This document shows positions 1 through 64,000 of a DNA stretch of 64,000 nucleotides, one piece after another (position 1 is the stretch's first letter; every line of letters starts with the position of its first letter). This stretch comes from Tsukamurella conjunctivitidis. Lineage in GTDB: Bacteria > Actinomycetota > Actinomycetes > Mycobacteriales > Mycobacteriaceae. The stretch spans positions 186,001 through 250,000 of the forward strand of contig NZ_VIGX01000003.1 of the NCBI RefSeq assembly GCF_007858475.1, read 5' to 3'. Position numbers and translations under genes: made by a program. The notes beneath the pieces were generated by a model. It did no database searches, had not been told where the DNA came from, and saw only the letters and a program-made list of their open reading frames with translations.

Positions 1-79
1 GTCGGTTCGGGCCCGGAACGCGCCTCGAGCAGCGGTGTAAGGTTCACCACAACACCACCGTTTGCGACCCGGAGGATTC

Positions 80-1882
80 GTGCGCGAGATCAGCGTTCCC
101 GCCAACTACACCATCGACCCCTCGGCCTCCACGGTCGACGTCGTCTTCGATGTGGCCCGCACGGACCCGGACAGTGTCCGGATCAAGCGACTGGTCGCGG
201 GTACCTGGGAACCGGTGACCTCGAAGCAGTACGAACAGGAGATCCTGGGCGTCGCGAAGGGCCTGGTGGCCCAGGGGGTCAAGCCGGGCGACCGAGTCGC
301 GCTGGTCTCGTCGACCCGGTACGAGTGGCCGCTCATCGACTTCGCGATCTGGGCCGTCGGCGCCGTCACCGTGCCCGTCTACGAGACCAGCTCCTCGGGG
401 CAGATCGACTGGATCCTCGAGGATTCCGATGCCGTCCTGATGATCATCGAGGGGCCCAAGCAGGCCGCGGAGATCGCCGAACTGAAGGACCTGCACAAGG
501 TGCAGCGCGTCCTGCAGATCGAGCCGAAGGACGGGGAGAAGGGCGCCGTCGAGACGCTCACCGCCGAGGGCGCCGGGGTGACCGACGAGCAGGTGCACGC
601 CGGCCGCGCGGAGGTGAAGGCCGACGACCTCGCCACGCTGATCTACACCTCGGGCACCACAGGCCGGCCCAAGGGCTGCGAGCTCATGCACTCGAACCTC
701 ATGAGCGAGGCCGAGGCCATCCTCGCCTCGCCCTTCGGCGACGCGATCCGCGGCGGCTCGAACGTCATGTTCCTTCCGCTGGCGCACGTTCTGGCCCGCG
801 CCGTGAACATCGCCTGCTTCAAGGGCGGCGCCGTGGTCGGCCACTTCAACGACACCAAGAACCTGGTGCCGCAGTTCTCGATCTTCCAGCCGACGCTGAT
901 CCTCTCGGTGCCGCGCGTCTTCGAGAAGGTCTTCGTCTCCGCGCAGCAGAGCGCCGTCGACGGCGGCAAGGGCAAGATCTTCGACGCCGCCGTGCAGACG
1001 GCCATCGAGTACAGCCAGGCACAGGACTCGGGCGGCGCCGGACTCATCCTCAAGGCCAAGCACGCATTGTTCGACAAGCTGGTCTACGGCAAGCTCAAGG
1101 CCGCGCTCGGCGGGAACTGCAAGGTGGCGATCTCGGGCGGCGCCCCCCTGGGCGCGCGCCTCGGTCACTTCTTCCGCGGCGTCGGCATCACCGTGATGGA
1201 GGGCTACGGCCTCACCGAGACCACCGCTGCCATCACCGTGAACGTGGCGGGAGCGCAGAAGATCGGCACCGTCGGACGGCCGCTGGCCGGGCAGGCCGCG
1301 AAGATCGCCGAGGACGGTGAGATCCTGCTCAAGGGCTCCGTGGTCTTCCGCGGCTACTGGCGCAACGAGGAGGCCACCAAGGCCTCGCTCGAAGACGGCT
1401 GGTTCCACACCGGCGATCTGGGGTCGATCGACGACGACGGCTTCCTGTCGATCACCGGCCGCAAGAAGGAGCTCATCGTCACGGCGGGCGGCAAGAACGT
1501 CTCCCCCGCCGGCCTCGAGGACGCGCTGCGCAGCAACCCGCTGATCTCGCAGGCCATGGTCGTGGGCGACGCACAGCCCTTCATCGCCGCGCTCGTCACC
1601 ATCGATCCCGAGGCGTTCCCGCAGTGGAAGGCCGCGAACGGCAAGCCCGAGGCGGCCACCGTCTCCGAGTTGCGCAACGACCCCGACCTGCTGGCCGAGA
1701 TCGACAAGGCCGTGGCCGCGGCGAACGAGACGGTCTCCAAGGCCGAGGCCATCAAGAAGGTGCGCATCCTCCCCGAGGACTTCTCCGAGGAGACCGGCGA
1801 GATGACACCGACCATGAAGGTCAAGCGCAACGTCGTGACGCAGAAGTACGCGGACGACATCGCCGAGATCTACGCCAAGTAG
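80..1882 (+). CDS. fadD15: long-chain fatty-acid-CoA ligase, FadD15-like
   Basis: A 600-residue AMP-forming acyl-CoA synthetase, which activates fatty acids with ATP and CoA. The phosphate-binding motif YTSGTTGRPKG lies near residues 189-199, followed by YGLTET and the C-terminal hinge region containing TGDLG and GRKKELIVTAGGKN. The GTG at 80 is chosen over an in-frame TTG at 62 because GGAGGA at 71-76 is ideally placed for it and because the product then begins REISVPANYT, as in FadD15 homologues. It stands opposite pimB, as fadD15/Rv2188c do in M. tuberculosis. The acyl chain preference cannot be read from sequence. The family is certain; the FadD15 assignment rests on synteny and the N-terminus. 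Confidence 0.95.
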   Translation: MREISVPANYTIDPSASTVDVVFDVARTDPDSVRIKRLVAGTWEPVTSKQYEQEILGVAKGLVAQGVKPGDRVALVSSTRYEWPLIDFAIWAVGAVTVPVYETSSSGQIDWILEDSDAVLMIIEGPKQAAEIAELKDLHKVQRVLQIEPKDGEKGAVETLTAEGAGVTDEQVHAGRAEVKADDLATLIYTSGTTGRPKGCELMHSNLMSEAEAILASPFGDAIRGGSNVMFLPLAHVLARAVNIACFKGGAVVGHFNDTKNLVPQFSIFQPTLILSVPRVFEKVFVSAQQSAVDGGKGKIFDAAVQTAIEYSQAQDSGGAGLILKAKHALFDKLVYGKLKAALGGNCKVAISGGAPLGARLGHFFRGVGITVMEGYGLTETTAAITVNVAGAQKIGTVGRPLAGQAAKIAEDGEILLKGSVVFRGYWRNEEATKASLEDGWFHTGDLGSIDDDGFLSITGRKKELIVTAGGKNVSPAGLEDALRSNPLISQAMVVGDAQPFIAALVTIDPEAFPQWKAANGKPEAATVSELRNDPDLLAEIDKAVAAANETVSKAEAIKKVRILPEDFSEETGEMTPTMKVKRNVVTQKYADDIAEIYAK

Positions 1883-1896
1883 CCCCCCCAACGTCG

Positions 1897-1934
1897 AACC
1901 GCCGCACCGGACTCCGGTGCGGCGGTTTTCGTTT
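1897..1934 (+). terminator. intrinsic terminator after fadD15
   Basis: A 14-bp GC-rich stem (1897-1910 with 1914-1927, loop ACT) is followed by a T-rich run, 15 nt past the fadD15 stop. It sits between two convergent genes and should stop plus-strand transcription. Confidence 0.85.
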
Positions 1935-2033
1935 CTCCAGCCCGACGGTGCGCCCGCTGCCCACCTTCGGTGCGTGTCGGCGGCGACACGCAGACGCGCC
2001 GTCGCCGGATTCCACCGAGGATCGCGCCGCGGC

Positions 2034-3164
2034 TCAGTACGGGTTGAGGAGGGTCTGGAGGCGGTGGCCGAGGCGACGCCAGTCGAAGTGCTCGGCGACG
2101 AGTTCGCGCCCGCGGGCGCCCATCTTCGCGGCGCGGTCGGGGTCCGCCAGCACACCGGCCACGGCGTCCGCGATGGCCTCGACGTCGCGCCCGGGCACGA
2201 CGTGCCCCGACTCGCCCTCCCAGACGGTCTCGGGCGCGCCGCCGGAATCGCCCGCCACGACGGGTTTCCCGGTCGCGGAGGCCTCGAGGAAGACGATGCC
2301 GAGCCCCTCCACGTCGAGGCCCGCGCCGCGGGTGCGGCAGGGCATCGCGAAGACGTCGCCCAGGTTGTGGTGCGCGGCGAGCTCGTCGAACGGGACCGTT
2401 CCGGTGAAGATCACCTGCTCCTCGACGCCGACCTGCCGCACCAGCTTGTGCAGCGTCTCGGCGTAGGGCCCGCCGCCCACGATCACCAGCTTCGCTCCCG
2501 GAACCCGGGACCGGATCCGCGGCAGGGCGCGGATCAGCATGTCCTGCCCCTTGCGCGGCACCAGCCGCGAGAGGCACAGGATCACGGGCTCGTCGGCGCC
2601 GAGCCCGTACCGCGCCCGCAGTTCGGCGCGGGCGACCTCGTCGGGCTTGAAGACCTCGGTGTCGACGCCGGGCGGGAGGTGCTCCAGCGCCGCGCGCGGA
2701 CCGAAGGCCGCGGCGAACCTCCCGCGGGTGTACTTGCTGACGTAGGTGGTGACGTCCGTGGTGTCGCCGATGCGGCGCAGGCAGGCACGCGAGGGCGGGA
2801 GCATCGACCAGCCGACCTCGTGGCCGTGGGTGGAGGCGACGGTGCGCAGTGCGCCGGCGTCCTTGAGCGGGGCGCCGAGCAGCGCCAGCGGCGCGGCGGC
2901 ACCGAACCAGACGGTCTCGATGTCGCGGGCGCGCACCAGATCCCGGGCGCGGGAGAAGGCATCGGGTGTGGGCAGCAGCAGCGTGGTCGGATGACGGACC
3001 ACCTCGAAGGGCTGCGCGGCGTCGTACTCCTCGCTACCGCGCCACCGGGAGGCGTACACGACGAGTTCGTCGGCGGGCAGCTGCCGAACGAACGCCTGGA
3101 GGTAGGTCTGGATGCCGCCGGGGCGGGGCGGGAAGTCGTTGGTGACCAGCAGCGTGCGCGGCAT
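2034..3164 (-). CDS. pimB: GDP-mannose-dependent phosphatidylinositol monomannoside mannosyltransferase
   Basis: A 376-residue GT-B glycosyltransferase (GT4 family) that by homology adds the second mannose to phosphatidylinositol monomannoside at the inner face of the membrane, an early step towards PIM2, lipomannan and lipoarabinomannan. The N-terminus PRTLLVTNDFPPRPGGIQ is the typical acceptor-side loop, and EGLGIVFLE near the C-terminus is the retaining E-X7-E motif that contacts the sugar nucleotide. ATG 3164 is preferred over TTG 3173 because it matches homologues and because TAGGCT at 3173-3178 ends 8 nt upstream, which suggests a leaderless mRNA. It lies 15 nt downstream of an NlpC/P60 gene, so read-through transcription is also possible. 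Confidence 0.93.
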   Translation of the reverse strand: MPRTLLVTNDFPPRPGGIQTYLQAFVRQLPADELVVYASRWRGSEEYDAAQPFEVVRHPTTLLLPTPDAFSRARDLVRARDIETVWFGAAAPLALLGAPLKDAGALRTVASTHGHEVGWSMLPPSRACLRRIGDTTDVTTYVSKYTRGRFAAAFGPRAALEHLPPGVDTEVFKPDEVARAELRARYGLGADEPVILCLSRLVPRKGQDMLIRALPRIRSRVPGAKLVIVGGGPYAETLHKLVRQVGVEEQVIFTGTVPFDELAAHHNLGDVFAMPCRTRGAGLDVEGLGIVFLEASATGKPVVAGDSGGAPETVWEGESGHVVPGRDVEAIADAVAGVLADPDRAAKMGARGRELVAEHFDWRRLGHRLQTLLNPY

Positions 3165-3172
3165 GGTGCCCA

Positions 3173-3178
3173 AGCCTA
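3173..3178 (-). promoter_or_regulatory. -10 box of a probable leaderless pimB promoter
   Basis: TAGGCT on the minus strand, 8 nt before the pimB ATG. No Shine-Dalgarno sequence is visible for pimB. Confidence 0.5.
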
Positions 3179-3179
3179 G

Positions 3180-4223
3180 CTAGTAGCGCACCGCCGAGTT
3201 GTACGGGCCCGCCGCGTCGATCGGCACGACCTGCACGGGCACGCCGAAGGTGGAGGCGTGCACGACCTTCCCGTCACCGACGTACATGCCGACGTGCGTG
3301 GCGGCCGAGTAGTAGACGATGATGTCGCCCGGCTGCAGCTCGCTGCGGGAGACCTGGCGCCCGCCGTTGAGCTGTGCCTGCGAGGTGCGCGGCAGCGACT
3401 TGCCGGACTGCTGGTACGCCCACACCATGAGCCCCGAGCAGTCGAACTGGCCGGGCCCGGTGCCGCCCCACGCGTACGGGCTGCCGACGCGGGTGAGCGC
3501 GGCCCGCACCGCGGCGAGCTCGGCGGTGCTCCCCGGCGGCACCTTGCTCGGGTCGAAGGGCGTGGGCGGGCCGATCAGGGTCTGCCGCTGCGCGCCGGTG
3601 AGCCGGTCGTAGATCGCCTTGATCCGGGCGATCTCCTGCGCCAGCCGCGACTTCTTCTGCTTGAGATCGGCGGCCTTGCGCTCGGCCTCGGCGCGGGTGT
3701 TCTCGGCCGACTTCGAGGCCTCGGCGGCCCGGTTGGCCGCGGACTCGGCGGCGGACTTCGACTTCTTGTAGGCGTCGACGGTGCTGACGACGTCGCGGTT
3801 GATGAAGTCGAGCGTCGACATCTGATCGAGCATCTGCTGCGGCGAATCGCTGACGAGCAGCGCATAGGTGCGGTTGGTGCGCGCGCCCTTGTAATTGGCG
3901 ACGACGACCGCGTCGATCTGCGGCTGCAGTGCCGCCTGTCGGGCTTGCACGGCGGCGACCTCACGCTTCGCGGCCACCAGCGTGGCATCGGCGGCGCGCT
4001 TGGCGGCGGTCGCCTTCTCGGCGTCCTCCTGCGCGGCCTTCGCGGCCTCGTTGGTGCCGGAGGCCTGCTCCGACAGAGCCTCGTACTGCTTCAGGGCGGC
4101 ATCGGCGGTATCGGGATCCGCGGTCGCGCTGCCGACCACGGTCAGCCCGGCCACCAGGGCGAGTGCCGCCGACGCGGCGGAACCGCGCAGCACCAGGGAA
4201 CGGGAGGGGGAGGTCGATGACAC
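3180..4223 (-). CDS. secreted NlpC/P60 peptidoglycan endopeptidase with coiled-coil N-terminus (RipC/Rv2190c-like)
   Basis: A 347-residue exported wall hydrolase. The N-terminus has an arginine followed by a hydrophobic stretch (roughly residues 10-30) ending in SATA, a signal peptide. Residues of about 40-190 are rich in Ala, Lys and Glu with heptad character, a coiled coil of the kind that places such enzymes under FtsEX-type control in relatives. The catalytic domain occupies the last 120 residues: Cys in FDCSGL, His in THVGMYVG and a third polar residue in VVHAS, cutting peptide stems of peptidoglycan. GTG 4223 is chosen because longer in-frame starts would put a non-signal segment ahead of the signal peptide, and AAGGAC lies upstream. 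It is probably co-transcribed with the NlpC/P60 gene just upstream. Confidence 0.9.
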   Translation of the reverse strand: MSSTSPSRSLVLRGSAASAALALVAGLTVVGSATADPDTADAALKQYEALSEQASGTNEAAKAAQEDAEKATAAKRAADATLVAAKREVAAVQARQAALQPQIDAVVVANYKGARTNRTYALLVSDSPQQMLDQMSTLDFINRDVVSTVDAYKKSKSAAESAANRAAEASKSAENTRAEAERKAADLKQKKSRLAQEIARIKAIYDRLTGAQRQTLIGPPTPFDPSKVPPGSTAELAAVRAALTRVGSPYAWGGTGPGQFDCSGLMVWAYQQSGKSLPRTSQAQLNGGRQVSRSELQPGDIIVYYSAATHVGMYVGDGKVVHASTFGVPVQVVPIDAAGPYNSAVRY

Positions 4224-4283
4224 GGCCGAGCAGGTCCTTCCAAGCTGGAGCACGATTGCGAACGCAATCACTGCCAGGTTACG

Positions 4284-4949
4284 TCAGTAACGACGAGCGG
4301 AGTAGACCGACATCTCGTTGAGCGGGCTCACCTTGACCGGCGTGCCGTAGTTCACCGAGTGCACGACCTTGCCGTTGCCGATGTACAGGGCGGCGTGGCT
4401 GCCGCCGTTGTAGATCACGATATCGCCGGCCTGCAGGTCGGAGATCGGAACCGACCGGCCACCGCCGAGCTGGCCGTAGCTGTCACGCGGGACGGTGATC
4501 CCGGCCTGCTTCATGGACCAGTAGACGAGGCCCGAGCAGTCGAACGAGTTGGGGCCGGCGGAGCCGTACGAGTAGGGCAGACCCGTGCGCGACAGCGCGG
4601 CCTGCACGACCTTGGCCTTCGCACCGCCCGGCTGCGCACCGGCGACGGTGGTGACGCCCGGCTTCGGGGCGACGGAGATGCCGCTGACGACGTTGGGGCG
4701 GGCGGCGGTGGTGCGCGAGGTGACACCTGCCGCGGGCTTCGCCTGGCCGGCGGCCGGAGCGGGCTGCGCCTTCGGCGCGGGGGCGGGCTTCGCCTTCGGC
4801 GCGACGGGCGCCGGCGCGGCGGGGGCGGGCGCTGCGAAAGCGGCCGTGGGGGCCGCGAGCGTACCGATGGTCACGGCGCCCGCTGCAAGGGCACCGCGCG
4901 CGACGGTGGCACCCCGGCTGGGCTGCGGCTGAAGTCGGTGTTTCGCCAC
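4284..4949 (-). CDS. secreted NlpC/P60 endopeptidase with Ala/Pro-rich linker, under a c-di-AMP riboswitch
   Basis: A 221-residue exported NlpC/P60 hydrolase. The signal peptide ends at AFAAP (about residue 40), followed by an Ala-Pro-Lys linker of about 70 residues typical of wall-spanning proteins, then the catalytic domain with FDCSGLVYW (nucleophile Cys), SHAALYIG (His) and VVHSVNYG. It ends in VYSARRY, much like the VRY end of its downstream neighbour, so the two are paralogues of one hydrolase type. Start GTG 4949 has AGGAG about 10 nt upstream. The 5' leader is a ydaO-type riboswitch, so expression should follow c-di-AMP, a signal tied to wall and osmotic state. Confidence 0.9.
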   Translation of the reverse strand: MAKHRLQPQPSRGATVARGALAAGAVTIGTLAAPTAAFAAPAPAAPAPVAPKAKPAPAPKAQPAPAAGQAKPAAGVTSRTTAARPNVVSGISVAPKPGVTTVAGAQPGGAKAKVVQAALSRTGLPYSYGSAGPNSFDCSGLVYWSMKQAGITVPRDSYGQLGGGRSVPISDLQAGDIVIYNGGSHAALYIGNGKVVHSVNYGTPVKVSPLNEMSVYSARRY

Positions 4950-4983
4950 GAAGCGATTCTCCTAAGTTTCTTCCCGACCGCCG

Positions 4984-5113
4984 ACCGAGTTAGCTGACGG
5001 GTTCGGGCGAGGAAGATGCCCTACCCCGGAGGCGTGAGCCTCCGGCGATTCACCCCGGATAACGCGTGTGGGTCCCCGGCGAGGCCTCGCGGCCTCTTAG
5101 GCGGTGACCTCGG
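4984..5113 (-). ncRNA. c-di-AMP (ydaO/yuaA class) riboswitch
   Basis: Read on the minus strand, the leader contains the conserved blocks of this class in the correct order: a GGGGACCCA block near 5063-5075, GGGGUGAAUC near 5050, a variable GC hairpin (CCGGAGGC...GCCUCCGG), AGGGCAUCUUCC, and the signature CGAACCCGUCAGCUAAC near 4987-5008. CCGAG at 5109-5113 can pair with CUCGG at 4984-4988 to close the aptamer. It ends about 35 nt before the GTG of an NlpC/P60 gene. In actinobacteria this class precedes wall-hydrolase genes and usually switches them off when c-di-AMP is high; the direction here is inferred. Confidence 0.92.
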
Positions 5114-5234
5114 GAGACGGGGCGGCTTTCGCCCCGGGCACCTCCGCAAGGTCTCAGAAAGATTACGAAACGGAAACGCGCCTGTCTAGCCGGACGCGCC
5201 GGGGCGCCACCCCGAGGTTCCCCCGAGACACCCC

Positions 5235-5480
5235 TTATCCGGCTTGTTTCGCCTGGTCAGGGACAACCCTGAGACGCGGCAACATTCCCTCGTTCGCGAA
5301 CGCCGCGATCGCGTCACTCAGGCCCGGCTCGACCGTGACCGCAGGGCTTCCGGCGCCGTCCGCGGCGCCCGGCACGGCCGGCGCCGCCACCACGACCGGG
5401 CCGAGGAGGAAGCCCACGGAGCAGTCGCCGCAGGCGCGGGGCTTGGCGGGGCAGGTGGAGCAGTCGACGTGCAGTGTCAT
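5235..5480 (-). CDS. small protein with N-terminal CX2CX6CX2C motif, function unknown
   Basis: An 81-residue protein whose first 20 residues hold four cysteines (C7, C10, C17, C20) spaced CX2C-X6-CX2C, a pattern that could bind zinc or an Fe-S cluster. The middle is hydrophobic (GFLLGPVVVAAPAVPGA) and the C-terminus is amphipathic and charged. ATG 5480 is preceded by AAGGGA at 8 nt. It is transcribed divergently from a DEDD/GIY-YIG nuclease, and its promoter at 5519-5541 matches the RecA-independent DNA-damage promoter consensus, which suggests a role in the damage response. It reads towards the riboswitch-controlled wall hydrolases. I do not recognise a named family. Confidence 0.8.
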   Translation of the reverse strand: MTLHVDCSTCPAKPRACGDCSVGFLLGPVVVAAPAVPGAADGAGSPAVTVEPGLSDAIAAFANEGMLPRLRVVPDQAKQAG

Positions 5481-5518
5481 GGCGTTGTCCCTTCGGGGCC
5501 GGGGTCGTGATGTCGGCG

Positions 5519-5541
5519 ACGCTAATCGCGGCCACCGACAA
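5519..5541 (-). promoter_or_regulatory. RecA-independent DNA-damage (PafBC/RecA-NDp type) promoter of the four-cysteine protein
   Basis: On the minus strand TTGTCGGTG (5541-5533), exactly 8 nt, then TAGCGT (5524-5519). This fits the mycobacterial consensus tTGTCRGTG-N8-TANNNT at every defined position. It would give a leader of about 30 nt with the ribosome binding site. Confidence 0.75.
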
Positions 5542-5544
5542 CTT

Positions 5545-5560
5545 TCGAGTGCGCGTTCGG
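5545..5560 (+). promoter_or_regulatory. weak LexA (SOS)-box-like sequence
   Basis: TCGAGT-GCGC-GTTCGG resembles the actinobacterial SOS box TCGAAC-N4-GTTCGA with three mismatches. It lies between the two divergent damage promoters. The mismatches make LexA binding doubtful. Confidence 0.3.
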
Positions 5561-5571
5561 GCGGCGGAAAC

Positions 5572-5594
5572 CTGTCGGTGGGGTGTTCTACGGT
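5572..5594 (+). promoter_or_regulatory. RecA-independent DNA-damage (PafBC/RecA-NDp type) promoter of the nuclease gene
   Basis: CTGTCGGTG (5572-5580), exactly 8 nt, then TACGGT (5589-5594), which ends 6 nt before ATG 5601. It matches tTGTCRGTG-N8-TANNNT except for the first, weakly conserved base, and implies a leaderless transcript. Confidence 0.75.
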
Positions 5595-5600
5595 CGCCGC

Positions 5601-7430
5601 ATGCAGCTCAGCCTGGACGATTGCGAGACGGGCACCGTCGACCCGCCCCTGAGGGAGGTGACGTTCGTCGTGGTCGACCTGGAGACCACGGGCGGCTCGC
5701 CGCGCGGTGGGGACGCGATCACCGAGATCGGTGCGGTCAAGGTGCGCGGCGGCGAGGTCCTGGGCGAGTTCGCCACGCTGGTCGACCCCGGCTGCGGCAT
5801 CTCCCCGCACATCACCCACCTCACCGGTATCACGACCGCGATGGTCACGGGCGCGCCGCGGATCGAGTCCGTCCTCCCCTCGTTCCTCGAGTTCGCGCAC
5901 GGCGCCGTCCTGGTGGCGCACAACGCCAGATTCGACCTCGGGTTCCTCAAGGCCGCAGCGGCGGCCACCGGTACGCCGTGGCCGAAGCCGGCGTCGTTGT
6001 GCACGGTCCAGCTGGCCCGGCGCGTGCTCACCCGGGACGAGGCGCCGTCGGTCAAGCTCAGCGAGCTCGCCCGACTGTTCCGCACCGAGACCACCCCCAA
6101 CCACCGCGCTCTCGACGACGCGCGGGCCACCGTCGAGGTGCTGCACGGGCTGATCGGCCGGGTGGGCAACCTCGGCATCGGCACACTCGGCGAGTTGCGC
6201 GGCCACCTGCCGTCGGTCACCCCGCAGCAGCGGGCGAAGCGTCACCTCGCGGATCCATTGCCGGATCGCCCCGGCGTCTACCTGTTCCGCGGCCCCGGGA
6301 ACGAGGTGCTGTACGTCGGCACATCGGGCGACCTGCGCCGGCGCGTGCGCAGCTACTTCACGTCGGGCGAGACGCGGGGCCGGATCAAGGAGATGGTCGC
6401 CCTCGCGGAGCGCGTCGACCACGTGGAGTGCGCGCACGCACTCGAGGCCGCCGCGCGGGAGCTGCGCCTCATCGCCGCGCACACTCCCCCGTACAACCGC
6501 CGGTCGAAGTACCCCAAGCGCGGCTGGTGGATCTGCCTCACGGCCGAGGCCTTCCCCCGGCTCGCCGTGAAGCGCTCCGCGCCGGCGGGAGCCGCGTGCA
6601 TCGGGCCGGTGCGCTCGCGGTCCGACGCGGCGGACCTCGCGGAACTGCTCGCCGAGACGTGCGGCCTCCGCACGTGCACCACCCGTCTGCGGGCCGGGGC
6701 GCTCCACACGTGCGCTCTGGGGCCCGACGGTGCGCGCCCCCTCGGCGGATGCTGTGCCTCCGTCGCGGAGCCCGAGCCCGCGGCGCTGTACCGGTTACGG
6801 GCCGACCGGGCGGCGGCGGCGCTCTCCGGGCGCTCGTCCGAGGTCTTCGCCGCACTGGAGGAGCGCCTGGCGGCGCTCGCCGAGCGGGAGTTCTTCGAGT
6901 CGGCGGCCCGGCTGCGCGACCGCGCCGCCCGCCTCGTGGACGCGGTGGCCCGATCGCACGCACTCGTCGCCTTCGCCGACGTGCCGGAGCTGTCCATCGC
7001 CCACCCGGACGGCGCGGGCGGGTGGGAGCTGTCGATCGTGCGGCACGGACGGCTCGCAGCGGCCGGCGTCGCGCCGCGGGGCGTGCCGCCGATGCCGGTC
7101 TTCGACCGCCTGCGCTCGGCCGCGGAATCCGTCTACGAGGCGGGCGGCGACCCGCTGGCGGCCCCCGACGTCCCCGACACCCTCTTCCCCGCCGACACCC
7201 TGCACGGCGCCAGCCCGGAGGAGGCGTCCCTCCTGCGCCGATGGGCACTGCGCCCCGGCACGCGCATCGTGGACGTCCAGGGCGTCTGGGGCGAACCGCT
7301 GGCCGGCGCCGGGCGCTGGCTCGAGTGGGCCGGACGCGCCGCAGAGGCGGGTCGCGACGCCCGCTCGGCGGCGGCGCATCCCCGCGGGCCCGCCAGGCAA
7401 TACAGTGAGGGGGCCACGCACGCCGCGTGA
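5601..7430 (+). CDS. DEDD-family 3'-5' exonuclease fused to a UvrC-like GIY-YIG endonuclease domain
   Basis: A 609-residue DNA-repair-type nuclease, counterpart of M. tuberculosis Rv2191. The N-terminal third is a DnaQ-like exonuclease: FVVVDLETTGG (Exo I), VAHNARFDLGFL (Exo II) and HRALDDARAT (Exo III), about residues 15-180. A GIY-YIG domain follows (DRPGVYLFRG...VLYVGTSGDLRRRVRSYF, about residues 215-310), as in the N-terminus of UvrC or the stand-alone Cho. The C-terminal half has a cysteine-containing region (CTTRLRAGALHTC, GGCC) and no further motif I can name; the RNase H-like half of UvrC is not evident. ATG 5601 is favoured by the damage-type -10 box 6 nt upstream. The GIY-YIG domain should nick damaged DNA and the DEDD domain trim it; this is inference. 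Confidence 0.9.
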   Translation: MQLSLDDCETGTVDPPLREVTFVVVDLETTGGSPRGGDAITEIGAVKVRGGEVLGEFATLVDPGCGISPHITHLTGITTAMVTGAPRIESVLPSFLEFAHGAVLVAHNARFDLGFLKAAAAATGTPWPKPASLCTVQLARRVLTRDEAPSVKLSELARLFRTETTPNHRALDDARATVEVLHGLIGRVGNLGIGTLGELRGHLPSVTPQQRAKRHLADPLPDRPGVYLFRGPGNEVLYVGTSGDLRRRVRSYFTSGETRGRIKEMVALAERVDHVECAHALEAAARELRLIAAHTPPYNRRSKYPKRGWWICLTAEAFPRLAVKRSAPAGAACIGPVRSRSDAADLAELLAETCGLRTCTTRLRAGALHTCALGPDGARPLGGCCASVAEPEPAALYRLRADRAAAALSGRSSEVFAALEERLAALAEREFFESAARLRDRAARLVDAVARSHALVAFADVPELSIAHPDGAGGWELSIVRHGRLAAAGVAPRGVPPMPVFDRLRSAAESVYEAGGDPLAAPDVPDTLFPADTLHGASPEEASLLRRWALRPGTRIVDVQGVWGEPLAGAGRWLEWAGRAAEAGRDARSAAAHPRGPARQYSEGATHAA

Positions 7431-7463
7431 GCGCCAGCGTCAGCTCGACCGGAAGGCCCCGCA

Positions 7464-7739
7464 GTGATCACCGCGATCGTCCTCATCAATGCCGACGTGC
7501 ACCGCATCCCCGAGACCGCGCAGGCCGTCGCGAACATCGAAGGCGTGACCGAGGTGTACTCCTGCGCCGGCGATATCGACCTCATCGCGAAGGTGCGCGT
7601 CCGCGAGCACGATCAGATCGCCGAAGTGGTGACCGAGAAGATCAACCGCCTCGACGGTGTGGCGAGCACGTCCACTCACATCGCCTTCCGCGAGTACGCC
7701 TCGGCGGACATCGACGCCGGCTTCGACATCGGGAACTGA
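7464..7739 (+). CDS. stand-alone Lrp/AsnC ligand-binding (RAM) domain protein
   Basis: A 91-residue protein that corresponds only to the C-terminal ligand-sensing domain of Lrp/AsnC regulators and has no helix-turn-helix. The pattern (VLINADVHRIPETAQAVANIEGVTEVYSCAGDIDLIAKV...INRLDGVASTSTHIAF) is the beta-alpha-beta-beta-alpha-beta fold that dimerises and binds amino acids between subunits. It starts at GTG 7464 with GGAAGG 8 nt upstream. It ends 4 nt from the convergent stop of the next gene. Such stand-alone domains may modulate full-length Lrp proteins; no target can be read here. Confidence 0.85.
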   Translation: MITAIVLINADVHRIPETAQAVANIEGVTEVYSCAGDIDLIAKVRVREHDQIAEVVTEKINRLDGVASTSTHIAFREYASADIDAGFDIGN

Positions 7740-7743
7740 TCGC

Positions 7744-8658
7744 CTACTCGCCGTTGATGATCTCGAGGAGCTCCGGCGGCGGAGTGACGTTCAGTGCGTC
7801 GTCGGCGATGCTGCTGATCTGCGCCACCGCGCCGTCGCGCCAGTAGTAGACGTTCGGCGAGACGGGCCCCACCCCGTCGGAGTAGCCGTTGGCGGTGAAC
7901 ACAGGGAGCAGCATGAGGCCTCCCAGTGCGCTCGCAGCGTCCGAGCACGCGGCGAACGCCAGCTGGTTGCGGAAGGGCACGCCGAACAGCACGCCACCGC
8001 TGAGGTCGATGCCCGGCACCCAGCGCGGGAGCACGTCGGGCAGGAGCAGCGCACCGCTGGCCGTGTACACGGAATCACTGAGGGCGCACTGGATCCGGTG
8101 CCCGTCGTGCTCCACGGTCTCGACGCGGAGCTCGGCGTTGTCGGTGAGTTCGCGGAACAGGTTGCGCCGCGCCCGGTCGTACCAGGGCCCGAGCGGTGCC
8201 AGGTCGCGCGCGGAGCCGTCGCCGAGGATGCTCACGCGGTCCGGATGGTCGACGGTGAGCAGCTCCGCCACTCCCGGCTGCCACTCGAGCGCGTAGTCGA
8301 AGGTCATCCGTTCGTCCGTAGCCGTGACGTCCCACAGTCGCGCGATGATCCGCTCGCGCATCTCCGCCTCGTCGGGCTCCTCGTCGAACGGGCGGAGCAT
8401 CGCGGCGAAGTGCTCGCGGACGATCCCGTCCCAGGCCGAAGCCCCGCCGGCACGGGCCTTGCGCATCAGGTTGTCGAGCCCGAACGTCCGGCCGTCCGCC
8501 GTCCGCACGTGATCGCCGCGGACCTCCGCCTCGAAGCCGTTCTCCGCCAGCACCGTCCGGGCGAGCGACCGCAACCGGTCCGCGTCGCGGATCGTCAGCA
8601 GATCCAGGTACGGATCCCGCTGGTCCTCGACCGACTTCTTCCTGCCGAACCACCCCAT
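7744..8658 (-). CDS. hypothetical protein, possibly DUF1444-like
   Basis: A 304-residue soluble protein without signal peptide or membrane segments. It begins GWFGRKKSVEDQRDPYLDLL and holds a central segment (VDHPDRVSILGDGSARDLAPLGPWYDRARRNLFREL) that looks like the DUF1444 (YtpQ) pattern; this similarity is by eye and not certain. The C-terminal part (LSGGVLFGVPFRNQLAFAACSD...PVFTANGYSDGVGPVSPNVYYW) reads as a globular beta-rich domain. ATG 8658 has TACTCT at 8665-8670 six nt upstream, consistent with leaderless transcription. It does not appear tied to either neighbour. Confidence 0.75.
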   Translation of the reverse strand: MGWFGRKKSVEDQRDPYLDLLTIRDADRLRSLARTVLAENGFEAEVRGDHVRTADGRTFGLDNLMRKARAGGASAWDGIVREHFAAMLRPFDEEPDEAEMRERIIARLWDVTATDERMTFDYALEWQPGVAELLTVDHPDRVSILGDGSARDLAPLGPWYDRARRNLFRELTDNAELRVETVEHDGHRIQCALSDSVYTASGALLLPDVLPRWVPGIDLSGGVLFGVPFRNQLAFAACSDAASALGGLMLLPVFTANGYSDGVGPVSPNVYYWRDGAVAQISSIADDALNVTPPPELLEIINGE

Positions 8659-8680
8659 GCCTGAAGAGTAGGCGCGAAAG

Positions 8681-9532
8681 TCAGTAGCCGCTGTGGCTGA
8701 CCTCCGCGGCCTCGACCTCGATGCCGAAGTCGACGGCCTGCTGCACGATCTTCTGGGCGCGGGCGAGGCGCGGCAGGTCGGAGCCGTCGGTGATCTTGCC
8801 GCCCGACTTCTCGAAGGCGTCGATGAAGCCGTGCGCCCACGCGACCTCCGACTCGCTCGGGCTGAGGCCGGCGTTGATGACGCCGGCGTGCTCCGGCGTG
8901 AGGCACAACTTGCCGGACATGCCCATCTCCTTCGCCAGGGCGGTGCCGGTGGGCAGGTGCGCGATGTTCAGCGTCGGGCCGTCGATGGGCGCGGGCAGCC
9001 GGGCCGCGCGCGACGCGATGACCAGCTGCGATCGCGCGTAGGCCAGGGCGATCGGGTCCTCGCCGACGGCCGTGTCGCGCTTGAAGTCGCCCGTGCCGAA
9101 GGCGATCCGGAAGGTCGACGGCGCGGACGCGATCCGCTCGACGTTCTGCATGCCGCGGGCCGTCTCGACGAGCGCGAGGATCCGCGTGCCGTCGGGTAGG
9201 CGGTCCGCCGTGTCGTCGAGGTGACTCGATCCCTCGGACTTGGCGAGCATCACGCCCTCGAGCCCGGCGCACTGCTTGAGCGCGGCGCAGTCGGCGCTCC
9301 AGTACTCGCTCGCCGCGTCGTTGATGCGCACCCAGGCGCGGTGGCCCGTCGACAGCCATTCGACGGTGTCCGCCCGCGCCTGTTCCTTGTCCTTCGCGGC
9401 GACGGCGTCCTCGAGGTCGATGATGACGGCGTCGGCCTCGCTGGCCTGCGCGACGGCGAACGACTCGGGATGGGAGGCCGGGACGAGGAGCCAGGAACGG
9501 GCGATCTGGGGGGAGACGATGCGCTTACTCAC
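8681..9532 (-). CDS. HpcH/HpaI aldolase / CitE-like CoA-ester lyase
   Basis: A 283-residue member of the citrate-lyase beta/malyl-CoA lyase family, a TIM barrel that cleaves or forms C-C bonds in acyl-CoA thioesters with Mg2+. Visible motifs are RSWLLVPASHPE at the N-terminus, DAVIIDLEDAV (metal/CoA region), GHRAWVRIND, and LALVETARGMQN, whose Glu is a usual Mg2+ ligand. The stand-alone form, without citrate-lyase alpha/gamma subunits, favours a malyl-CoA, citramalyl-CoA or methylmalyl-CoA type substrate; which one cannot be told. Start is GTG 9532, with -10 TAACCT 7 nt upstream. Overlapping inverted repeats at 9551-9580 suggest operator control. Confidence 0.88.
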   Translation of the reverse strand: MSKRIVSPQIARSWLLVPASHPESFAVAQASEADAVIIDLEDAVAAKDKEQARADTVEWLSTGHRAWVRINDAASEYWSADCAALKQCAGLEGVMLAKSEGSSHLDDTADRLPDGTRILALVETARGMQNVERIASAPSTFRIAFGTGDFKRDTAVGEDPIALAYARSQLVIASRAARLPAPIDGPTLNIAHLPTGTALAKEMGMSGKLCLTPEHAGVINAGLSPSESEVAWAHGFIDAFEKSGGKITDGSDLPRLARAQKIVQQAVDFGIEVEAAEVSHSGY

Positions 9533-9539
9533 GCCGCCC

Positions 9540-9545
9540 AGGTTA
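9540..9545 (-). promoter_or_regulatory. -10 box of leaderless CitE-like gene
   Basis: TAACCT on the minus strand, 7 nt before GTG 9532. Confidence 0.5.
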
Positions 9546-9550
9546 GGCGC

Positions 9551-9580
9551 GTGGAACGTGGGATTCCACGGAATGGAATC
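9551..9580 (-). promoter_or_regulatory. overlapping inverted repeats, probable operator of the CitE-like gene
   Basis: GTGGAA-N7-TTCCAC (9551-9569) overlaps GATTCC-N7-GGAATC (9562-9580). Both share TGGAA/TTCCA half sites with the same 7-nt spacing, just upstream of the -10 box. The shape recalls IclR-family operators, but no such regulator lies in the window. Confidence 0.55.
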
Positions 9581-9606
9581 TTTTGCGCTTTCTGTTCATT
9601 GCGTGC

Positions 9607-10074
9607 TCAGTCGGAGATGTCGGCGACGGTCGCGCCGTACGCAGCGATGAGCGCATCCGCGTCGACGATCGCGCTGTGCCCGTGCGCGCCCGCGCCGAGC
9701 GCCACCGTCGCGCCGGGGATCCGCTCGTCGACGTACACCGGCCACTCCCCCTGCGCCCCGACGGGTGTGATCGTGCCGCGCTCGTATCCCGTGGCCGCGA
9801 GCGCCTCGTCGGCGGGCGGCATCGCGAGCCGGTTCACGCCGACGACCGCCCGGAGCTTCGGCCAGGCGATCGACCGGTCGCCGGGGACCAGCGCGAACAG
9901 ATAGTCGCCCTCGCCCCGTCGCACGACCAGTGACTTCACCAGTTGCGACGGAGGGAGGTCCATCAGCGCGGCGGCCTCCTCGAGGCTCCGCGCCGCCGGG
10001 CGCGTCCGGACGGTCACCGTCAGGCCGCGCGCGGCCGCGTCGGCGCGCATCCGCTCGAGCCCCGCATCGCTCAC
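9607..10074 (-). CDS. YbaK/EbsC-family aminoacyl-tRNA deacylase
   Basis: A 155-residue YbaK-fold protein, a family that hydrolyses mischarged aminoacyl-tRNAs (Cys-tRNAPro in the case of YbaK). The conserved lysine-containing segment is LPPSQLVKSLVVRRGEGDYLFALVPGD, and the C-terminal strand has GERGTITPVG-type and VYVDERIPGATVALGAGAHGHSAIVD motifs. The start GTG at 10074 overlaps the trpD stop in a GTGA arrangement, so the gene is translationally coupled to trpD. The exact tRNA substrate cannot be assigned. Confidence 0.87.
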   Translation of the reverse strand: MSDAGLERMRADAAARGLTVTVRTRPAARSLEEAAALMDLPPSQLVKSLVVRRGEGDYLFALVPGDRSIAWPKLRAVVGVNRLAMPPADEALAATGYERGTITPVGAQGEWPVYVDERIPGATVALGAGAHGHSAIVDADALIAAYGATVADISD

Positions 10075-11117
10075 GAGCCCGCGATCTCCTGCGAGAGCGC
10101 GATCCATCGATCGAGCAGCGCCGCCGCGGCACCGGAGTCCACGGCCTCGGCGACTCTCGGCAGGTGCGCCGCGAGCGCGTCCTGCACCGACTCCCCCGCG
10201 GTCAGGCCCTCGTAGGCGGCGACCGCGCCGGCGGAGTTCAGCAGCACCGCGTCGCGGACCGGGCCGGCCTCGCCGCCGAGGAAGGCGCGGGCGATCGCGG
10301 CGTTGACCGTCGCATCGCCGCCCCGCAGGTCCTCGAGCGCGACCCGCGCCAGGCCCAGCTCGCGCGGGTCGACCGACTCGACGCCCACCCCGTCCCCCTG
10401 CACCCGCCAGACGGTGGAGGTGGACGTGGTGGTGAGCTCGTCGAGCCCGTCGTCGCCGCGGACGACGATGACGTGGTCGCGGCCGCCGCGATCGGCGAAG
10501 GCCTGCGCCACGACGGGCGCGAGGTCGGCGAAAGCGCAACCGATGAGACCGGCGGAGGGCCGGCCCGGGTTGGTGAGTGGTCCCAGCACGTTGAAGACCG
10601 TCGGGATGCCGATCTCCTTACGGGTGGCGCCGGCGAAGCGCAGGCCCGAGTGGAAGACGGAGGCGAGGCAGAAGCCGATGCCCAGCTCGGTGGTGGTGCG
10701 CGCGACCCCATCGGCGTTCAGGCCGATCGCCACGCCCAGCGCCTCGAGGCAGTCCGCGCCGCCGGACTTCGACGACGCCGCCCGGTTGCCGTGTTTGAGC
10801 ACGGGGACGCCCGCAGCGGCGACGACGATCGAGCTCATCGTGGAGATGTTCACCGAGTGCGAGCGGTCCCCGCCGGTGCCGACGATGTCGACCGCCCGTG
10901 CATCGAAGGGCACGCGGGTGGTCAGCGAGAGCATCACGTCGGCCAGGGCGCGCACCTCGACCGGCGAGGGGCCCTTCATCTTCATGGCCACGCCGAACGC
11001 CGAGATCTGCGACGGGGTCGCCGCGTCACCCATGATCTCGGACATCGCCCACCGCGCCTGCTCCGCGCTGAGGTCGCGCTGGGAGGTGAGCTCGGTGAGT
11101 ACCGTCGGCCAATCCAT
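10071..11117 (-). CDS. trpD: anthranilate phosphoribosyltransferase
   Basis: A 348-residue enzyme of tryptophan synthesis that transfers the phosphoribosyl group of PRPP to anthranilate. The signature GTGGDRSHSVNISTMSS binds PRPP; KHGNRAASSKSGGADCLEALG and FNVLGPLTNPGRP are the other conserved blocks. The start is ATG 11117 (product begins DWPTVLTELTSQRDLS), with -10 TACGCT at 11125-11130 seven nt upstream and no ribosome binding site. It is monocistronic with respect to other trp genes, as in mycobacteria (trpD, Rv2192c, next to ctaE), but its last base pairs overlap the YbaK gene. Confidence 0.95.
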   Translation of the reverse strand: MDWPTVLTELTSQRDLSAEQARWAMSEIMGDAATPSQISAFGVAMKMKGPSPVEVRALADVMLSLTTRVPFDARAVDIVGTGGDRSHSVNISTMSSIVVAAAGVPVLKHGNRAASSKSGGADCLEALGVAIGLNADGVARTTTELGIGFCLASVFHSGLRFAGATRKEIGIPTVFNVLGPLTNPGRPSAGLIGCAFADLAPVVAQAFADRGGRDHVIVVRGDDGLDELTTTSTSTVWRVQGDGVGVESVDPRELGLARVALEDLRGGDATVNAAIARAFLGGEAGPVRDAVLLNSAGAVAAYEGLTAGESVQDALAAHLPRVAEAVDSGAAAALLDRWIALSQEIAGS

Positions 11118-11140
11118 GGCCCACAGCGTAATGGGGCGGC

Positions 11141-11614
11141 TCAAGCGGGTATTTGGAGCACCTGCCACAGGACGGCGCGACCACCGTGCCGCGCGGTCAC
11201 GCCCGCCATCCGCGAGCGCTCCTGCGAGACGTGCAGCGCGTCCACCTTCTGCACCCGCGCCACCGCGACGGTCTCCAGTCCGGCGGGGTCCGTCGGTGCC
11301 GGCGCGCCGCCCGCTCCGGCACCGTCGGCCTCCACCCGCTCGTACCGGTCCTGCGCGACGAGGCGCAGCACCTCGTCGACCTCAGCGGGAGGGATCTCGA
11401 GCACGTGTCGCAGCACGCTCTGGGCCTCGGGATCGAAGCCCACGGCGGCGTCGAGGACGGACGAGGAGGCGGCCGCGTCGTCGCCCGACGCGGCGACGGG
11501 AACCAAACCCGGGTGCCCGGGCGTTAACTCTTCGACGGTGCGCGTGGAGAGGTGGCTCAGCAACCGGCCCAGACGGGTCCGCTGCTCGGGTCTGCCGTTG
11601 AGGTCGTAGGGCAA
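11141..11614 (-). CDS. hypothetical actinobacterial protein, function unknown
   Basis: A protein of about 157 residues if TTG 11614 is the start, which has AAGG 6 nt upstream; shorter starts at internal TTG codons are possible. The body (SVLDAAVGFDPEAQSVLRHVLEIPPAEVDEVLRLVAQDRYERVEADG) is helical and acidic and has good codon bias; the end (VARVQKVDALHVSQERSRMAGVTARHGGRAVLWQVLQ) is basic. There is no signal peptide, membrane segment or cofactor motif. It is divergent from ctaE and ends 23 nt before trpD. Confidence 0.6.
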   Translation of the reverse strand: MPYDLNGRPEQRTRLGRLLSHLSTRTVEELTPGHPGLVPVAASGDDAAASSSVLDAAVGFDPEAQSVLRHVLEIPPAEVDEVLRLVAQDRYERVEADGAGAGGAPAPTDPAGLETVAVARVQKVDALHVSQERSRMAGVTARHGGRAVLWQVLQIPA

Positions 11615-11751
11615 GGTATGCCTTATCTGCCGATGCCGATCGTGCCGTTGACGTGGTGGTTCGAGTGTACGAGCGGAGGGCGCCGAGCCTGTCCGCGACA
11701 TTCGACGCGCCCAATCTGCGACCCGGGTAGGCATTCGATACTACGACCGGT

Positions 11752-11757
11752 CATACT
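11752..11757 (+). promoter_or_regulatory. -10 box of leaderless ctaE promoter
   Basis: CATACT, 6 nt before GTG 11764. The same hexamer precedes asnB. Confidence 0.5.
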
Positions 11758-11763
11758 TGCGAG

Positions 11764-12378
11764 GTGACTAGCGCCGCACCGACCTCAGCTACAGCCATCA
11801 CCCAGCGCGTGCACTCACTCAACCGGCCCAACATGGTCAGCGTCGGGACCATCGTCTGGCTGTCGAGCGAGCTCATGTTCTTCGCCGGGCTCTTCGCCAT
11901 GTACTTCGTGGCGCGAGCCGGTGCTGGGGAGAACGGATGGCCCCCCGCCGACACGAACATCAGCCTGGCCGCGGCACTGCCGCCGACCATTGTGCTGATC
12001 GCCTCGTCGGTCACCTGCCAGCTGGGCGTCTTCGCCGCGGAGAAGGGCGATGTCTTCAAGTTCCGCATCTGGTACTTCATCTCGCTGCTGATGGGTGCCG
12101 CGTTCATCGCGGGCCAGCTCCACGAGTACAAGACCCTGATCGGCGAGGGCCTCACGCTCAGCTCCTCGGTCTACGGCTCCGTGTTCTACATGGCCACGGG
12201 CTTCCACGGCCTGCACGTGATGGGCGGCCTCGTGGCCTTCATCTTCATCCTGGCCCGCAGCCGCGCCTCGAAGTTCACGCCCGCCCAGGCGACCTCGGCG
12301 ATCGTCGTCAGCTACTACTGGCACTTCGTCGACGTGGTGTGGATCGGCCTCTTCGCCGTCATTTACATCATTCGCTAA
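11764..12378 (+). CDS. ctaE: cytochrome c oxidase subunit III
   Basis: A 204-residue integral membrane subunit of the aa3 oxidase, with five hydrophobic helices (about residues 30-52, 70-92, 100-122, 140-162, 180-203). The sequences [32 protein letters not shown] and [11 protein letters not shown] are typical of short actinobacterial subunit III, which lacks the first two helices of the long form. It starts the ctaE-qcrC-qcrA-qcrB operon that encodes parts of the bc1-aa3 supercomplex; qcrC follows after 38 nt. GTG 11764 is supported by the -10 box 6 nt upstream. Confidence 0.95.
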
Positions 12379-12416
12379 AGACGTTTATCTCAGTCGCCAT
12401 CACAGAGGGATAGCAG

Positions 12417-13337
12417 ATGAGTTCAGCCAACTTTGAGCCCGCCGGCGAGGGAGGCGAGCCCGACGGTGCCGGGCGCGCGTCCATCGCCTCGGCACAGAAG
12501 GCCCGGAAGCAGCGCAAGCTCCGCCGCAAGCTCGCGAGCGCGACGCTGCTGGTCGGTGGCCTGCTCGCCGCGGGCGGTGTCGCCACGATCGCCAGCCCCA
12601 CCCCGCAGGTCGCCATCGCGGACGACTTCGACGCCGCTCAGGTCCAGACCGGCAAGCGCCTGTACGAGACCTCGTGCATCAGCTGCCACGGTGCCAGCCT
12701 CGAGGGTGTGAAGGACCGCGGTCCGAGCCTGGTCGGCGTCGGCGATGCGGCCGTGTACTTCCAGGTGCACTCGGGCCGCATGCCCGCGACGGTCAACTCC
12801 GCGCAGATCGTGCGCAAGCCCGCGAAGTTCGACGCCAAGCAGATCGACGCCATGGGTGCGTACATCCAGTCGATCGGCGGCGGACCGTCGATCGTGTGGG
12901 AGTACAACGCCGACGGCTCGATCAAGCGCGACGAGAACGGCAACCGCGTCATCGCGCAGGAGTCGCTGCGCGGCAAGAACCTGGGCGCCGGCGCCGAGCT
13001 CTTCCGCCTCAACTGCGCGTCGTGCCACAACTTCACCGGCCGGGGCGGCGCCCTGTCCGGCGGTAAGTTCGCGCCGCCGCTGGATCCCGCCAACGAGCAG
13101 GAGATCTATGCCGCGATGCTGACCGGACCGCAGAACATGCCCAAGTTCTCGGACCGTGCACTGTCGCCCGAAGAGAAGAAGAACATCATCGGCTTCATCA
13201 AGAACGTCGGCGAGACACAGTCCCCCGGTGGTAGCGGCATCGGCGGCTTCGGCCCCGCATCCGAGGGCATGGTGATGTGGTTCACCGGGATGATCGCCGT
13301 CGTCGGCGCCGCGATGTGGGTTGGGAGTAGGAATTGA
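12417..13337 (+). CDS. qcrC: cytochrome bc1 complex dihaem cytochrome c subunit
   Basis: A 306-residue membrane-anchored cytochrome cc. After a basic N-terminus and a hydrophobic segment (about residues 39-60) come two class I haem c sites: CISCH at residues 87-91 and CASCH at 200-204. A second membrane helix lies at the C-terminus ([19 protein letters not shown]). Two c haems replace the soluble cytochrome c in actinobacteria, passing electrons straight from the Rieske centre to the aa3 oxidase. ATG 12417 has GAGGG upstream. Its stop overlaps the start of qcrA (TTGA). Confidence 0.96.
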
Positions 13338-14515
13338 GCGCCAAGCCGTTGAACAACGTCCCGTCGGACGACGAGTTGGACAACCTCTCGCAGGAGGAGT
13401 TGGTCAAGCTCGGTACCAACCTCGACGGAGTCGAAATCGTCTACCGCGAGCCGCGGTGGCCCGTCGAGGGGACGCGCGCTGAGAAGCGCGCCGAGCGCAC
13501 CGTCGCGATGTGGTTCGTCCTCGCCGGTATTTTCGGCGCCGCGCTGCTCGGTGTCTTCCTGTTCTGGCCGTGGAAGTACCAGGGCATCGACGACGACCAC
13601 TACTGGTGGTACACGCTCTACACCCCGATGCTCGGCATCACCTTCGGTCTCTCGCTGCTCTCCGTCTTCGCGGGCGTCGTGCAGTACACGAAGAAGTTCA
13701 TCCCCGAGGAGATCTCGGTCCAGCAGCGCCACGACCAGGGCGGCTCGTCCAAGCTGGACAAGATGACCACTGCGGCGCAGTTCAAGGACGCGCTGGAGTC
13801 GTCGACCCTCCCCCGCCGCAAGATGATCCTGGCCTCGGCCGGGTTCGGCGTGGGCGTGCTCGGCCTGGGTGCCGCAGCGGGCTTCCTCGGCGGCTTCATC
13901 AAGAACCCGTGGGCCAAGCGCGAGGCCTCGCCGCTCTGGCACACCGGCTGGTCGCCGTACTGGAACTCGCTGGAGAACGACTTCTCGAGCGACCTCAACC
14001 ACGAGCCGGTCTTCCTGCGCAGCGACGTGGGCGACCCCTACAAGGTCAAGCTCGTGCGCGCCGAGGATCTCGACGCCGGCGGCATGATGACCGTCTTCCC
14101 GTGGCGCCTCTCGGATGGCTTCGGCGAGACCGAGGAATCGCGGCTCAAGCTCCTCCACGGTCTCAAGGGCATCCGCAACCCCGTCATGCTGATCCGCCTC
14201 CGTCCCGAGGACTCCGTCCGCGCCATCAAGCGGAAGGGCCAGGAGAGCTTCAACTACGGCGACTACTGGGCCTACACCAAGGTCTGCAGCCACTTCGGCT
14301 GCCCCACGTCGCTGTACGAGCAGCAGACCAACCGCATCCTCTGCCCCTGCCACCAGTCGCAGTTCAACGCGCTCGAGTACGGCAAGCCGGTCTTCGGTCC
14401 CGCCGCCCGCGCGCTCGCGCAGCTGCCGCTGTCGGTCAACGAGCAGGGCTACATGGTCGCCAACGGCGACTTCATCGAACAGGTCGGACCGGCCTTCTGG
14501 GAGGCGACGCACTGA
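13334..14515 (+). CDS. qcrA: cytochrome bc1 complex Rieske iron-sulfur subunit
   Basis: A 393-residue Rieske protein. Three predicted membrane helices in the first half (about residues 55-75, 95-115, 160-185) are an actinobacterial feature. The [2Fe-2S] ligands are in CSHFGC and CPCHQSQF, separated by the usual 16 residues, with the extra Cys pair forming a disulfide. The TTG start at 13334 overlaps the qcrC stop by 4 nt and has GGGAGTAGGA upstream, so translation is coupled. It accepts electrons from menaquinol. Confidence 0.96.
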
Positions 14516-16140
14516 TGACGACACTCGGAGAGCGCGTCGGACAGCAGGCCAACGAGGTGGATTCGCGCTATCACCTCGCGGGCGGTATCCGTCGCCAGAT
14601 CAACAAGGTCTTCCCCACGCACTGGTCGTTCATGCTGGGTGAGGTCGCGCTGTACAGCTTCGTGATCCTGCTGCTGTCGGGCGTGTACCTCACGCTGTTC
14701 TTCGACCCGTCGCTGGCGGAGGTCCACTACGAGGGCGCGTACGAGCCGCTGCACGGCGTCGCGATGTCGCGCGCCTACGCCACGACGCTGGACATCTCGT
14801 TCGAGGTGCGCGGCGGCCTGTTCGTCCGTCAGATCCACCACTGGGCCGCGCTGATGTTCGCCGCGTCGATCATCATCCACATGGCCCGGATCTTCTTCAC
14901 CGGCGCGTTCCGGCGCCCGCGTGAGGCCAACTGGGTCATCGGCTGCGCACTGCTCCTGCTCGCGATGTTCGAGGGCTTCTTCGGCTACTCGATCCCCGAC
15001 GACCTGCTCTCGGGCACCGGCGTCCGCGCGGCCATGTCCGGCATCGTCGTCGGCCTGCCGGTGATCGGCACGTGGATGCACTGGCTCATCTTCGGTGGCG
15101 ACTTCCCGGGCACCCTGCTGATCCCCCGGCTCTACGTGGCCCACATCCTGCTGTTCCCGGGCATCATCCTGGCGCTCATCGCGGGCCACCTGGCGCTCGT
15201 CTGGTACCAGAAGCACACGCAGTTCCCCGGTCCCGGCCGCACCGAGGACAACGTGGTGGGTGTCCGCATCCTCCCCGTCTTCGCGGTCAAGGCGGGCTCG
15301 TACTTCGCGGCCACCTTCGGCATCACTGCCCTGATGGCCGGCATCTTCACGATCAACCCGGTGTGGAACATCGGCCCGTACGATCCGGCGAAGGTCTCGG
15401 CGGGCTCGCAGCCCGACATCTACATGATGTGGACGGACGGCCTGGCCCGTCTGTGGCCCGCGTGGGAGCTCTACTTCTGGGGCCACACGGTTCCGGGCGC
15501 GGCATTCGTCGCGATGATCGTGGGCCTCATCATCACCTTGATGATCGCCTACCCCTGGATCGAGAAGAAGCTCACCGGTGACGATGCGCACCACAACCTG
15601 CTGCAGCGTCCCCGCGACGTGCCGGTGCGCACCGCGATCGGCGCCATGGCGCTCACGTTCTACATCCTGCTGACGCTGGCGTGCGTGAACGACATCATCG
15701 CGCTGAAGTTCCACATCTCGCTCAACGCGACCACGTGGATCTTCCGCATCGGCCTGATCGTCCTGCCCCCGACCGCCTACTGGCTGGCCTACCGGTTCTG
15801 CATCGGCCTGCAGCGCGCTGACCGCGCGGTGCTGGAGCACGGCATCGAGACCGGCGTCATCGTCCGTCGCCCGAACGGTGAGTTCATCGAGCTCCACCAG
15901 CCGCTCGGCCCGGTCGACGACCATGGTCACGCCGTTCCGCTCGAGTACGAGGGTGCGCCGGTCCCGACCAAGGCGAACCAGCTGGGTGCGGCCGGCCAGC
16001 CCGGAACGGGCTCGTTCCTGCGGGCCGACTCGCCCGAGGAGCAGCGCGACAACGCCGCTCGCGATCACGCCAACGAGATGAAGGCGCTCGAGGCCCTCAA
16101 GAAGGTTCAGGACAACGGCGGCAAGATCGACGTCGACTAG
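14515..16140 (+). CDS. qcrB: cytochrome bc1 complex cytochrome b subunit
   Basis: A 541-residue dihaem cytochrome b, the menaquinol-oxidising core and the target of Q203-type drugs in mycobacteria. Haem-ligand histidines are seen in [37 protein letters not shown] and in [30 protein letters not shown]. There are about nine membrane helices up to residue 430, then a hydrophilic cytoplasmic tail of about 110 residues, usual in actinobacteria. ATG 14515 overlaps the qcrA stop by one base (TGATG). A strong hairpin follows the gene, so it ends the operon. Confidence 0.96.
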
Positions 16141-16155
16141 AACCTGACGAAGCCA

Positions 16156-16191
16156 CTGCGGCCCCTCCCCCACCCCGGGGAGGGGCCGCAG
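16156..16191 (+). terminator. terminator of the ctaE-qcrCAB operon
   Basis: A 15-bp perfect GC-rich stem (16156-16170 with 16177-16191) begins 15 nt after the qcrB stop. No U tract follows, which is common in high-GC actinobacteria. Confidence 0.8.
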
Positions 16192-16377
16192 TCGTCTGCG
16201 CGGGGCTACGGTCCGCCGACGGCGCGTGGGCGGGTGCGCTGATTCCTGCGCACACCCGCCTGCCGAACGGGCGGATGCGCGGCGGCTTCGAGCGCACGCG
16301 GCACGTGTGCGGGAACGGAGTCAGGATGACGGGCACCCGCCGAGCCGACACCGGCACCCGCGGGCGCAGCGGGCGAC

Positions 16378-17100
16378 TCAGGCCAGGCGCAGGCGCAACA
16401 GGTAGCTGTTCTGGCCCACGGGCGCTCCGGGCTCGCCGAGGCAGACCTCGTGCCAGGCACCGTCGACCGCGGTCAGTCCGCGCTCGCGCAGCTGCACGGC
16501 GAAGGCCTTCGCGGTCGGCGTGAGCGCGGCGGACCACCGCCCGTCGACGCGCGTCTGCAGGTACGACGATGCCGGCAGGTCCAGGCAGCGCACACGGGCG
16601 AGGCTCACGCCCTTGCTGACCTCCAGCTGTTCGAGCACGTCGCCCACCTCCGCCTCGTCGATCCAGGTGGGGCGGCGCAGCAGCAGGGTCCAGCGGGCGG
16701 CGGCGGTGTCCTGCGGTGCCACGTCGCCGCGGAGACGCTCGAGCGGGGGCATCCGGAAGTCGCTGCGAGCCGCGTCGTCGGCGCCAGCGATGCCGCGGCG
16801 GTACAGGGCCTTGTTGCGCACCTTGACGCCGTAGGCGGCCGCGTAGAGGGCCTCCGCAGCCGCGCGGAAATCGTCGGAGGTGCGGGGGCTGCCGACGGTG
16901 TCGACGGCCAGATAGGCGCGCTCAGGGACGTCGACGATCCCCAGGTGTCCGACGGTGCCGTACTCACCGCCGCCGTAACCCTCCGGCTCGGCCTCGGCGA
17001 AGTCGAACTTGACCTTCGGCGGGGCGACGGTCCCTCCCCTGCCGCGCACCTCGTCGGCGGTGAGTTTGCGTACGGACAGCCCGGCTCTGGCCTGCGTCAT
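16378..17100 (-). CDS. GyrI-like small-molecule-binding domain protein
   Basis: A 240-residue protein with the look of stand-alone GyrI-like (SHV superfamily) proteins: KVKFDFAEAEPEGYGGGEYGTVGHLGIVDVPERAYLAVDTVGSP, FRAAAEALYAAAYGVK, PLERLRGDV and a WTLLLRRPTWID strand, followed by a second repeat. These domains bind hydrophobic cations or hydrolyse small epoxides in some cases; the role here is unknown. ATG 17100 is the first good start, but no clear ribosome binding site or -10 box is visible, so the N-terminus is uncertain. It occupies the place where mycobacteria carry mmpS3. Confidence 0.8.
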   Translation of the reverse strand: MTQARAGLSVRKLTADEVRGRGGTVAPPKVKFDFAEAEPEGYGGGEYGTVGHLGIVDVPERAYLAVDTVGSPRTSDDFRAAAEALYAAAYGVKVRNKALYRRGIAGADDAARSDFRMPPLERLRGDVAPQDTAAARWTLLLRRPTWIDEAEVGDVLEQLEVSKGVSLARVRCLDLPASSYLQTRVDGRWSAALTPTAKAFAVQLRERGLTAVDGAWHEVCLGEPGAPVGQNSYLLRLRLA

Positions 17101-17163
17101 GGGTGCATGCAACCAGGCCGAGACGACCCGCAGGAGACGCCGCGGTGAACACCGACGAACGAG

Positions 17164-17202
17164 CGACGCCCGCCCCGGTGAACTGAGCCGGGGCGGGCGT
17201 CG
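17164..17202 (-). terminator. terminator of the ctaC-ctaF operon
   Basis: A 15-bp perfect stem (17164-17178 with 17188-17202) lies 15 nt beyond the ctaF stop. Confidence 0.8.
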
Positions 17203-17216
17203 TCGACAGAACGGTA

Positions 17217-17648
17217 CTAGTGCTTCTCGGGTCCCTTGTGGTACTCGAAGACCAGACCCCACGCGGCGCCCACGACGAGCAGGCCACCGAAGAACCACAG
17301 CCAGTAGAGCTGCAGCGCGACGGAGATGCCGACGACGGCGACCGAGGCCGAGAGCAGGATGGGCCACCACGAGTGCGGGCTGAAGAAGCCCAGCTCGCCG
17401 GCACCGTCGGACACCTCGGCGTCCTCGTAGTCCTCGGGGCGGGTGTCGACGCGGTTGGACACGAACCGGAAGTACGTGCCGATGATCAGCGTCAGTCCGC
17501 CGGTGAGGAACATCCCGGTCACACCGACCCACTCCACGGCGCCGTAGCCGTAGCCCGGGCCCCAGATCGCGGTCGCAACGGTGTACAGGATGCCCGCGAG
17601 GAAGAAGAACGCGGTGAGGAACTCGAAGAGTTTCGCTTCGACCTTCAT
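17217..17648 (-). CDS. ctaF: cytochrome c oxidase subunit 4 (actinobacterial type)
   Basis: A 143-residue membrane protein with four hydrophobic helices (about residues 5-27, 35-58, 90-108, 110-130), the actinobacterial subunit IV of the aa3 oxidase. It begins [29 protein letters not shown] and contains [24 protein letters not shown] and PHSWWPI, which are typical. It follows ctaC after 3 nt and so is in the same transcript, as in Rv2200c-Rv2199c. Confidence 0.94.
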
Positions 17649-17651
17649 GGG

Positions 17652-18758
17652 TCAGTTCGCTCCTTCTGCGCTGACGGGCGCGGTGCTGTTGCCCGACGGG
17701 GTGCGGCCGGTGCGGCGGGTGTCGAACGGGAAGGTGCTCGTGGACACGCCCACCTCACCGATCGACTCCAGCGCGGCGGCGTTGTCCTTGCCGCCCTGGC
17801 GCGCCTCGATGTACTTCTTGAAGTTCTCCGGCGTCACCGCGCGGATCTCGAAGTTCATCATGGAGTGGTAGTCGCCGCACATCTCGGCGCAGCGGCCCAC
17901 GAAGGCGCCGGGCCGGTCGATGCTGGACACCTGGAACTTGTTCTGCGTGTGGTTCTGCACCGGGTTCGGCATCACGTCGCGCTTGAACGCGAACTGCGGG
18001 ACGTAGAACGAGTGCACGACGTCGGCGGAGGCCAGGTCGAACTGGATGCGCGTGTCGGTCGGCAGCACCAGGACGGGGATCTCGGCGGACGAGCCCTGCA
18101 CCTCGACGGTGCTGAACTTCAGGTAGTCGCGGATCTCCTGGAAGCGGCCGTGGTTCGGACCGCGCTCGGGCTGCGCCTCGACGTGCCCGTGCTCCTTCAT
18201 CTTCGCAGCCTCTTCGTTGAGCTTCGCGATGTCGGGCTGCTTGCCGTACGGGTTCTCCCGCTCGAGCTTGATCTTGTTGCCGTCGACGGTGACCTCGCGG
18301 TACGCGAAGCGCCAGTTCCACTGGAAGGCGGTCACGTCGACCGTCACGCCCGGGTTGTCCTCGATCTTCTCGACCTTGGTCTGGACGACCACGGTGAAGT
18401 AGAAGAGCACGGCGATGATGAGGAACGGGATCGCGGTGTAGAGCAGCTCCAGCGGAACGTTGTACGCGGTCTGCCGGGGGAAATCGGGCGAGTCCGCCTT
18501 GCGCCGGTGGAACGTGATGGTCCAGAACGTGAGGGCCCAGACGAGCACACCCATGATGAGGGCGGCAACGACGGACCAGCTCCACAGCTCAGTCATGTCA
18601 CGGGCCTCGGGGGTCACACCCTCGGGCCAACCGAAACGCATCACCTCGTCGGCCGAGCAGCCCGCCAGAGCGAACATGCCAGCGACGAGCCCGGCGGCCA
18701 GAACCAGGCGCTTACGCCAGGACGCGGCCCCACCGTGGGCGTTACTTCCGGGTGCCAA
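17652..18758 (-). CDS. ctaC: cytochrome c oxidase subunit II, lipoprotein form
   Basis: A 368-residue subunit that carries the CuA centre, the entry point for electrons from QcrC. After a signal sequence comes the lipobox LAGC (about residues 31-34), then two helices (SWSVVAALIMGVLVWALTFWTITF and LLYTAIPFLIIAVLFYFTVVV). The CuA ligands are in GRCAEMCGDYHSMM, with an upstream His in ADVVHSFYVP. An insert rich in Lys/Glu (ERENPYGKQPDIAKLNEEAAKMKEHG) is seen in actinobacterial homologues. TTG 18758 is chosen because GGAAGG lies 7-12 nt upstream and because it gives a normal signal peptide; longer frames do not. Confidence 0.93.
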   Translation of the reverse strand: MAPGSNAHGGAASWRKRLVLAAGLVAGMFALAGCSADEVMRFGWPEGVTPEARDMTELWSWSVVAALIMGVLVWALTFWTITFHRRKADSPDFPRQTAYNVPLELLYTAIPFLIIAVLFYFTVVVQTKVEKIEDNPGVTVDVTAFQWNWRFAYREVTVDGNKIKLERENPYGKQPDIAKLNEEAAKMKEHGHVEAQPERGPNHGRFQEIRDYLKFSTVEVQGSSAEIPVLVLPTDTRIQFDLASADVVHSFYVPQFAFKRDVMPNPVQNHTQNKFQVSSIDRPGAFVGRCAEMCGDYHSMMNFEIRAVTPENFKKYIEARQGGKDNAAALESIGEVGVSTSTFPFDTRRTGRTPSGNSTAPVSAEGAN

Positions 18759-18975
18759 TGTCGCGCCTTCCTGCTGAAACACGGTCAGTGCTACGGGGCC
18801 CGATCCGGACCGTCTCCCAGTCCGGGAACTCACGGCCGGGGCTGCACGTTCCCCTTGTACTACGCAGCGTAGACCAACGGGACGGGGTACACGTTGCGGG
18901 GTCGGCAAATGGCGCGTCGTTTCGCGTGCCCGGCGCACGGGCCTGCACCGTTCCGGCGGAAGAGGCCCGTTCCGG

Positions 18976-18981
18976 CATACT
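18976..18981 (+). promoter_or_regulatory. -10 box of leaderless asnB promoter
   Basis: CATACT, 8 nt before GTG 18990. The gap 18759-18989 is a divergent promoter region for ctaC and asnB; I see no other structure in it. Confidence 0.5.
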
Positions 18982-18989
18982 GGTCAACC

Positions 18990-20954
18990 GTGTGTGGCCT
19001 CCTGGGATTCCTGTCCGCCGATCAGCGCGCGGGCGACGTCGTCGACGCGGTGACCGCCGCCGGCCGGTGCATGCGGCACCGTGGTCCGGACGAGTTCGGC
19101 GGTTCGTGGCACGACGACGACCTGGCGCTCAGCTTCAACCGGCTCGCCTTCATCGACATCGAGCACGCGCACCAGCCGCTGCGCTGGGGCCCGCCGGACA
19201 ACCCGGACCGGTACGCGCTGACCTTCAACGGCGAGATCTACAACTACCTCGAACTGCGGCAGCGACTGGCCGACGAGTTCGGCGCCGAGTTCCGCACCGA
19301 GGGCGACGGCGAGCCGATCGTCGCCGGCTTCCACTACTGGGGCATCGACGGGGTGCTCGCCGAGCTGCGGGGCATGTTCGCCTTCGCGCTCTGGGACACC
19401 GAGAAGCGGGAGCTGACGCTCGCCCGCGACCAGTTCGGCATCAAGCCGCTCTACGTGGCGACCGGGTCGAAGGGCACCGTCTTCTCCAGCGAGAAGAAGT
19501 CCGTGCTCGCCCTGGCCGACGAGGCCGGGCTGGAGCCGGGGCTCGACGCGCGCGCCGTGCAGCACTACACGGTCCTGCAGTACGTGCCCGAGCCCGAATC
19601 CCTGCACCGGGGCATCCGCCGCCTGGAGTCGGGCTGCTACGCGACCCTCTCCCCCGGCGGCGAGGTCGTCGGGAAGCGCTACTTCGAGCCGCGCTTCCCC
19701 GTGAAGCCCGTCACCGGCGGGCTCGAGTCCGCCGAGGCGAAGGCCGTCTACCGCGATATCGCCGATGCGCTGCGCGACTCGGTGAAGATGCACATGCGCG
19801 CCGACGTCACCGTCGGCTCCTTCCTCTCCGGCGGCATCGACTCGACGGCCGTCGCCGCCCTGGCCATCCAGCACAACCCCGACCTCATCACCATCACGAC
19901 GGGTTTCCAGCGCGAGGGCTACAGCGAGGTCGACGTGGCCGCGGAGTCCGCCGAGGCGATCGGCGCGCGGCACGTGGTGAAGACCGTCTCGCCCGAGGAG
20001 TTCCGCGACGCGATCCCCGCCATCGTCTGGTACCTCGACGACCCGGTGGCCGATCCGTCGCTCGTCCCCCTCTACTACCTCGCGCGCGAGGCCCGCAAGC
20101 ACGTCAAGGTCGTGCTGTCGGGCGAGGGCGCCGACGAACTCTTCGGCGGCTACACCATCTACAAGGAGCCGCTCTCGCTCGCGCCCTTCGACAAGCTGCC
20201 CGCCTGGGCACGTCGTACCGCGGGGCGGATCGGCGACAGGATGCCCGAGGGCCGGCGCGGCAAGTCGCTGCTCCAGCGCGGCTCACTGCCGCTCGAGGAG
20301 CGGTACTACGGCAACGCGCGCTCGTTCAACGACGCCCAGCTCGACTACGTGCTCCGCGATTTCCGCCCGGAGTGGACGCACACCGACGTGACCGCGCCGA
20401 TCTATGCGAAGACCCGCGGCTGGGGCCCCGTCGAGCGGATGCAGCACCTGGACCAGTTCACGTGGCTCCGCGGCGACATCCTGGTCAAGGCCGACAAGAT
20501 GACCATGGCCAACTCGCTCGAGCTGCGCGTGCCGTTCCTGGACAAGGAGGTCTTCCGCGTCGCCGAGACCCTGCCCGCCGATCTGAAGCTGGCCGGCGGC
20601 ACGTCGAAGTACGCACTGCGCCGCGCGCTGGAGGAGATCATCCCGCCGCACGTGCTGCACCGGAAGAAGCTGGGCTTCCCCGTGCCGCTGCGGCACTGGC
20701 TGGCCGGCCCGGAGCTCTACGACTGGGCGCGCGCCGTCATCGAGGAGTCGCAGACCGACGAGTGGATCGACCGTCGCGCGGTGCTCGCGATGCTCGACGA
20801 GCACAAGGCGAAGGCCCCCGAGGGCTGGCCGGGCGGCACCGATCATTCCCGACGGATCTGGACCGTCCTGGTGTTCATGGTGTGGCACGGCATCTTCGTC
20901 GAGGACCGCATCCATCCCGCCATCGAGGAGCCCGTCTACCCGGTGCGTCTCTAG
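18990..20954 (+). CDS. asnB: asparagine synthetase, glutamine-hydrolysing
   Basis: A 654-residue class II amidotransferase. The GTG start is followed by Cys2 (CGLLGFLS), which becomes the N-terminal nucleophile for glutaminase activity once Met is removed; RHRGPDE and FNGEIYNYLELR are the glutaminase-domain motifs. The synthetase domain has the ATP-pyrophosphatase loop FLSGGIDSTAVAALA (residues from 280) and SGEGADELFGGY. The fixed Cys2 position settles the start. Length matches M. tuberculosis AsnB (about 652). In that group it also serves amidation-related functions; here only the synthetase chemistry is clear. Confidence 0.96.
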   Translation: MCGLLGFLSADQRAGDVVDAVTAAGRCMRHRGPDEFGGSWHDDDLALSFNRLAFIDIEHAHQPLRWGPPDNPDRYALTFNGEIYNYLELRQRLADEFGAEFRTEGDGEPIVAGFHYWGIDGVLAELRGMFAFALWDTEKRELTLARDQFGIKPLYVATGSKGTVFSSEKKSVLALADEAGLEPGLDARAVQHYTVLQYVPEPESLHRGIRRLESGCYATLSPGGEVVGKRYFEPRFPVKPVTGGLESAEAKAVYRDIADALRDSVKMHMRADVTVGSFLSGGIDSTAVAALAIQHNPDLITITTGFQREGYSEVDVAAESAEAIGARHVVKTVSPEEFRDAIPAIVWYLDDPVADPSLVPLYYLAREARKHVKVVLSGEGADELFGGYTIYKEPLSLAPFDKLPAWARRTAGRIGDRMPEGRRGKSLLQRGSLPLEERYYGNARSFNDAQLDYVLRDFRPEWTHTDVTAPIYAKTRGWGPVERMQHLDQFTWLRGDILVKADKMTMANSLELRVPFLDKEVFRVAETLPADLKLAGGTSKYALRRALEEIIPPHVLHRKKLGFPVPLRHWLAGPELYDWARAVIEESQTDEWIDRRAVLAMLDEHKAKAPEGWPGGTDHSRRIWTVLVFMVWHGIFVEDRIHPAIEEPVYPVRL

Positions 20955-21619
20955 GACCGCGCGCGCTGCGCCGCGGCGAAGGCGTCGAAGGCGAGCCGGT
21001 CGACGGTGCTCATCCGCACGTCGAGGAGTTCCCCTGCTCGTTCGTGCTGGATGCCGCGGGCGGCGAAGCCCGGGATGGTGCCGAATGCCCATCGCGGCGG
21101 GGACAGCGCGGCACGACCGAGCTCCGCGCCCTCGGGCGTGAGGCGCAGGCCCGCGCACGCGTCGGCGAAGTACTCGGTGAAGTCTCGCCACGTCGCGGGC
21201 ACGGGACGGGTCGAGATGCCGTACACGCGATACCAGTCGCAGCACTCCGCGTAGAGCTGCTCCTGCTCATCAGCGGTGAGCGGGCCGGCGTAGGTCTCGA
21301 TGCCCGCGACGAGCGCGTCCACGTAGGTGGCGTGCTGGAAGTGGAACAGCTCGGGATCCAGGGCGTGGTACCGCTCCCCCGCCGCATCGACGCCCTTCAC
21401 GTGCTCGTGCGCGTACCGGATGATCCACTCGGACTTCTCGACCCGGTACGCCATCCGGACGAGCGGCCGCACGGACCGTTGCTTATGGGCCCACAGGCTC
21501 GACGCGACGTGATCCGTGAATGCGGCGGCGATCGCCGGGTGCAACACCTGGAGCGCGACGGCGCGCGGCAGCGCGAGCCGGAACCGGCGACTGTCGAGGT
21601 GCCGCAGCAGGATGCTCAT
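20951..21619 (-). CDS. oxygenase MpaB-family (DUF2236) protein, short form
   Basis: A 222-residue protein of the DUF2236/MpaB oxygenase family: RAVALQVLHPAIAAAFTDHV, HAHEHVKG-type and ALDPELFHFQHATYVDALVAGIETYAGPLTADEQEQLYAE are the family blocks, with histidines that could bind haem. It is shorter than most members (about 260-300 residues) and begins directly at the core, so the N-terminal extension is absent. The stop overlaps the asnB stop on the other strand (shared CTAG at 20951-20954). Substrate unknown. Confidence 0.82.
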   Translation of the reverse strand: MSILLRHLDSRRFRLALPRAVALQVLHPAIAAAFTDHVASSLWAHKQRSVRPLVRMAYRVEKSEWIIRYAHEHVKGVDAAGERYHALDPELFHFQHATYVDALVAGIETYAGPLTADEQEQLYAECCDWYRVYGISTRPVPATWRDFTEYFADACAGLRLTPEGAELGRAALSPPRWAFGTIPGFAARGIQHERAGELLDVRMSTVDRLAFDAFAAAQRARS

Positions 21620-21662
21620 CGTCGCACCATGTTAACGAATATTCTCGGCCGCGAGGGATGTG

Positions 21663-22319
21663 TCAGCGCAGCAGGATGATCCACATGGCGGCGTAGTGGC
21701 ACAGGGCGGCGATCACGGTGGCCGCGTGGAAGAACTCGTGGTGACCGAAGACGCCCGGCCACGGGTCGGGCCAGCGGGCGGCGTAGAGCACGGCGCCCCC
21801 GCTGTAGAGCACGCCGCCGATCACGAGGAGGATCGCCGCGGCCCAGCCTGCGCCGCGCACCAGGTCCCCCGCGACGGCGACGACGACCCAGCCGAGCGCG
21901 ATGTAGAGCGGTACGCCCACCCAGCGCGGGGCGTGCGGCCACAGCAGCTTCAGCGCGACGCCCGCGAGGGCCCCGACCCACACCACGGTCAGGACCCATC
22001 GCGCGACCGACGGGGGCAGCGCAAGCACGGCGATCGGCGTGTAGCTACCGGCGATGAAGACGAAGATCATGCAGTGATCGGCGCGCTTCATCCAGATCCG
22101 CTGCGCGTCGGTCCACTTCCCGCGGTGATACGCGGCGCTCACGCCGAAGACTCCGAACACCGTGATCGCGTACACGAGCAGCGCGAGCCCGGCGGCCGCG
22201 GAGTGACGGAACCCCGCTACGACCAGCGGAATCCCCACGAGCGCGGCACCGAGCGCGCCGAACTGGTGGATCACTCCCCGCAGCCGCGGCTTCAGTTCGG
22301 GGACTCCGGCGATCGTCAC
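21663..22319 (-). CDS. haemolysin III/PAQR-family membrane protein
   Basis: A 218-residue protein with seven hydrophobic helices, family Hly-III/YqfA, related to adiponectin/progestin receptors. Probable metal ligands are in SAAYHRGKW, KRADHCMIFVFIAGSYTPI and GHHEFFHAATV (the HHxxFH motif). In bacteria the function is poorly known; the fold suggests a membrane metal-dependent hydrolase rather than a toxin. GTG 22319 is supported by -10 TATCGT 7 nt upstream, itself inside an inverted repeat. Confidence 0.9.
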   Translation of the reverse strand: MTIAGVPELKPRLRGVIHQFGALGAALVGIPLVVAGFRHSAAAGLALLVYAITVFGVFGVSAAYHRGKWTDAQRIWMKRADHCMIFVFIAGSYTPIAVLALPPSVARWVLTVVWVGALAGVALKLLWPHAPRWVGVPLYIALGWVVVAVAGDLVRGAGWAAAILLVIGGVLYSGGAVLYAARWPDPWPGVFGHHEFFHAATVIAALCHYAAMWIILLR

Positions 22320-22321
22320 GC

Positions 22322-22341
22322 AACCTACGATACCGTAGGTT
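22322..22341 (-). promoter_or_regulatory. inverted repeat over the -10 box of the Hly-III gene, probable operator
   Basis: AACCTAC-N6-GTAGGTT, perfect 7-bp arms. The -10 box TATCGT (22327-22332) lies inside it, so a bound protein would block initiation. A third half site ACCTAC is at 22365-22370. Confidence 0.55.
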
Positions 22342-22366
22342 ACTCGCCGGTAATCGGAAGTGTGAC

Positions 22367-23422
<1,056 letters not shown>

Positions 23423-23443
23423 TCACGGGCGTCTACTCGTGCG

Positions 23444-23791
23444 TCAGTTGAACGAGTCGCCGCAGGCGCACGAGCCCGTGGCGTTGGGGTTATCGATGGT
23501 GAAACCCTGCTTCTCGATCGTGTCGACGAAGTCGATCTTCGCGCCGATCAGGAACGGGACGCTCATCCGGTCGACGGACAGGTTCACGCCGCCGAACTCG
23601 GACACCACGTCACCGTCGAGCGACCGGTCGTCGAAGTAGAGCTGGTACCGGAGACCGGCGCATCCGCCCGGCTGCACCTCGATGCGCAGCGCAAGGTCGT
23701 CACGACCCTCCTGGTCCAGCAGCGCCTTCGCCTTCGAGGCAGCGGCCTCGGTCAGCACCACACCGGTGGTTTCGCTCTCAGCAGTAGTCAT
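23444..23791 (-). CDS. erpA: A-type iron-sulfur carrier protein (ErpA/HesB family)
   Basis: A 115-residue A-type carrier that delivers [Fe-S] clusters to apoproteins. The three conserved cysteines are C44 in PGGCAGLRY and C108/C110 in the C-terminal SCACGDSF. The N-terminal VVLTEAAASKAKALLDQEG is usual. ATG 23791 has GAGGAGAA just upstream. Its mycobacterial counterpart is Rv2204c. Nearby clients could include LipA and the Rieske protein; that is inference. It is separated from adoK by 90 nt and probably has its own promoter. Confidence 0.92.
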   Translation of the reverse strand: MTTAESETTGVVLTEAAASKAKALLDQEGRDDLALRIEVQPGGCAGLRYQLYFDDRSLDGDVVSEFGGVNLSVDRMSVPFLIGAKIDFVDTIEKQGFTIDNPNATGSCACGDSFN

Positions 23792-23899
23792 AGGTTCTCC
23801 TCACAGACGCACGTCGGTGTCTGGTTCAACGGTACTCCCCCGCCCCGCATTCCCGGGAGTCACCGTCACCCGCGTCGTGGCGCACCCGGCGGGATCGAA

Positions 23900-23905
23900 T
23901 ACGCT
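23900..23905 (+). promoter_or_regulatory. -10 box of leaderless DUF3043 gene
   Basis: TACGCT, 7 nt before GTG 23913. The same box and spacing precede trpD. Confidence 0.5.
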
Positions 23906-23912
23906 GGACGGC

Positions 23913-24599
23913 GTGAAACTCCCCTGGCAGAAGGCCGACGACTCGACCTCCGAGGCGGCGGAGTCCGCGGCAGCCGACGGCGCCGACGAGACCGCCGCCG
24001 ACACCCTCGCCAAGCCCGCGCAGACACCGGGCAAGGGCCGCCCCACGCCCAGCCGCCGCGAGGCGCAGGGCCGCAAGCGCGGCCCCGTCGCGCCCGCGCC
24101 GATGACGCGGGCCGAGGCCCGGGCGCGGAAGAAGGAGATGCGCAACTCCATGAGCAAGGAGGAGCGCAAGGCCGCCGCCGCGGAACGCCGCATGCAGGCG
24201 AACGAGCGCCGCGAGCTCATGATGGAGGGTGACGAGCGCTACCTGCCCGTCCGCGACAAGGGTCCCGTCAAGGCGTACGTGCGCGACCTGGTCGACGCCA
24301 AGCGCCACATCTCCACGATGTTCATCCCGTTCGCGGTCGCCGTGATGGTGTTCATGTTCGTCACCGTCAACCGGCCGGAGCTCGCCGGCATCCCGATGCT
24401 CATCCTGCTGGTGATGGTCGCCGTGATGGCGATCGAGGGCATCCTCACCGGCCGCCGCGTCAACAACCGCGTCCGCGAGCGCTGGCCCGACACCACCGAG
24501 ACCGGCTTCCGCCTCGGCTGGTACGCCTTCATGCGTTCGACGCAGCTGCGGCGCATGCGCATCCCGCGGCCGCAGGTCAAGCCCGGCGACGCGGTCTAG
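23913..24599 (+). CDS. DUF3043 membrane protein
   Basis: A 228-residue actinobacterial protein, counterpart of Rv2206. The first 130 residues are charged and low in complexity: an acidic Ala/Asp/Glu part, then strongly basic ARARKKEMRNSMSKEERKAAAAERRMQANERRELMMEGDERYLPVRDKGPVKAYVRDLVDAKRH. Two hydrophobic helices follow (MFIPFAVAVMVFMFVTV and IPMLILLVMVAVMAIEGIL), then a basic tail RRMRIPRPQ. It is likely a cytoplasmic-side membrane protein of unknown role. GTG 23913 is set by the -10 box. It runs into the cobalamin genes after 3 nt. Confidence 0.88.
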   Translation: MKLPWQKADDSTSEAAESAAADGADETAADTLAKPAQTPGKGRPTPSRREAQGRKRGPVAPAPMTRAEARARKKEMRNSMSKEERKAAAAERRMQANERRELMMEGDERYLPVRDKGPVKAYVRDLVDAKRHISTMFIPFAVAVMVFMFVTVNRPELAGIPMLILLVMVAVMAIEGILTGRRVNNRVRERWPDTTETGFRLGWYAFMRSTQLRRMRIPRPQVKPGDAV

Positions 24600-24602
24600 C
24601 CC

Positions 24603-26273
24603 GTGGCGCTCACCCTCGTTCTCGGCGGTGTCCGCTCCGGCAAGTCCGCCCGCGCCGAGCAGCTGATCGCCGGGGCCGGCGCCCTCGTCCGGTACGTCGC
24701 CACCGCTCCGCGGACCGACGGTGACCCCGACCTCGCCGCGCGCATCGCGGCGCACCGGGACCGACGCCCGTCGTCGTGGTCGACCGTCGAGACGCAGGAC
24801 CTGCGCGCGGTGCTGTCGGAGGGCGCCGCCCCGACGTTGATCGACGATCTGGGCGGGTGGCTCGCCGCCCGGCTCGACGCGACCGGGTGGGAGACGCCCG
24901 AGAACGTCGGCGCCGATCTCGACGGCCTCGTCGCCGCCGCGGCCGCGTACGCGGGCGAGCTCGTGATCGTGAGCCCCGAGGTGGGGCTGTCCGTGGTGCC
25001 GGCGACCCGTGCGGGGCGCGTCTTCCAGGACCTGTTGGGGTCGCTCAACGCGCGGCTCGCGGCGATCGCCGATCGGGCCGAGCTCGTGGTCGCGGGCATC
25101 CCCGTGGTGCTCGACGGTGCGCCCCTGCCGGGCACCACCGCCCCCGGAGCGGCCCCCGCGAGCCTGGTCAAGGACGTCCCGGAGGTTCCCCCGGCGCCGC
25201 CGATCGTGCTCCCGCCGTTCGAACCGGGCGCCGACCCGCTCGCCTTCCCCCAACTCTCCCCGCCGGATCCGTTCGTGGGCCGCGAGGCCCGCGACCGCCA
25301 GCTGGAGCTGACCAAGCCCGCGGGCTCGCTGGGCCGGCTGGAACAACTCGGCGAGTGGATCGCGGCGTGTCAGGGCGCGTGCCCGCCGCGCCAGTTCGAG
25401 CGCGCGCGCATCGTGGTCTTCGCGGGCGACCACGGCGTGGCGTCGGGCGGCGTCTCGGCGTACCCGCCGGAGGTCACGGCGCAGATGGTCGCGAACTTCG
25501 CGGCGGACGGCGCCGCGATCAACGTGCTGGCCGCGCAGGCCGGGGCAACGGTGCGCATCGAGGACATCGCCGTCGCCGGCGACACCCGCGAAGAGCTGAG
25601 CCGCAACAAGATCCGCCGTTCGTCGGGCGACATCGCCACCACGGACGCGATGACCGATGAGGAGACGATCGCCGCGATCGCCGCCGGCCGACGCATCGCC
25701 GACGAGGAAGTCGACTCCGGCGCGGACCTGCTCATCGCCGGCGACATGGGGATCGGCAACACGACGCCGGCGGCCGTTCTCGTCGGCGCCCTCACGGAGA
25801 CCGAGCCGGTGCTGGTGGTGGGCCGCGGCACCGGGATCGACGACAACACCTGGATGCGCAAGGCCGCCGCCGTCCGGGACGGCATGTACCGCGCGCGTCC
25901 GCATACCGGCAACCCGAAGGCGTTGCTGCGCACCGTCGCCGGGGCGGACCTGGCGGCGATGGCCGGATTCCTCGCACAGGCCGCGGTGCGACGCACGCCG
26001 GTGATCCTCGACGGGGTCGTGGTGACGGCGGCGGCACTGGTGGCGAACGACCTGGCCCCCGGCGCAGTGAGCTGGTGGGTCGCCGGACACCGGAGCCCCG
26101 AGCCCGCGCACACCCTCGCGCTGCAGCGCCTGGACCTCGAACCCCTGCTGGACCTGGGTATGCGCCTCGGCGAGGGCAGCGGCGCCGCGCTCGCGCTCCC
26201 CCTGGTCCGCTCGGCCGTCGCGGTGCTCGGCGAGATGGCCACGTTCGAATCCGCCGGGGTGTCGCAGGTGTGA
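24603..26273 (+). CDS. cobUT: fused CobU (adenosylcobinamide kinase/guanylyltransferase) and CobT (DMB phosphoribosyltransferase)
   Basis: A 556-residue two-domain enzyme of nucleotide-loop assembly in cobalamin synthesis. Residues 1-180 are a full CobU: P-loop [45 protein letters not shown] with the histidine region guanylylated in CobU, and [30 protein letters not shown]. After a Pro-rich linker (about 185-220) comes Cob[68 protein letters not shown] and, near the end, [12 protein letters not shown] with the catalytic Glu. It would make GDP-cobinamide and alpha-ribazole phosphate, the two precursors joined by CobS next door. GTG 24603 lies 3 nt after the DUF3043 stop. Confidence 0.93.
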
Positions 26274-27025
26274 AGCACCTGCTCGCGACCGTCGCCTGGA
26301 TGACGGTGCTGCCCGTGCCCGGCTCACTGCAGCCGAGCCCGGTCAGCCGGGCCGACGGTGCCCGCATCATCGCAGGGGTTCCGGTCGCGGGTGCGCTCGT
26401 CGGCGCACTGGTGGCCGCCGTCGCCTGCTCGGCGCACATCGCAGGACTACCGGCGGTGCTCGTCGGCGCGCTCGCCGTCGGCGCCGCCGCGCTGCTCACG
26501 CGCGGCATGCACCTGGACGGCTTCGCGGACTGCATGGACGGCCTCGGCAGTTACGGCCCGCCGGAGCGCGCACGGGAGATCATGCGCCAGGGTACCGTCG
26601 GCCCGTTCGGCGCCGCGGCGCTGGCCCTGCTGCTCATCGCCGAGTCCGCGGCCGTGGGCGGTCTCGCGGACCGCGGTGCATGGCTCGCGATCGGGGTCGC
26701 GGTGGGCGCCTCGCGCGTGGTGGCGGTCCTCGGGTGCCGACGGGGCTGGGCACCGGCGAACCCCGACGGTTTCGGCGCGCTGACGGCAGGAACCCAGGGG
26801 CTGCTCGCGCAGGCGTTCTGGGCCGTCGCCGTCCTCGCCGTGGCGATTCCGGCTGTGCCGGGGCGGCCCTGGCAGGGGCCCGTCGCGATCGCCGCCGCGC
26901 TGCTCCTCTCCACCCTCGTGATGCGGCACTCCGTCCGCCGGTTCGGCGGAATGAGCGGCGATGTCCTGGGATTCGGCATCGAGATCGCGACGGTCGTCGC
27001 GCTGATCGGGGTCTGCGTCGCCTGA
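26270..27025 (+). CDS. cobS: adenosylcobinamide-GDP ribazoletransferase
   Basis: A 251-residue membrane enzyme that joins adenosylcobinamide-GDP with alpha-ribazole(-5'-phosphate), the final step of the nucleotide loop. [17 protein letters not shown] is the acidic DGxxD family signature, and [18 protein letters not shown] and [12 protein letters not shown] are also conserved. It has about six hydrophobic helices. The GTG start at 26270 overlaps the CobT stop (GTGA), so synthesis is coupled. Confidence 0.94.
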
Positions 27026-27097
27026 CGCACCGCCCGCCGCCCGTCGCGCCTACCGCGGCGCAAGCGCACGACAAGACCGCGCCCGCAGACTCGCCGC

Positions 27098-27532
27098 ATG
27101 ACGTACGACGACGCCGAATGGCACTCCGACACCCTCGCCGAGCTGGCGCTGCCGGACGCGGCCGGAAGCACGCACATCGGCATGTACTACGCGTGGGCCC
27201 GCGCCCGGGGACTGGCGAGCGGGACCCACCTGGAGTACGGCGTCGAGGGCGAGGTGTTCGACGGGACGCTGCACCTGCTCGATGAGCGTTCCATGACCCC
27301 CGGGGCCTACGCGGACGTCCACCTCGCCGGTCAGTTGGACGTGAGCGCCTTCACCCCGGAGGGGCAGGCGTTCACCGAAGAGGCGTACGGGGCCTACCTG
27401 GACGCCTACGGCCGGCTCCCCGCGGTGATTTCGGCGGAGAACATGTACGCCGCGCCCGACACCTGGTTGTTCTACAACGCCGTCGAGCCGGTGCTCGACG
27501 AGTTGTACGCGCGGTGGCGGGCCGGGCGGTAG
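27098..27532 (+). CDS. DUF7832-like hypothetical protein
   Basis: A 144-residue acidic soluble protein with a recognisable pattern (TYDDAEWHSDTLAELALPDAAGSTHIGMYYAWARARGLA, and later FTEEAYGAYLDAYGRLP). Related proteins occur in scattered bacteria, often near immunity or polymorphic-toxin type loci, but no toxin is seen here. The family name is from memory. ATG 27098 is the first start; a ribosome binding site is not obvious. Confidence 0.7.
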   Translation: MTYDDAEWHSDTLAELALPDAAGSTHIGMYYAWARARGLASGTHLEYGVEGEVFDGTLHLLDERSMTPGAYADVHLAGQLDVSAFTPEGQAFTEEAYGAYLDAYGRLPAVISAENMYAAPDTWLFYNAVEPVLDELYARWRAGR

Positions 27533-27557
27533 TCGTCGACGTTCCAGCCCAGGGGCT

Positions 27558-27575
27558 CGACAACAGGCGTTGTCG
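27558..27575 (+). promoter_or_regulatory. palindrome before the Lcp-like oxygenase gene, probable TetR-type operator
   Basis: CGACAAC-AGGC-GTTGTCG, 7-bp perfect arms, ends 17 nt before GTG 27593. No T run follows, so it is not an obvious terminator of the preceding gene. Confidence 0.5.
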
Positions 27576-27592
27576 GGAGTAGACACAGAGGT

Positions 27593-28807
27593 GTGACCAC
27601 ACTCGACACCCCGAGGCCCATTCCGGCGCGGCACCCCCGGCGCCCGCGCCGCGTGCCGCCGGGCATCCGGATGGTGAGCATGGCCCTGCGCCTCCCGGAG
27701 CCCACCGAGGCCGAGTTCCGCCGGTTCGGCGAGTTGCTCACCGTCGGGGACGCCCCGATGGACCAGCTCGTCGACTGGATCTACGAGGACCGCGACGTCC
27801 GCAAGCCGATGTTCGACAGGGCCCTGAACGAGGGCATCGCATCGGTACCCGAGGCACCGTCGGAACTCCGGGAGTTCTTCGAGGACATGGAGACCGCCCC
27901 GGACTGGGTCGACTGGGACCGGATCCTCCTGGGCGGGCAGCTCATGCGCAGCGGCGGCGCCGACGGCTTCTCGATCGCTCGGGACGTGGCGCTGATGGGC
28001 GGATACCTGTTCTCCGGCTTCAACCAGACGCTGCTGCGCACCGGGGCGCTCGAGAAGGGATCGAACAAGCGGTTCGCGGAGACCTCGCAGTGGGCGCTCG
28101 ACGTGATCGTGCCGGACGGCCTCCGTCCGGGCGGCGCGGGCTACCGCTCGACGCTGCACGTCCGGTTCATCCACTCGATGGTGCGCCGGCACGTGATGGC
28201 ACTCCCTGACTGGGACCACGCGACGTACGGCCTGCCCATCAACCAGACGGACATGGCGGCGACGCTGGTCGGCGCGCTGATCGCGCCCGTCGCCACGGGC
28301 ACCGGGATCGGCATGGTCGCGAGTCCCCGCGAGTACGAGGCGGCCGCGCACCTGACGCGATACGTGGGCCGCCTCATGGGCGTGCACGACGACTTCCTGC
28401 CGCACAGCTTCCGCGACAGCCTCCGGATCCTGTTCCAGACCTCGCGCGCCCTCTCGACGCCCGACGAGACCAGCCGGGCGCTGGCGCAGCCCATGGCCGA
28501 CGACCCGATGATCTGGAACTACCGCCACCTGCGCGGGCTGCGTCGCCGGATCGCCCGCTCGCAGCACCTGTCGATCGCGACGGCCTACCTGGGCACGGCC
28601 GCGATGAAGGAGCTGGGCGTCCCGTCGACCCTCCCCTGGTATCCGGCGCTGCGCATCCCGTACCACCTGGCCGAATCGCTGTTCATCCAACTGACCGGCG
28701 GCCGCGAACGCGCCGCCCGACGCGGCGACGCCAGCCAGGCGAAGTTCATGCGCATGCTGAACGAGGAGGCCGCCGTCGGCCACTCCGCCCAGCACGTCAC
28801 CACCTAG
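27593..28807 (+). CDS. latex-clearing-protein-like oxygenase (MpaB/DUF2236 family)
   Basis: A 404-residue member of the rubber-oxygenase (Lcp)/MpaB family, b-type haem enzymes that cleave polyisoprene or related alkenes with O2. Family blocks: GGYLFSGFNQTLLRTGALEKGSNKRFAETSQWALDVI, which contains the Arg/Glu/Thr cluster of the active site, and YRSTLHVRFIHSMVRRHV, where the His is the likely proximal haem ligand. There is no clear signal peptide or Tat motif, unlike secreted Lcp proteins, so this copy is probably intracellular and its substrate may not be rubber. GTG 27593 is preceded by ACAGAGG and by a perfect palindrome. Confidence 0.85.
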   Translation: MTTLDTPRPIPARHPRRPRRVPPGIRMVSMALRLPEPTEAEFRRFGELLTVGDAPMDQLVDWIYEDRDVRKPMFDRALNEGIASVPEAPSELREFFEDMETAPDWVDWDRILLGGQLMRSGGADGFSIARDVALMGGYLFSGFNQTLLRTGALEKGSNKRFAETSQWALDVIVPDGLRPGGAGYRSTLHVRFIHSMVRRHVMALPDWDHATYGLPINQTDMAATLVGALIAPVATGTGIGMVASPREYEAAAHLTRYVGRLMGVHDDFLPHSFRDSLRILFQTSRALSTPDETSRALAQPMADDPMIWNYRHLRGLRRRIARSQHLSIATAYLGTAAMKELGVPSTLPWYPALRIPYHLAESLFIQLTGGRERAARRGDASQAKFMRMLNEEAAVGHSAQHVTT

Positions 28808-28904
28808 CCCAGATCTTTCACGGCGTTCTCGGACGTCCACCGCCGTTCCCGTCGCGGAACGCTTCGAAAGATGGTGTGGCCGCATGCCGCACCGCCGTGT
28901 CGAA

Positions 28905-28944
28905 CGCGAGCGGCCCGCACCGGATCCGGTGCGGGCCGCTCGCG
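28905..28944. terminator. bidirectional terminator between the Lcp-like gene and ilvE
   Basis: A 40-nt perfect palindrome centred on GGATCC at 28925 sits between two convergent genes, 14 nt past the ilvE stop. It should work for both strands. Confidence 0.85.
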
Positions 28945-28957
28945 TGAGGTCTGGGAC

Positions 28958-30061
28958 TCAGCCCAGCTTCTCCATCCAACCGCGGGTGTCCGGCACGGTG
29001 CCGCGCTGGATACCTGTGAGGGTCTCGCGCAGGGCCATGGTGATCTCGCCGGGCCGGCCGTCGCCGATGGTGAAGTCCTCCGACGCACCCTTGACCCGCC
29101 CGACGGGCGTGATCACGGCGGCGGTGCCGCACGCGAAGACCTCGGTGATGGCGCCGGACGCGACGCCCTCCTTGAGCTCGGTGACGGTGAACCTGCGGGC
29201 CTCGGTCTCGAAACCGGCGTCGCGCGCGAGCTGCAGAAGCGAATCGCGGGTCACGCCGGGCAGCAGCGAGCCGGTCAGCTCGGGCGTCACGATCCGGGCC
29301 GAGGAACCGGAGCCGAGCACGAAGAACAGGTTCATACCGCCCATCTCCTCGATCGCCTCGTGCTCGAGGGCGTCGAGCCACACGACCTGGTCGCAGCCCT
29401 GCTGCGCGGCCTGGGCCTGGGCGACGAGAGAGGCGGCGTAGTTACCGCCGCACTTGGCGAAGCCGGTGCCGCCGGGAGCGGCGCGGACGTACTCGCGGGA
29501 GAGCCACACGGAGACGGGCTTCACGCCGCCCGGGAAGTAGGCGCCGGCGGGCGAGGCGATCACCAGGAACCGGTAGCTGTTCGACGGCTTGACCCCGAGG
29601 GTCTCCTCGTCGGCGAAGATGAAGGGCCGGAAGTACAGCGCCTCCTCGCCACCGGCGGCGGGGACCCACTCGCCGTCCACGGCCACGAGCTCCTTGAGCG
29701 AGGAGACGAAGACGTCCTCGGGCAGCGGCGGGATCGCGAGGCGCTCGGCGGAGCGCTGGAAGCGCGCGGCGTTGGCCTCGGGCCGGAACGTGGCGACGGA
29801 GCCGTCGGGCTGGCGGTAGGCCTTGAGTCCCTCGAAGATCTCTTGCGCGTAGTGCAGCACCGACGCCGACGGCTCCATCGGGATGGGCCCGTACGGCAGC
29901 ACCTCCGGGGCGTGCCAGCCGTTCGCCTCGTTCCAGCGGAGCGAGACCATGTGGTCGGTGAAGTACCTGCCGAATCCCGGGTTCGCCAGGATCTCGGAGC
30001 GCTCAGCCGCAGAGCGGGGGTGGTCGTTGCGGGTGAGGGCGAAGGCCGTGCCAGTTGTCAT
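28958..30061 (-). CDS. ilvE: branched-chain amino acid aminotransferase
   Basis: A 367-residue class IV PLP aminotransferase (mammalian-like BCAT branch) for the last step of Leu, Ile and Val synthesis. The PLP lysine lies in [33 protein letters not shown] and RHLDV-type PLP phosphate contacts follow. In mycobacteria IlvE also re-synthesises methionine. ATG 30061 has TAGAAT at 30070-30075, 8 nt upstream, and no Shine-Dalgarno, so the mRNA is probably leaderless. Confidence 0.95.
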
Positions 30062-30069
30062 GAGAGAAG

Positions 30070-30075
30070 ATTCTA
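30070..30075 (-). promoter_or_regulatory. -10 box of leaderless ilvE promoter
   Basis: TAGAAT on the minus strand, 8 nt before the ATG; close to the consensus TATAAT. Confidence 0.55.
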
Positions 30076-30148
30076 CGACCCGCGCCCACCCGCGCGGGCC
30101 GTACCAATCAGTAGGAACCCCGAGTATTTTTCCCGGGCACCCGCAGAG

Positions 30149-31258
30149 CTACTTCGTGTTCGCCTCGACGAACGGCGGCAGCACGACCTCGCACTCGATG
30201 GCACGGCCGCGCACGTCGACGCTGACGACGGTGCCCTTCTCCACGCCTGCCGCGGAATCGATGAGCGCCAGGGCGATTCCCGTCTTCAGGGTGGGGCTGA
30301 AGGTGCCCGACGTGGTGGTGCCGATCGGCGCACCGTCGGCGGAGAGGACCGTCAGGTCGGCGCGCAGCACGCCCTTGCCGGTCGCGCGCAGGCCCCAGAG
30401 CCGCCGGGCGGGACCGGCCTCCTTCTCGGCCAGCAGCGCCTCGCGGCCGACGAACTCCGGCTTCTTCCAGCCGACGGCCCAGCCCGCGCGCGCCTGCACG
30501 GGAGTGATGTCGACGGTGAGCTCGTGCCCGTGCAGGGGGTAGCCCATCTCGGTGCGCAGGGTGTCGCGGGCACCGAGGCCGGCGGGCTGGCCGCCGCGGG
30601 CGGTGATCTCGGGCAGCAGGGAGCGGAAGACGGTCTCGGCGTCGCCCCACGCGGGGATGAGCTCGTAGCCGTGCTCGCCGGTGTAGCCGGTGCGGCACAC
30701 GCGCACAGGAACGCCGGCCGGCCCGGAAAGCACAGCGTCCTCGTAGGCCATGTACTCCATGTCGGTGGGTAGCCCGACGGCCTGCAGCACCTCGGCCGAC
30801 TTCGGCCCCTGCACCGCGAGCACGGCGTAGTCGCGGTGCTGGTCCGTGACGGTGATCCCCTCGGGGGCACGGGCGACGAGGTGCGCGACGACGGCGGCGG
30901 TGTTCGCGGCGTTGGGCACGAGGAAGAGCTCGTCGTCGGAGACGTAGTAGACGATGAGATCGTCGATGACCCCGCCGGATTCGTTGGTGCACAGGGTGTA
31001 CTGCGCCTTGCCGGGGTGGATCTTGCCCAGGTCGGCCGAGAGCACGCGGTTGACGAAGTCCTTGGCGCCCGGCCCGGCGACGGTGGCCTTGCCGAGGTGG
31101 CTGACGTCGAAGATGCCCACGGCCTCGCGCACCGCCGTGTGCTCGCCGACGGTGCCCGCGTACTTGACGGGCATCGACCAGCCCCCGAACGGCGCGAACG
31201 CCGCCCCCAGCTCGGTGTGCACGGCGTTCAGGGGTCCCTCGATCAACGTCTCGCTCAT
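30149..31258 (-). CDS. gcvT: glycine cleavage system aminomethyltransferase (T protein)
   Basis: A 369-residue T protein that takes the aminomethyl group from lipoylated H protein and makes methylene-tetrahydrofolate and ammonia. Conserved blocks: [55 protein letters not shown], and the C-terminal [22 protein letters not shown]. GcvH and GcvP are not in the window. ATG 31258 is set by -10 TAGAGT 7 nt upstream, whose first three bases are the stop codon of the permease gene. Confidence 0.94.
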
Positions 31259-31265
31259 GCCCGGC

Positions 31266-31271
31266 ACTCTA
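31266..31271 (-). promoter_or_regulatory. -10 box of leaderless gcvT, built on the upstream stop codon
   Basis: TAGAGT on the minus strand; its TAG (31271-31269) ends the permease frame. ATG follows after 7 nt. Confidence 0.5.
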
Positions 31272-32531
31272 GTCCAGGGCCGCACTCCCGGATCGGCCCA
31301 GCAGCCGCATCCCCTGATAGATCACGATGGCGGCCACCGAGCCGAGCGCGATGCCCGTGAACGTCACGTCCCCGACCGACCAGGTGAAGTCGGCGATGCC
31401 GATGATGAGCGGCACGGCGGCGGTGAGCTGGTTGATGGGCTGGGAGAAGTCGACGCGGGCCTGTACCCAGATCCGCACGCCGAGGATGCCGACGAGGCCG
31501 TACAGAGCCGTCGTGATGCCGCCCAGCACGCCCGGCGGGATCGAGGCGATCACGGCGCCCACCTTGGGCGACATGCCGAGCAGGATCGCGGCGACGCCGG
31601 CCACCCAGTAGGCGGCCGTCGAGTAGACGCGAGTCGCGGCCATCACACCGATGTTCTCGGCGTACGTGGTCGTCGCCGAGCCGCCGCCCGCGCCGGCGAG
31701 CACCGTCGCCAGTCCGTCCGAGGCCAGTGCCCGGCCCATCACCGGGTCGTAGTCCTCCCCCGTCATCTGCGCGACGGACCGCACGTGCCCGACGTTCTCG
31801 GCGACGAGCACGAGCACGACGGGCAGGAACATCGGCAGCACGGCCCAGGAGAACGACGGCGCGTGGAACTCCGGCAGGCCCACCCACGACGCGGCGGCGA
31901 TCCGCGACGTGTCGACCTCCCCGCGGAAGGAGGCGACGGCGTAGCCGATCAGCACGGAGTTGAAGATCGCGAGCCGTCCCAGCATGCCCTTGAACAGCGC
32001 GAGCGAGGCGATGAGGCAGACCAGCGTGATGGTCGCGGTGACGGCGGCCTTCTCGTAGTTCGCCTTCGCCGCGGGTGCGAGGTTGAGGCCGATCAGCGCG
32101 ACGATCGCGCCCGTCACGACGGGCGGCATCAGCTTCTCGATCCACGCGGTGCCCACGAAGTGCACCACGCCGCCGATCAGGATCAGCAGCACGCCCACGG
32201 CGACGATGCCGCCCAGTGCGCTCCCCATCCCCTGCGAGGCGGTCGCCGCGGTGATCGGCGAGATCACGGCAAAGCTCGACCCCAGGTAGCTGGGCAGCCG
32301 GTTGCCGGTGATGAGCAGGAACAGCAGGGTGCCCACGCCGGAGAAGAGCAGCGTGGTGGCCGGCGGGAAGCCGGTGAGCACCGGCACCAGGAACGTGGAG
32401 CCGAACATCGCCACCACGTGCTGCACGCCGATGCCGAGCGTCTTAGGCCAGCTCAGCCGCTCACCCGGCCCCACCACGTCCCGTCCGTCGGCGCCGCCCT
32501 CGGAGACCGGGGTCCACCCGAATGTCGTCAT
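31269..32531 (-). CDS. NCS2-family nucleobase (uracil/xanthine) permease
   Basis: A 420-residue symporter with 12-14 hydrophobic segments. NCS2 motifs: [23 protein letters not shown] at the start (TM1, with the QH motif), [15 protein letters not shown] (TM3), and [17 protein letters not shown] and [19 protein letters not shown] (TM8/TM10, with substrate-binding Glu). The UraA-like TM1 favours uracil, but xanthine cannot be excluded. ATG 32531 is chosen over the longer TTG/ATG frame; CATGAT lies 8 nt upstream. It lies between gcvT and an oxidase gene with no shared pathway evident. Confidence 0.9.
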
Positions 32532-32551
32532 GGCGGGCAATCATGCACGAG

Positions 32552-33889
32552 TCAGCGGCCGAGCACTGCGTCCAGGTGGTCGTTGGCGAAGACGCGGTCC
32601 GGGTCGAGTTCGTCGCGCACGGCCAGGAAATCGTCGAACCGGGGGTAGGCGCCCCGGAAGAATTCGGCGGTACGGGTGTGCATCTTGCCCCAGTGCGGCC
32701 GGCCGCCGTGCTCGATCATGATCCGCTCGACCTCGGCGAAGTAGTCGCTGGGCTTGTCGCGCACGTAACGGTGTGCGGCGATGTACCCGGACTGCCGCCC
32801 CGTCGCCGTCGAGAGCATCAGGTCGTCGGCGGCGGCGACCCGCACCTCGATCGGGAACGTGAGGTTCCAGTCGTGCTTCTCGGTCGCGGCTTTGAGCTCG
32901 GCGAAGGCGGCCATGGTGTTCTCCAGCGGCACGGCCCACTCGGTCTCGCGGAAGCGCACGGAGCGGTCGGTGGTGAGCACGTTGGTCGAGTAGTCGATCT
33001 CGGTGTGCTTCGAGAGCATCGACGTGGCGAGCGAGACCAGTCGCGGTGTGAGCGACGGGATCGCGCGCCCCGCCTCGCACACGGCGAGCAGCGCGCCGGT
33101 GCCGACCACCTTATCGTCGACGAACCGTTGCACCGCGCTGATCGGCTTGCGCTTGTGATCGCCCGGGCGCCGGGTCTGCGTCTTGGTGAGCGTGCCATCG
33201 GTCCCGGGGAACCAGAAGAACTCGAAATGGTCCACGCCGCGCACGCGGTCGACGAAGCCGTCCAGCGTCTCCGCCAGCGACAGCGGCGCCTCGGTGGCCT
33301 CGAGGACGAAGCGGTCGACGCACTGCAGCGTCACCTCGACCAGGATCCCGAGCGCGCCGAGTCCCAGGGCCACGGCCTGCAGCCGCGGGTCGTTCTCGCC
33401 GACGGTGACGACCTCGCCGGTCCCGGAGACGAGGGTCGCGCCGACCACCTGGGTGGCGATGCCGCCGAAGCCGAGGCCCGTGCCGTGCGTGCCCGTCGAG
33501 ATGGCCCCGGCGATGGTCTGCCGGTCGATGTCGCCGAGGTTCGCCATCGCGAGGCCGTAGGGCTCGAGCAGCACGGGGACCTCGTACAGGTGCGTCCCGG
33601 CGCGCAGCGTCACGCGCTTCGCATCGACGTCGACGGTGACGAGCCCGCCCTGGTGGTCGGGTGCGAGCGCGACGTCGCGCGGCGCGGCGATCGGGGTGAA
33701 GGAGTGCCCGGCGCCGACGGCCTTGACGGTGCCGCCCCGCTCGCGGGCGCGCTCGACGGTGCGCACCACGTCCTCGATGCTCCCCGGCCGCGAGACGTAG
33801 GAGGGGAAGGCCGACGCGGTGCGCCCCCAGTTCCGCCACTCGCCCACCGTGCCGGTCAGCTGGTCCAACCCCGGGATCCACTTGTTCAC
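32552..33889 (-). CDS. FAD-linked sugar-lactone oxidoreductase (D-arabinono-1,4-lactone oxidase family)
   Basis: A 445-residue VAO-type flavoprotein like mycobacterial L-gulono-lactone dehydrogenase (Rv1771). The FAD domain has VKAVGAGHSFTPIA, whose His can carry covalent flavin, and GAISTGTHGTGLGFGGIATQV; the C-terminal ALO domain has the HWGKMHTR motif. It oxidises an aldono-lactone, with acceptor unknown. GTG 33889 overlaps the stop of the upstream fused regulator/aldolase (GTGA) and has GAGGGGAA 9 nt upstream, better than GTG 33898. Confidence 0.9.
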   Translation of the reverse strand: MNKWIPGLDQLTGTVGEWRNWGRTASAFPSYVSRPGSIEDVVRTVERARERGGTVKAVGAGHSFTPIAAPRDVALAPDHQGGLVTVDVDAKRVTLRAGTHLYEVPVLLEPYGLAMANLGDIDRQTIAGAISTGTHGTGLGFGGIATQVVGATLVSGTGEVVTVGENDPRLQAVALGLGALGILVEVTLQCVDRFVLEATEAPLSLAETLDGFVDRVRGVDHFEFFWFPGTDGTLTKTQTRRPGDHKRKPISAVQRFVDDKVVGTGALLAVCEAGRAIPSLTPRLVSLATSMLSKHTEIDYSTNVLTTDRSVRFRETEWAVPLENTMAAFAELKAATEKHDWNLTFPIEVRVAAADDLMLSTATGRQSGYIAAHRYVRDKPSDYFAEVERIMIEHGGRPHWGKMHTRTAEFFRGAYPRFDDFLAVRDELDPDRVFANDHLDAVLGR

Positions 33890-36279
33890 AGGAAGCACTT
33901 CCCCTCGCCGCGATAGGTCGGGACCGTGGCGTGCACGGCACCGTCGGAAACGATCACCAGGTCATCGGCGTGCTCGGCCGGCTCGCCGGCCTTGGTGTGC
34001 CGGAACCACACCCGGTCGCCCAGGGAGATCCGTCCGGCACGCTCGCCCGTCACCGGGGTCTGCACCTCGCCGGCGCCCTCGCGCCCGGTCAGCTTCAGGC
34101 CCTCCGGCCAGACCGGCAGCGGCAGGCGATCGGATCCCGCGGCGCCGGAGGCGATCCAGCCGCCCCCGTGGCAGGTCACGGTCTGCTCGTCGGGACGGCG
34201 CACCACCGCGAGGCCGAAGCCCATCGCGGGCGCCGGGCGGAAGTGCGAGTAGCCGTCGAACAGGTGCGGTCCGTACAGGCCGCTGCCCGCCGCGATGTCG
34301 GTGACGTTCGGGTCCTCGGCGTTGCGCTCGAGGGAGCCGGTGCCGCCGCCGTTGACGAACTCCAGGTCGGCGATGCGCCGCAGGTCCGTGAGGATCTCGC
34401 GGCGGCGGGCCACCAATTCGTCCCACGACGCGCGCTGCATGGTGCGCAGCAGCGCGCCCGCGCCGGGCCGGCGGATGCTGAGGTCGCCGACCCCGGCGAT
34501 CTGGGCGTCGTAGGTCATGACCCCGACGAGCCGGAATCCCTTGCGGCCCGCGACCGTCGCGGCGAGCACCGATGCCTCCGCCCGGGTCCGGACCGGCGAG
34601 CGCCGCGCGCCGATCGCCCCGACCGCGGGTGCGTGATACGAGGCGTCGACGTCGATGCAGACGCGCAACTCCGGGCGCCGGCTCGGCGGCACGGCGGCGT
34701 CGATGATGTCGAGCTGTTCGGCGTCGTCGATCATCAGCGTCACGCGCATCGACGCGGCGGGGTCGGCCGCGAGCGCGGCGATGGCGCCGAGGTCCGCGCT
34801 CGGGTACGCCACCACCACGTCGGTGCACCCGGGGCGGGCGGCGCCGGTGTGGTCGACGCCGTCGGCGGCGAGCCAGTGCGCCTCCGCCACGTCGTAGGCG
34901 AGGACGCCCGCGTACCCCGGCACGCGCAGTAGGGCGTCCAGCACCGGCCGCGAGCGGATCGACTTCGAGGCCACGCGGATCGGCTTGCCGGCGGCACGTC
35001 GCAGCATGTCGGCGACGTTGTACCGCAGCGCGGTGAGGTCGGCGGCGAGGATCGGCGCGTCGAGGCCGTGCGTCGCGGCGTCGATGGTCGCCCAGTACGC
35101 GGCCGGATCGATCTCCCAGTCGCGGTCGGGCGACGACGGTGCCGCCGCCAGGTCGAGCCGGCCCGCTCCGGTCGTGGTCTCGCCCGTGCCGTTCCCCGTC
35201 ATGGGCACCGATCGTACGTGCGGCGGGGTGGGTTCAGCGCGGTGTGACCGCAGATCCCCCTCCGCGGCCGGGATCGCCCCGCCCCGCGGTCCGGGATCCG
35301 CCCGCACGTCGCCGGGTGTACGGCCCGTCCACTGCAGGAAGGCGCGCCGGAAGTCACGGGCATCCGCGAAGCCGACCGCCTCCGCGACGGCGCGCAGCGG
35401 CAGGTCGGTGGCCCGGAGCAGGTGCTCGGCGCGCTCGCGCCGCACCCGCGCGTGGATGGAGCGGAAGGACTCGCCGGCCTCCGCGAGGTGGCGACGCAGG
35501 GTCCGCTCGCCGGTGTTCAACTGGCGCGCGACACCGGCCATCGTGACCGGGCGATGCAGGTCGGCCCGCACCAGTTGCTCGACGGCCCACACGTGATCGA
35601 GGTCGCCGGCCCCCGCCGCCCCGCCGATCTCCCGGCACGCGGCGAGCGCGGCGGCGTGCACCGCGGGCTCACGCCGCGGCAGGGGTGTGCGCATGAGATC
35701 GCGCGGCACCGTCATCGCACCCGCGGGGGCGTCGAAGCGCACCGGACACCCGAATCGCGCGGCGTACTCGTCGGCGTAGGGCGGCGCGGGGTACGGCACC
35801 GCGACGGTCGAGGGTGCCCAGTGCTCGTCGCCGAGCGCCGACCGGAGCAGGGTCGTCACGCTCAGCAGCGTCTCCTCGCAGAGGAAGGGCAGGATCTCCA
35901 CGTCGTCCGTCCGCGGGACGACGGTGAGCCGCACCGCGTCGCCGTCGGCGTCGACCGCGAAATCCACCAGGCTGCCCGCGGCCCGGTGGTGCTGCAGCCC
36001 TACGGCGACGGCGCCCTCCACATCGTCCGCCGTCTGCACCGCAACCCCGAGCATGCCGAAGGACTGCAGCAGCGGCCGCGCCCCCGCCTCCAGCCCGAGG
36101 GGCCGCTCGGGCGACGCCCGGACCGCCGCGCGGAGGAAGCTCACGACCTGGGGGAAGGCGAGCTGGAGATCGGTGGAGCGCACGTCCCGGTGGATGCCGG
36201 ACCGTTCGGCCCACTCCGCCACGGGCAGGCCCTCCCGCGCGAGACTCTCCATCAGATGCGAAACGACCGGGGCGGGCAT
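33886..36279 (-). CDS. AraC-family regulator fused in frame to an alanine-racemase-like PLP aldolase/deaminase
   Basis: One uninterrupted frame of about 797 residues. Residues 1-225 are an arabinose-binding-like domain ([45 protein letters not shown]), and 230-325 an AraC helix-turn-helix ([54 protein letters not shown]). A Pro/Arg linker of about 35 residues leads to a PLP fold III (D-threonine aldolase/amino-acid deaminase) domain from residue 360: [19 protein letters not shown] holds the likely PLP Lys, [13 protein letters not shown] follows. No stop codon separates the halves, yet an internal ATG 35202 has its own -10 box, so the enzyme may also be made alone. The first start is uncertain; ATG 36279 is preferred to 36339 because the latter adds a rare TTA codon and weak coding sequence. 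Confidence 0.75.
35211..35216 (-). promoter_or_regulatory. internal -10 box for separate expression of the aldolase half
   Basis: TACGAT on the minus strand, 8 nt before the in-frame ATG 35202 (product MTGNGTGE...). It would allow a leaderless transcript for the enzyme domain alone. Confidence 0.45.
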
Positions 36280-36383
36280 CGCGGCCGCGTACCCCGCGGC
36301 CCCGGGCGGCGGCGCGCCCTGCTGTCCCAGGCGTAACATCCGTACAGGCAAACACATCCGCCGCCCCGACGAGAGGAAACCCC

Positions 36384-37916
36384 TTGAGCACGCCGTTCAC
36401 CGGACCCGCCTTCACGCTGACCGACGACCTCGGGGCCGCGACCGACGCGCTGATCGTGGGCGTCTTCTCCTCCGCGGCGGAGGACGGGCCGGCCATCACC
36501 CTCGACGGCGGCGTCCCCGACGCGGCGCGCGGCCCGATCGCCGAGGCCCTCGCGCTCCTCGGCGCCGAGGGCAAGGCGGGCGAGGCCGTCCGCATCAGCA
36601 CCCCCTCCGGGACCGGACTGGGTGCGGCGACGGTGCTCGGCGTGGGCCTCGGCGCCGAGGAGAAGGTGTCCGCCGAGACGGTCCGGCGGGCCGCCGGCGT
36701 CGCGGCGCGGTCGCTCGAGGGTGTCGGCACGGCCGCCACCACGCTGTCGTCGATCGACCTGGCGGCGACCGTCGAGGGCGCCTTCCTCGGCGCGTACCGG
36801 TACGCGGAGTTCCGCACCACGTCCGCCCCGAAGAAGGAGACGCTCGGCTCCGTGGCGCTGCTGTCCTCGCCCGCGTCGGAGGCCCTCGCGGACGAGGCGC
36901 GCGGCACCGTCGAGCAGGCCCGCCTCACCGCCGCGGCGGTCGCGCTCGCCCGCGATTTCGTCAACACCCCGCCGAACGTCCTCTCCCCCGGCGAGTTCGC
37001 CGATCGCGCGCAGCGCCTGGGCACCGCCGCGGGCCTGGAGGTCGAGGTCTTCGACGAGGGGTACCTGGAGGCGAACGGCTACGGCGGCATCGTCGGGGTC
37101 GGCAAGGGCAGCTCGCGCCCGCCGCGCCTCGTGCGCCTGCGCCACCTCTCCGGGGTCGACGGCGCCAAGCACGTCGCCCTGGTCGGCAAGGGCATCACCT
37201 TCGACACCGGCGGCATCTCCATCAAGCCGGCCGCGGGCATGGAGCAGATGACCTCGGACATGGGCGGGGCCGCGGCGGTCATCGCGACCGTGATCCTGGC
37301 AGCACAATTGGGCCTGCCCGTCGACGTGACCGCGACCGTGCCGATGGCGGAGAACATGCCCTCGCACACCGCGCAGCGGCCGGGCGACGTGCTGACCCAG
37401 TACCCCGGCGCGGACAAGGGCGGCATCACCGTCGAGGTGATCAACACCGACGCCGAGGGCCGGCTCATCCTCGCCGACGCCATCGTCCGCGCCTGCGAGG
37501 ACGAGCCCGACTACCTGATCGACACCGCGACGCTCACCGGCGCGCAGATGGTCGCGCTCGGCACGCGCACGCCGGGTGTGATGGGCACGGACACCTTCCG
37601 CGACCGCGTCGCCGAGCTGTCGCAGTCGATCGGCGAGAACGGTTGGGCGATGCCCTTCCCGGAGGAGCTGCGCGCCGACATCAACTCGCGCGTCGCGGAT
37701 CTCGCCAACGTGAGCCCGCACCGCTGGGGCGGCATGCTCACCGCGGGCGTGTATCTCAAGGAGTTCGTCGCCGACGGGGTGCAGTGGGCGCACATCGACG
37801 TCGCGGGTCCGGCGTTCAACAGTGGCGGCCCCTTCGGGTACATCACCAAGGGTGGTACGGGCGTCCCGGTTCGCACGATGCTCGCGGTGCTCCGCGACAT
37901 CGCGCAGCGCGGCTGA
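36384..37916 (+). CDS. pepA: leucyl aminopeptidase (M17)
   Basis: A 510-residue cytosolic di-metal aminopeptidase of family M17 (Rv2213, pepB, in M. tuberculosis). The metal and catalytic motifs are [33 protein letters not shown] and [14 protein letters not shown], the family signature; [16 protein letters not shown] is the domain junction. It starts at TTG 36384 with GAGAGGAA upstream. It is divergent from the AraC/aldolase gene with a gap of about 100 nt. Confidence 0.95.
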
Positions 37917-38071
37917 CGTCCCGCACCCTGGGAGTTACCGGCGAGTAAGCCCCCAACCGCCGCGCGGACCCGACCCCTGAGGGTAGGGTCAGGTGTCGGT
38001 GGAGGCCACCAGCCGAAGCCCGCGTTCAGCTCGTATCACAGCAGATAACCGAACCTGAGGAGTCAGAGGAA

Positions 38072-39832
38072 ATGGCCTTCTCCGTCCAGATGCCGGCACT
38101 CGGCGAGAGCGTCACCGAAGGCACCGTCACCCGGTGGCTCAAGCAGGAGGGCGACACCGTCACCGTCGATGAGCCCTTGCTCGAGGTCTCCACCGACAAG
38201 GTCGACACCGAGATCCCCGCTCCGGCATCGGGCGTGCTGCTGAAGATCCTGGCCCAGGAGGACGACGTGGTCGAGGTCGGCGGCGACCTCGCCACCATCG
38301 GCGAGGCGGGCGAGTCCGCCCCCGCCGCATCGACTCCCGCCCCTGCCGCCGAGGCCGCCCCCGAGCCGGAGCCGGCTCCCGCGGACGCCGCCCCGGCCGA
38401 GCCCGCCGCCCCGGCCGAGCCCGCCGCCCCGGCCGAGCCCGCCGCTCCGGCCGCGCCGTCGGCCCCCGCCTCGGGCACCGAGGTGAAGATGCCCGAGCTG
38501 GGCGAGTCCGTCACCGAGGGCACCGTCACCCGCTGGCTCAAGAGCGTCGGCGACGAGATCGCCGTCGACGAGCCGCTCCTCGAGGTCTCGACCGACAAGG
38601 TCGACACCGAGATCCCGTCGCCGGTCGCCGGGACCCTGCTGGAGATCAAGGCCGACGAGGACGACGTGATCGCGGTCGGCGGCGTGCTCGCCATCGTCGG
38701 CTCCGGTGCCCCCGCGGCCGCCGCCCCCGCCGCGCCGGCACCCGCTCCCGAGCCCGCCGCCGCTCCCGAGCCCACTCCGGCACCCGCAGCCCCGGCTCCC
38801 GAGCCGACCCCGGCTCCGGCCGCCGCCGCTCCGGCAGCGCCTGCTCCGGCCCCCGCCGCACCGGCCGCGTCGTCGTCGGACTCGACCCCGTACGTGACCC
38901 CGCTCGTGCGCAAGCTCGCTGCGGAGAACAACGTCGACCTCAACTCGGTCAAGGGCACCGGCGTCGGCGGCCGCATCCGCAAGCAGGACGTGCTCGCCGC
39001 GGCCGAGGCCGCCAAGGCCCCCGCTGCTCCGGCCGCTGCCGCCGCGCCCGCGGCCGCCGCACCGGCGGCACCGTCGGCCCCGAAGGGCGCCCGCCCCGAG
39101 CTGGCCGCGCTGCGCGGCACCTCGCAGAAGACGAACCGCATCCGCCAGATCACGGCGAAGGTCACCCGGGAGTCGCTGCAGGGTTCGGCGCAGCTCACCC
39201 AGGTCTTCGAGGTCGACTTCAGCAAGATCGTGGCGCTGCGTGCGCAGGCGAAGGCGTCCTTCAAGGCCAACGAGGGCGTCAACCTCACCTACCTGCCCTT
39301 CATCGCGAAGGCGGTCATCGAGGCGCTCAAGGTGCACCCGAACGTCAACGCCTCGATCAGCGACGACTTCAAGGAGATCACCTACCACGGCGGCGTGAAC
39401 CTGGGCATCGCGGTCGACACCCCGCAGGGCCTGCTCTCGCCGGTGATCAAGAACGCCGACGACCTGTCGCTGGCCGGCCTGGCCCGCGCCATCGTCGACC
39501 TGGCGGAGCGCACCCGCAACAGCGGCCTCAAGCCCGACGAGCTGTCCGGCGGCACGTTCACCATCACCAACATCGGTAGCGAGGGCGCGCTCTTCGACAC
39601 CCCGATCCTGGTCCCGCCGCAGGCGGCGATGCTGGGTACGGGCGCGATCGTCAAGCGCCCCGTCGTGGTCAAGGACGCCGCGGGCACCGAGTCCATCGGC
39701 ATCCACCCGATGGCCTTCCTGCCGCTGACCTACGATCACCGTCTCATCGACGGTGCCGACGCGGGCCGCTTCCTCACGACGGTCAAGCACCGCCTCGAGG
39801 AGGGTGCGTTCGAGGCCGACCTCGGCCTGTAA
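38072..39832 (+). CDS. dlaT: 2-oxoacid dehydrogenase E2 acyltransferase with two lipoyl domains
   Basis: A 586-residue E2 component (DlaT/SucB). Two lipoyl domains, residues 1-80 and about 131-210, both carry the lipoylated Lys in [14 protein letters not shown] and are nearly identical. Ala/Pro linkers join them to a peripheral-subunit-binding domain ([34 protein letters not shown]) and a catalytic core ending in [14 protein letters not shown] with the catalytic His/Asp. In mycobacteria this protein serves pyruvate dehydrogenase and antioxidant defence. ATG 38072 has AGGAG and AGAGGAA upstream. It is followed by lipB, which supplies its cofactor. Confidence 0.95.
38390..38443 (+). repeat. three 18-bp tandem repeats in the first dlaT linker
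   Basis: Three identical copies of GCCCCGGCCGAGCCCGCC encode (APAEPA)3 in the flexible linker between lipoyl domains. Copy number could change by slippage without shifting frame. Confidence 0.85.
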
Positions 39833-39844
39833 CCCGCTTCGGAC

Positions 39845-40753
39845 ATGGAACGACGGGTCGCCCTGGCCGGATCGTCCGGGCTCATCGGCAGCGCACTGTC
39901 ACGAGCCCTGACCCGGCGGGGCGACACCGTCGTTCCGCTCGTTCGGGGGGATTCCGGTGCGGGCCTCCGCTGGGACCCCGCCCGTGGCGAGACGCCCGAC
40001 CTCGCCGGCTTCGATGCGGTCATCGTCCTCAACGGCTCCCCGATCGCGGGACGCCGCTGGACCGGCGCGGTGAAGCAGGAACTGCGCGACTCCCGGATCG
40101 AGCCCGTCGCCGCACTGGCCGACGCCGCCGCACGCGGCGCGGTCCCCGTCCTCCTCGCGGCGAGCGCGATCGGCGTGTACGGCGACGCCGGTGAGACCGA
40201 GTGCATCGACGGGCCGGGCGGCACGCCGCCGGGTTCCGGATTCCTCGCGAGCCTCTGCGCGGAATGGGAGGCCGCCGCCTCCCCCGCAGCGGCCGCCGGT
40301 ACCACTGTCGCCCACCTGCGCTTCGGCCACGTCCTCTCCGCCGCGGGCGGCCTGCTTCCGGTCCTGCGCCGCGTGTACCGGCTGGGCCTGGGTGGCCGCT
40401 TCGGTAGCGGTCACCAGTGGATGTCGTGGATCTCCCGTGACGACGCCACGCGCGCGGTACTGCACGTGCTCGACGGGGCCTTCGACGGCACGATCGCCGG
40501 GCCGGTCAACATCGTCGCGCCCACGCCGGTGCGGCAGCAGGCCTTCAGTGAGGCCCTGGGCCGCGAGGTCAGCCGCCCCGCGCGGTGGGTGGTGCCGCGG
40601 TTCGCGCTGCGCGCGGCCATCGGGGAGATCGCCGACGCGGGGCTGCTCACCTCGCAGCGCGTCGTCCCCCAGGTGCTCCGCGAGAGCGGATTCCGGTTCG
40701 CGCACACCACACTTCCCGCCGCACTCGCCGCGGCCATGGCCGACGAGGCGTAG
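39845..40753 (+). CDS. TIGR01777-family NAD(P)-binding epimerase/SulA-like protein
   Basis: A 302-residue Rossmann-fold extended SDR. It begins [16 protein letters not shown] (dinucleotide loop), has SAIGVYGD and the family end block with DUF1731 ([47 protein letters not shown]). Its mycobacterial counterpart Rv2216 sits in the same place between dlaT and lipB. Substrate unknown. ATG 39845 follows the dlaT stop by 12 nt. Its TAG stop doubles as the start of the lipB -10 box. Confidence 0.9.
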
Positions 40754-40756
40754 CGT
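40751..40756 (+). promoter_or_regulatory. -10 box of leaderless lipB, built on the upstream stop codon
   Basis: TAGCGT, 7 nt before ATG 40764; its TAG ends the epimerase gene. Confidence 0.5.
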
Positions 40757-40763
40757 CGACGCC

Positions 40764-41465
40764 ATGCCCGCACGCTCCGCCCGCGCCGATTCCGCCCCGA
40801 TCGTGGTCGAGGACCTCGGCACCATCGGTTACCAGGAGGCCTTCGACCTCCAGCACGACCTCGCGAACCAGCGCGCCGACGGCGCGATCGGCGACCGCCT
40901 GCTCCTGCTCGAGCACCCGCCCACGTTCACCGCGGGCAAGCGCACGGAGCCGCAGGACCTGCCGACGGACGGCAGCACCGTCATCGACGTCGATCGCGGC
41001 GGCAAGATCACCTGGCACGGCCCCGGACAGCTCGTCGGCTACCCGATCATCAAACTCGGCTCGGCGATGGACGTGGTCGACTACGTGCGCCGGATCGAGC
41101 AGGCCCTCATCGAGGTCTGTCAGGGTCTCGGGCTCTCCGTCGGCCGCGTCGAGGGCCGCTCGGGCGTCTGGTTCCCCGCCGACGGTGCGCGGCCCGAGCG
41201 CAAGGTCGCCGCCATCGGCATCCGGGTCGCCCGCGGGGTGACCCTCCACGGCTTCGCCCTCAACTGCGACAACACCCTCGGCGGCTTCGACGCGATCATC
41301 CCGTGCGGCATCCCCGACGCGGGCGTGACCACGCTCAGCTCGGAGCTGGGCCGTGACGTCACCGTCGGCGAGGTGCGCGACGCCGTCGTCGACGCCGTGC
41401 AGCGCGCGCTCGACGGCGATCTCCCCGTCACCGACGAGACCCTGCACGCCGCCGACCACGCCTGA
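40764..41465 (+). CDS. lipB: lipoyl(octanoyl) transferase
   Basis: A 233-residue transferase that moves octanoyl from acyl-carrier protein to the lipoyl domains of E2 and GcvH proteins. Key motifs: [34 protein letters not shown], and the catalytic pair Lys in [11 protein letters not shown] and Cys in [14 protein letters not shown]. The next step, by LipA, is encoded 5 kb downstream, separated by an export island. Stop lies 3 nt from that of the convergent HxlR gene. Confidence 0.95.
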
Positions 41466-41468
41466 TCG

Positions 41469-41855
41469 TCACGACCGGTCGTCGCCGGCCCTGTCCTCCC
41501 CCACGGAGCGGGCCCAGGTCTGCGCCCACAGCTCCAACGGCCCGAGTGCCAGCAGCAGCGCACGCCCCTGATTCGTGAGCCGGTACGCCCCGTCGGAGGC
41601 CTGCGCGACGATCTTCGCCGCCAGCAGCTCGGAGAGGCGCTGCGAGAGCGTGCTCGACGAGATCCCCTGGATGTCGTTGCGCAGGTCCGAGAAGCGCGAC
41701 CTGCCGAAACGCAGCTCCCAGACGATCCGCACGGCGTAGCGGCGGCCGAACAGGTCGAGCGCGGCCATCATCGGACGCCCCGTCTCCGATCCACGGACCC
41801 GTCGTCCGGGCAGCGGTTCGGCGGCGTCGTCGCCGATCACCTCGTCGTGACCCAC
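41469..41855 (-). CDS. HxlR-family transcriptional regulator
   Basis: A 128-residue winged helix-turn-helix protein: ALDLFGRRYAVRIVWELRFGRSRFSDLRNDIQGISSSTLSQRLSELLAAKIV is the DNA-binding core and GRALLLALGPLELWAQTWA the dimerisation helix. There is no Cys in the core, so it is not a redox-sensing type. GTG 41855 has CGAGG 6 nt upstream. It is divergent from the MMPL exporter gene and is the obvious candidate to control it. Confidence 0.9.
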   Translation of the reverse strand: MGHDEVIGDDAAEPLPGRRVRGSETGRPMMAALDLFGRRYAVRIVWELRFGRSRFSDLRNDIQGISSSTLSQRLSELLAAKIVAQASDGAYRLTNQGRALLLALGPLELWAQTWARSVGEDRAGDDRS

Positions 41856-42040
41856 ATCACACCTCGCCCCTGAATCTGTCGAACGTCACGGTCCGCACCC
41901 CGTTGTACCTCACACCCTGTTGGGTTAGCGTCCTCAGCAACCAAGTCTAGTTCGAAATTTGGACCACGTTCGGGCTGTATCCCGAGACATTTCTCTCATC
42001 GGGTCCGATGTTCGAAGGACTCCGTCGGGAGAGGCCAGCC
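41856..42040. promoter_or_regulatory. divergent HxlR-MMPL promoter region
   Basis: This 185-nt gap is less GC-rich than its surroundings. It holds an imperfect inverted repeat TTGGGTT...AACCAA (41920-41944), TTCGAA at 41951 and CCCGA-N13-TCGGG (41981-42003). Any of these could bind the HxlR protein; none stands out. Confidence 0.35.
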
Positions 42041-45000
42041 ATGTCCGAACAGCCCACGAAAACCTCGTTCACCACGCGCCTCGGGCGCTGGTGCGTCCGG
42101 CACGCCGCGTGGGTCCTGCTGTTCTGGGTCGCGCTCGCGGGCGTCCTCAACGTGACGATCCCCCAGCTCGAGCAGACCGTGCACAAGCATTCGGCGCCGT
42201 TCATCCCCGGCGACCTGCCCGGCGTCGACGGGCTGCGCGCCATGGCCGAGGAGTTCGGCACCCCGTCGTCCACCGCGCAGGGCAACGTCGTCGTCGCCGC
42301 CGAGGGGAGGATCGGCCCCGAGCAGGAGCAGTACTACCGCGCTCTCACCACCGCGCTCGAGGCGGACAAGGAGCACGTCGCCTACGTCATCGACACCTTC
42401 GGCAAGCCGGCGGCCCGCGAGGTGGGCCTGAGCCCGGACGGCAAGGCCATCAACCTCCTCGTCGCCGAAGTGGGCGACATCGGCTCCACCCGCGCGCAGT
42501 CGAGCACGGAGGCGATCCGGGAGACGATCCGTTCGATCCCCGCGCCCGCCGGCACCACCGTCGAGTTCACGGGCATCGCGCCCACCCTCGCGGACCTGTT
42601 CACCGCGCTCGATTCCTCCCTCCTGGTGATCACCGCGGTCTCGGTGGTGCTCATCATGGCGCTGTTGCTCGTCACCTACCGCTCCGTCGGCGCCGCGCTC
42701 GTACCCCTGCTGACCATCGGGCTCTCGCTCGCGGTCGCGCGCCCGATCGTCTCGCTCCTCGGCGAGCACGAAGTGATCCCCGTGTCCAACTTCTCCATCG
42801 CGATCATGACCGCGATGGTGCTGGGCGCCGCCACCGACTACGCGATCTTCGCCGTCGCCGGGTTCCACGAGGCCCGGCGCGCCGGGATCCCGTCCGACGA
42901 GGCCGCCGTGGCCGCCTCGACGCGCGTCGGCCGGATCATCGTGGCCTCCGCCCTGACCATCGCCGTGGCGAGCGGCGCCATGATCTTCTGCAAGGTCGGC
43001 ATCTTCGTCACGGCCGGCCTGCCGACGACGATCTCGATCATCGTCACGTGCCTGATCGCCCTCACGCTGCCGCCGGCCCTGCTGCGCTACCTCGGCGCGC
43101 GCGGCTGGGTCGAACCCCGGCCCGGTACCGAGAAGCGGTGGCGACGGACGGGCGCACGGGTCATGCGGCGCGCGGTGCCGCTCTCGGCCGCGGCCCTCGT
43201 CGTCCTGCTCGCCGCCGCGGCGGCACTCCCGACCATGGTGATCGGCTTCGATGAGAACCGGATGCAGCTGCGGGCCACCGACTCCCGCAACGGCTACGAA
43301 ACGGTGATGGAGCATTGGGGCGTCAACGAGGCGGTCCCCGAGTTCCTCCTGATCCGCGCCGATCACGACATGCGCAACACCCACGACCTCGCGGCCCTCG
43401 AAGCCATCGCGATCGGCGTGGGCAACCTGCCGCAGGTCGCGTACGTCCGCTCGATCACGCGGCCCGACGGCAAGCCCATCCCGGAGTCCGCGGTCGGCTA
43501 CCAGACGCAGCAGGTGGCGAACGGCCTCGGCGACGCGAACCGCCAACTCAAGGAGGCGTCCCCGCAGCTCAAGGCGCTCGCCTCCGGCGTGGACCAGCTC
43601 AACGCCGGGGCCGGCGAGGCCTCGCGCCGGGTGCCGGAGCTCGTCGCGGGCACGCAGCGGGTGACCGGTCTCGCGTCCGGCGTCCTCGACGCGCTCACCT
43701 CTGCGCAGCAGGCCCTCGCCACCGCGAGCGGCGGCACCGTCGATGTGGACGGCGCGACCCGACTGCTCCGCAGCGCCGTCACCACCCTGACCGTCGCGGC
43801 GGACGCGGTCCGCACCGCGCAACAGCAGCAGTCGGCCGCGACCTCCGGAATCAGCACCGTCCTCGGCCCGCTGGTGGGACCGATCTCCCCCGCGTGCTCC
43901 GCCGACGCGAACTGCCGCGCGTCCCACGAGGCGTTCGCCCAACTGGACCGCACGACGGGCGGCTCCGCGTCGACAGCGGTCCGGGCGGCGACGGCCGCGG
44001 TACCGCTTCCGGCGGGCACGACGGACCGGGCGAGCACCGCGCTCGCCCAGGCCGACGATGCGCTGGCCCGGCTGCAGGGCCTGCTCAAGGGCCTCGGCGG
44101 GCTCAGCCCGGAACAGGTCAAGGCCCAGCTGGGCGAGCTCAATGCCGGCGTCGCCCAGCTGAGCAGCGGTCTCGCGCAGCTGAGCACGGGACTGGGGCAG
44201 GTCAAGACCGGCACCGACCAGGTGGTGGAGATGACGGGCCGCCTGCAGACGGGGCTGGGCACCGCCACGGACTACCTGAGCGGACTCAGCGCGGGCACCA
44301 CCGAGGGGCCCGGCCGCGGCTTCTACCTGCCCGCGCAGGGCCTGCAGTCGGACCGCTTCATCGACGGCTCACGCGTGCTCATGTCGCCCGACGGCAAGTC
44401 GGCGCGGATGCTCGTCGTCTGGAACATCAATCCGTATTCCGACGAGGCGCTCAACACCGCGGCGTCGATCCCGGCCGCGGCCCGGGCCGCGGCGCAGGGA
44501 ACGGTCCTGAAGGACGCGACGATGGACGGCTTCGGCCTGGCGTCGATCTCGGCGCAGATGCGCGAGCAGGTGCTGCGCGACTTCCTGCTGTTCGGTCTGG
44601 TCGCGGTGATCGGCGTCTTCCTCGTGCTGCTGGTACTGCTCCGATCGGTGATCGCTCCCCTGCTCATGGTCGCCACGGTGGTGCTCTCCTTCGCCGCCGC
44701 CGCGGGTGCCTCGGTGCTGCTCTGGCAGCGCGGCCTGGGTATCCCCGTCGACTGGTCGGTGCTGCCGATCGCCTTCATGGCGCTGGTCGCCGTGGGCGCG
44801 GACTACAGCATGCTGTTCGCCGACCGGATCCGCGAGGAGGCCGCGGGCGATTCGACGGTGCGCGGCGTGCTCCGCGCCTTCGGCACGACGGGCAGCGTGA
44901 TCACCACCGCCGGACTGGTCTTCGCGATCACCATGTTCGCGCTCATGAGCGGCAGCGTGATCAACCTGCTCCAGATCGGATCGACGATCGGCATCGGCCT

Positions 45001-45091
45001 GCTCATCGACATCGTCGTGGTGCGCACCGTCTTCGTCCCCGCGGCGATCACCGCCCTCGGAGACCGCGTGTGGTGGCCGTCGAAGCCCTGA
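42041..45091 (+). CDS. MMPL-family RND transporter
   Basis: A 1016-residue exporter of the mycobacterial MmpL type, with 12 membrane helices in two groups and two periplasmic loops. Each half carries an Asp-Tyr pair used for proton relay (GAATDYAIFAVAGFHEARRAG; VGADYSMLFADRIREEA). The second loop is long and has a heptad-like Ser/Gly/Gln coiled coil (LNAGVAQLSSGLAQLSTGLGQVKTG) and conserved Cys pair (SPACSADANCRAS). ATG 42041 has GGGAGAGG 6 nt upstream; ATG 42008 is a weaker choice. No MmpS partner is adjacent. The cargo is probably a lipid or drug. Confidence 0.92.
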   Translation: MSEQPTKTSFTTRLGRWCVRHAAWVLLFWVALAGVLNVTIPQLEQTVHKHSAPFIPGDLPGVDGLRAMAEEFGTPSSTAQGNVVVAAEGRIGPEQEQYYRALTTALEADKEHVAYVIDTFGKPAAREVGLSPDGKAINLLVAEVGDIGSTRAQSSTEAIRETIRSIPAPAGTTVEFTGIAPTLADLFTALDSSLLVITAVSVVLIMALLLVTYRSVGAALVPLLTIGLSLAVARPIVSLLGEHEVIPVSNFSIAIMTAMVLGAATDYAIFAVAGFHEARRAGIPSDEAAVAASTRVGRIIVASALTIAVASGAMIFCKVGIFVTAGLPTTISIIVTCLIALTLPPALLRYLGARGWVEPRPGTEKRWRRTGARVMRRAVPLSAAALVVLLAAAAALPTMVIGFDENRMQLRATDSRNGYETVMEHWGVNEAVPEFLLIRADHDMRNTHDLAALEAIAIGVGNLPQVAYVRSITRPDGKPIPESAVGYQTQQVANGLGDANRQLKEASPQLKALASGVDQLNAGAGEASRRVPELVAGTQRVTGLASGVLDALTSAQQALATASGGTVDVDGATRLLRSAVTTLTVAADAVRTAQQQQSAATSGISTVLGPLVGPISPACSADANCRASHEAFAQLDRTTGGSASTAVRAATAAVPLPAGTTDRASTALAQADDALARLQGLLKGLGGLSPEQVKAQLGELNAGVAQLSSGLAQLSTGLGQVKTGTDQVVEMTGRLQTGLGTATDYLSGLSAGTTEGPGRGFYLPAQGLQSDRFIDGSRVLMSPDGKSARMLVVWNINPYSDEALNTAASIPAAARAAAQGTVLKDATMDGFGLASISAQMREQVLRDFLLFGLVAVIGVFLVLLVLLRSVIAPLLMVATVVLSFAAAAGASVLLWQRGLGIPVDWSVLPIAFMALVAVGADYSMLFADRIREEAAGDSTVRGVLRAFGTTGSVITTAGLVFAITMFALMSGSVINLLQIGSTIGIGLLIDIVVVRTVFVPAAITALGDRVWWPSKP

Positions 45092-45095
45092 CCGG

Positions 45096-46292
45096 TCAGC
45101 CCCCGGCGGGCCTGCGCGGGGCGGCCGCGCCGCCGAGCCGGACGGAGGCGAAGCACAGGAGCGCCGCCCCGAGGGCGAACCCGGTCGCCGTGACGGCGAA
45201 CCACGGGCCGCCGACCGCGAGCGCTCCGAGCACCGAGGTACCCGCCGCGATCCCGGCGTTGGTGGAGGCGTTGTTCCAGCCGAGCACCGCGGCGCGGTTG
45301 CCGGGGTCCACGGCGGAGAGGTAGGTCTGCTGCGCGGAGAAGAAGGCACCACCGCCGGCGCACCAGACCGCGATGGCCGCGATCGCGACGGCGGGGACCG
45401 TGGCGGTCGTGGCCACGGCAACACCCGCGGCGACGACGAGCGCCGCGCCCGCCGGCACCCACGCGGGATGCGCGCCGCGGCGCGCCAGGCGATCGACGAG
45501 CACCCCGGTCCCTACCGATCCGGCCATCGACCCGATCCCGACGACCAGGCCGACCAGTCCCAACGCGGTCAGGCCGTAGCCGAAGCGCTGCGAGAGCAGG
45601 ACGCCCACGTAGGTGTACGCGCCCAGCCGGCCCGCCTGCAGCAACAGCGAGGACGTGAAGGCGAGCGCGATCCGCCGATCGCGCCACGGCGTGAAGAGGC
45701 CGCCCCGGTGCGCGCCCGGGTCGGCGGGGTCCTCCGACGGCAGGCGCAGCGCCAGCACCGCGGCCACCACCAGCATCGGCACACCGATCAGGAGGTACGG
45801 CGCGCGCCATCCGAGCCCGGTGGCGAGCAGCGCACCCAGCGGGACGCCCAGCACCTGCCCGCCCGCGTACGCGGCGGCACCCAGGGAGACCGCGCGCCCG
45901 CGCTGCGCCGGCGCGGCGCGCTCCGCGAGGTACGCCCAGATCGACGGTGCGCCGAGGGCCGCGCCGAGCCCGGACAGGGCCCGCGCCGCGACGAGCAGGC
46001 CCAACGAGGGCGCGACGTAGCTGAGGATGTCGGCAACGGCGAAGACCGCCATCCCGGCCGCGATCGCGTACCGCCGCGGGAGCCGGTCCGAGAGCCTGCC
46101 GAAGAGCGGTCCGGTCACGGCGTAGCAGAGGACGTAGGCGGTCACCACGTTCCCGGCCGCGCCGGTCGACGAGCCGAAGGATCGTGCGATGTCCGGAAGG
46201 AGCGGAGCGACGAGGTTCATCTCGGCGCCCATGAGGAAGAAGACGAGGTAGAGGACGACGAACGTGCCCCACGGGGTCCTCCCCTGCGCCAT
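45096..46292 (-). CDS. MFS transporter
   Basis: A 398-residue transporter with 12 hydrophobic helices. The TM1 start VVLYLVFFLMGAEMNLVAPLLPDIARSFG and the loop GRLSDRLPRRYAIAAGM (motif A) place it in the drug:H+ antiporter DHA1-like group, near arabinose-efflux permeases. ATG 46292 has GGAGG 8 nt upstream. It converges on the MMPL gene with 4 nt between stops, so both exporters form one island between lipB and lipA. Substrate unknown. Confidence 0.9.
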   Translation of the reverse strand: MAQGRTPWGTFVVLYLVFFLMGAEMNLVAPLLPDIARSFGSSTGAAGNVVTAYVLCYAVTGPLFGRLSDRLPRRYAIAAGMAVFAVADILSYVAPSLGLLVAARALSGLGAALGAPSIWAYLAERAAPAQRGRAVSLGAAAYAGGQVLGVPLGALLATGLGWRAPYLLIGVPMLVVAAVLALRLPSEDPADPGAHRGGLFTPWRDRRIALAFTSSLLLQAGRLGAYTYVGVLLSQRFGYGLTALGLVGLVVGIGSMAGSVGTGVLVDRLARRGAHPAWVPAGAALVVAAGVAVATTATVPAVAIAAIAVWCAGGGAFFSAQQTYLSAVDPGNRAAVLGWNNASTNAGIAAGTSVLGALAVGGPWFAVTATGFALGAALLCFASVRLGGAAAPRRPAGG

Positions 46293-46385
46293 GCCCGCAC
46301 CTCCTGCCCGGGCCAGATTAGAGGATCGAACAATCGCGGGCGATCGGGCGTGACCCGCGACACCGTCGGGGCTCGGCGCCGGGCG

Positions 46386-46391
46386 TAGCAT
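46386..46391 (+). promoter_or_regulatory. -10 box of leaderless lipA
   Basis: TAGCAT, 7 nt before GTG 46399. An in-frame ATG at 46390 overlaps the box and is therefore unlikely to be the start. Confidence 0.55.
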
Positions 46392-46398
46392 GAACGGG

Positions 46399-47418
46399 GT
46401 GAGTACCCCGGAGAACCCCCGCAAGCTACTCCGCCTCGAGGTCCGTAACGCACAGACCCCGATCGAGCGCAAGCCGAACTGGATCCGCACGCGCGCGAAG
46501 ATGGGCCCTGAATTCACCGAACTCAAGGGCCTCGTCAAGCGTGAAGGCCTCCACACGGTGTGCGAGGAGGCGGGCTGTCCCAACATCTACGAGTGCTGGG
46601 AGGACCGCGAGGCCACCTTCCTCATCGGCGGTGAGCAGTGCACCCGGCGCTGCGACTTCTGCCAGATCGACACCGGCAAGCCGGCGGAGCTGGACCGCGA
46701 CGAGCCGCGCCGCGTCGCGGAGTCGGTCCAGGCGATGGGCCTGCGCTACTCCACCATCACCGGCGTCGCCCGCGACGACCTGCCCGACGAGGGCGTGTGG
46801 CTGTACGCCGAGACGGTGCGCCAGATCCACAAGCTGAACCCGAACACCGGTGTCGAGAACCTGATCCCCGACTTCCACGCCAAGCCCGAGCTGCTGGCCG
46901 AGGTCTTCGAGTCCCGCCCCGAGGTGCTCGCCCACAACCTGGAGACGGTGCCGCGCATCTTCAAGCGCATCCGCCCCGCGTTCCGCTACGAGCGCTCGCT
47001 CGACGTGATCCGCCAGGCCCGCGACTTCGGCCTGGTCACCAAGTCGAACCTCATTCTCGGCATGGGCGAGACCCCCGAGGAGGTGACGGAGGCGATGCGC
47101 GACCTGCACGACGCGGGCTGCGACATCATCACGATCACCCAGTACCTGCGCCCCTCGCCGCGGCACCACCCGGTCGAACGGTGGGTCAAGCCCGAGGAGT
47201 TCGTCGAGCACACGCAGGCCGCCGAGGAGATGGGCTTCGCCGGCGTGATGGCCGGGCCGCTCGTCCGCTCGTCGTACCGCGCGGGCAAGCTCTACGCGAA
47301 GGCGATGGCGCACCACGGCCGCCCGATCCCGGAGAACATGGCGCACCTCACCGCCGAGGGCGATGCGGCACAGGAGGCGACGTCGGTTCTGAGCCGCATG
47401 GCCGCCGCCGCGAAGTAG
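46399..47418 (+). CDS. lipA: lipoyl synthase
   Basis: A 339-residue radical-SAM enzyme that inserts two sulfurs into octanoyl groups on E2/H proteins. The auxiliary [4Fe-4S] cluster uses [12 protein letters not shown] and the SAM cluster CTRRCDFCQ, with a conserved Ser near the C-terminus in RSSYRAG. It completes the lipoate pathway begun by lipB and serves DlaT and the glycine cleavage system. GTG 46399 is set by the -10 box. It precedes the DUF4191 gene by 18 nt. Confidence 0.96.
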
Positions 47419-47423
47419 AACAT

Positions 47424-47429
47424 TAAGCT
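47424..47429 (+). promoter_or_regulatory. -10 box of the DUF4191 gene
   Basis: TAAGCT, 7 nt before ATG 47437. GGGAG in between is too close to the ATG to act well as a ribosome binding site. Confidence 0.45.
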
Positions 47430-47436
47430 GGGAGAC

Positions 47437-48201
47437 ATGGCACAGGACAAGGCAGCGGCCGACAAGCTGAAGGCGCAGAAGGCCGAGGCGAAGCGGGCAC
47501 GCAGGGCCGCTTCGAAGGAACGTCGCAAGCAGATGTGGCAGGCGTTCCAGATGCAGCGCAAGGAAGACAAGGCGCTGGTACCGATCATGGTCGCGGTGTT
47601 CGTCGGCGCGATCGTGCTGTCGATCGCCCTCGGCGTCGTCATCGGGCAGCCGTGGTGGATGTTCCTCATCCTCGGCGTACTGCTGGGCGCGCTGGGCGCG
47701 TTCATCGTCTTCACCCGCCGGCTCGAACGCAGCGTGTACACCAAGAACGAGGGCCAGGTCGGCGCGGCCGGCTGGGCGCTCGACAACATGCGCGGCTCAT
47801 GGCGCGTGACGCAGGCCGTCGCGCGGACCACGCACGCCGACGCGGTGCACCGGGTGATCGGCAAGCCCGGCGTGATCCTCGTGGCCGAGGGTAACGAGGG
47901 CCGGATCAAGGGCCTGCTCGCCCAGGAGAAGAAGAAGACGGCGCGCGTCGTGGGCCAGACCCCGATCTACGAGTTCACGGTGGGCAACGAGGAGGGGCAG
48001 GTTCCGCTGCGGAAGCTGCAGCGCTCCCTGAACAAGCTCCCGTCGAACATCAACGGCAAGAAGATCGACGAGCTCGAGGGCCGCCTCTCTGCCCTGTCCA
48101 CGCGCACCGGTGGCGCGCAGATGCCCCGCGGCCCGCTGCCGCAGGGCGCGAAGATGCGCAGCGTCCAGCGCACCGTCCGGCGTAAGACCGGATCGAACTG
48201 A
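47437..48201 (+). CDS. DUF4191 membrane protein
   Basis: A 254-residue actinobacterial protein, counterpart of Rv2219. A Lys/Ala/Arg-rich cytoplasmic N-terminus (about 45 residues) is followed by two helices (VPIMVAVFVGAIVLSIALGVVI and WMFLILGVLLGALGAFIVF) and a soluble domain (GAAGWALDNMRGSWRVTQAVARTTHADAVHRVIGKPGVILVAEG...). The function is unknown. A strong terminator follows. Confidence 0.9.
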   Translation: MAQDKAAADKLKAQKAEAKRARRAASKERRKQMWQAFQMQRKEDKALVPIMVAVFVGAIVLSIALGVVIGQPWWMFLILGVLLGALGAFIVFTRRLERSVYTKNEGQVGAAGWALDNMRGSWRVTQAVARTTHADAVHRVIGKPGVILVAEGNEGRIKGLLAQEKKKTARVVGQTPIYEFTVGNEEGQVPLRKLQRSLNKLPSNINGKKIDELEGRLSALSTRTGGAQMPRGPLPQGAKMRSVQRTVRRKTGSN

Positions 48202-48211
48202 CGACGACGTG

Positions 48212-48247
48212 ACTCGGGGCCCGCGCTGCGGGCCCCGAGTTCGTTTC
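48212..48247 (+). terminator. intrinsic terminator after the lipA-DUF4191 unit
   Basis: A 13-bp perfect stem (48212-48224 with 48228-48240, loop GCT) is followed by TCGTTTC, 11 nt after the DUF4191 stop. Confidence 0.88.
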
Positions 48248-48285
48248 TGCGCCCGAGCCTCGCAGGCACCGGGAATCGTCGGCCG

Positions 48286-48768
48286 CTACCGGCCCTTGAC
48301 GACGATCGTTCCGGTGGCACGGTCCTGCATACCGCGACCGTCCACGTCCTGGATGAGCGGCGGCACGATGAACACGATCAGCAGGTTGCGGGCCAGGGCG
48401 CGGACGAAGCCCACCCGCATCTGCGGGTTCTCGATCCGGGCGACGCGCAGGCCGGCGAAGTACTGCCCCGGTGTGAAGCCGAAGAGGGTCACCGACAGCA
48501 CGCCGACGGCGAACCAGATACCGAGCGCGAGGGTGTCGAAGGCGGTGGGCTCCCCCGCGGCGACACGGCCCGGCCCCACGATCGCGACCGCGATCAGCGC
48601 GGACGGCACCCAGTCCAGGAACAGCCCCAACACGCGGCGACCCGATCCCGCGGCCGACCCGACACCGTCGCGCGGCAGCCCCAGGGCCTGCCCGCGGTAC
48701 TCCCCGTGGGAGCCCTCCGGCAGTGCCGCGGAGGCACCGGAGAGCCATGATCCCGTTTCTCGACGCAT
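48286..48768 (-). CDS. RDD-family membrane protein
   Basis: A 160-residue protein with about three helices and the RDD pattern (GSGRRVLGLFLDWVPSALIAVAIV; FGFTPGQYFAGLRVARIENPQMRVGFVRALARNLLI). It corresponds to Rv2219A beside glnA1. Role unknown; some RDD proteins act as Na+/H+ antiporters. ATG 48768 has TACCCT 6 nt upstream. It is divergent from glnA1. Confidence 0.87.
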   Translation of the reverse strand: MRRETGSWLSGASAALPEGSHGEYRGQALGLPRDGVGSAAGSGRRVLGLFLDWVPSALIAVAIVGPGRVAAGEPTAFDTLALGIWFAVGVLSVTLFGFTPGQYFAGLRVARIENPQMRVGFVRALARNLLIVFIVPPLIQDVDGRGMQDRATGTIVVKGR

Positions 48769-48822
48769 GGCCCCAGGGTACGTGGTGTCCGATTCGGCGG
48801 CCTCCCGGACGGCCCTGGATGT

Positions 48823-48860
48823 GTAACACCGTTGAAACATTGCGTTAGTTCTTGGGCAAC
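48823..48860 (+). promoter_or_regulatory. GlnR-type tandem binding site upstream of glnA1
   Basis: GTAAC-N6-GAAAC (48823-48838), then after 6 nt TTAGT-N6-GCAAC (48845-48860). The first pair is a perfect match to the actinobacterial GlnR half sites gTnAC/GaAAC, the second a weaker copy in register. It lies about 95 nt before glnA1. Confidence 0.7.
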
Positions 48861-48955
48861 ACCTCGTCCATAACGTTCATTCTCGTAACCTCGGTGGTGG
48901 TGCGAACGGTACGACCGTGAACGTCACCGCCGGACGACGAAGGAGCAAGTAACAG

Positions 48956-50389
48956 GTGTTCACTACCAAAGAGGAACTTCTCGACTACCTGAAGAAGGAG
49001 AACGTCGAGTACGTCGACATCCGCTTCTGCGACCTGCCCGGCACGATGCAGCACTTCAGCATCCCCGCCGAGGCGTTCGACGAGAGCGTCTTCGAGGACG
49101 GCCTGGCGTTCGACGGCTCGTCGATCCGCGGCTTCCAGTCGATCGACGAGTCCGACATGATGCTGCTGCCCGACGTCACCACGGCGCGCATCGACCCCTT
49201 CCGCGCAGCGAAGACCATGAACATCTCGTTCTTCGTCCACGACCCCTTCACCCGCGAGGCGTACAGCCGCGACCCGCGCAACATCGCGCGCAAGGCGGAG
49301 GAGTACCTGCTCAGCACCGGCATCGCCGACACCTGCTTCTTCGGCGCCGAGGCCGAGTTCTACATCTTCGATTCGGTGTCCTACGACTCGAGCATCAACG
49401 GCTCCTTCTACGAGGTCGACTCGATCTCCGGCTCGTGGAACACCGGCCGCCCGATCGAAGAGGACGGCTCCCCCAACCGCGGCTACAAGGTCCGCAACAA
49501 GGGCGGCTACTTCCCGGTCGCGCCGTACGACCACTACGTGGACCTGCGCGACAAGATCTCCACGAACCTGAAGAACGCCGGCTTCACGCTCGAGCGCGGC
49601 CACCACGAGGTGGGCACCGGCGGCCAGGCCGAGATCAACTACAAGTTCGACACGCTGCTCCACGCGGCCGACGACGTCCAGTTGTTCAAGTACATCGTCA
49701 AGAACACCGCGTGGCAGGAGGGCAAGACCGTCACGTTCATGCCGAAGCCGCTGTTCGGCGACAACGGCTCGGGCATGCACGCCCACCAGTCGCTCTGGAA
49801 GGACGGCAAGCCGCTGTTCTACGACGAGGCCGGCTACGGCGGTCTGTCGGACATCGCGCGCTATTACATCGGCGGCATCCTGCACCACGCCCCGTCGCTG
49901 CTCGCCTTCACCAACCCGACGATCAACTCGTACAAGCGCCTGGTGCCGGGCTACGAGGCGCCGATCAACCTGGTGTACAGCCAGCGCAACCGCTCGGCCT
50001 GCGTGCGCATCCCGATCACGGGCAACAACCCGAAGGCCAAGCGCATCGAGTTCCGCTGCCCCGATTCCTCGGGCAACCCGTACCTGGCCTTCGCCGCCAT
50101 GATGATGGCCGGCCTGGACGGCGTGAAGAACAAGATCGAGCCGCACGCCCCCGTCGACAAGGACCTCTACGAGCTGCCGCCCGAGGAGGCGAAGGGCATC
50201 CCGCAGGCCCCGACCTCGCTCCCGGCCGTGATCGACCGCCTCGAGGAGGATCACGAGTACCTCACCGCCGGTGGCGTCTTCACCGAGGACCTGATCGAGA
50301 CCTGGATCCAGTACAAGCGCGACGTGGAGATCGCCCCGGTGAACCTCCGCCCGCACCCGTACGAGTTCGAGCTCTACTACGACGTGTAA
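48956..50389 (+). CDS. glnA1: glutamine synthetase type I
   Basis: A 477-residue GSI-beta enzyme that makes glutamine from glutamate, NH3 and ATP. Motifs: [54 protein letters not shown] and [12 protein letters not shown]. Tyr405 in [10 protein letters not shown] is the adenylylation site used by GlnE, encoded 3 kb downstream. GTG 48956 has AGGAG about 10 nt upstream. A GlnR-type site in the leader region indicates control by nitrogen supply, in addition to covalent control. Confidence 0.97.
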
Positions 50390-50410
50390 GTCGTAGGGAC
50401 GCAAGCTCAC

Positions 50411-50444
50411 CGGCCCCGCACCGTCGTTCGACGGTGCGGGGCCG
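50411..50444 (+). terminator. terminator of glnA1
   Basis: A perfect 16-bp inverted repeat (50411-50426 with 50429-50444) lies 21 nt past the glnA1 stop. No U run follows. Confidence 0.85.
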
Positions 50445-50467
50445 CTCGCGTCTCCGGGGGGGGGCTG

Positions 50468-50986
50468 CTAGCGGGCCAGGGCCGCCTGCACCGCGTCGGC
50501 GAGATCGGCCGGGCCGAGGTGGTCCGAGCGCAGCACGACGGTGCCGGCGGGCTGCCGGGACGCGGCCTGCGGATCGAGGCGGTCGATCGCCCAGCCCGCC
50601 GCGTCGGGTTCGAATCCCATGTCGACGGCCCGTGACCGCAGGCGGGCCCGGATCACCTCGGGATCGGTGTCGAGGAAGACGTGCAGGACCGGCTCCCCCG
50701 CCTCGTCCAGCCCGCCGAGGATCTCCTCGCGGTAGGCATCGCGGAGCAGCGACATCGGCACGATCAGTGTCTCGGCGTGGTGCCGCCGTAACGACAGCGC
50801 CGCGGCCACGACGAGTTCCCGCCAGCTCGGCAGGTCCTGGAAGTCCTCGTTGCGCGGCAGCCACTTCCACAGCATCGAGCCCACGTCCTCCGGGTCGTAC
50901 ACGACCGCCCCCGGTATCCGGCGATGCAACTCGTGCGCCAGCGTCGTCTTCCCCGCACCGAATCCGCCGTTGAGCCAGACGATCAT
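50468..50986 (-). CDS. TmrB-like P-loop kinase/ATP-binding protein
   Basis: A 172-residue P-loop protein: IVWLNGGFGAGKTTLAHELHRR (Walker A), VVYDPEDVGSML, LIVPMSLL and a C-terminal LDPQAASRQPAG region. The order and wording of these blocks resemble Bacillus TmrB (tunicamycin resistance) and antibiotic phosphotransferases of the zeta-toxin fold. Whether it protects against a nucleoside antibiotic is unknown. ATG 50986 has TACGTT 6 nt upstream. Its stop is next to a run of nine G. Confidence 0.8.
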   Translation of the reverse strand: MIVWLNGGFGAGKTTLAHELHRRIPGAVVYDPEDVGSMLWKWLPRNEDFQDLPSWRELVVAAALSLRRHHAETLIVPMSLLRDAYREEILGGLDEAGEPVLHVFLDTDPEVIRARLRSRAVDMGFEPDAAGWAIDRLDPQAASRQPAGTVVLRSDHLGPADLADAVQAALAR

Positions 50987-50992
50987 CGCACC

Positions 50993-50998
50993 AACGTA
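50993..50998 (-). promoter_or_regulatory. -10 box of leaderless TmrB-like gene
   Basis: TACGTT on the minus strand, 6 nt before ATG 50986. Confidence 0.45.
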
Positions 50999-51072
50999 GC
51001 GCAGCGATCCCGGACGGCCACCCGTGCTCGGCGACGCGGGCACTGCTGAGCCGAGATCCTCCGGCGAGGCGG

Positions 51073-51078
51073 TAGGTT
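51073..51078 (+). promoter_or_regulatory. -10 box of leaderless FKBP lipoprotein gene
   Basis: TAGGTT, 7 nt before ATG 51086. Confidence 0.45.
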
Positions 51079-51085
51079 CGAGGCC

Positions 51086-51634
51086 ATGCGCGCCTCCCGC
51101 CAGACCACCGCCGTCGCCGTCGCCGTCCTCGCGGCGGGGGCGCTCACCGCCTGCAGCACCCCGGAGGCGTCCGCGGCGTGCCCGACGGGTGCGCCCAGCA
51201 CCGCGAACTCCCCCGACTGGACCTACCAGGGACAGACCGGCTCGATCGTCGTCACCGGGCCCACGGACACCGCGTCGCCGCAGATCACCGTCGAGAAGCC
51301 CTTCTCCGTGGCGCAGACGCACGTCCAGGCCTTCAACCCGCCGGGCGACGGTGCCGTGGTCGGGGAGACGGCGACCGTCTCGGTCTGCTACCTCGGCGTG
51401 AACGGCCGGACCGGCGAGCGCTTCGACAGCACCTACGACCGCGGCACGCCCACCTCGTTCCCGCTGGACGGCGTGATCCCTGGCTTCAAGAAGGCCATCG
51501 CGGGCCAGAAGGTCGGTACGTCGGTGGGGGTGGCGATCGCTCCGATGGACGGCTACGTGACCGGGCAGCCGTCCGTGGGGATCCAGCCGGGCGACACGTT
51601 GATCTTCGCGATCAAGATCCTGTCGGCGAACTAG
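51086..51634 (+). CDS. FKBP-type peptidyl-prolyl isomerase lipoprotein
   Basis: A 182-residue exported protein. Signal peptide with lipobox LTAC (Cys at about 23), then a Ser/Thr/Gln region and an FKBP fold: ATVSVCYLGVNGRTGERFDSTYDRGTPTSFPLDGVIPGFKKAIAGQKVGTSVGVAIAPMDGYV...IQPGDTLIFAIKIL. It should catalyse proline isomerisation on the outer side of the membrane. A paralogue lies at 58272-58847. It is followed after 3 nt by a methyltransferase gene, so the two are co-transcribed. Confidence 0.92.
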   Translation: MRASRQTTAVAVAVLAAGALTACSTPEASAACPTGAPSTANSPDWTYQGQTGSIVVTGPTDTASPQITVEKPFSVAQTHVQAFNPPGDGAVVGETATVSVCYLGVNGRTGERFDSTYDRGTPTSFPLDGVIPGFKKAIAGQKVGTSVGVAIAPMDGYVTGQPSVGIQPGDTLIFAIKILSAN

Positions 51635-51637
51635 GCG

Positions 51638-52294
51638 ATGAACATTCGCACGTGGCCCGCCCTCGGGCTGCCGATACGTGCGCTCAACTGGTTCAACGCC
51701 CGTCATCCCTTCAGCCACAACGATCACTTCCACGGGTGGATCCTGCGCAACCTGCCCTCCCGCCGGGGCAGGGCGCTCGACGTCGGCTGCGGCGAAGGGC
51801 TGCTCGCCGAGCGCCTGGCGGGACGGTTCCGCACCGTCGACGCCGCGGACGCCGACGCCGGGATGCGCGCGGCCACCGCCGCACGGCGCGTGCCGAACAT
51901 CCGGGTCCTCGACGGGTTCGACGCCGCGGCGGGCCCCTACGACCTGGTGACGATGATCGCCACCCTGCACCACCTCGACCTCGAATCGACGCTCGCCCGG
52001 TGCCGCGACCTGCTCGCCCCGGGCGGTCGGCTACTGGTCGTGGGGCTGTCCAGGCCCGAGACGCTCGGGGATGCCCTGTGGGTCAGCAGGTCCGCGCTCG
52101 TCAATCCGGTCCTGGGTGCCCTCCGGCACCCCGCGCCCGCCACCGCACCGGCCCCGCCACCCGCATTCCCGGTGCGCGCCCCACAGCAGACCTTCGACGA
52201 GATCGCGACCGCGGCAGCGGCGATCCTGCCCGGTGCGGTGGTGCGCCGGCGGATCCCCTTCCGGTACACCCTCTCCTGGCAGGCCCCTGCCTGA
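51638..52294 (+). CDS. SAM-dependent methyltransferase (class I)
   Basis: A 218-residue Rossmann-fold methyltransferase. Motif I is ALDVGCGEGLLAERLA, motif II/acidic AADADAGMRAAT, motif IV YDLVTMIATLHHLD, motif post I LLAPGGRLLVVGLS. A Pro/Ala segment near the C-terminus (PAPATAPAPPPAF) is variable. Substrate unknown. ATG 51638 comes 3 nt after the FKBP stop, with no separate promoter visible. Confidence 0.9.
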   Translation: MNIRTWPALGLPIRALNWFNARHPFSHNDHFHGWILRNLPSRRGRALDVGCGEGLLAERLAGRFRTVDAADADAGMRAATAARRVPNIRVLDGFDAAAGPYDLVTMIATLHHLDLESTLARCRDLLAPGGRLLVVGLSRPETLGDALWVSRSALVNPVLGALRHPAPATAPAPPPAFPVRAPQQTFDEIATAAAAILPGAVVRRRIPFRYTLSWQAPA

Positions 52295-52367
52295 TCTCAG
52301 GGATTCACCGGAGGCGCCGGCCGCGCGCCCCGGCAAGACTGGAGGCACACCGATCCCTGGAGGCGTC

Positions 52368-52844
52368 ATGCGCGTTCTGTCCGTCGTCGTCGGAGCCGTG
52401 GTGCTCCTCCCGCTCGCCGCGGTGGCGGTGATCCTGGCGGGCATCCGCTTCCGGATCCGCCCCGTCCTGGACCTGGTACGCCGCGTCAACCGGGACTTCA
52501 CCAATCCGCGGTCCATGGGTGGGGCCGAGTCGCCCGATTCCACCCGTACGGTGGTGCGGCACGTGGGCCGCCGCAGCGGCAGGGCCTACGAGACCCCCGT
52601 CGACGCGTTCGGGACGGACCGTGGCGCGCTCATCATCGCCCTCCCCTACGGCCCCGACACCGACTGGGTCCGCAACATCCGGGCGGCGGGCACCGTCGAC
52701 CTGCTGCGCCGGGGCACGACGATGACGGGGACCGACCCCCGGATCGTCGACACCGCGGACGTGCTCGACGAGATCCCCGCGGGTGCACGGCGCACGCTCC
52801 GGATGTTCGGCGTCGCGCAGTGCCTGGAACTGCGCGTGGCCTAG
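52368..52844 (+). CDS. deazaflavin (F420)-dependent nitroreductase-family protein
   Basis: A 158-residue protein of the Ddn/FDOR-B family: VVRHVGRRSGRAYETPVDAFGTDRGALIIALPYGPDTDWVRNIRAAGTVDLLRRG is the F420-binding split beta-barrel signature. An N-terminal helix (VLSVVVGAVVLLPLAAVAVILAG) may anchor it in the membrane. These enzymes reduce quinones, menaquinone or nitro compounds. ATG 52368 has GGAGG 4 nt upstream. Confidence 0.9.
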   Translation: MRVLSVVVGAVVLLPLAAVAVILAGIRFRIRPVLDLVRRVNRDFTNPRSMGGAESPDSTRTVVRHVGRRSGRAYETPVDAFGTDRGALIIALPYGPDTDWVRNIRAAGTVDLLRRGTTMTGTDPRIVDTADVLDEIPAGARRTLRMFGVAQCLELRVA

Positions 52845-52848
52845 CTCG

Positions 52849-53787
52849 TCAGCCCACGCGGGCCAGTACCGCCCGGTGATCGGCGCCCCGGATATCGTGC
52901 GCCGTCACCTCCGCTGCGCCGAGTCCGCGCAGCAGGACGTGGTCGATGCCGACCACCGGCGGATAGCCCTTGTCCGTCGGATACGTGGGCAACCACCCGG
53001 CGCCCGCGAGCTGCCCCGCGTCGCGGTAGCCGTGCGAGAGCAGGCTCCGGAAGCGCACGTGGTCGTAGGTGGCGTTGTAGTCGCCCAGCGCGACGACGGG
53101 CCGCCCCTCGGGTACGCCCTGCAACAGGGTCCCGATGCGGCGCAACTCGGAGTCCCAGGTGTCGGCGTCCAGCGGTGGCGTCGGGTGCAGCGCGAAGAGT
53201 TGCACATCGCCCCGGCCGGGAACGGTCGCGACGGCGGTGAGCGCGGTCATGACGAATCCGGGCACCACCCCCGTGCTCGCGAGCGGGTGGCGGCTGTAGA
53301 GCGCGGTGCCGTTGGCCAGCGCCGCCGGCCGCACGAGCGAGTGCGGCAGGTCGGTGCCGATCGTCGACGCGGCGATCCGCTGCGCCGCCTCGTCGGTCAC
53401 CTCGAGGACGGCGAGCACGTCGACGCGGTTCTCGCGGACCAGCGTCGCGAGCGCGTCGGCGTCGCCCGCTCCCACCTGGATGTTCGCGGTGAGCACCGTG
53501 AGGCCGGCATTCGCGGGGGCCGGCTCGCCCCGCCACAGCGGCGCCTGCACCCAGATCCCCGCCGCCGCCACCGCCGCCACGAGCACCAGCCGCAGCAGCG
53601 CACGGACGTACAGCAGGCACACCGCCGCGATCGCGACGAGGGCCAGCCACAGCACCGGCGAGACCGCGGCGGCGGCCACGGTCACCCGATCGGTGCCGGG
53701 CCAGAAGTGCAGTACGAGCGCGAGGAGCGCGCCCAGCAGCGCTGCGGTGCCGACGATGCTCGCCGCCGTCCGGAAGAAGAACCTCAT
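52849..53787 (-). CDS. membrane-anchored endonuclease/exonuclease/phosphatase-family protein
   Basis: A 312-residue protein. Three hydrophobic helices in the first 90 residues are followed by an EEP catalytic domain: LTVLTANIQVGAGDADALATLVRENRVDVLAVLEVTDEAAQRI, PVVALGDYNATYDHVRFR (the GDxN metal site) and VGIDHVLLRG (IDH). The catalytic domain faces outward by the positive-inside rule; substrates may be nucleic acid or phospholipid heads. ATG 53787 has CAGGAT 6 nt upstream. It converges on the F420-type gene with 4 nt between stops. Confidence 0.9.
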   Translation of the reverse strand: MRFFFRTAASIVGTAALLGALLALVLHFWPGTDRVTVAAAAVSPVLWLALVAIAAVCLLYVRALLRLVLVAAVAAAGIWVQAPLWRGEPAPANAGLTVLTANIQVGAGDADALATLVRENRVDVLAVLEVTDEAAQRIAASTIGTDLPHSLVRPAALANGTALYSRHPLASTGVVPGFVMTALTAVATVPGRGDVQLFALHPTPPLDADTWDSELRRIGTLLQGVPEGRPVVALGDYNATYDHVRFRSLLSHGYRDAGQLAGAGWLPTYPTDKGYPPVVGIDHVLLRGLGAAEVTAHDIRGADHRAVLARVG

Positions 53788-53811
53788 GCGGACATCCTGC
53801 CCGCTGCGGCG

Positions 53812-56800
53812 CTATTCGCCCCAGAAGACCCGGTCGACCACGGCGCGCCCGCGCCGGGTCGTGCGCAGGTAGTCGTCGAGGTAGTCCAGCGAGCTGCCCC
53901 GCCAGCCGGCCACGTACGCCACGTTGGAGAGCACCGCGCCGGGCCCGGGCAGCTGATCGACGGGCTTGCCGCGCACCAGGAACAGAGCATTGCGAGCGCG
54001 GGTGGCGGTGAGCCAGGCCGACCGCAGCAGCTCGACGTCCTCCGCCGGCAGCAGATCGTTCTCCTCGATCGCGTCGAGCGATTCGAGCGTCGAGGTGTTG
54101 CGCAGCGCGGGAACTGCGCTGGCGTGCCGCAACTGCTCGAGCTGCACGGTCCACTCCACGTCGGAGAGGCCACCGCGGCCGAGCTTCGTGTGCGTCGCCG
54201 GGTCCGCGCCGCGGGGCAGTCGCTCGGAATCGACGCGGGCCTTGATGCGCCGCAGTTCGTTGACCGTCGCGGGCGAGACCCCACCCTCGGGGTAGCGCGT
54301 CTCGTCCACCAGGTGCAGGAACTCGCGCGCGATCTCCTCGTCGCCGGCCACGTGCGTGGCGCGCAGCAGTGCCTGTACCTCCCACGGTTGCGCCCACTGC
54401 TGGTAGTACGCGCGGTAGGCGGCGAGGGTCCGCACGACGGGCCCGTTGCGCCCCTCGGGACGCAGCCCGGTGTCGACCTCGAGGCCAGGATCCACCGACG
54501 GTGCCCCCAGCCTCGTACGCACGGCGTCCGCGACCAGATTGGACCAGCGCACGGCGTCGGAGTCCTCGTAGCCCTCGTTCGGCGCGCACACGAAGAGCAC
54601 GTCGGCGTCGGAACCGTAACCGATCTCGTGCCCGCCGAGGCGGCCCATGCCGATGACGGCGATCCGCGCGGGCGCGCCGGGCTGGTAGGCGCTGCGGCTG
54701 GACTCGCGTTCGACCACGGACGTCGCGATCTCGGACACCAGAGCGGCGTCGAGGGCGGCGCCCCACACCGACGACAACGCCGTGCACACCTCGGGCACCG
54801 TCATCATGCCGAGGATGTCGGCGGAGGCGACGCGCGCGATCTCGCTGCGCCGCATTGCCCGTGCGACCGCGATCGCCCGGTCCCGGTGATGGGCCCGGCT
54901 GACCGCGGCGAGCATGCCGTTGTACACCTCACGCGGCGAGGGCTCGGTCAGTTTGGGGCCGGTCGCGCCGTCGGCGTAGAGACGGATCACGTCGGGCGAC
55001 CGGGCGAGCAGCTCGGCCACGAAGGTCGAGGAGCCGAGAACGGTCATCAGGCGCTGCGCGACCACCGACTCGTCCCGCAGCACGCGCAGGTACCACTCGA
55101 CGTCGCGCAGGTCCTCGGAGAGCTTGCGGTAGTTCAGCAGGCCGGCGTCGGGATTCGGAGTCTCGCTGAGCCATTCGAGCAGCGTCGGCAGCAGGATGGT
55201 CTGGATCCGGCCGCGCCGCGAGGAATCGGCCATCGCCTTGAGGTGCGCCAGCGCGTGCTGCGGCTGCAGGAAGCCGAGCGCGGCGAGGCGGGCGACGATC
55301 GCGTCGTCGCTCAGGCTCACCGCGTCCGCGTCGAGGTTCGCGATCGAGTCCAGCAACGGCCGGTAGAAGAGCTTGGTGTGCAGCCTGCGCACCCGCGCCG
55401 ATTGCCGCTTGAGCTCGGCGCGCAGCACGCCCGCGGCGTCGCGATCCCCGTCGGGCCGGATGTGGGCGGCGCGGGCGAGCCAGCGCCACGCCTCCTCGTG
55501 GTCGGGCGGCGGCAGCAGGTGCGTGCGCTCCATGCGGCGCAGCTGCAGCCGGTGCTCCAGCGTGCGGAGGAACTCGTAGGAGGCGGTGAAGTTGGCGCCG
55601 TCGTCCCGCCCCACGTAACCACCGGCCGTGAGCGCCGCCAGCGCATCCACGGTGCTCCGCTCGCGGAGCGTCTCGTCCGTGCGGCCGTGCACCAGTTGCA
55701 GGAGCTGGACGGCGAACTCGACGTCGCGGAGCCCGCCCCGGCCCAGCTTCAGCTCGCGCTCGCGGAGATCGGGGGCGATGTTCTCCTCGACACGGCGGCG
55801 CATCTCCTGCACGTCCTGCACGAAGTCGTCGCGCTCGGCGGCCTCCCACACCATCGGGCTCAGGGCGCCGAGGTAGTCGTACCCCAGCTCCAGGTCGCCG
55901 GTCTGCGGCCGGGCCTTGAGCAGCGCCTGGAACTCCCAGGTCTTCGCCCACCGCTTGTAGTACGCCACATGCGATTCCAGCGTGCGGGTGAGGCTGCCGG
56001 CCTTGCCCTCGGGGCGGAGCGCGGCGTCCACGTCGAAGAACGCGGCGGAGCCGATCCGCATCATCTCCCCGGCGAGGCGGGCCGAGGCCCCGTCGGCGGG
56101 CTCGGCGATGAAGATCACGTCCACGTCGGAGACGTAGTTCAACTCCCGCGCGCCGCACTTGCCCATGGCGACCACGGCGAGGCGCCCCTGGGGGTCGTCG
56201 TCGGGGTACACCGTGGCGACGGCGACGGCGAGCGCGGCGGTGAGCGCCGCATCGGCGAGGTCCGCGAGGTGCGCGCCGACCACCGAGAAGGGCAGCGTGG
56301 GCTCGTTCTCGACGAGCTGGGCGAGGTCGCGCGCGGCGAGCACCATGACCAGATCCCGGTAGCCGTCCCGCAGGGAGGCGATCGCGGCTCCACCGGTGAC
56401 GGCGGCCCGGTAGAGGAGGTCGTCGTCCCGGCGCCCGGGGACCTTCACCGCGCCGACGGTGGCGAGCATGGCGGCGATGAGGTCGTCGCGCGACTTCAGG
56501 GGCGCGGTGTCGCGCAGGAGCCGCCACGAGGCGGGATGGCTGACGAGGTGGTCGCCCAGCGCATCGGAGGCGCCGAGCAGCCCGAAGAGCCGGCCGCGGA
56601 ACATGGTGTCGTCCCGGATCAGGCCGTCGATCTCCGCCCAATCGCCGCCCACGGATTCCCGTAGCCGCACGAGGGCGCGCAGCGTCCAGTCCGGGTCGGC
56701 GGCGCGCGAGAGCGCCCACAGCACGTCGGCGCACTCCGCGTCCGCCCACCCGAGGGACTCAAGGTCGAGCTCGGCGTTCGGATCGAGGAGCCCCAGCCGG

Positions 56801-56841
56801 CCCGCGCTGGGGCGGCGGACCTCGCGGTTCGTGGGCGGCAC
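53812..56841 (-). CDS. glnE: glutamine synthetase adenylyltransferase/adenylyl-removing enzyme
   Basis: A 1009-residue two-headed nucleotidyltransferase that adenylylates or deadenylylates GlnA1. The removing domain active site is in [20 protein letters not shown] and the transferase site in [22 protein letters not shown]; both keep the DxD pair. [22 protein letters not shown] and [20 protein letters not shown] are duplicated GlnE signatures. GTG 56841 gives the N-terminus [21 protein letters not shown] that fits homologues; longer frames run into glnA2. It follows glnA2 by 13 nt, the same order as in mycobacteria. Confidence 0.95.
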
Positions 56842-56854
56842 CGTACGCCCCGCC

Positions 56855-58195
56855 CTACAGGGAGAGGAAGCGGTCGAGCTCGAACGGGGTGACCACGGCG
56901 CGGTAGTCGTTCCACTCGGACCACTTGTTGCGCAGGAAGTACTCGAAGACGTGCTCCCCCAGGGTCTCCGCCACGAGTTCGCTCTTCTCCATGAGCACGA
57001 GCGCGTCGTCCAGGCTGGCGGGCAGATCCTTGAAGCCCATCGAACGGCGCTCACGAGCGGTCATCTGCCGCACGTCGTCCTCGGCGGCCTCGGGCAGGTC
57101 GTAGCCGCCCTTGATGCCCTCGAGTCCGGCCGCGCACAGGACCGCGAACGCCAGGTACGGGTTGCACGCGGAATCGGGCGAGCGCACCTCGACGCGGCGG
57201 CTGCTCGCCTTGTTCGGCGTGTAGAGCGGCACGCGGACCATCGCGGAGCGGTTCGCCGCGCCCCAGGTCGCCGCCGTGGGCGCCTCGTCGCCGGTCACCA
57301 GGCGCTTGTAGGAGTTCACCCATTGGTTGGTGACCGCGGAGATCTCGGGCGCGTGGTGCAGGATGCCCGCGATGAACGCCTTACCGGTGGCGGAGAGCTG
57401 CAGCTCGTCGTCGGGATCGTGGAAGGCGTTGGAGTCGCCCTCGAACAGGCTCATGTGGGTGTGCATGCCCGAGCCCGGGTGGGCCGAGAACGGCTTCGGC
57501 ATGAAGGACGCCTTCACGCCCTCGGTCATGGCGACTTCCTTGACCAGGTAGCGGAAGGTCATGACGTTGTCGGCCATGGAGAGCGCGTCCGCGTACCGCA
57601 GGTCGATCTCCTGCTGCCCCGGGCCCGCCTCGTGGTGGCTGAACTCGACGGAGATCCCCATGGCCTCGAGGGCCTCGATCGCCTTGCGGCGGAAGTTCGG
57701 CGCCGACTCGTGCACCGCCTGATCGAAGTAGCCGCCGTTGTCGGCGGGGATCGGCATGCCGTGCGGCCCGGACTCCTTCTTCAGGAGGTAGAACTCGATC
57801 TCCGGGTGCACGTAGCAGGAGAAGCCGAGGTCGGCAGCGCGGTTGAGCTGACGCCGCAGCACGTGCCGGCTGTCGCCCCACGACGGCGTCCCGTCGGGCA
57901 TCGCGATGTCGCAGAACATGCGGACGGAGTGCATCTCCCCGTCGCCGCTGGTCCAGGGCAGCACCTGGAAGGTCGACGGGTCGGGCTTGGCGACGGTGTC
58001 CGCCTCCGAGACCCGGGAGAAGCCCTCGATCGAACTACCGTCGAAACCGATCCCCTCCGTGAACGCGCCCTCCAGCTCCGCGGGGGCGATCGCCACGGAC
58101 TTGAGGAACCCCAGCACATCGGTGAACCACAGCCGCACGAAGCGGATGTCCCGTTCCTCGATGGTGCGAAGCACGAACTCCTGCTGCCGATCCAT
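56855..58195 (-). CDS. glnA2: glutamine synthetase GlnA2-type
   Basis: A 446-residue GSI-alpha-like homologue: [57 protein letters not shown] and [36 protein letters not shown]. It lacks the Tyr adenylylation loop of GlnA1 ([10 protein letters not shown]), reading [16 protein letters not shown] instead. Some actinobacterial members of this group act on gamma-glutamyl substrates rather than ammonia, so true GS activity is not certain. ATG 58195 has TAGGGT 7 nt upstream. It leads the glnA2-glnE operon. Confidence 0.94.
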
Positions 58196-58202
58196 GGGAT
58201 CG

Positions 58203-58208
58203 ACCCTA
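58203..58208 (-). promoter_or_regulatory. -10 box of leaderless glnA2-glnE operon
   Basis: TAGGGT on the minus strand, 7 nt before ATG 58195. Confidence 0.5.
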
Positions 58209-58219
58209 AGCGAGGAGGT

Positions 58220-58235
58220 GTTAACGGCGTGTTAC
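58220..58235 (-). promoter_or_regulatory. weak GlnR-like half-site pair upstream of glnA2
   Basis: On the minus strand GTAAC-N6-TTAAC. The first half is perfect, the second matches GAAAC at 3 of 5. It covers the -35 region of the glnA2 promoter. Confidence 0.35.
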
Positions 58236-58258
58236 AACCCGCCGCGGGGATACCCGAG

Positions 58259-58264
58259 TAGCGT
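58259..58264 (+). promoter_or_regulatory. -10 box of second FKBP lipoprotein gene
   Basis: TAGCGT, 7 nt before GTG 58272. It argues for GTG 58272 rather than GTG 58263, which the box itself overlaps. Confidence 0.45.
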
Positions 58265-58271
58265 GCCGGGC

Positions 58272-58847
58272 GTGGACGCACCGCTCGCACGCCTCACCGC
58301 CGCCGCGGCGACCGCGTGCGTCCTGACGGTCGCCGGCTGCGGCGCGGGGACCGAGCAATCGGCCGCGAGCAGCCCGACGACCGGGGCGATCGACGGCTGC
58401 CCCGCGGCCGCCCCGGCGGCGGACGCCAGGGCGATCACGCTGGACGGCGTCACGGGCCGCGCGCTGGTCGTTCCGCCGACCGCGGCCGCCGCGCCACGGA
58501 TCACCGTCGAGACGCCCTACCGGGTGGACCGGTCTCGGACCGTCGTCGCCGAGGCCGGCTCCGGCGCGCCGCTCACGGAGAAGTCGGTGGTCACCGTCTG
58601 CTATCAGAGCGTGAACGGCCGGACCGGCACGGTCTTCGACGACGCCTTCTCGCGGGCGACGTCCGCCGAGATCGCCCTGCCCGATGTGGTCCCGGGCTTC
58701 CGATCGGCACTCGTCGGGCAACGATCCGGGACCACCGTTGTCACTGCGGTCACCGCTGCCGACGGCTACCCCAAGGGCGAGCCGCGCGCGGGTGTCGCCC
58801 CGGGCGACACGCTCATCTTCGCGATCCGCGTCCTGGCCGCGAACTGA
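58272..58847 (+). CDS. FKBP-type peptidyl-prolyl isomerase lipoprotein, second copy
   Basis: A 191-residue exported protein with lipobox VAGC (Cys at residue 23), an Ala/Thr-rich stretch and an FKBP fold (SVVTVCYQSVNGRTGTVFDDAFSR...LPDVVPGFRSALVGQRSGTTVVTAV...VAPGDTLIFAIRVLAAN). It is clearly related to the product of 51086-51634, sharing the VNGRTG loop and the GDTLIFAI end, but is divergent over the N-terminal half. It is transcribed away from glnA2 and converges on caeA, with adjacent stops. Confidence 0.9.
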   Translation: MDAPLARLTAAAATACVLTVAGCGAGTEQSAASSPTTGAIDGCPAAAPAADARAITLDGVTGRALVVPPTAAAAPRITVETPYRVDRSRTVVAEAGSGAPLTEKSVVTVCYQSVNGRTGTVFDDAFSRATSAEIALPDVVPGFRSALVGQRSGTTVVTAVTAADGYPKGEPRAGVAPGDTLIFAIRVLAAN

Positions 58848-60455
58848 TCAGGCCGTGCAGCGCAGGTCCGCCGCCGGCACCGTGAGGTCGCGCAGGTAGG
58901 CGGTGACGGCGTCGTCGACGCACGCATTGCCCTCCAGCGAGATCGTGTGCTGGCTGCCCTCGAAGCTGATGAGCGAGGCGCCGAGTTGCTTCGCCAGGTC
59001 GACCCCGTTCTGATACGGCGTCGCGGGGTCGTGCGTGGTCGAGACGACGACCAGCTTCGGGGCGCCGACGGCGTTCACCTCGTGCGGTTTGAGCGTCGGT
59101 GCGGCGGCCCAGAAGGCGCACGTGCCCTTCGCTCCACGCCCGGTGCCGCGGCCGTCGTCGAGGAAGGGTGCCGCCTTCCGGATCTCGGTGTCGAGCCGGG
59201 CGAGGTCGGCGGGGTCGGTGACGGCCGGGCCGTCGACGCAGTTGATCGCGGTGTTCGCATCCATCATCGGCGAGTACCGCCCGAGCTCGTCGCGGTTGAG
59301 GTAGAGGTCGGCGATCCGCTGCAGCAGCGAGCCGTCGCCCTTCTGCAGACCGGTCAGTCCCCGGCGCAGCGGCTCCCAGAGCTGCTGCGCGTACATCGCC
59401 TGGATCGTGGCGGTGGTGGCGTCGTTGTAGCTCAGCTGCCGCCCTCCCTCGCCGCGGACCGTCCTGTCGATGAGCGGGCGCACCAGCTGCTGATACCGCG
59501 CCGTCGCTTGCGCCGGATCGGTCCCCACCGGGCACGTGGTGTACTTCGCGCAGTCCTTCGCCCAGTCGTCGAAGACCGTCTGGAACCCGGCCATCTGCTG
59601 CACGTTCGAGGTGATCTGGTCCAGGGCGGGATCCACGGCACCGTCGAGCACCATGGCCCGGACCCGATCCGGGAACGTCTCGGCGTAGATCGCGCCGATG
59701 AAGGTGCCGTAGCTGTAGCCGAGGTAGGTGAGCTTCGCGTCGCCGAGCACGGCGCGCAGGACGTCCAGGTCGCGCACCGTGTCGGCGGTGCCGACGTTGG
59801 CGAGGAAGGTCTTGCCCATCTTCTGGGCGCACAGCTCCGCCTGGGACTTGTTGAACGCCTCCTGCTTCGCGATGCCCGCGGGTGAGTTGTCGAACGCCAG
59901 GGTGGAGAGGCGGTTCTCGTCGCGCTGCTTGTCGCTGAAGCACTTCACCGGGGGCGAGCTCGCGCCCACGCCGCGCGGATCCCAGCCGACCAGGTCGAAG
60001 CTGCTCGCGATCTCGAACTTGCCGGCCTCCATCGACTTGCCCGCGACCTGCTGCACGCCGGAGCCGCCGGGTCCGCCGGGGTTCATCAGGAGGGAGCCCC
60101 GGCGCTGCCCCGTGGCCTTGACCCGCGCGACGGCGAGCTTCGTCTCGCCCGCCGCCGGGTCGTCGTAGTCGATCGGCACCGTGAGGCGTCCGCACTCGAG
60201 CTTCGTCTTGTCGTACTCGGTGATGTCGTCGGCCTTCGCCATCGCTGCGCACGAGCCCCAGGTGATCTGCTGCCCGTAGTACTTCTGCAGCGGCGCGGGA
60301 ACACCCGCCACCGACGTCGGGGCGGCCGTACCGGTGCTGGGCGCGACCGATCCGCCCGCCGGTTCCGCGGTCCCCCCGATCTGGACCGAACATCCCGCGA
60401 GTACGGCCGCGGAGAGGACCGCGAGCGCGGTCAGGACGGGCTTGCCTGCCTTCAT
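58848..60455 (-). CDS. caeA: lipoprotein alpha/beta-hydrolase protease, CaeA/Hip1-like
   Basis: A 535-residue cell-envelope serine hydrolase of the TAP-like family (Rv2224c, also called Hip1). Signal peptide with lipobox LAGC, then PLQKYYGQQITWGSCA. The catalytic Ser248 is in YLGYSYGTFIGA, the Asp is probably in STTHDPATPYQNGVDLA and the His in FEGSQHTISL. MNPGGPGGSG is the oxyanion region. In M. tuberculosis the enzyme cuts GroEL2 and alters immune recognition. ATG 60455 has CAGGAT 7 nt upstream. It is divergent from nadE. Confidence 0.93.
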   Translation of the reverse strand: MKAGKPVLTALAVLSAAVLAGCSVQIGGTAEPAGGSVAPSTGTAAPTSVAGVPAPLQKYYGQQITWGSCAAMAKADDITEYDKTKLECGRLTVPIDYDDPAAGETKLAVARVKATGQRRGSLLMNPGGPGGSGVQQVAGKSMEAGKFEIASSFDLVGWDPRGVGASSPPVKCFSDKQRDENRLSTLAFDNSPAGIAKQEAFNKSQAELCAQKMGKTFLANVGTADTVRDLDVLRAVLGDAKLTYLGYSYGTFIGAIYAETFPDRVRAMVLDGAVDPALDQITSNVQQMAGFQTVFDDWAKDCAKYTTCPVGTDPAQATARYQQLVRPLIDRTVRGEGGRQLSYNDATTATIQAMYAQQLWEPLRRGLTGLQKGDGSLLQRIADLYLNRDELGRYSPMMDANTAINCVDGPAVTDPADLARLDTEIRKAAPFLDDGRGTGRGAKGTCAFWAAAPTLKPHEVNAVGAPKLVVVSTTHDPATPYQNGVDLAKQLGASLISFEGSQHTISLEGNACVDDAVTAYLRDLTVPAADLRCTA

Positions 60456-60497
60456 CCTTCCGATCCTGCCACGCGGCGGTCCCGGTTCCCGGGACGC

Positions 60498-60503
60498 TAG
60501 GGT
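60498..60503 (+). promoter_or_regulatory. -10 box of leaderless nadE
   Basis: TAGGGT, 6 nt before ATG 60510, in the 54-nt gap shared with caeA. Confidence 0.5.
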
Positions 60504-60509
60504 TGAACC

Positions 60510-62243
60510 ATGACGCCCCTTCGTGTCGCGGCGTGCCAGATCAACCCCGTCGTGGGTGACCTGGACGCGAATGTCGCTCGGATCACCGCCGCAGCCCGGG
60601 ACGCCGCGCAGCGCGGCGCGCAGGTCGCCGTCTTCGGCGAGATGGCCCTCACGGGCTACCCCGTGGAGGATCTGCTGCTGCGCCGGTCCTTCGCCGTGGA
60701 CTCCCGCGAGGCCGTGCACGAGCTGGCCCGCTCCCTCGATGCGGCAGGGTGCGGCGATCTGATCGTGGTGGTCGGCTTCCTCGACCGCGACCCGGACGCC
60801 CCGGAGACCAGCACCAATCCCACCGGCGGCGCCCGCAACGCCGCGGGCGTGCTGCACGGGGGCGAGCTCGTCGCGCGGTACGACAAGCACTTCCTCCCCA
60901 ACTACGGGGTCTTCGACGAGAAGCGCTGGTTCACGCCGGGCGACCGGCTTGTGATCCTGGACGTCGACGGGGTCCGGCTCGGCCTGGCGATCTGCGAGGA
61001 CGTGTGGTGGCCCGACGGCCCCGTGGCCGGCCTGGCCGAGTTGGGCGTCGACGCGATCCTGTGCCTCAACGCCAGTCCCTTCGAGGTGGGCAAGCCCGCG
61101 CTGCGCCGCGAGGTGGTGGCCGCCCGCGTCGCCGAGGGCGGCGCGCCGGTGATCTACGTCAACCTGGTCGGCGGGCAGGACGAGCTCGTCTTCGACGGTG
61201 ACACGTTCACCGCCCGGTCCGACACGGACTGGGCCCCGGGGCCGCAGTTCGTCGAGGCCACCGTCTTCACCGACATCACGGCGTCGGGCCGCCGGCGCGC
61301 GGCGGCGGTGGACGGCTGGGCGGTCACGTCGGTGGAGCTTCCGGCCCGGCCCTCGTCCCCGGTGCAGGCCGAGGCGGCGACCGTCGCCGACCTCGACCAC
61401 CTGGGACAGATCTGGGCGGCGCTGGTCACCGGCACGCGGGACTACGTGCACAAGGTGGGTGGGCGCACCGTCGGCCTCGGGATGTCCGGCGGCATCGACT
61501 CCGCCCTGGTCGCGGTGATCGCCGCCGACGCGGTGGGCCCCGACAACGTCTACGGCGTGGGCATGCCCTCGAAGTACAGCTCCGACCACTCGAAGGACGA
61601 CGCTGCGGACCAGGCGCAGCGCATGGGCATCCACTTCCGGTTCGAGCCGATCGAGCACATGGTGGAGTCCTTCGTCGGCCAGTTGCACCTGACCGGTCTC
61701 GCCGAGGAGAACATCCAGGCCCGCTGCCGCGGCATGACACTGATGTCCCTGTCCAACCTGGACGGCCACCTCGTGCTCGCGACGGGCAACAAGAGCGAAC
61801 TGGCCGTGGGCTATTCGACGATCTACGGCGACGCCGTGGGCGCCTACGCCCCCATCCGCGACGTGGAGAAGACGCTCGTCTGGGAGCTGGCGCGGTGGCG
61901 CAACCAACGCGCCGTCGAGCGCGGCGAGACGCCGCCCATCCCGGAGAACTCCATCACCAAGGAGCCGTCGGCCGAGCTGCGGCCCGGGCAGAAGGACAGT
62001 GATTCGCTGCCCGACTACGACGTGCTCGACGACATCCTGCGCCGCTACGTGGAGCAGGACCAGGGCGTCGCGGAGATCGCCGAGGCCGGCTACGACCCGG
62101 AGCTCATCCGGAAGGTCGCCCGCCTCGTGGACCGCGCCGAGTACAAGCGCCGCCAGTACCCGTTGGGCCCGAAGATCACGCCCAAGGCCTTCGGCCGCGA
62201 CCGGAGGATGCCGATCACGAACCGCTGGCACGACCCGGCCTGA
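60510..62243 (+). CDS. nadE: glutamine-dependent NAD+ synthetase
   Basis: A 577-residue two-domain amidotransferase that converts nicotinate adenine dinucleotide to NAD+. The nitrilase-like glutaminase carries the triad Glu44 (VFGEMALTGYP), Lys (DKHFLPNYGVFDEKR) and Cys (GLAICEDVWW). The synthetase domain begins with the PP-loop GLGMSGGIDSALVAVIAADA and ends in KITPKAFGRDRRMPITNRW. It is shorter than the about 680-residue mycobacterial NadE and resembles the compact bacterial type. It takes the place where caeA and panB are direct neighbours in M. tuberculosis. Confidence 0.94.
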   Translation: MTPLRVAACQINPVVGDLDANVARITAAARDAAQRGAQVAVFGEMALTGYPVEDLLLRRSFAVDSREAVHELARSLDAAGCGDLIVVVGFLDRDPDAPETSTNPTGGARNAAGVLHGGELVARYDKHFLPNYGVFDEKRWFTPGDRLVILDVDGVRLGLAICEDVWWPDGPVAGLAELGVDAILCLNASPFEVGKPALRREVVAARVAEGGAPVIYVNLVGGQDELVFDGDTFTARSDTDWAPGPQFVEATVFTDITASGRRRAAAVDGWAVTSVELPARPSSPVQAEAATVADLDHLGQIWAALVTGTRDYVHKVGGRTVGLGMSGGIDSALVAVIAADAVGPDNVYGVGMPSKYSSDHSKDDAADQAQRMGIHFRFEPIEHMVESFVGQLHLTGLAEENIQARCRGMTLMSLSNLDGHLVLATGNKSELAVGYSTIYGDAVGAYAPIRDVEKTLVWELARWRNQRAVERGETPPIPENSITKEPSAELRPGQKDSDSLPDYDVLDDILRRYVEQDQGVAEIAEAGYDPELIRKVARLVDRAEYKRRQYPLGPKITPKAFGRDRRMPITNRWHDPA

Positions 62244-62321
62244 CGCCGGGAGGGATCGATCCCGCCACGACTGCCCGGACCGGAGAGACCGGCTGGGACG
62301 GAAGGAAATGGAGCGACGAGG

Positions 62322-63179
62322 ATGAGCGAAACGCCCGTCTACGGAAGCGGATCCGAACCGGGTCCTGCGGCGCAGCAGGCGCCGCGCAAGAAGGTGCGCA
62401 TCCACCATCTGGCCGAGCTCAAGGAGCGCGGCGAGAAGTGGGCCATGCTCACCAGCTACGACTACATGACCGCGTCGATCTTCGACGAGGCCGGCGTCAC
62501 CGCCCTGCTGATCGGCGACAGCGCAGCGAACACCGTGTACGGGTTCGACTCCACGCTGCCGATGGAGCTCGACGTGATGGCCGCGATGGTGGCCGCGGTG
62601 CGCCGCGGCACGAAGTACGCCCTGGTGGTGGCCGACATGCCCTTCGCCAGCTACGAGGAGTCCCCCGAGCAGGCCTACCGCAGCGCCGCGACCCTGATGA
62701 AGGCCGGTGCCGAGGCGGTCAAGCTCGAGGGCGGCGCGCACATGGCGCCCACCATCGAGTTCCTGCAGCGCCGCGGCATCCCGGTGATGGCGCACATCGG
62801 ATTCACCCCGCAGTCGGTGAACTCGCTGGGCGGCAACCGGGTCCAGGGCCGGGGCGACGAGGCCGCCGACAAGATCCGGCTGGACGCGAAGGCCGTCGAC
62901 GCGGCCGGTGCCTTCTCGGTGGTGCTGGAGATGGTTCCGTCCGATGTGGCCGCCCAGGTGACGAAGGAGATCTCGATCCCCACGATCGGGATCGGCGCCG
63001 GCAAGGAGTGCGACGGCCAGGTGCTGGTGTGGCAGGACTTCTCCGGCCTCAACCGCGGCCGGACGGCGCGCTTCGTCAAGAAGTACGCGAACATCGGCGA
63101 CGAGCTGCTGCGCGGCGCCCAGGAGTACGTGGCGGAGGTCGCCTCCGGCGAGTTCCCCGGACCGGAGCACGGGTTCTGA
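62322..63179 (+). CDS. panB: 3-methyl-2-oxobutanoate hydroxymethyltransferase
   Basis: A 285-residue TIM-barrel enzyme of pantothenate synthesis that adds a hydroxymethyl group from methylene-tetrahydrofolate to ketoisovalerate. Motifs: [77 protein letters not shown]-type and the catalytic Glu in [10 protein letters not shown]. An N-terminal extension of about 25 residues ([19 protein letters not shown]) is usual in relatives. Stop overlaps the next start by one base. Confidence 0.96.
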
Positions 63180-64000
63180 TGCGAGAGTTCTACCCCGAGA
63201 TCGAGGCCTACAGCACCGAGCTGCTGGACGTCGGCGACGGACAGCTGCTGTACGTCGAGCAGAGCGGCAACCCCGAAGGCAAGCCCGTGGTCTTCATCCA
63301 CGGCGGCCCCGGCGGCGGCACCTCCCCCGACTGCCGGCGGTTCTTCGACCCGGCGGCGTACCGCATCGTCGTCTTCGACCAGCGCGGTTGCGGGCAGTCG
63401 AAGCCGCACATCGCCGATCCCTCGTCGGGCGAGGGGGATTCGCTCGCCGACCGGCTGGCGGTGAACACCACCGCGCACCTGATCGCCGACATCGAGCGGA
63501 TCCGCGAGCACCTCGGGATCGACCGGTGGCAGGTCTTCGGCGGCTCGTGGGGCTCCACGCTGGGTCTGGCGTACGCGCAGACGCATCCGGATCGCGTGAC
63601 GGAGCTGGTGCTGCGCGGCATCTTCCTGCTGCGGCGCAGTGAGCTGGACTGGTACTACAACGCGGGCGCCTCGCACGTCTACCCGGACAACTGGGAGGGC
63701 TATCTGGCCCCGCTCGACGAGGCGGACCGGGCACCGTCGGCCGACAAGATCGCGGCGTACCACCGCCTCCTGCACTCGGACGACGAGGCGGTGGCGCTCC
63801 GCGCCGCGAAGGCCTGGTCGATGTGGGAGCGCAGCACCAGCCACCTCATCAACACGCCGGAGAGCTCGGCCGACGCGGACGACCCGCGGTTCGCGATCCC
63901 CTTCGCGCAGATCGAGAACCACTACTTCGTCAACGGCGGCTTCCTCGACGAGGGGCAGCTCCTGCGCGACATCGATCGCATCGCGGACATTCCCGGCGTG
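63179..64000 (+). CDS. pip: proline iminopeptidase, 3' end beyond window
   Basis: The first 274 codons of an alpha/beta-hydrolase of family S33 that removes N-terminal proline. Motifs: FIHGGPGGGTSPDCRRFFDP (oxyanion loop), VVFDQRGCGQS, and the nucleophile elbow VFGGSWGSTLGLAYAQ. The cap domain (SELDWYYNAGASHVYPDNWEGYLAPL) fits the family. ATG 63179 overlaps the panB stop (TGATG), so the genes are coupled. The catalytic Asp and His lie beyond the window end. Confidence 0.92.
   Translation, partial: MREFYPEIEAYSTELLDVGDGQLLYVEQSGNPEGKPVVFIHGGPGGGTSPDCRRFFDPAAYRIVVFDQRGCGQSKPHIADPSSGEGDSLADRLAVNTTAHLIADIERIREHLGIDRWQVFGGSWGSTLGLAYAQTHPDRVTELVLRGIFLLRRSELDWYYNAGASHVYPDNWEGYLAPLDEADRAPSADKIAAYHRLLHSDDEAVALRAAKAWSMWERSTSHLINTPESSADADDPRFAIPFAQIENHYFVNGGFLDEGQLLRDIDRIADIPGV

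Follow-up and report, generated by a model that had tools for sequence, protein, structure and literature searches.

Between two divergent genes of Tsukamurella conjunctivitidis, one encoding a small four-cysteine protein and the other a nuclease with DEDD exonuclease and GIY-YIG domains, lies a short region that was read in an initial annotation as a bidirectional DNA-damage promoter. The locus raises the question of whether the two genes are served by one control element or by two, and of what the small protein, to which no role had been assigned, contributes to the response to DNA damage. The region was analysed within a 64,000-nucleotide stretch of the genome, referred to here as the window. 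Both genes lie downstream of the region in opposite directions, as had been described, and the features discussed are listed in Table 1.

Promoters of the PafBC, or RecA-NDp, type in mycobacteria were reportedly treated by Gamulin in 2004, and the main paper on the PafBC regulon is said to be that of Muller, from 2018. The consensus quoted for this LexA-independent promoter is tTGTCRgtg, a stretch of 8 nt and TannnT (PMC5656591). PafBC is activated by single-stranded DNA and acts by sigma adaptation, upon which the housekeeping polymerase uses such promoters (PMC11804915). PafBC controls the majority of damage-induced mycobacterial genes (PMC6789036); its regulon in M. smegmatis exceeds 150 genes (PMC8223512), and in M. 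tuberculosis the motif works in an orientation-dependent way (PMC8151990).

Two motifs of this type are found back to back in the window. The minus strand reads TGTCGGTG-GCCGCGAT-TAGCGT from position 5540 to 5519, with a T at 5541 preceding it, and the plus strand reads TGTCGGTG-GGGTGTTC-TACGGT at positions 5573-5594, with a C at 5572 preceding it. On the small-gene side and on the nuclease side alike, a TGTCRGTG element stands 8 nt before TANNNT, which confirms, by direct inspection and by pattern search, the two exactly spaced motifs that had been noted. The 9-mer common to both, TGTCGGTGG, which does not include the preceding T or C, accounts for the reported 9-bp inverted repeat with 32 nt between its arms. 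The pattern TGTCRGTG-N8-TANNNT, which takes the form TGTCGGTG-N8-TANNNT in both cases, has two matches in the window and none in 100 dinucleotide shuffles.

Table 1. Genes and promoter elements of the divergent region, numbered from the first nucleotide of the window.
Feature	Position	Strand	Sequence or description	Basis
Small four-cysteine protein gene	5235..5480	-	81 aa; start ATG 5480; C-x2-C-x6-C-x2-C	
PafBC-type (RecA-NDp) promoter, small-protein gene	5519..5541	-	TTGTCGGTG-N8-TAGCGT	Sequence, pattern, shuffles, conservation
-10 hexamer, small-gene promoter	5519-5524	-	Transcription would be expected to start near 5512	
Spacer between motifs	5541..5572	none	32 nt; CCGAACG-type core common to most Tsukamurella loci	
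PafBC-type (RecA-NDp) promoter, nuclease gene	5572..5594	+	CTGTCGGTG-N8-TACGGT	Sequence, pattern, 104/115 distinct nuclease loci
-10 hexamer, nuclease promoter	5589-5594	+	Transcription would be expected to start near 5601, leaderless	
DEDD exonuclease and GIY-YIG endonuclease gene	5601..7430	+	609 aa; actinobacterial Cho-like+Exo type	Family models

The start codon of the nuclease lies 6 nt after its -10 hexamer. Since this distance is the same in all 16 genomes of the genus, the nuclease transcript is probably leaderless. A longer reading frame from a GTG at 5583 would begin inside the promoter, and the start is corrected here to the preferred ATG at 5601. The protein carries an N-terminal DEDD exonuclease domain (PF00929, RNase_T; E 3.3e-35) and a GIY-YIG domain (PF01541; 22.9 bits against a cut-off of 22.6), and its best model, NF005905 (885.7 bits against a cut-off of 508), covers nearly the full length. 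UvrC models align through residue 453-466, all below their cut-offs; TIGR00194 (uvrC), for instance, aligns over residues 219-453. Judged by its domains, the nuclease is of the known Cho-like+Exo type, a subfamily of Actinobacteria described in PMC1564403, where its role in 3' incision is itself only a proposal. The window protein has the same N-terminal DEDD exonuclease and the same GIY-YIG domain, and the sub-threshold UvrC alignments may mark a counterpart of the UvrC-like C4-UvrBb part that follows in this type; no difference was found in a comparison that covered the DEDD, GIY-YIG and UvrC models. Just after the nuclease gene, a short open reading frame (7464-7739, plus strand) encodes an Lrp/AsnC ligand-binding domain; a DNA-binding domain was not found in it.

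Published mycobacterial data give indirect support to damage induction of the nuclease. From gene order, Rv2191 is taken here to be its orthologue in M. tuberculosis, and MSMEG_4259, from its number beside MSMEG_4256, is probably its counterpart in M. smegmatis. Rv2191 is activated by H2O2 (PMC10178195). MSMEG_4256 is the orthologue of Rv2190c (PMC3987819), and MSMEG_4259 was up (log2 1.8), together with recA, ruvC and tag, upon overexpression of the DNA-damaging MSMEG_6762 in M. smegmatis (PMC9416677).

The same motif is enriched in the genome of the host. A strict search of the 5.07-Mb genome yielded 18 matches, against one for the reversed pattern, which together with the shuffles upholds the view that two exactly spaced matches are unlikely to arise by chance. 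Six of the 16 other sites precede genes of repair or replication, namely uvrB, uvrA, dnaE (DNA polymerase III alpha subunit), dciA (a DciA-type protein), tag (3-methyladenine glycosylase) and a gene for a RecQ-like helicase that scores below the recQ cut-offs. We presume tag, dnaE1 and Rv0004 to be PafBC targets in mycobacteria. The uvrA and uvrB sites agree with the UvrABC members named in the account of the M. smegmatis PafBC regulon (PMC8223512). Strict sites are not all found before repair genes, and two of them (L005 and L017) are followed by short reading frames only, one of which, at L017, resembles by eye ribosomal protein L34. Three sites precede genes of the DUF222-HNH type, recognized by Pfam (L003) or by sequence likeness (L008 and L014). 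Behind five others (L004, L006, L007, L010 and L013) are family-less proteins (L004 and L007), a LysR-type regulator and an ABC transporter, the gene at L006 having one match just under the cut-off; in four of these five, the ATG is 6 nt after the -10 hexamer. This distance recurs in eight genes of the genome, including uvrB and the window nuclease, and would fit leaderless mRNA.

WYL-domain proteins occur at four places in the genome, two of them in tandem between pafA and tatC; the gene order, read by eye, is pafA-pafB-pafC and then tatC. Taken by their positions, the strict sites mark a predicted damage regulon in this genome. A PafB-like match is present in 241/246 genomes of the class (E <= 1e-15), although some of these may be WYL paralogues. 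Because such matches are nearly universal, the co-occurrence of the small gene with PafB says little, and it was discarded as uninformative. The match is absent at this threshold from four of the 165 genomes with the small gene (G085, G120, G128 and G161). In one of them, G128, the small gene is nevertheless preceded by the motif (L178), which may point to a diverged PafB or to another reader of the motif. Overall, the region shares with mycobacterial PafBC/RecA-NDp promoters the consensus, the exact spacing, the repair genes behind other sites and the presence of pafB and pafC. It differs in that two such promoters stand here back to back; no other close pair occurs among the 18 strict sites of the genome.

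Conservation of the motifs was assessed upstream of each gene. A total of 170 small-gene loci (L019-L188) was reduced to 146 by keeping one locus for each distinct sequence of the 60 nt immediately upstream, and 136 loci with the nuclease N-terminus were reduced to 115 by removing repeats and short upstreams, 107 of which have the small gene in the same record; related genomes remain in these counts, and 80 loci were hand-picked among the matches listed from the class and family profile searches. The sense pattern TGTC[AG][GC]-N10-TANNNT occurs <=250 nt upstream of the small gene in 128/146 distinct loci, and the reversed pattern in none; in 200 mononucleotide shuffles the count averaged 0.11 and never exceeded 2. 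When T is allowed at the sixth base, the count rises to 137 (about 94%; reversed, 2), leaving nine loci without the motif. The same wider pattern is found before the nuclease in 104/115 distinct loci (reversed, 0) and is absent from 11.

De novo counting led to the same motif, as the top 6-mers upstream of the small gene are TAGCGT (72 loci, 3.2 expected) and TGTCGG (94 loci, 9.3 expected). With TGTC as the anchor, the frequencies of T at +16, A at +17 and T at +21 are each 72-73%. Within the genus, both motifs are present in 16/16 genomes by the wider pattern and in 14/16 by TGTCNG-N10-TANNNT; close relatives that keep the gene pair and lose both motifs were looked for, and none was found among these 16. 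The enrichment in the genome, the repair genes at other sites, the presence of pafB and pafC, the conservation in the genus and the de novo 6-mers support the reading of the motifs as PafBC/RecA-NDp promoters. Some loci (L128, L131, L135, L183, L043 and L050, as well as L237 and L238 outside the class) feature a variant first half-site, TGTCGTAC in place of TGTCGG(T/A)(G/C), with the same spacing. Outside the class, where 20 of 48 matches were sampled, the wider motif precedes the small gene in 9/20 loci (reversed, 0) and is absent from 11; near variants were seen, by eye only, in some of the latter.

The two genes are divergent in all 107 distinct loci in which both were placed, with <=700 nt between their starts in 89. 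Among these 89 close pairs, both motifs are present in 78, the small-gene motif only in seven, the nuclease motif only in three and neither in one. The motifs are 32 nt apart in 12/16 genomes of the genus and 38, 43, 44 or 79 nt apart in the rest, and in other relatives distances of 2 to 107 nt and upwards are seen; a fixed 32-nt bidirectional element was accordingly rejected as a general feature. The notion of a bidirectional promoter thus holds in so far as two PafBC-type motifs stand back to back, but not as a single element: since the 32-nt spacing is not fixed, the region is made of two abutting promoters.

Loss of one gene tells the two promoters apart. The 63 genomes in which the nuclease but not the small gene had been matched were represented by 18, to which two mycobacterial controls with both genes and both motifs (G250 and G291) were added. 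One of the 18 loci (L218, in G129) has a diverged small gene with both motifs; a wider profile found no small gene in the fetched stretches of the remaining 17. The divergent motif is absent from 17/17 of these loci, and the nuclease motif is kept in 14/17 (all except L214, L215 and L220). Set against the 85/89 close pairs with the small-gene motif, the difference gives a Fisher P of 3e-16, a value that ignores kinship, the 17 loci representing six families with 11 loci from a single one (f29). Because the divergent motif is gone with the small gene while the nuclease motif is kept, each promoter goes with its own gene, and the two are independent PafBC-type promoters. Both the small gene and its promoter are absent from the nuclease loci L203-L215, which come from two genomes of one genus in the same family and from eleven of f29.

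The small protein has its cysteines at residues 7, 10, 17 and 20. The untranslated leader of its gene would be about 32 nt long if transcription starts at the position expected from the -10 hexamer. Relatives were found in 35/61 genomes, its own included, by a single-sequence search. Profile searches placed the protein in at least 165/246 genomes and at least 70/96 genera of the class, in at least 86/151 genomes of the family and in at least 59/246 genomes of a phylum sample, 48 of these 59 being outside the class. These figures are lower bounds, as scoring was confined to the top candidates of an initial pass; G129, for instance, went unmatched in the class profile search, yet it has the gene. 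The consensus of the family is MxIDCDxCxVRxxACxDCVVxVLLGxP...ExxALxVLAxxGLVPPLRLV, and the four cysteines in CxxC pairs are invariant in 84/84 aligned members, partly by construction, as the gene-placing script required a four-cysteine pattern. Across 14 Tsukamurella loci (91 pairs), dN/dS has a median of 0.22 and a maximum of 0.38, and the 58 ungapped codons are variable at the third position in 46 cases, at the first in 21 and at the second in 17. The small protein is real, is under constraint at the protein level and is widespread in the phylum.

Family models say little about it. The window protein matches no Pfam or NCBIfam family at E <= 0.001. When 84 diverse members were scanned singly at E <= 0.05, four Pfam and three NCBIfam families were hit, each by one to three members (best E 0.0014), and a profile of the family matched no solved structure up to E 10. 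A Pfam match to the endonuclease III type 4Fe-4S motif, seen in 3/84 members (best E 0.015), was rejected as evidence of an Fe-S cluster because it is too weak. This motif, which we take to be C-x6-C-x2-C-x5-C, shares the C-x6-C-x2-C core with the small family, but the fourth cysteine is on the other side. From the cysteine pattern, the case for metal binding is evenly balanced; the metal would most likely be zinc, or less likely an Fe-S cluster.

A mobile or phage origin was also rejected. No relative of the small protein was found in viral contigs by profile search; phages and plasmids gave no tblastn match to the protein of one relative each, and plasmids gave no blastn match to a 69-base piece. 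No published name for the protein was found, and MSMEG_4257, MSMEG_4258, MSMEG_4260 and Rv2190A, tags guessed from the numbering, are not mentioned in the literature searched. The family was not found among the members named for the M. smegmatis PafBC regulon (PMC8223512), and the gene may be listed unnamed in the main regulon paper or in supplementary gene tables.

On the same strand, the small gene is followed by an NlpC/P60 gene (4284-4949, minus strand). A c-di-AMP riboswitch (4964-5113, minus strand; RF00379, 71.4 bits against 38) sits between the two, so that separate control of the NlpC/P60 gene is probable. In 113/143 distinct loci with >= 1 kb available, the small gene likewise has an NlpC/P60 match behind it in the same orientation; this neighbourhood is conserved without obvious reason.

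The small protein could serve the neighbouring nuclease exclusively, as a partner or as a regulator, and be kept in a fixed ratio to it by the common promoter region. The constant divergence and frequent proximity of the two genes would fit such a role, as would their co-occurrence, the nuclease match being class-wide and found in 164/165 genomes with the small gene (E <= 1e-20) against 63/81 without it. Co-occurrence, however, clusters by lineage, and a number of weak nuclease matches may represent no more than DnaQ-like proteins. Moreover, the small gene keeps its own motif in 39/40 loci in which the fetched stretch does not include the nuclease (reversed, 1), compared with 98/106 in which it includes the nuclease N-terminus (reversed, 1). 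Outside the class, only 4/20 small-gene loci have a nuclease match within the fetched stretch, and the 17 loci described above, from six families, lack the small gene beside the nuclease. With its promoter persisting where no nuclease is near and its gene missing from nuclease loci, the small protein has no fixed link to the nuclease. Obligate partnership is weakened by these results, and a dedicated one is rather unlikely.

That the conserved spacer core gives LexA additional control over the region in Tsukamurella is improbable. Scored against what we take to be the mycobacterial SOS box consensus, the spacer of the window (CCGAACG..CGA) has 9/12 matches, and that of one relative has 10/12; a score of 9/12 is, however, also the best in many loci without such a spacer. 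One-mismatch boxes occur at 23 places in the genome of the host, against 10 for the reversed control, and none is exact, so that weak boxes are not diagnostic. A further point in favour of LexA comes from seven other genera of the family, in which 19 loci, repeats included, have an 11/12 match over the PafBC-type promoter of the nuclease (L043, L044, L045, L048, L058, L089, L091-L093, L100, L103, L104, L106-L108, L120-L122 and L125). The box begins 9-10 nt from the T of TGTC and covers the -10 hexamer, and the best score on the small-gene side is 10/12. Judged by these matches, the nuclease promoter of the seven genera is likely a composite LexA/PafBC promoter, in agreement with the dual control of recA, uvrA and uvrC by LexA and PafBC (PMC8223512).

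A single composite element, in which fixed spacing matters and PafBC on one side influences the other, is very improbable. The prevalent spacing within the genus is consistent with it, and the expected starts, about 89 bp apart, would leave little room for two polymerases; on the other hand, the spacing varies widely in relatives, the divergent motif is missing together with its own gene, and PafBC without polymerase does not bind promoter DNA in vitro (PMC11804915). Finally, although their -10 part is the same as that of a normal promoter, the chance that the sites arose at random or belong to ordinary sigma-A promoters with no link to PafBC is next to negligible, given the shuffles and reversed controls, the repair genes behind several sites, the class-wide conservation with exact spacing and the strong SOS-box matches over the nuclease -10 hexamer in seven other genera of the family.

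The organization that we consider highly probable is that of two separate PafBC-dependent sigma-A promoters placed back to back, with the nuclease on one side and, on the other, a small protein that is putatively an accessory factor with a metal site. Upon DNA damage, single-stranded DNA would activate PafBC, and active PafBC, if it works in T. conjunctivitidis as in mycobacteria, would let RNA polymerase use both promoters. Rightward transcription would give a leaderless mRNA for the Cho-like+Exo exonuclease/endonuclease, whose probable task in nucleotide excision repair is to introduce the 3' incision and to trim it. Leftward transcription would give the mRNA for the small protein with its invariant C-x2-C-x6-C-x2-C site, the four cysteines of which would most likely hold a metal, zinc rather than an Fe-S cluster. 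Under this two-promoter arrangement, the small protein would be no obligate subunit of the nuclease but a separate, widespread target of the PafBC type.

As to what the small protein does, our best guess is a metal-thiolate factor that assists or regulates the damage response. That it acts on the response itself is only a tentative proposal. Equally speculative is the idea of an ancestral factor dedicated to the PafBC response across Actinomycetota, either as its effector or as its feedback regulator: a metal-thiolate protein, expressed from a PafBC promoter in almost all of its occurrences in the class, that would target the PafBC-polymerase complex, UvrAB or the replisome, and not the nuclease.

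The promoter type and the nuclease are of known kinds; the part worth following is a widely shared small target without a family model. Relatives with an SOS-box match exactly over the PafBC-type -10 hexamer of the nuclease offer a simple promoter in which two damage pathways may be combined. The small gene itself is a small, deletable and testable part, for which metal binding can be assayed, as can survival, mutation rate or shut-off of the response upon its loss. Because a PafBC-type promoter is kept before it in 137/146 distinct loci and in 9/20 loci outside the class, the small gene is a strong candidate for the core of the damage response.
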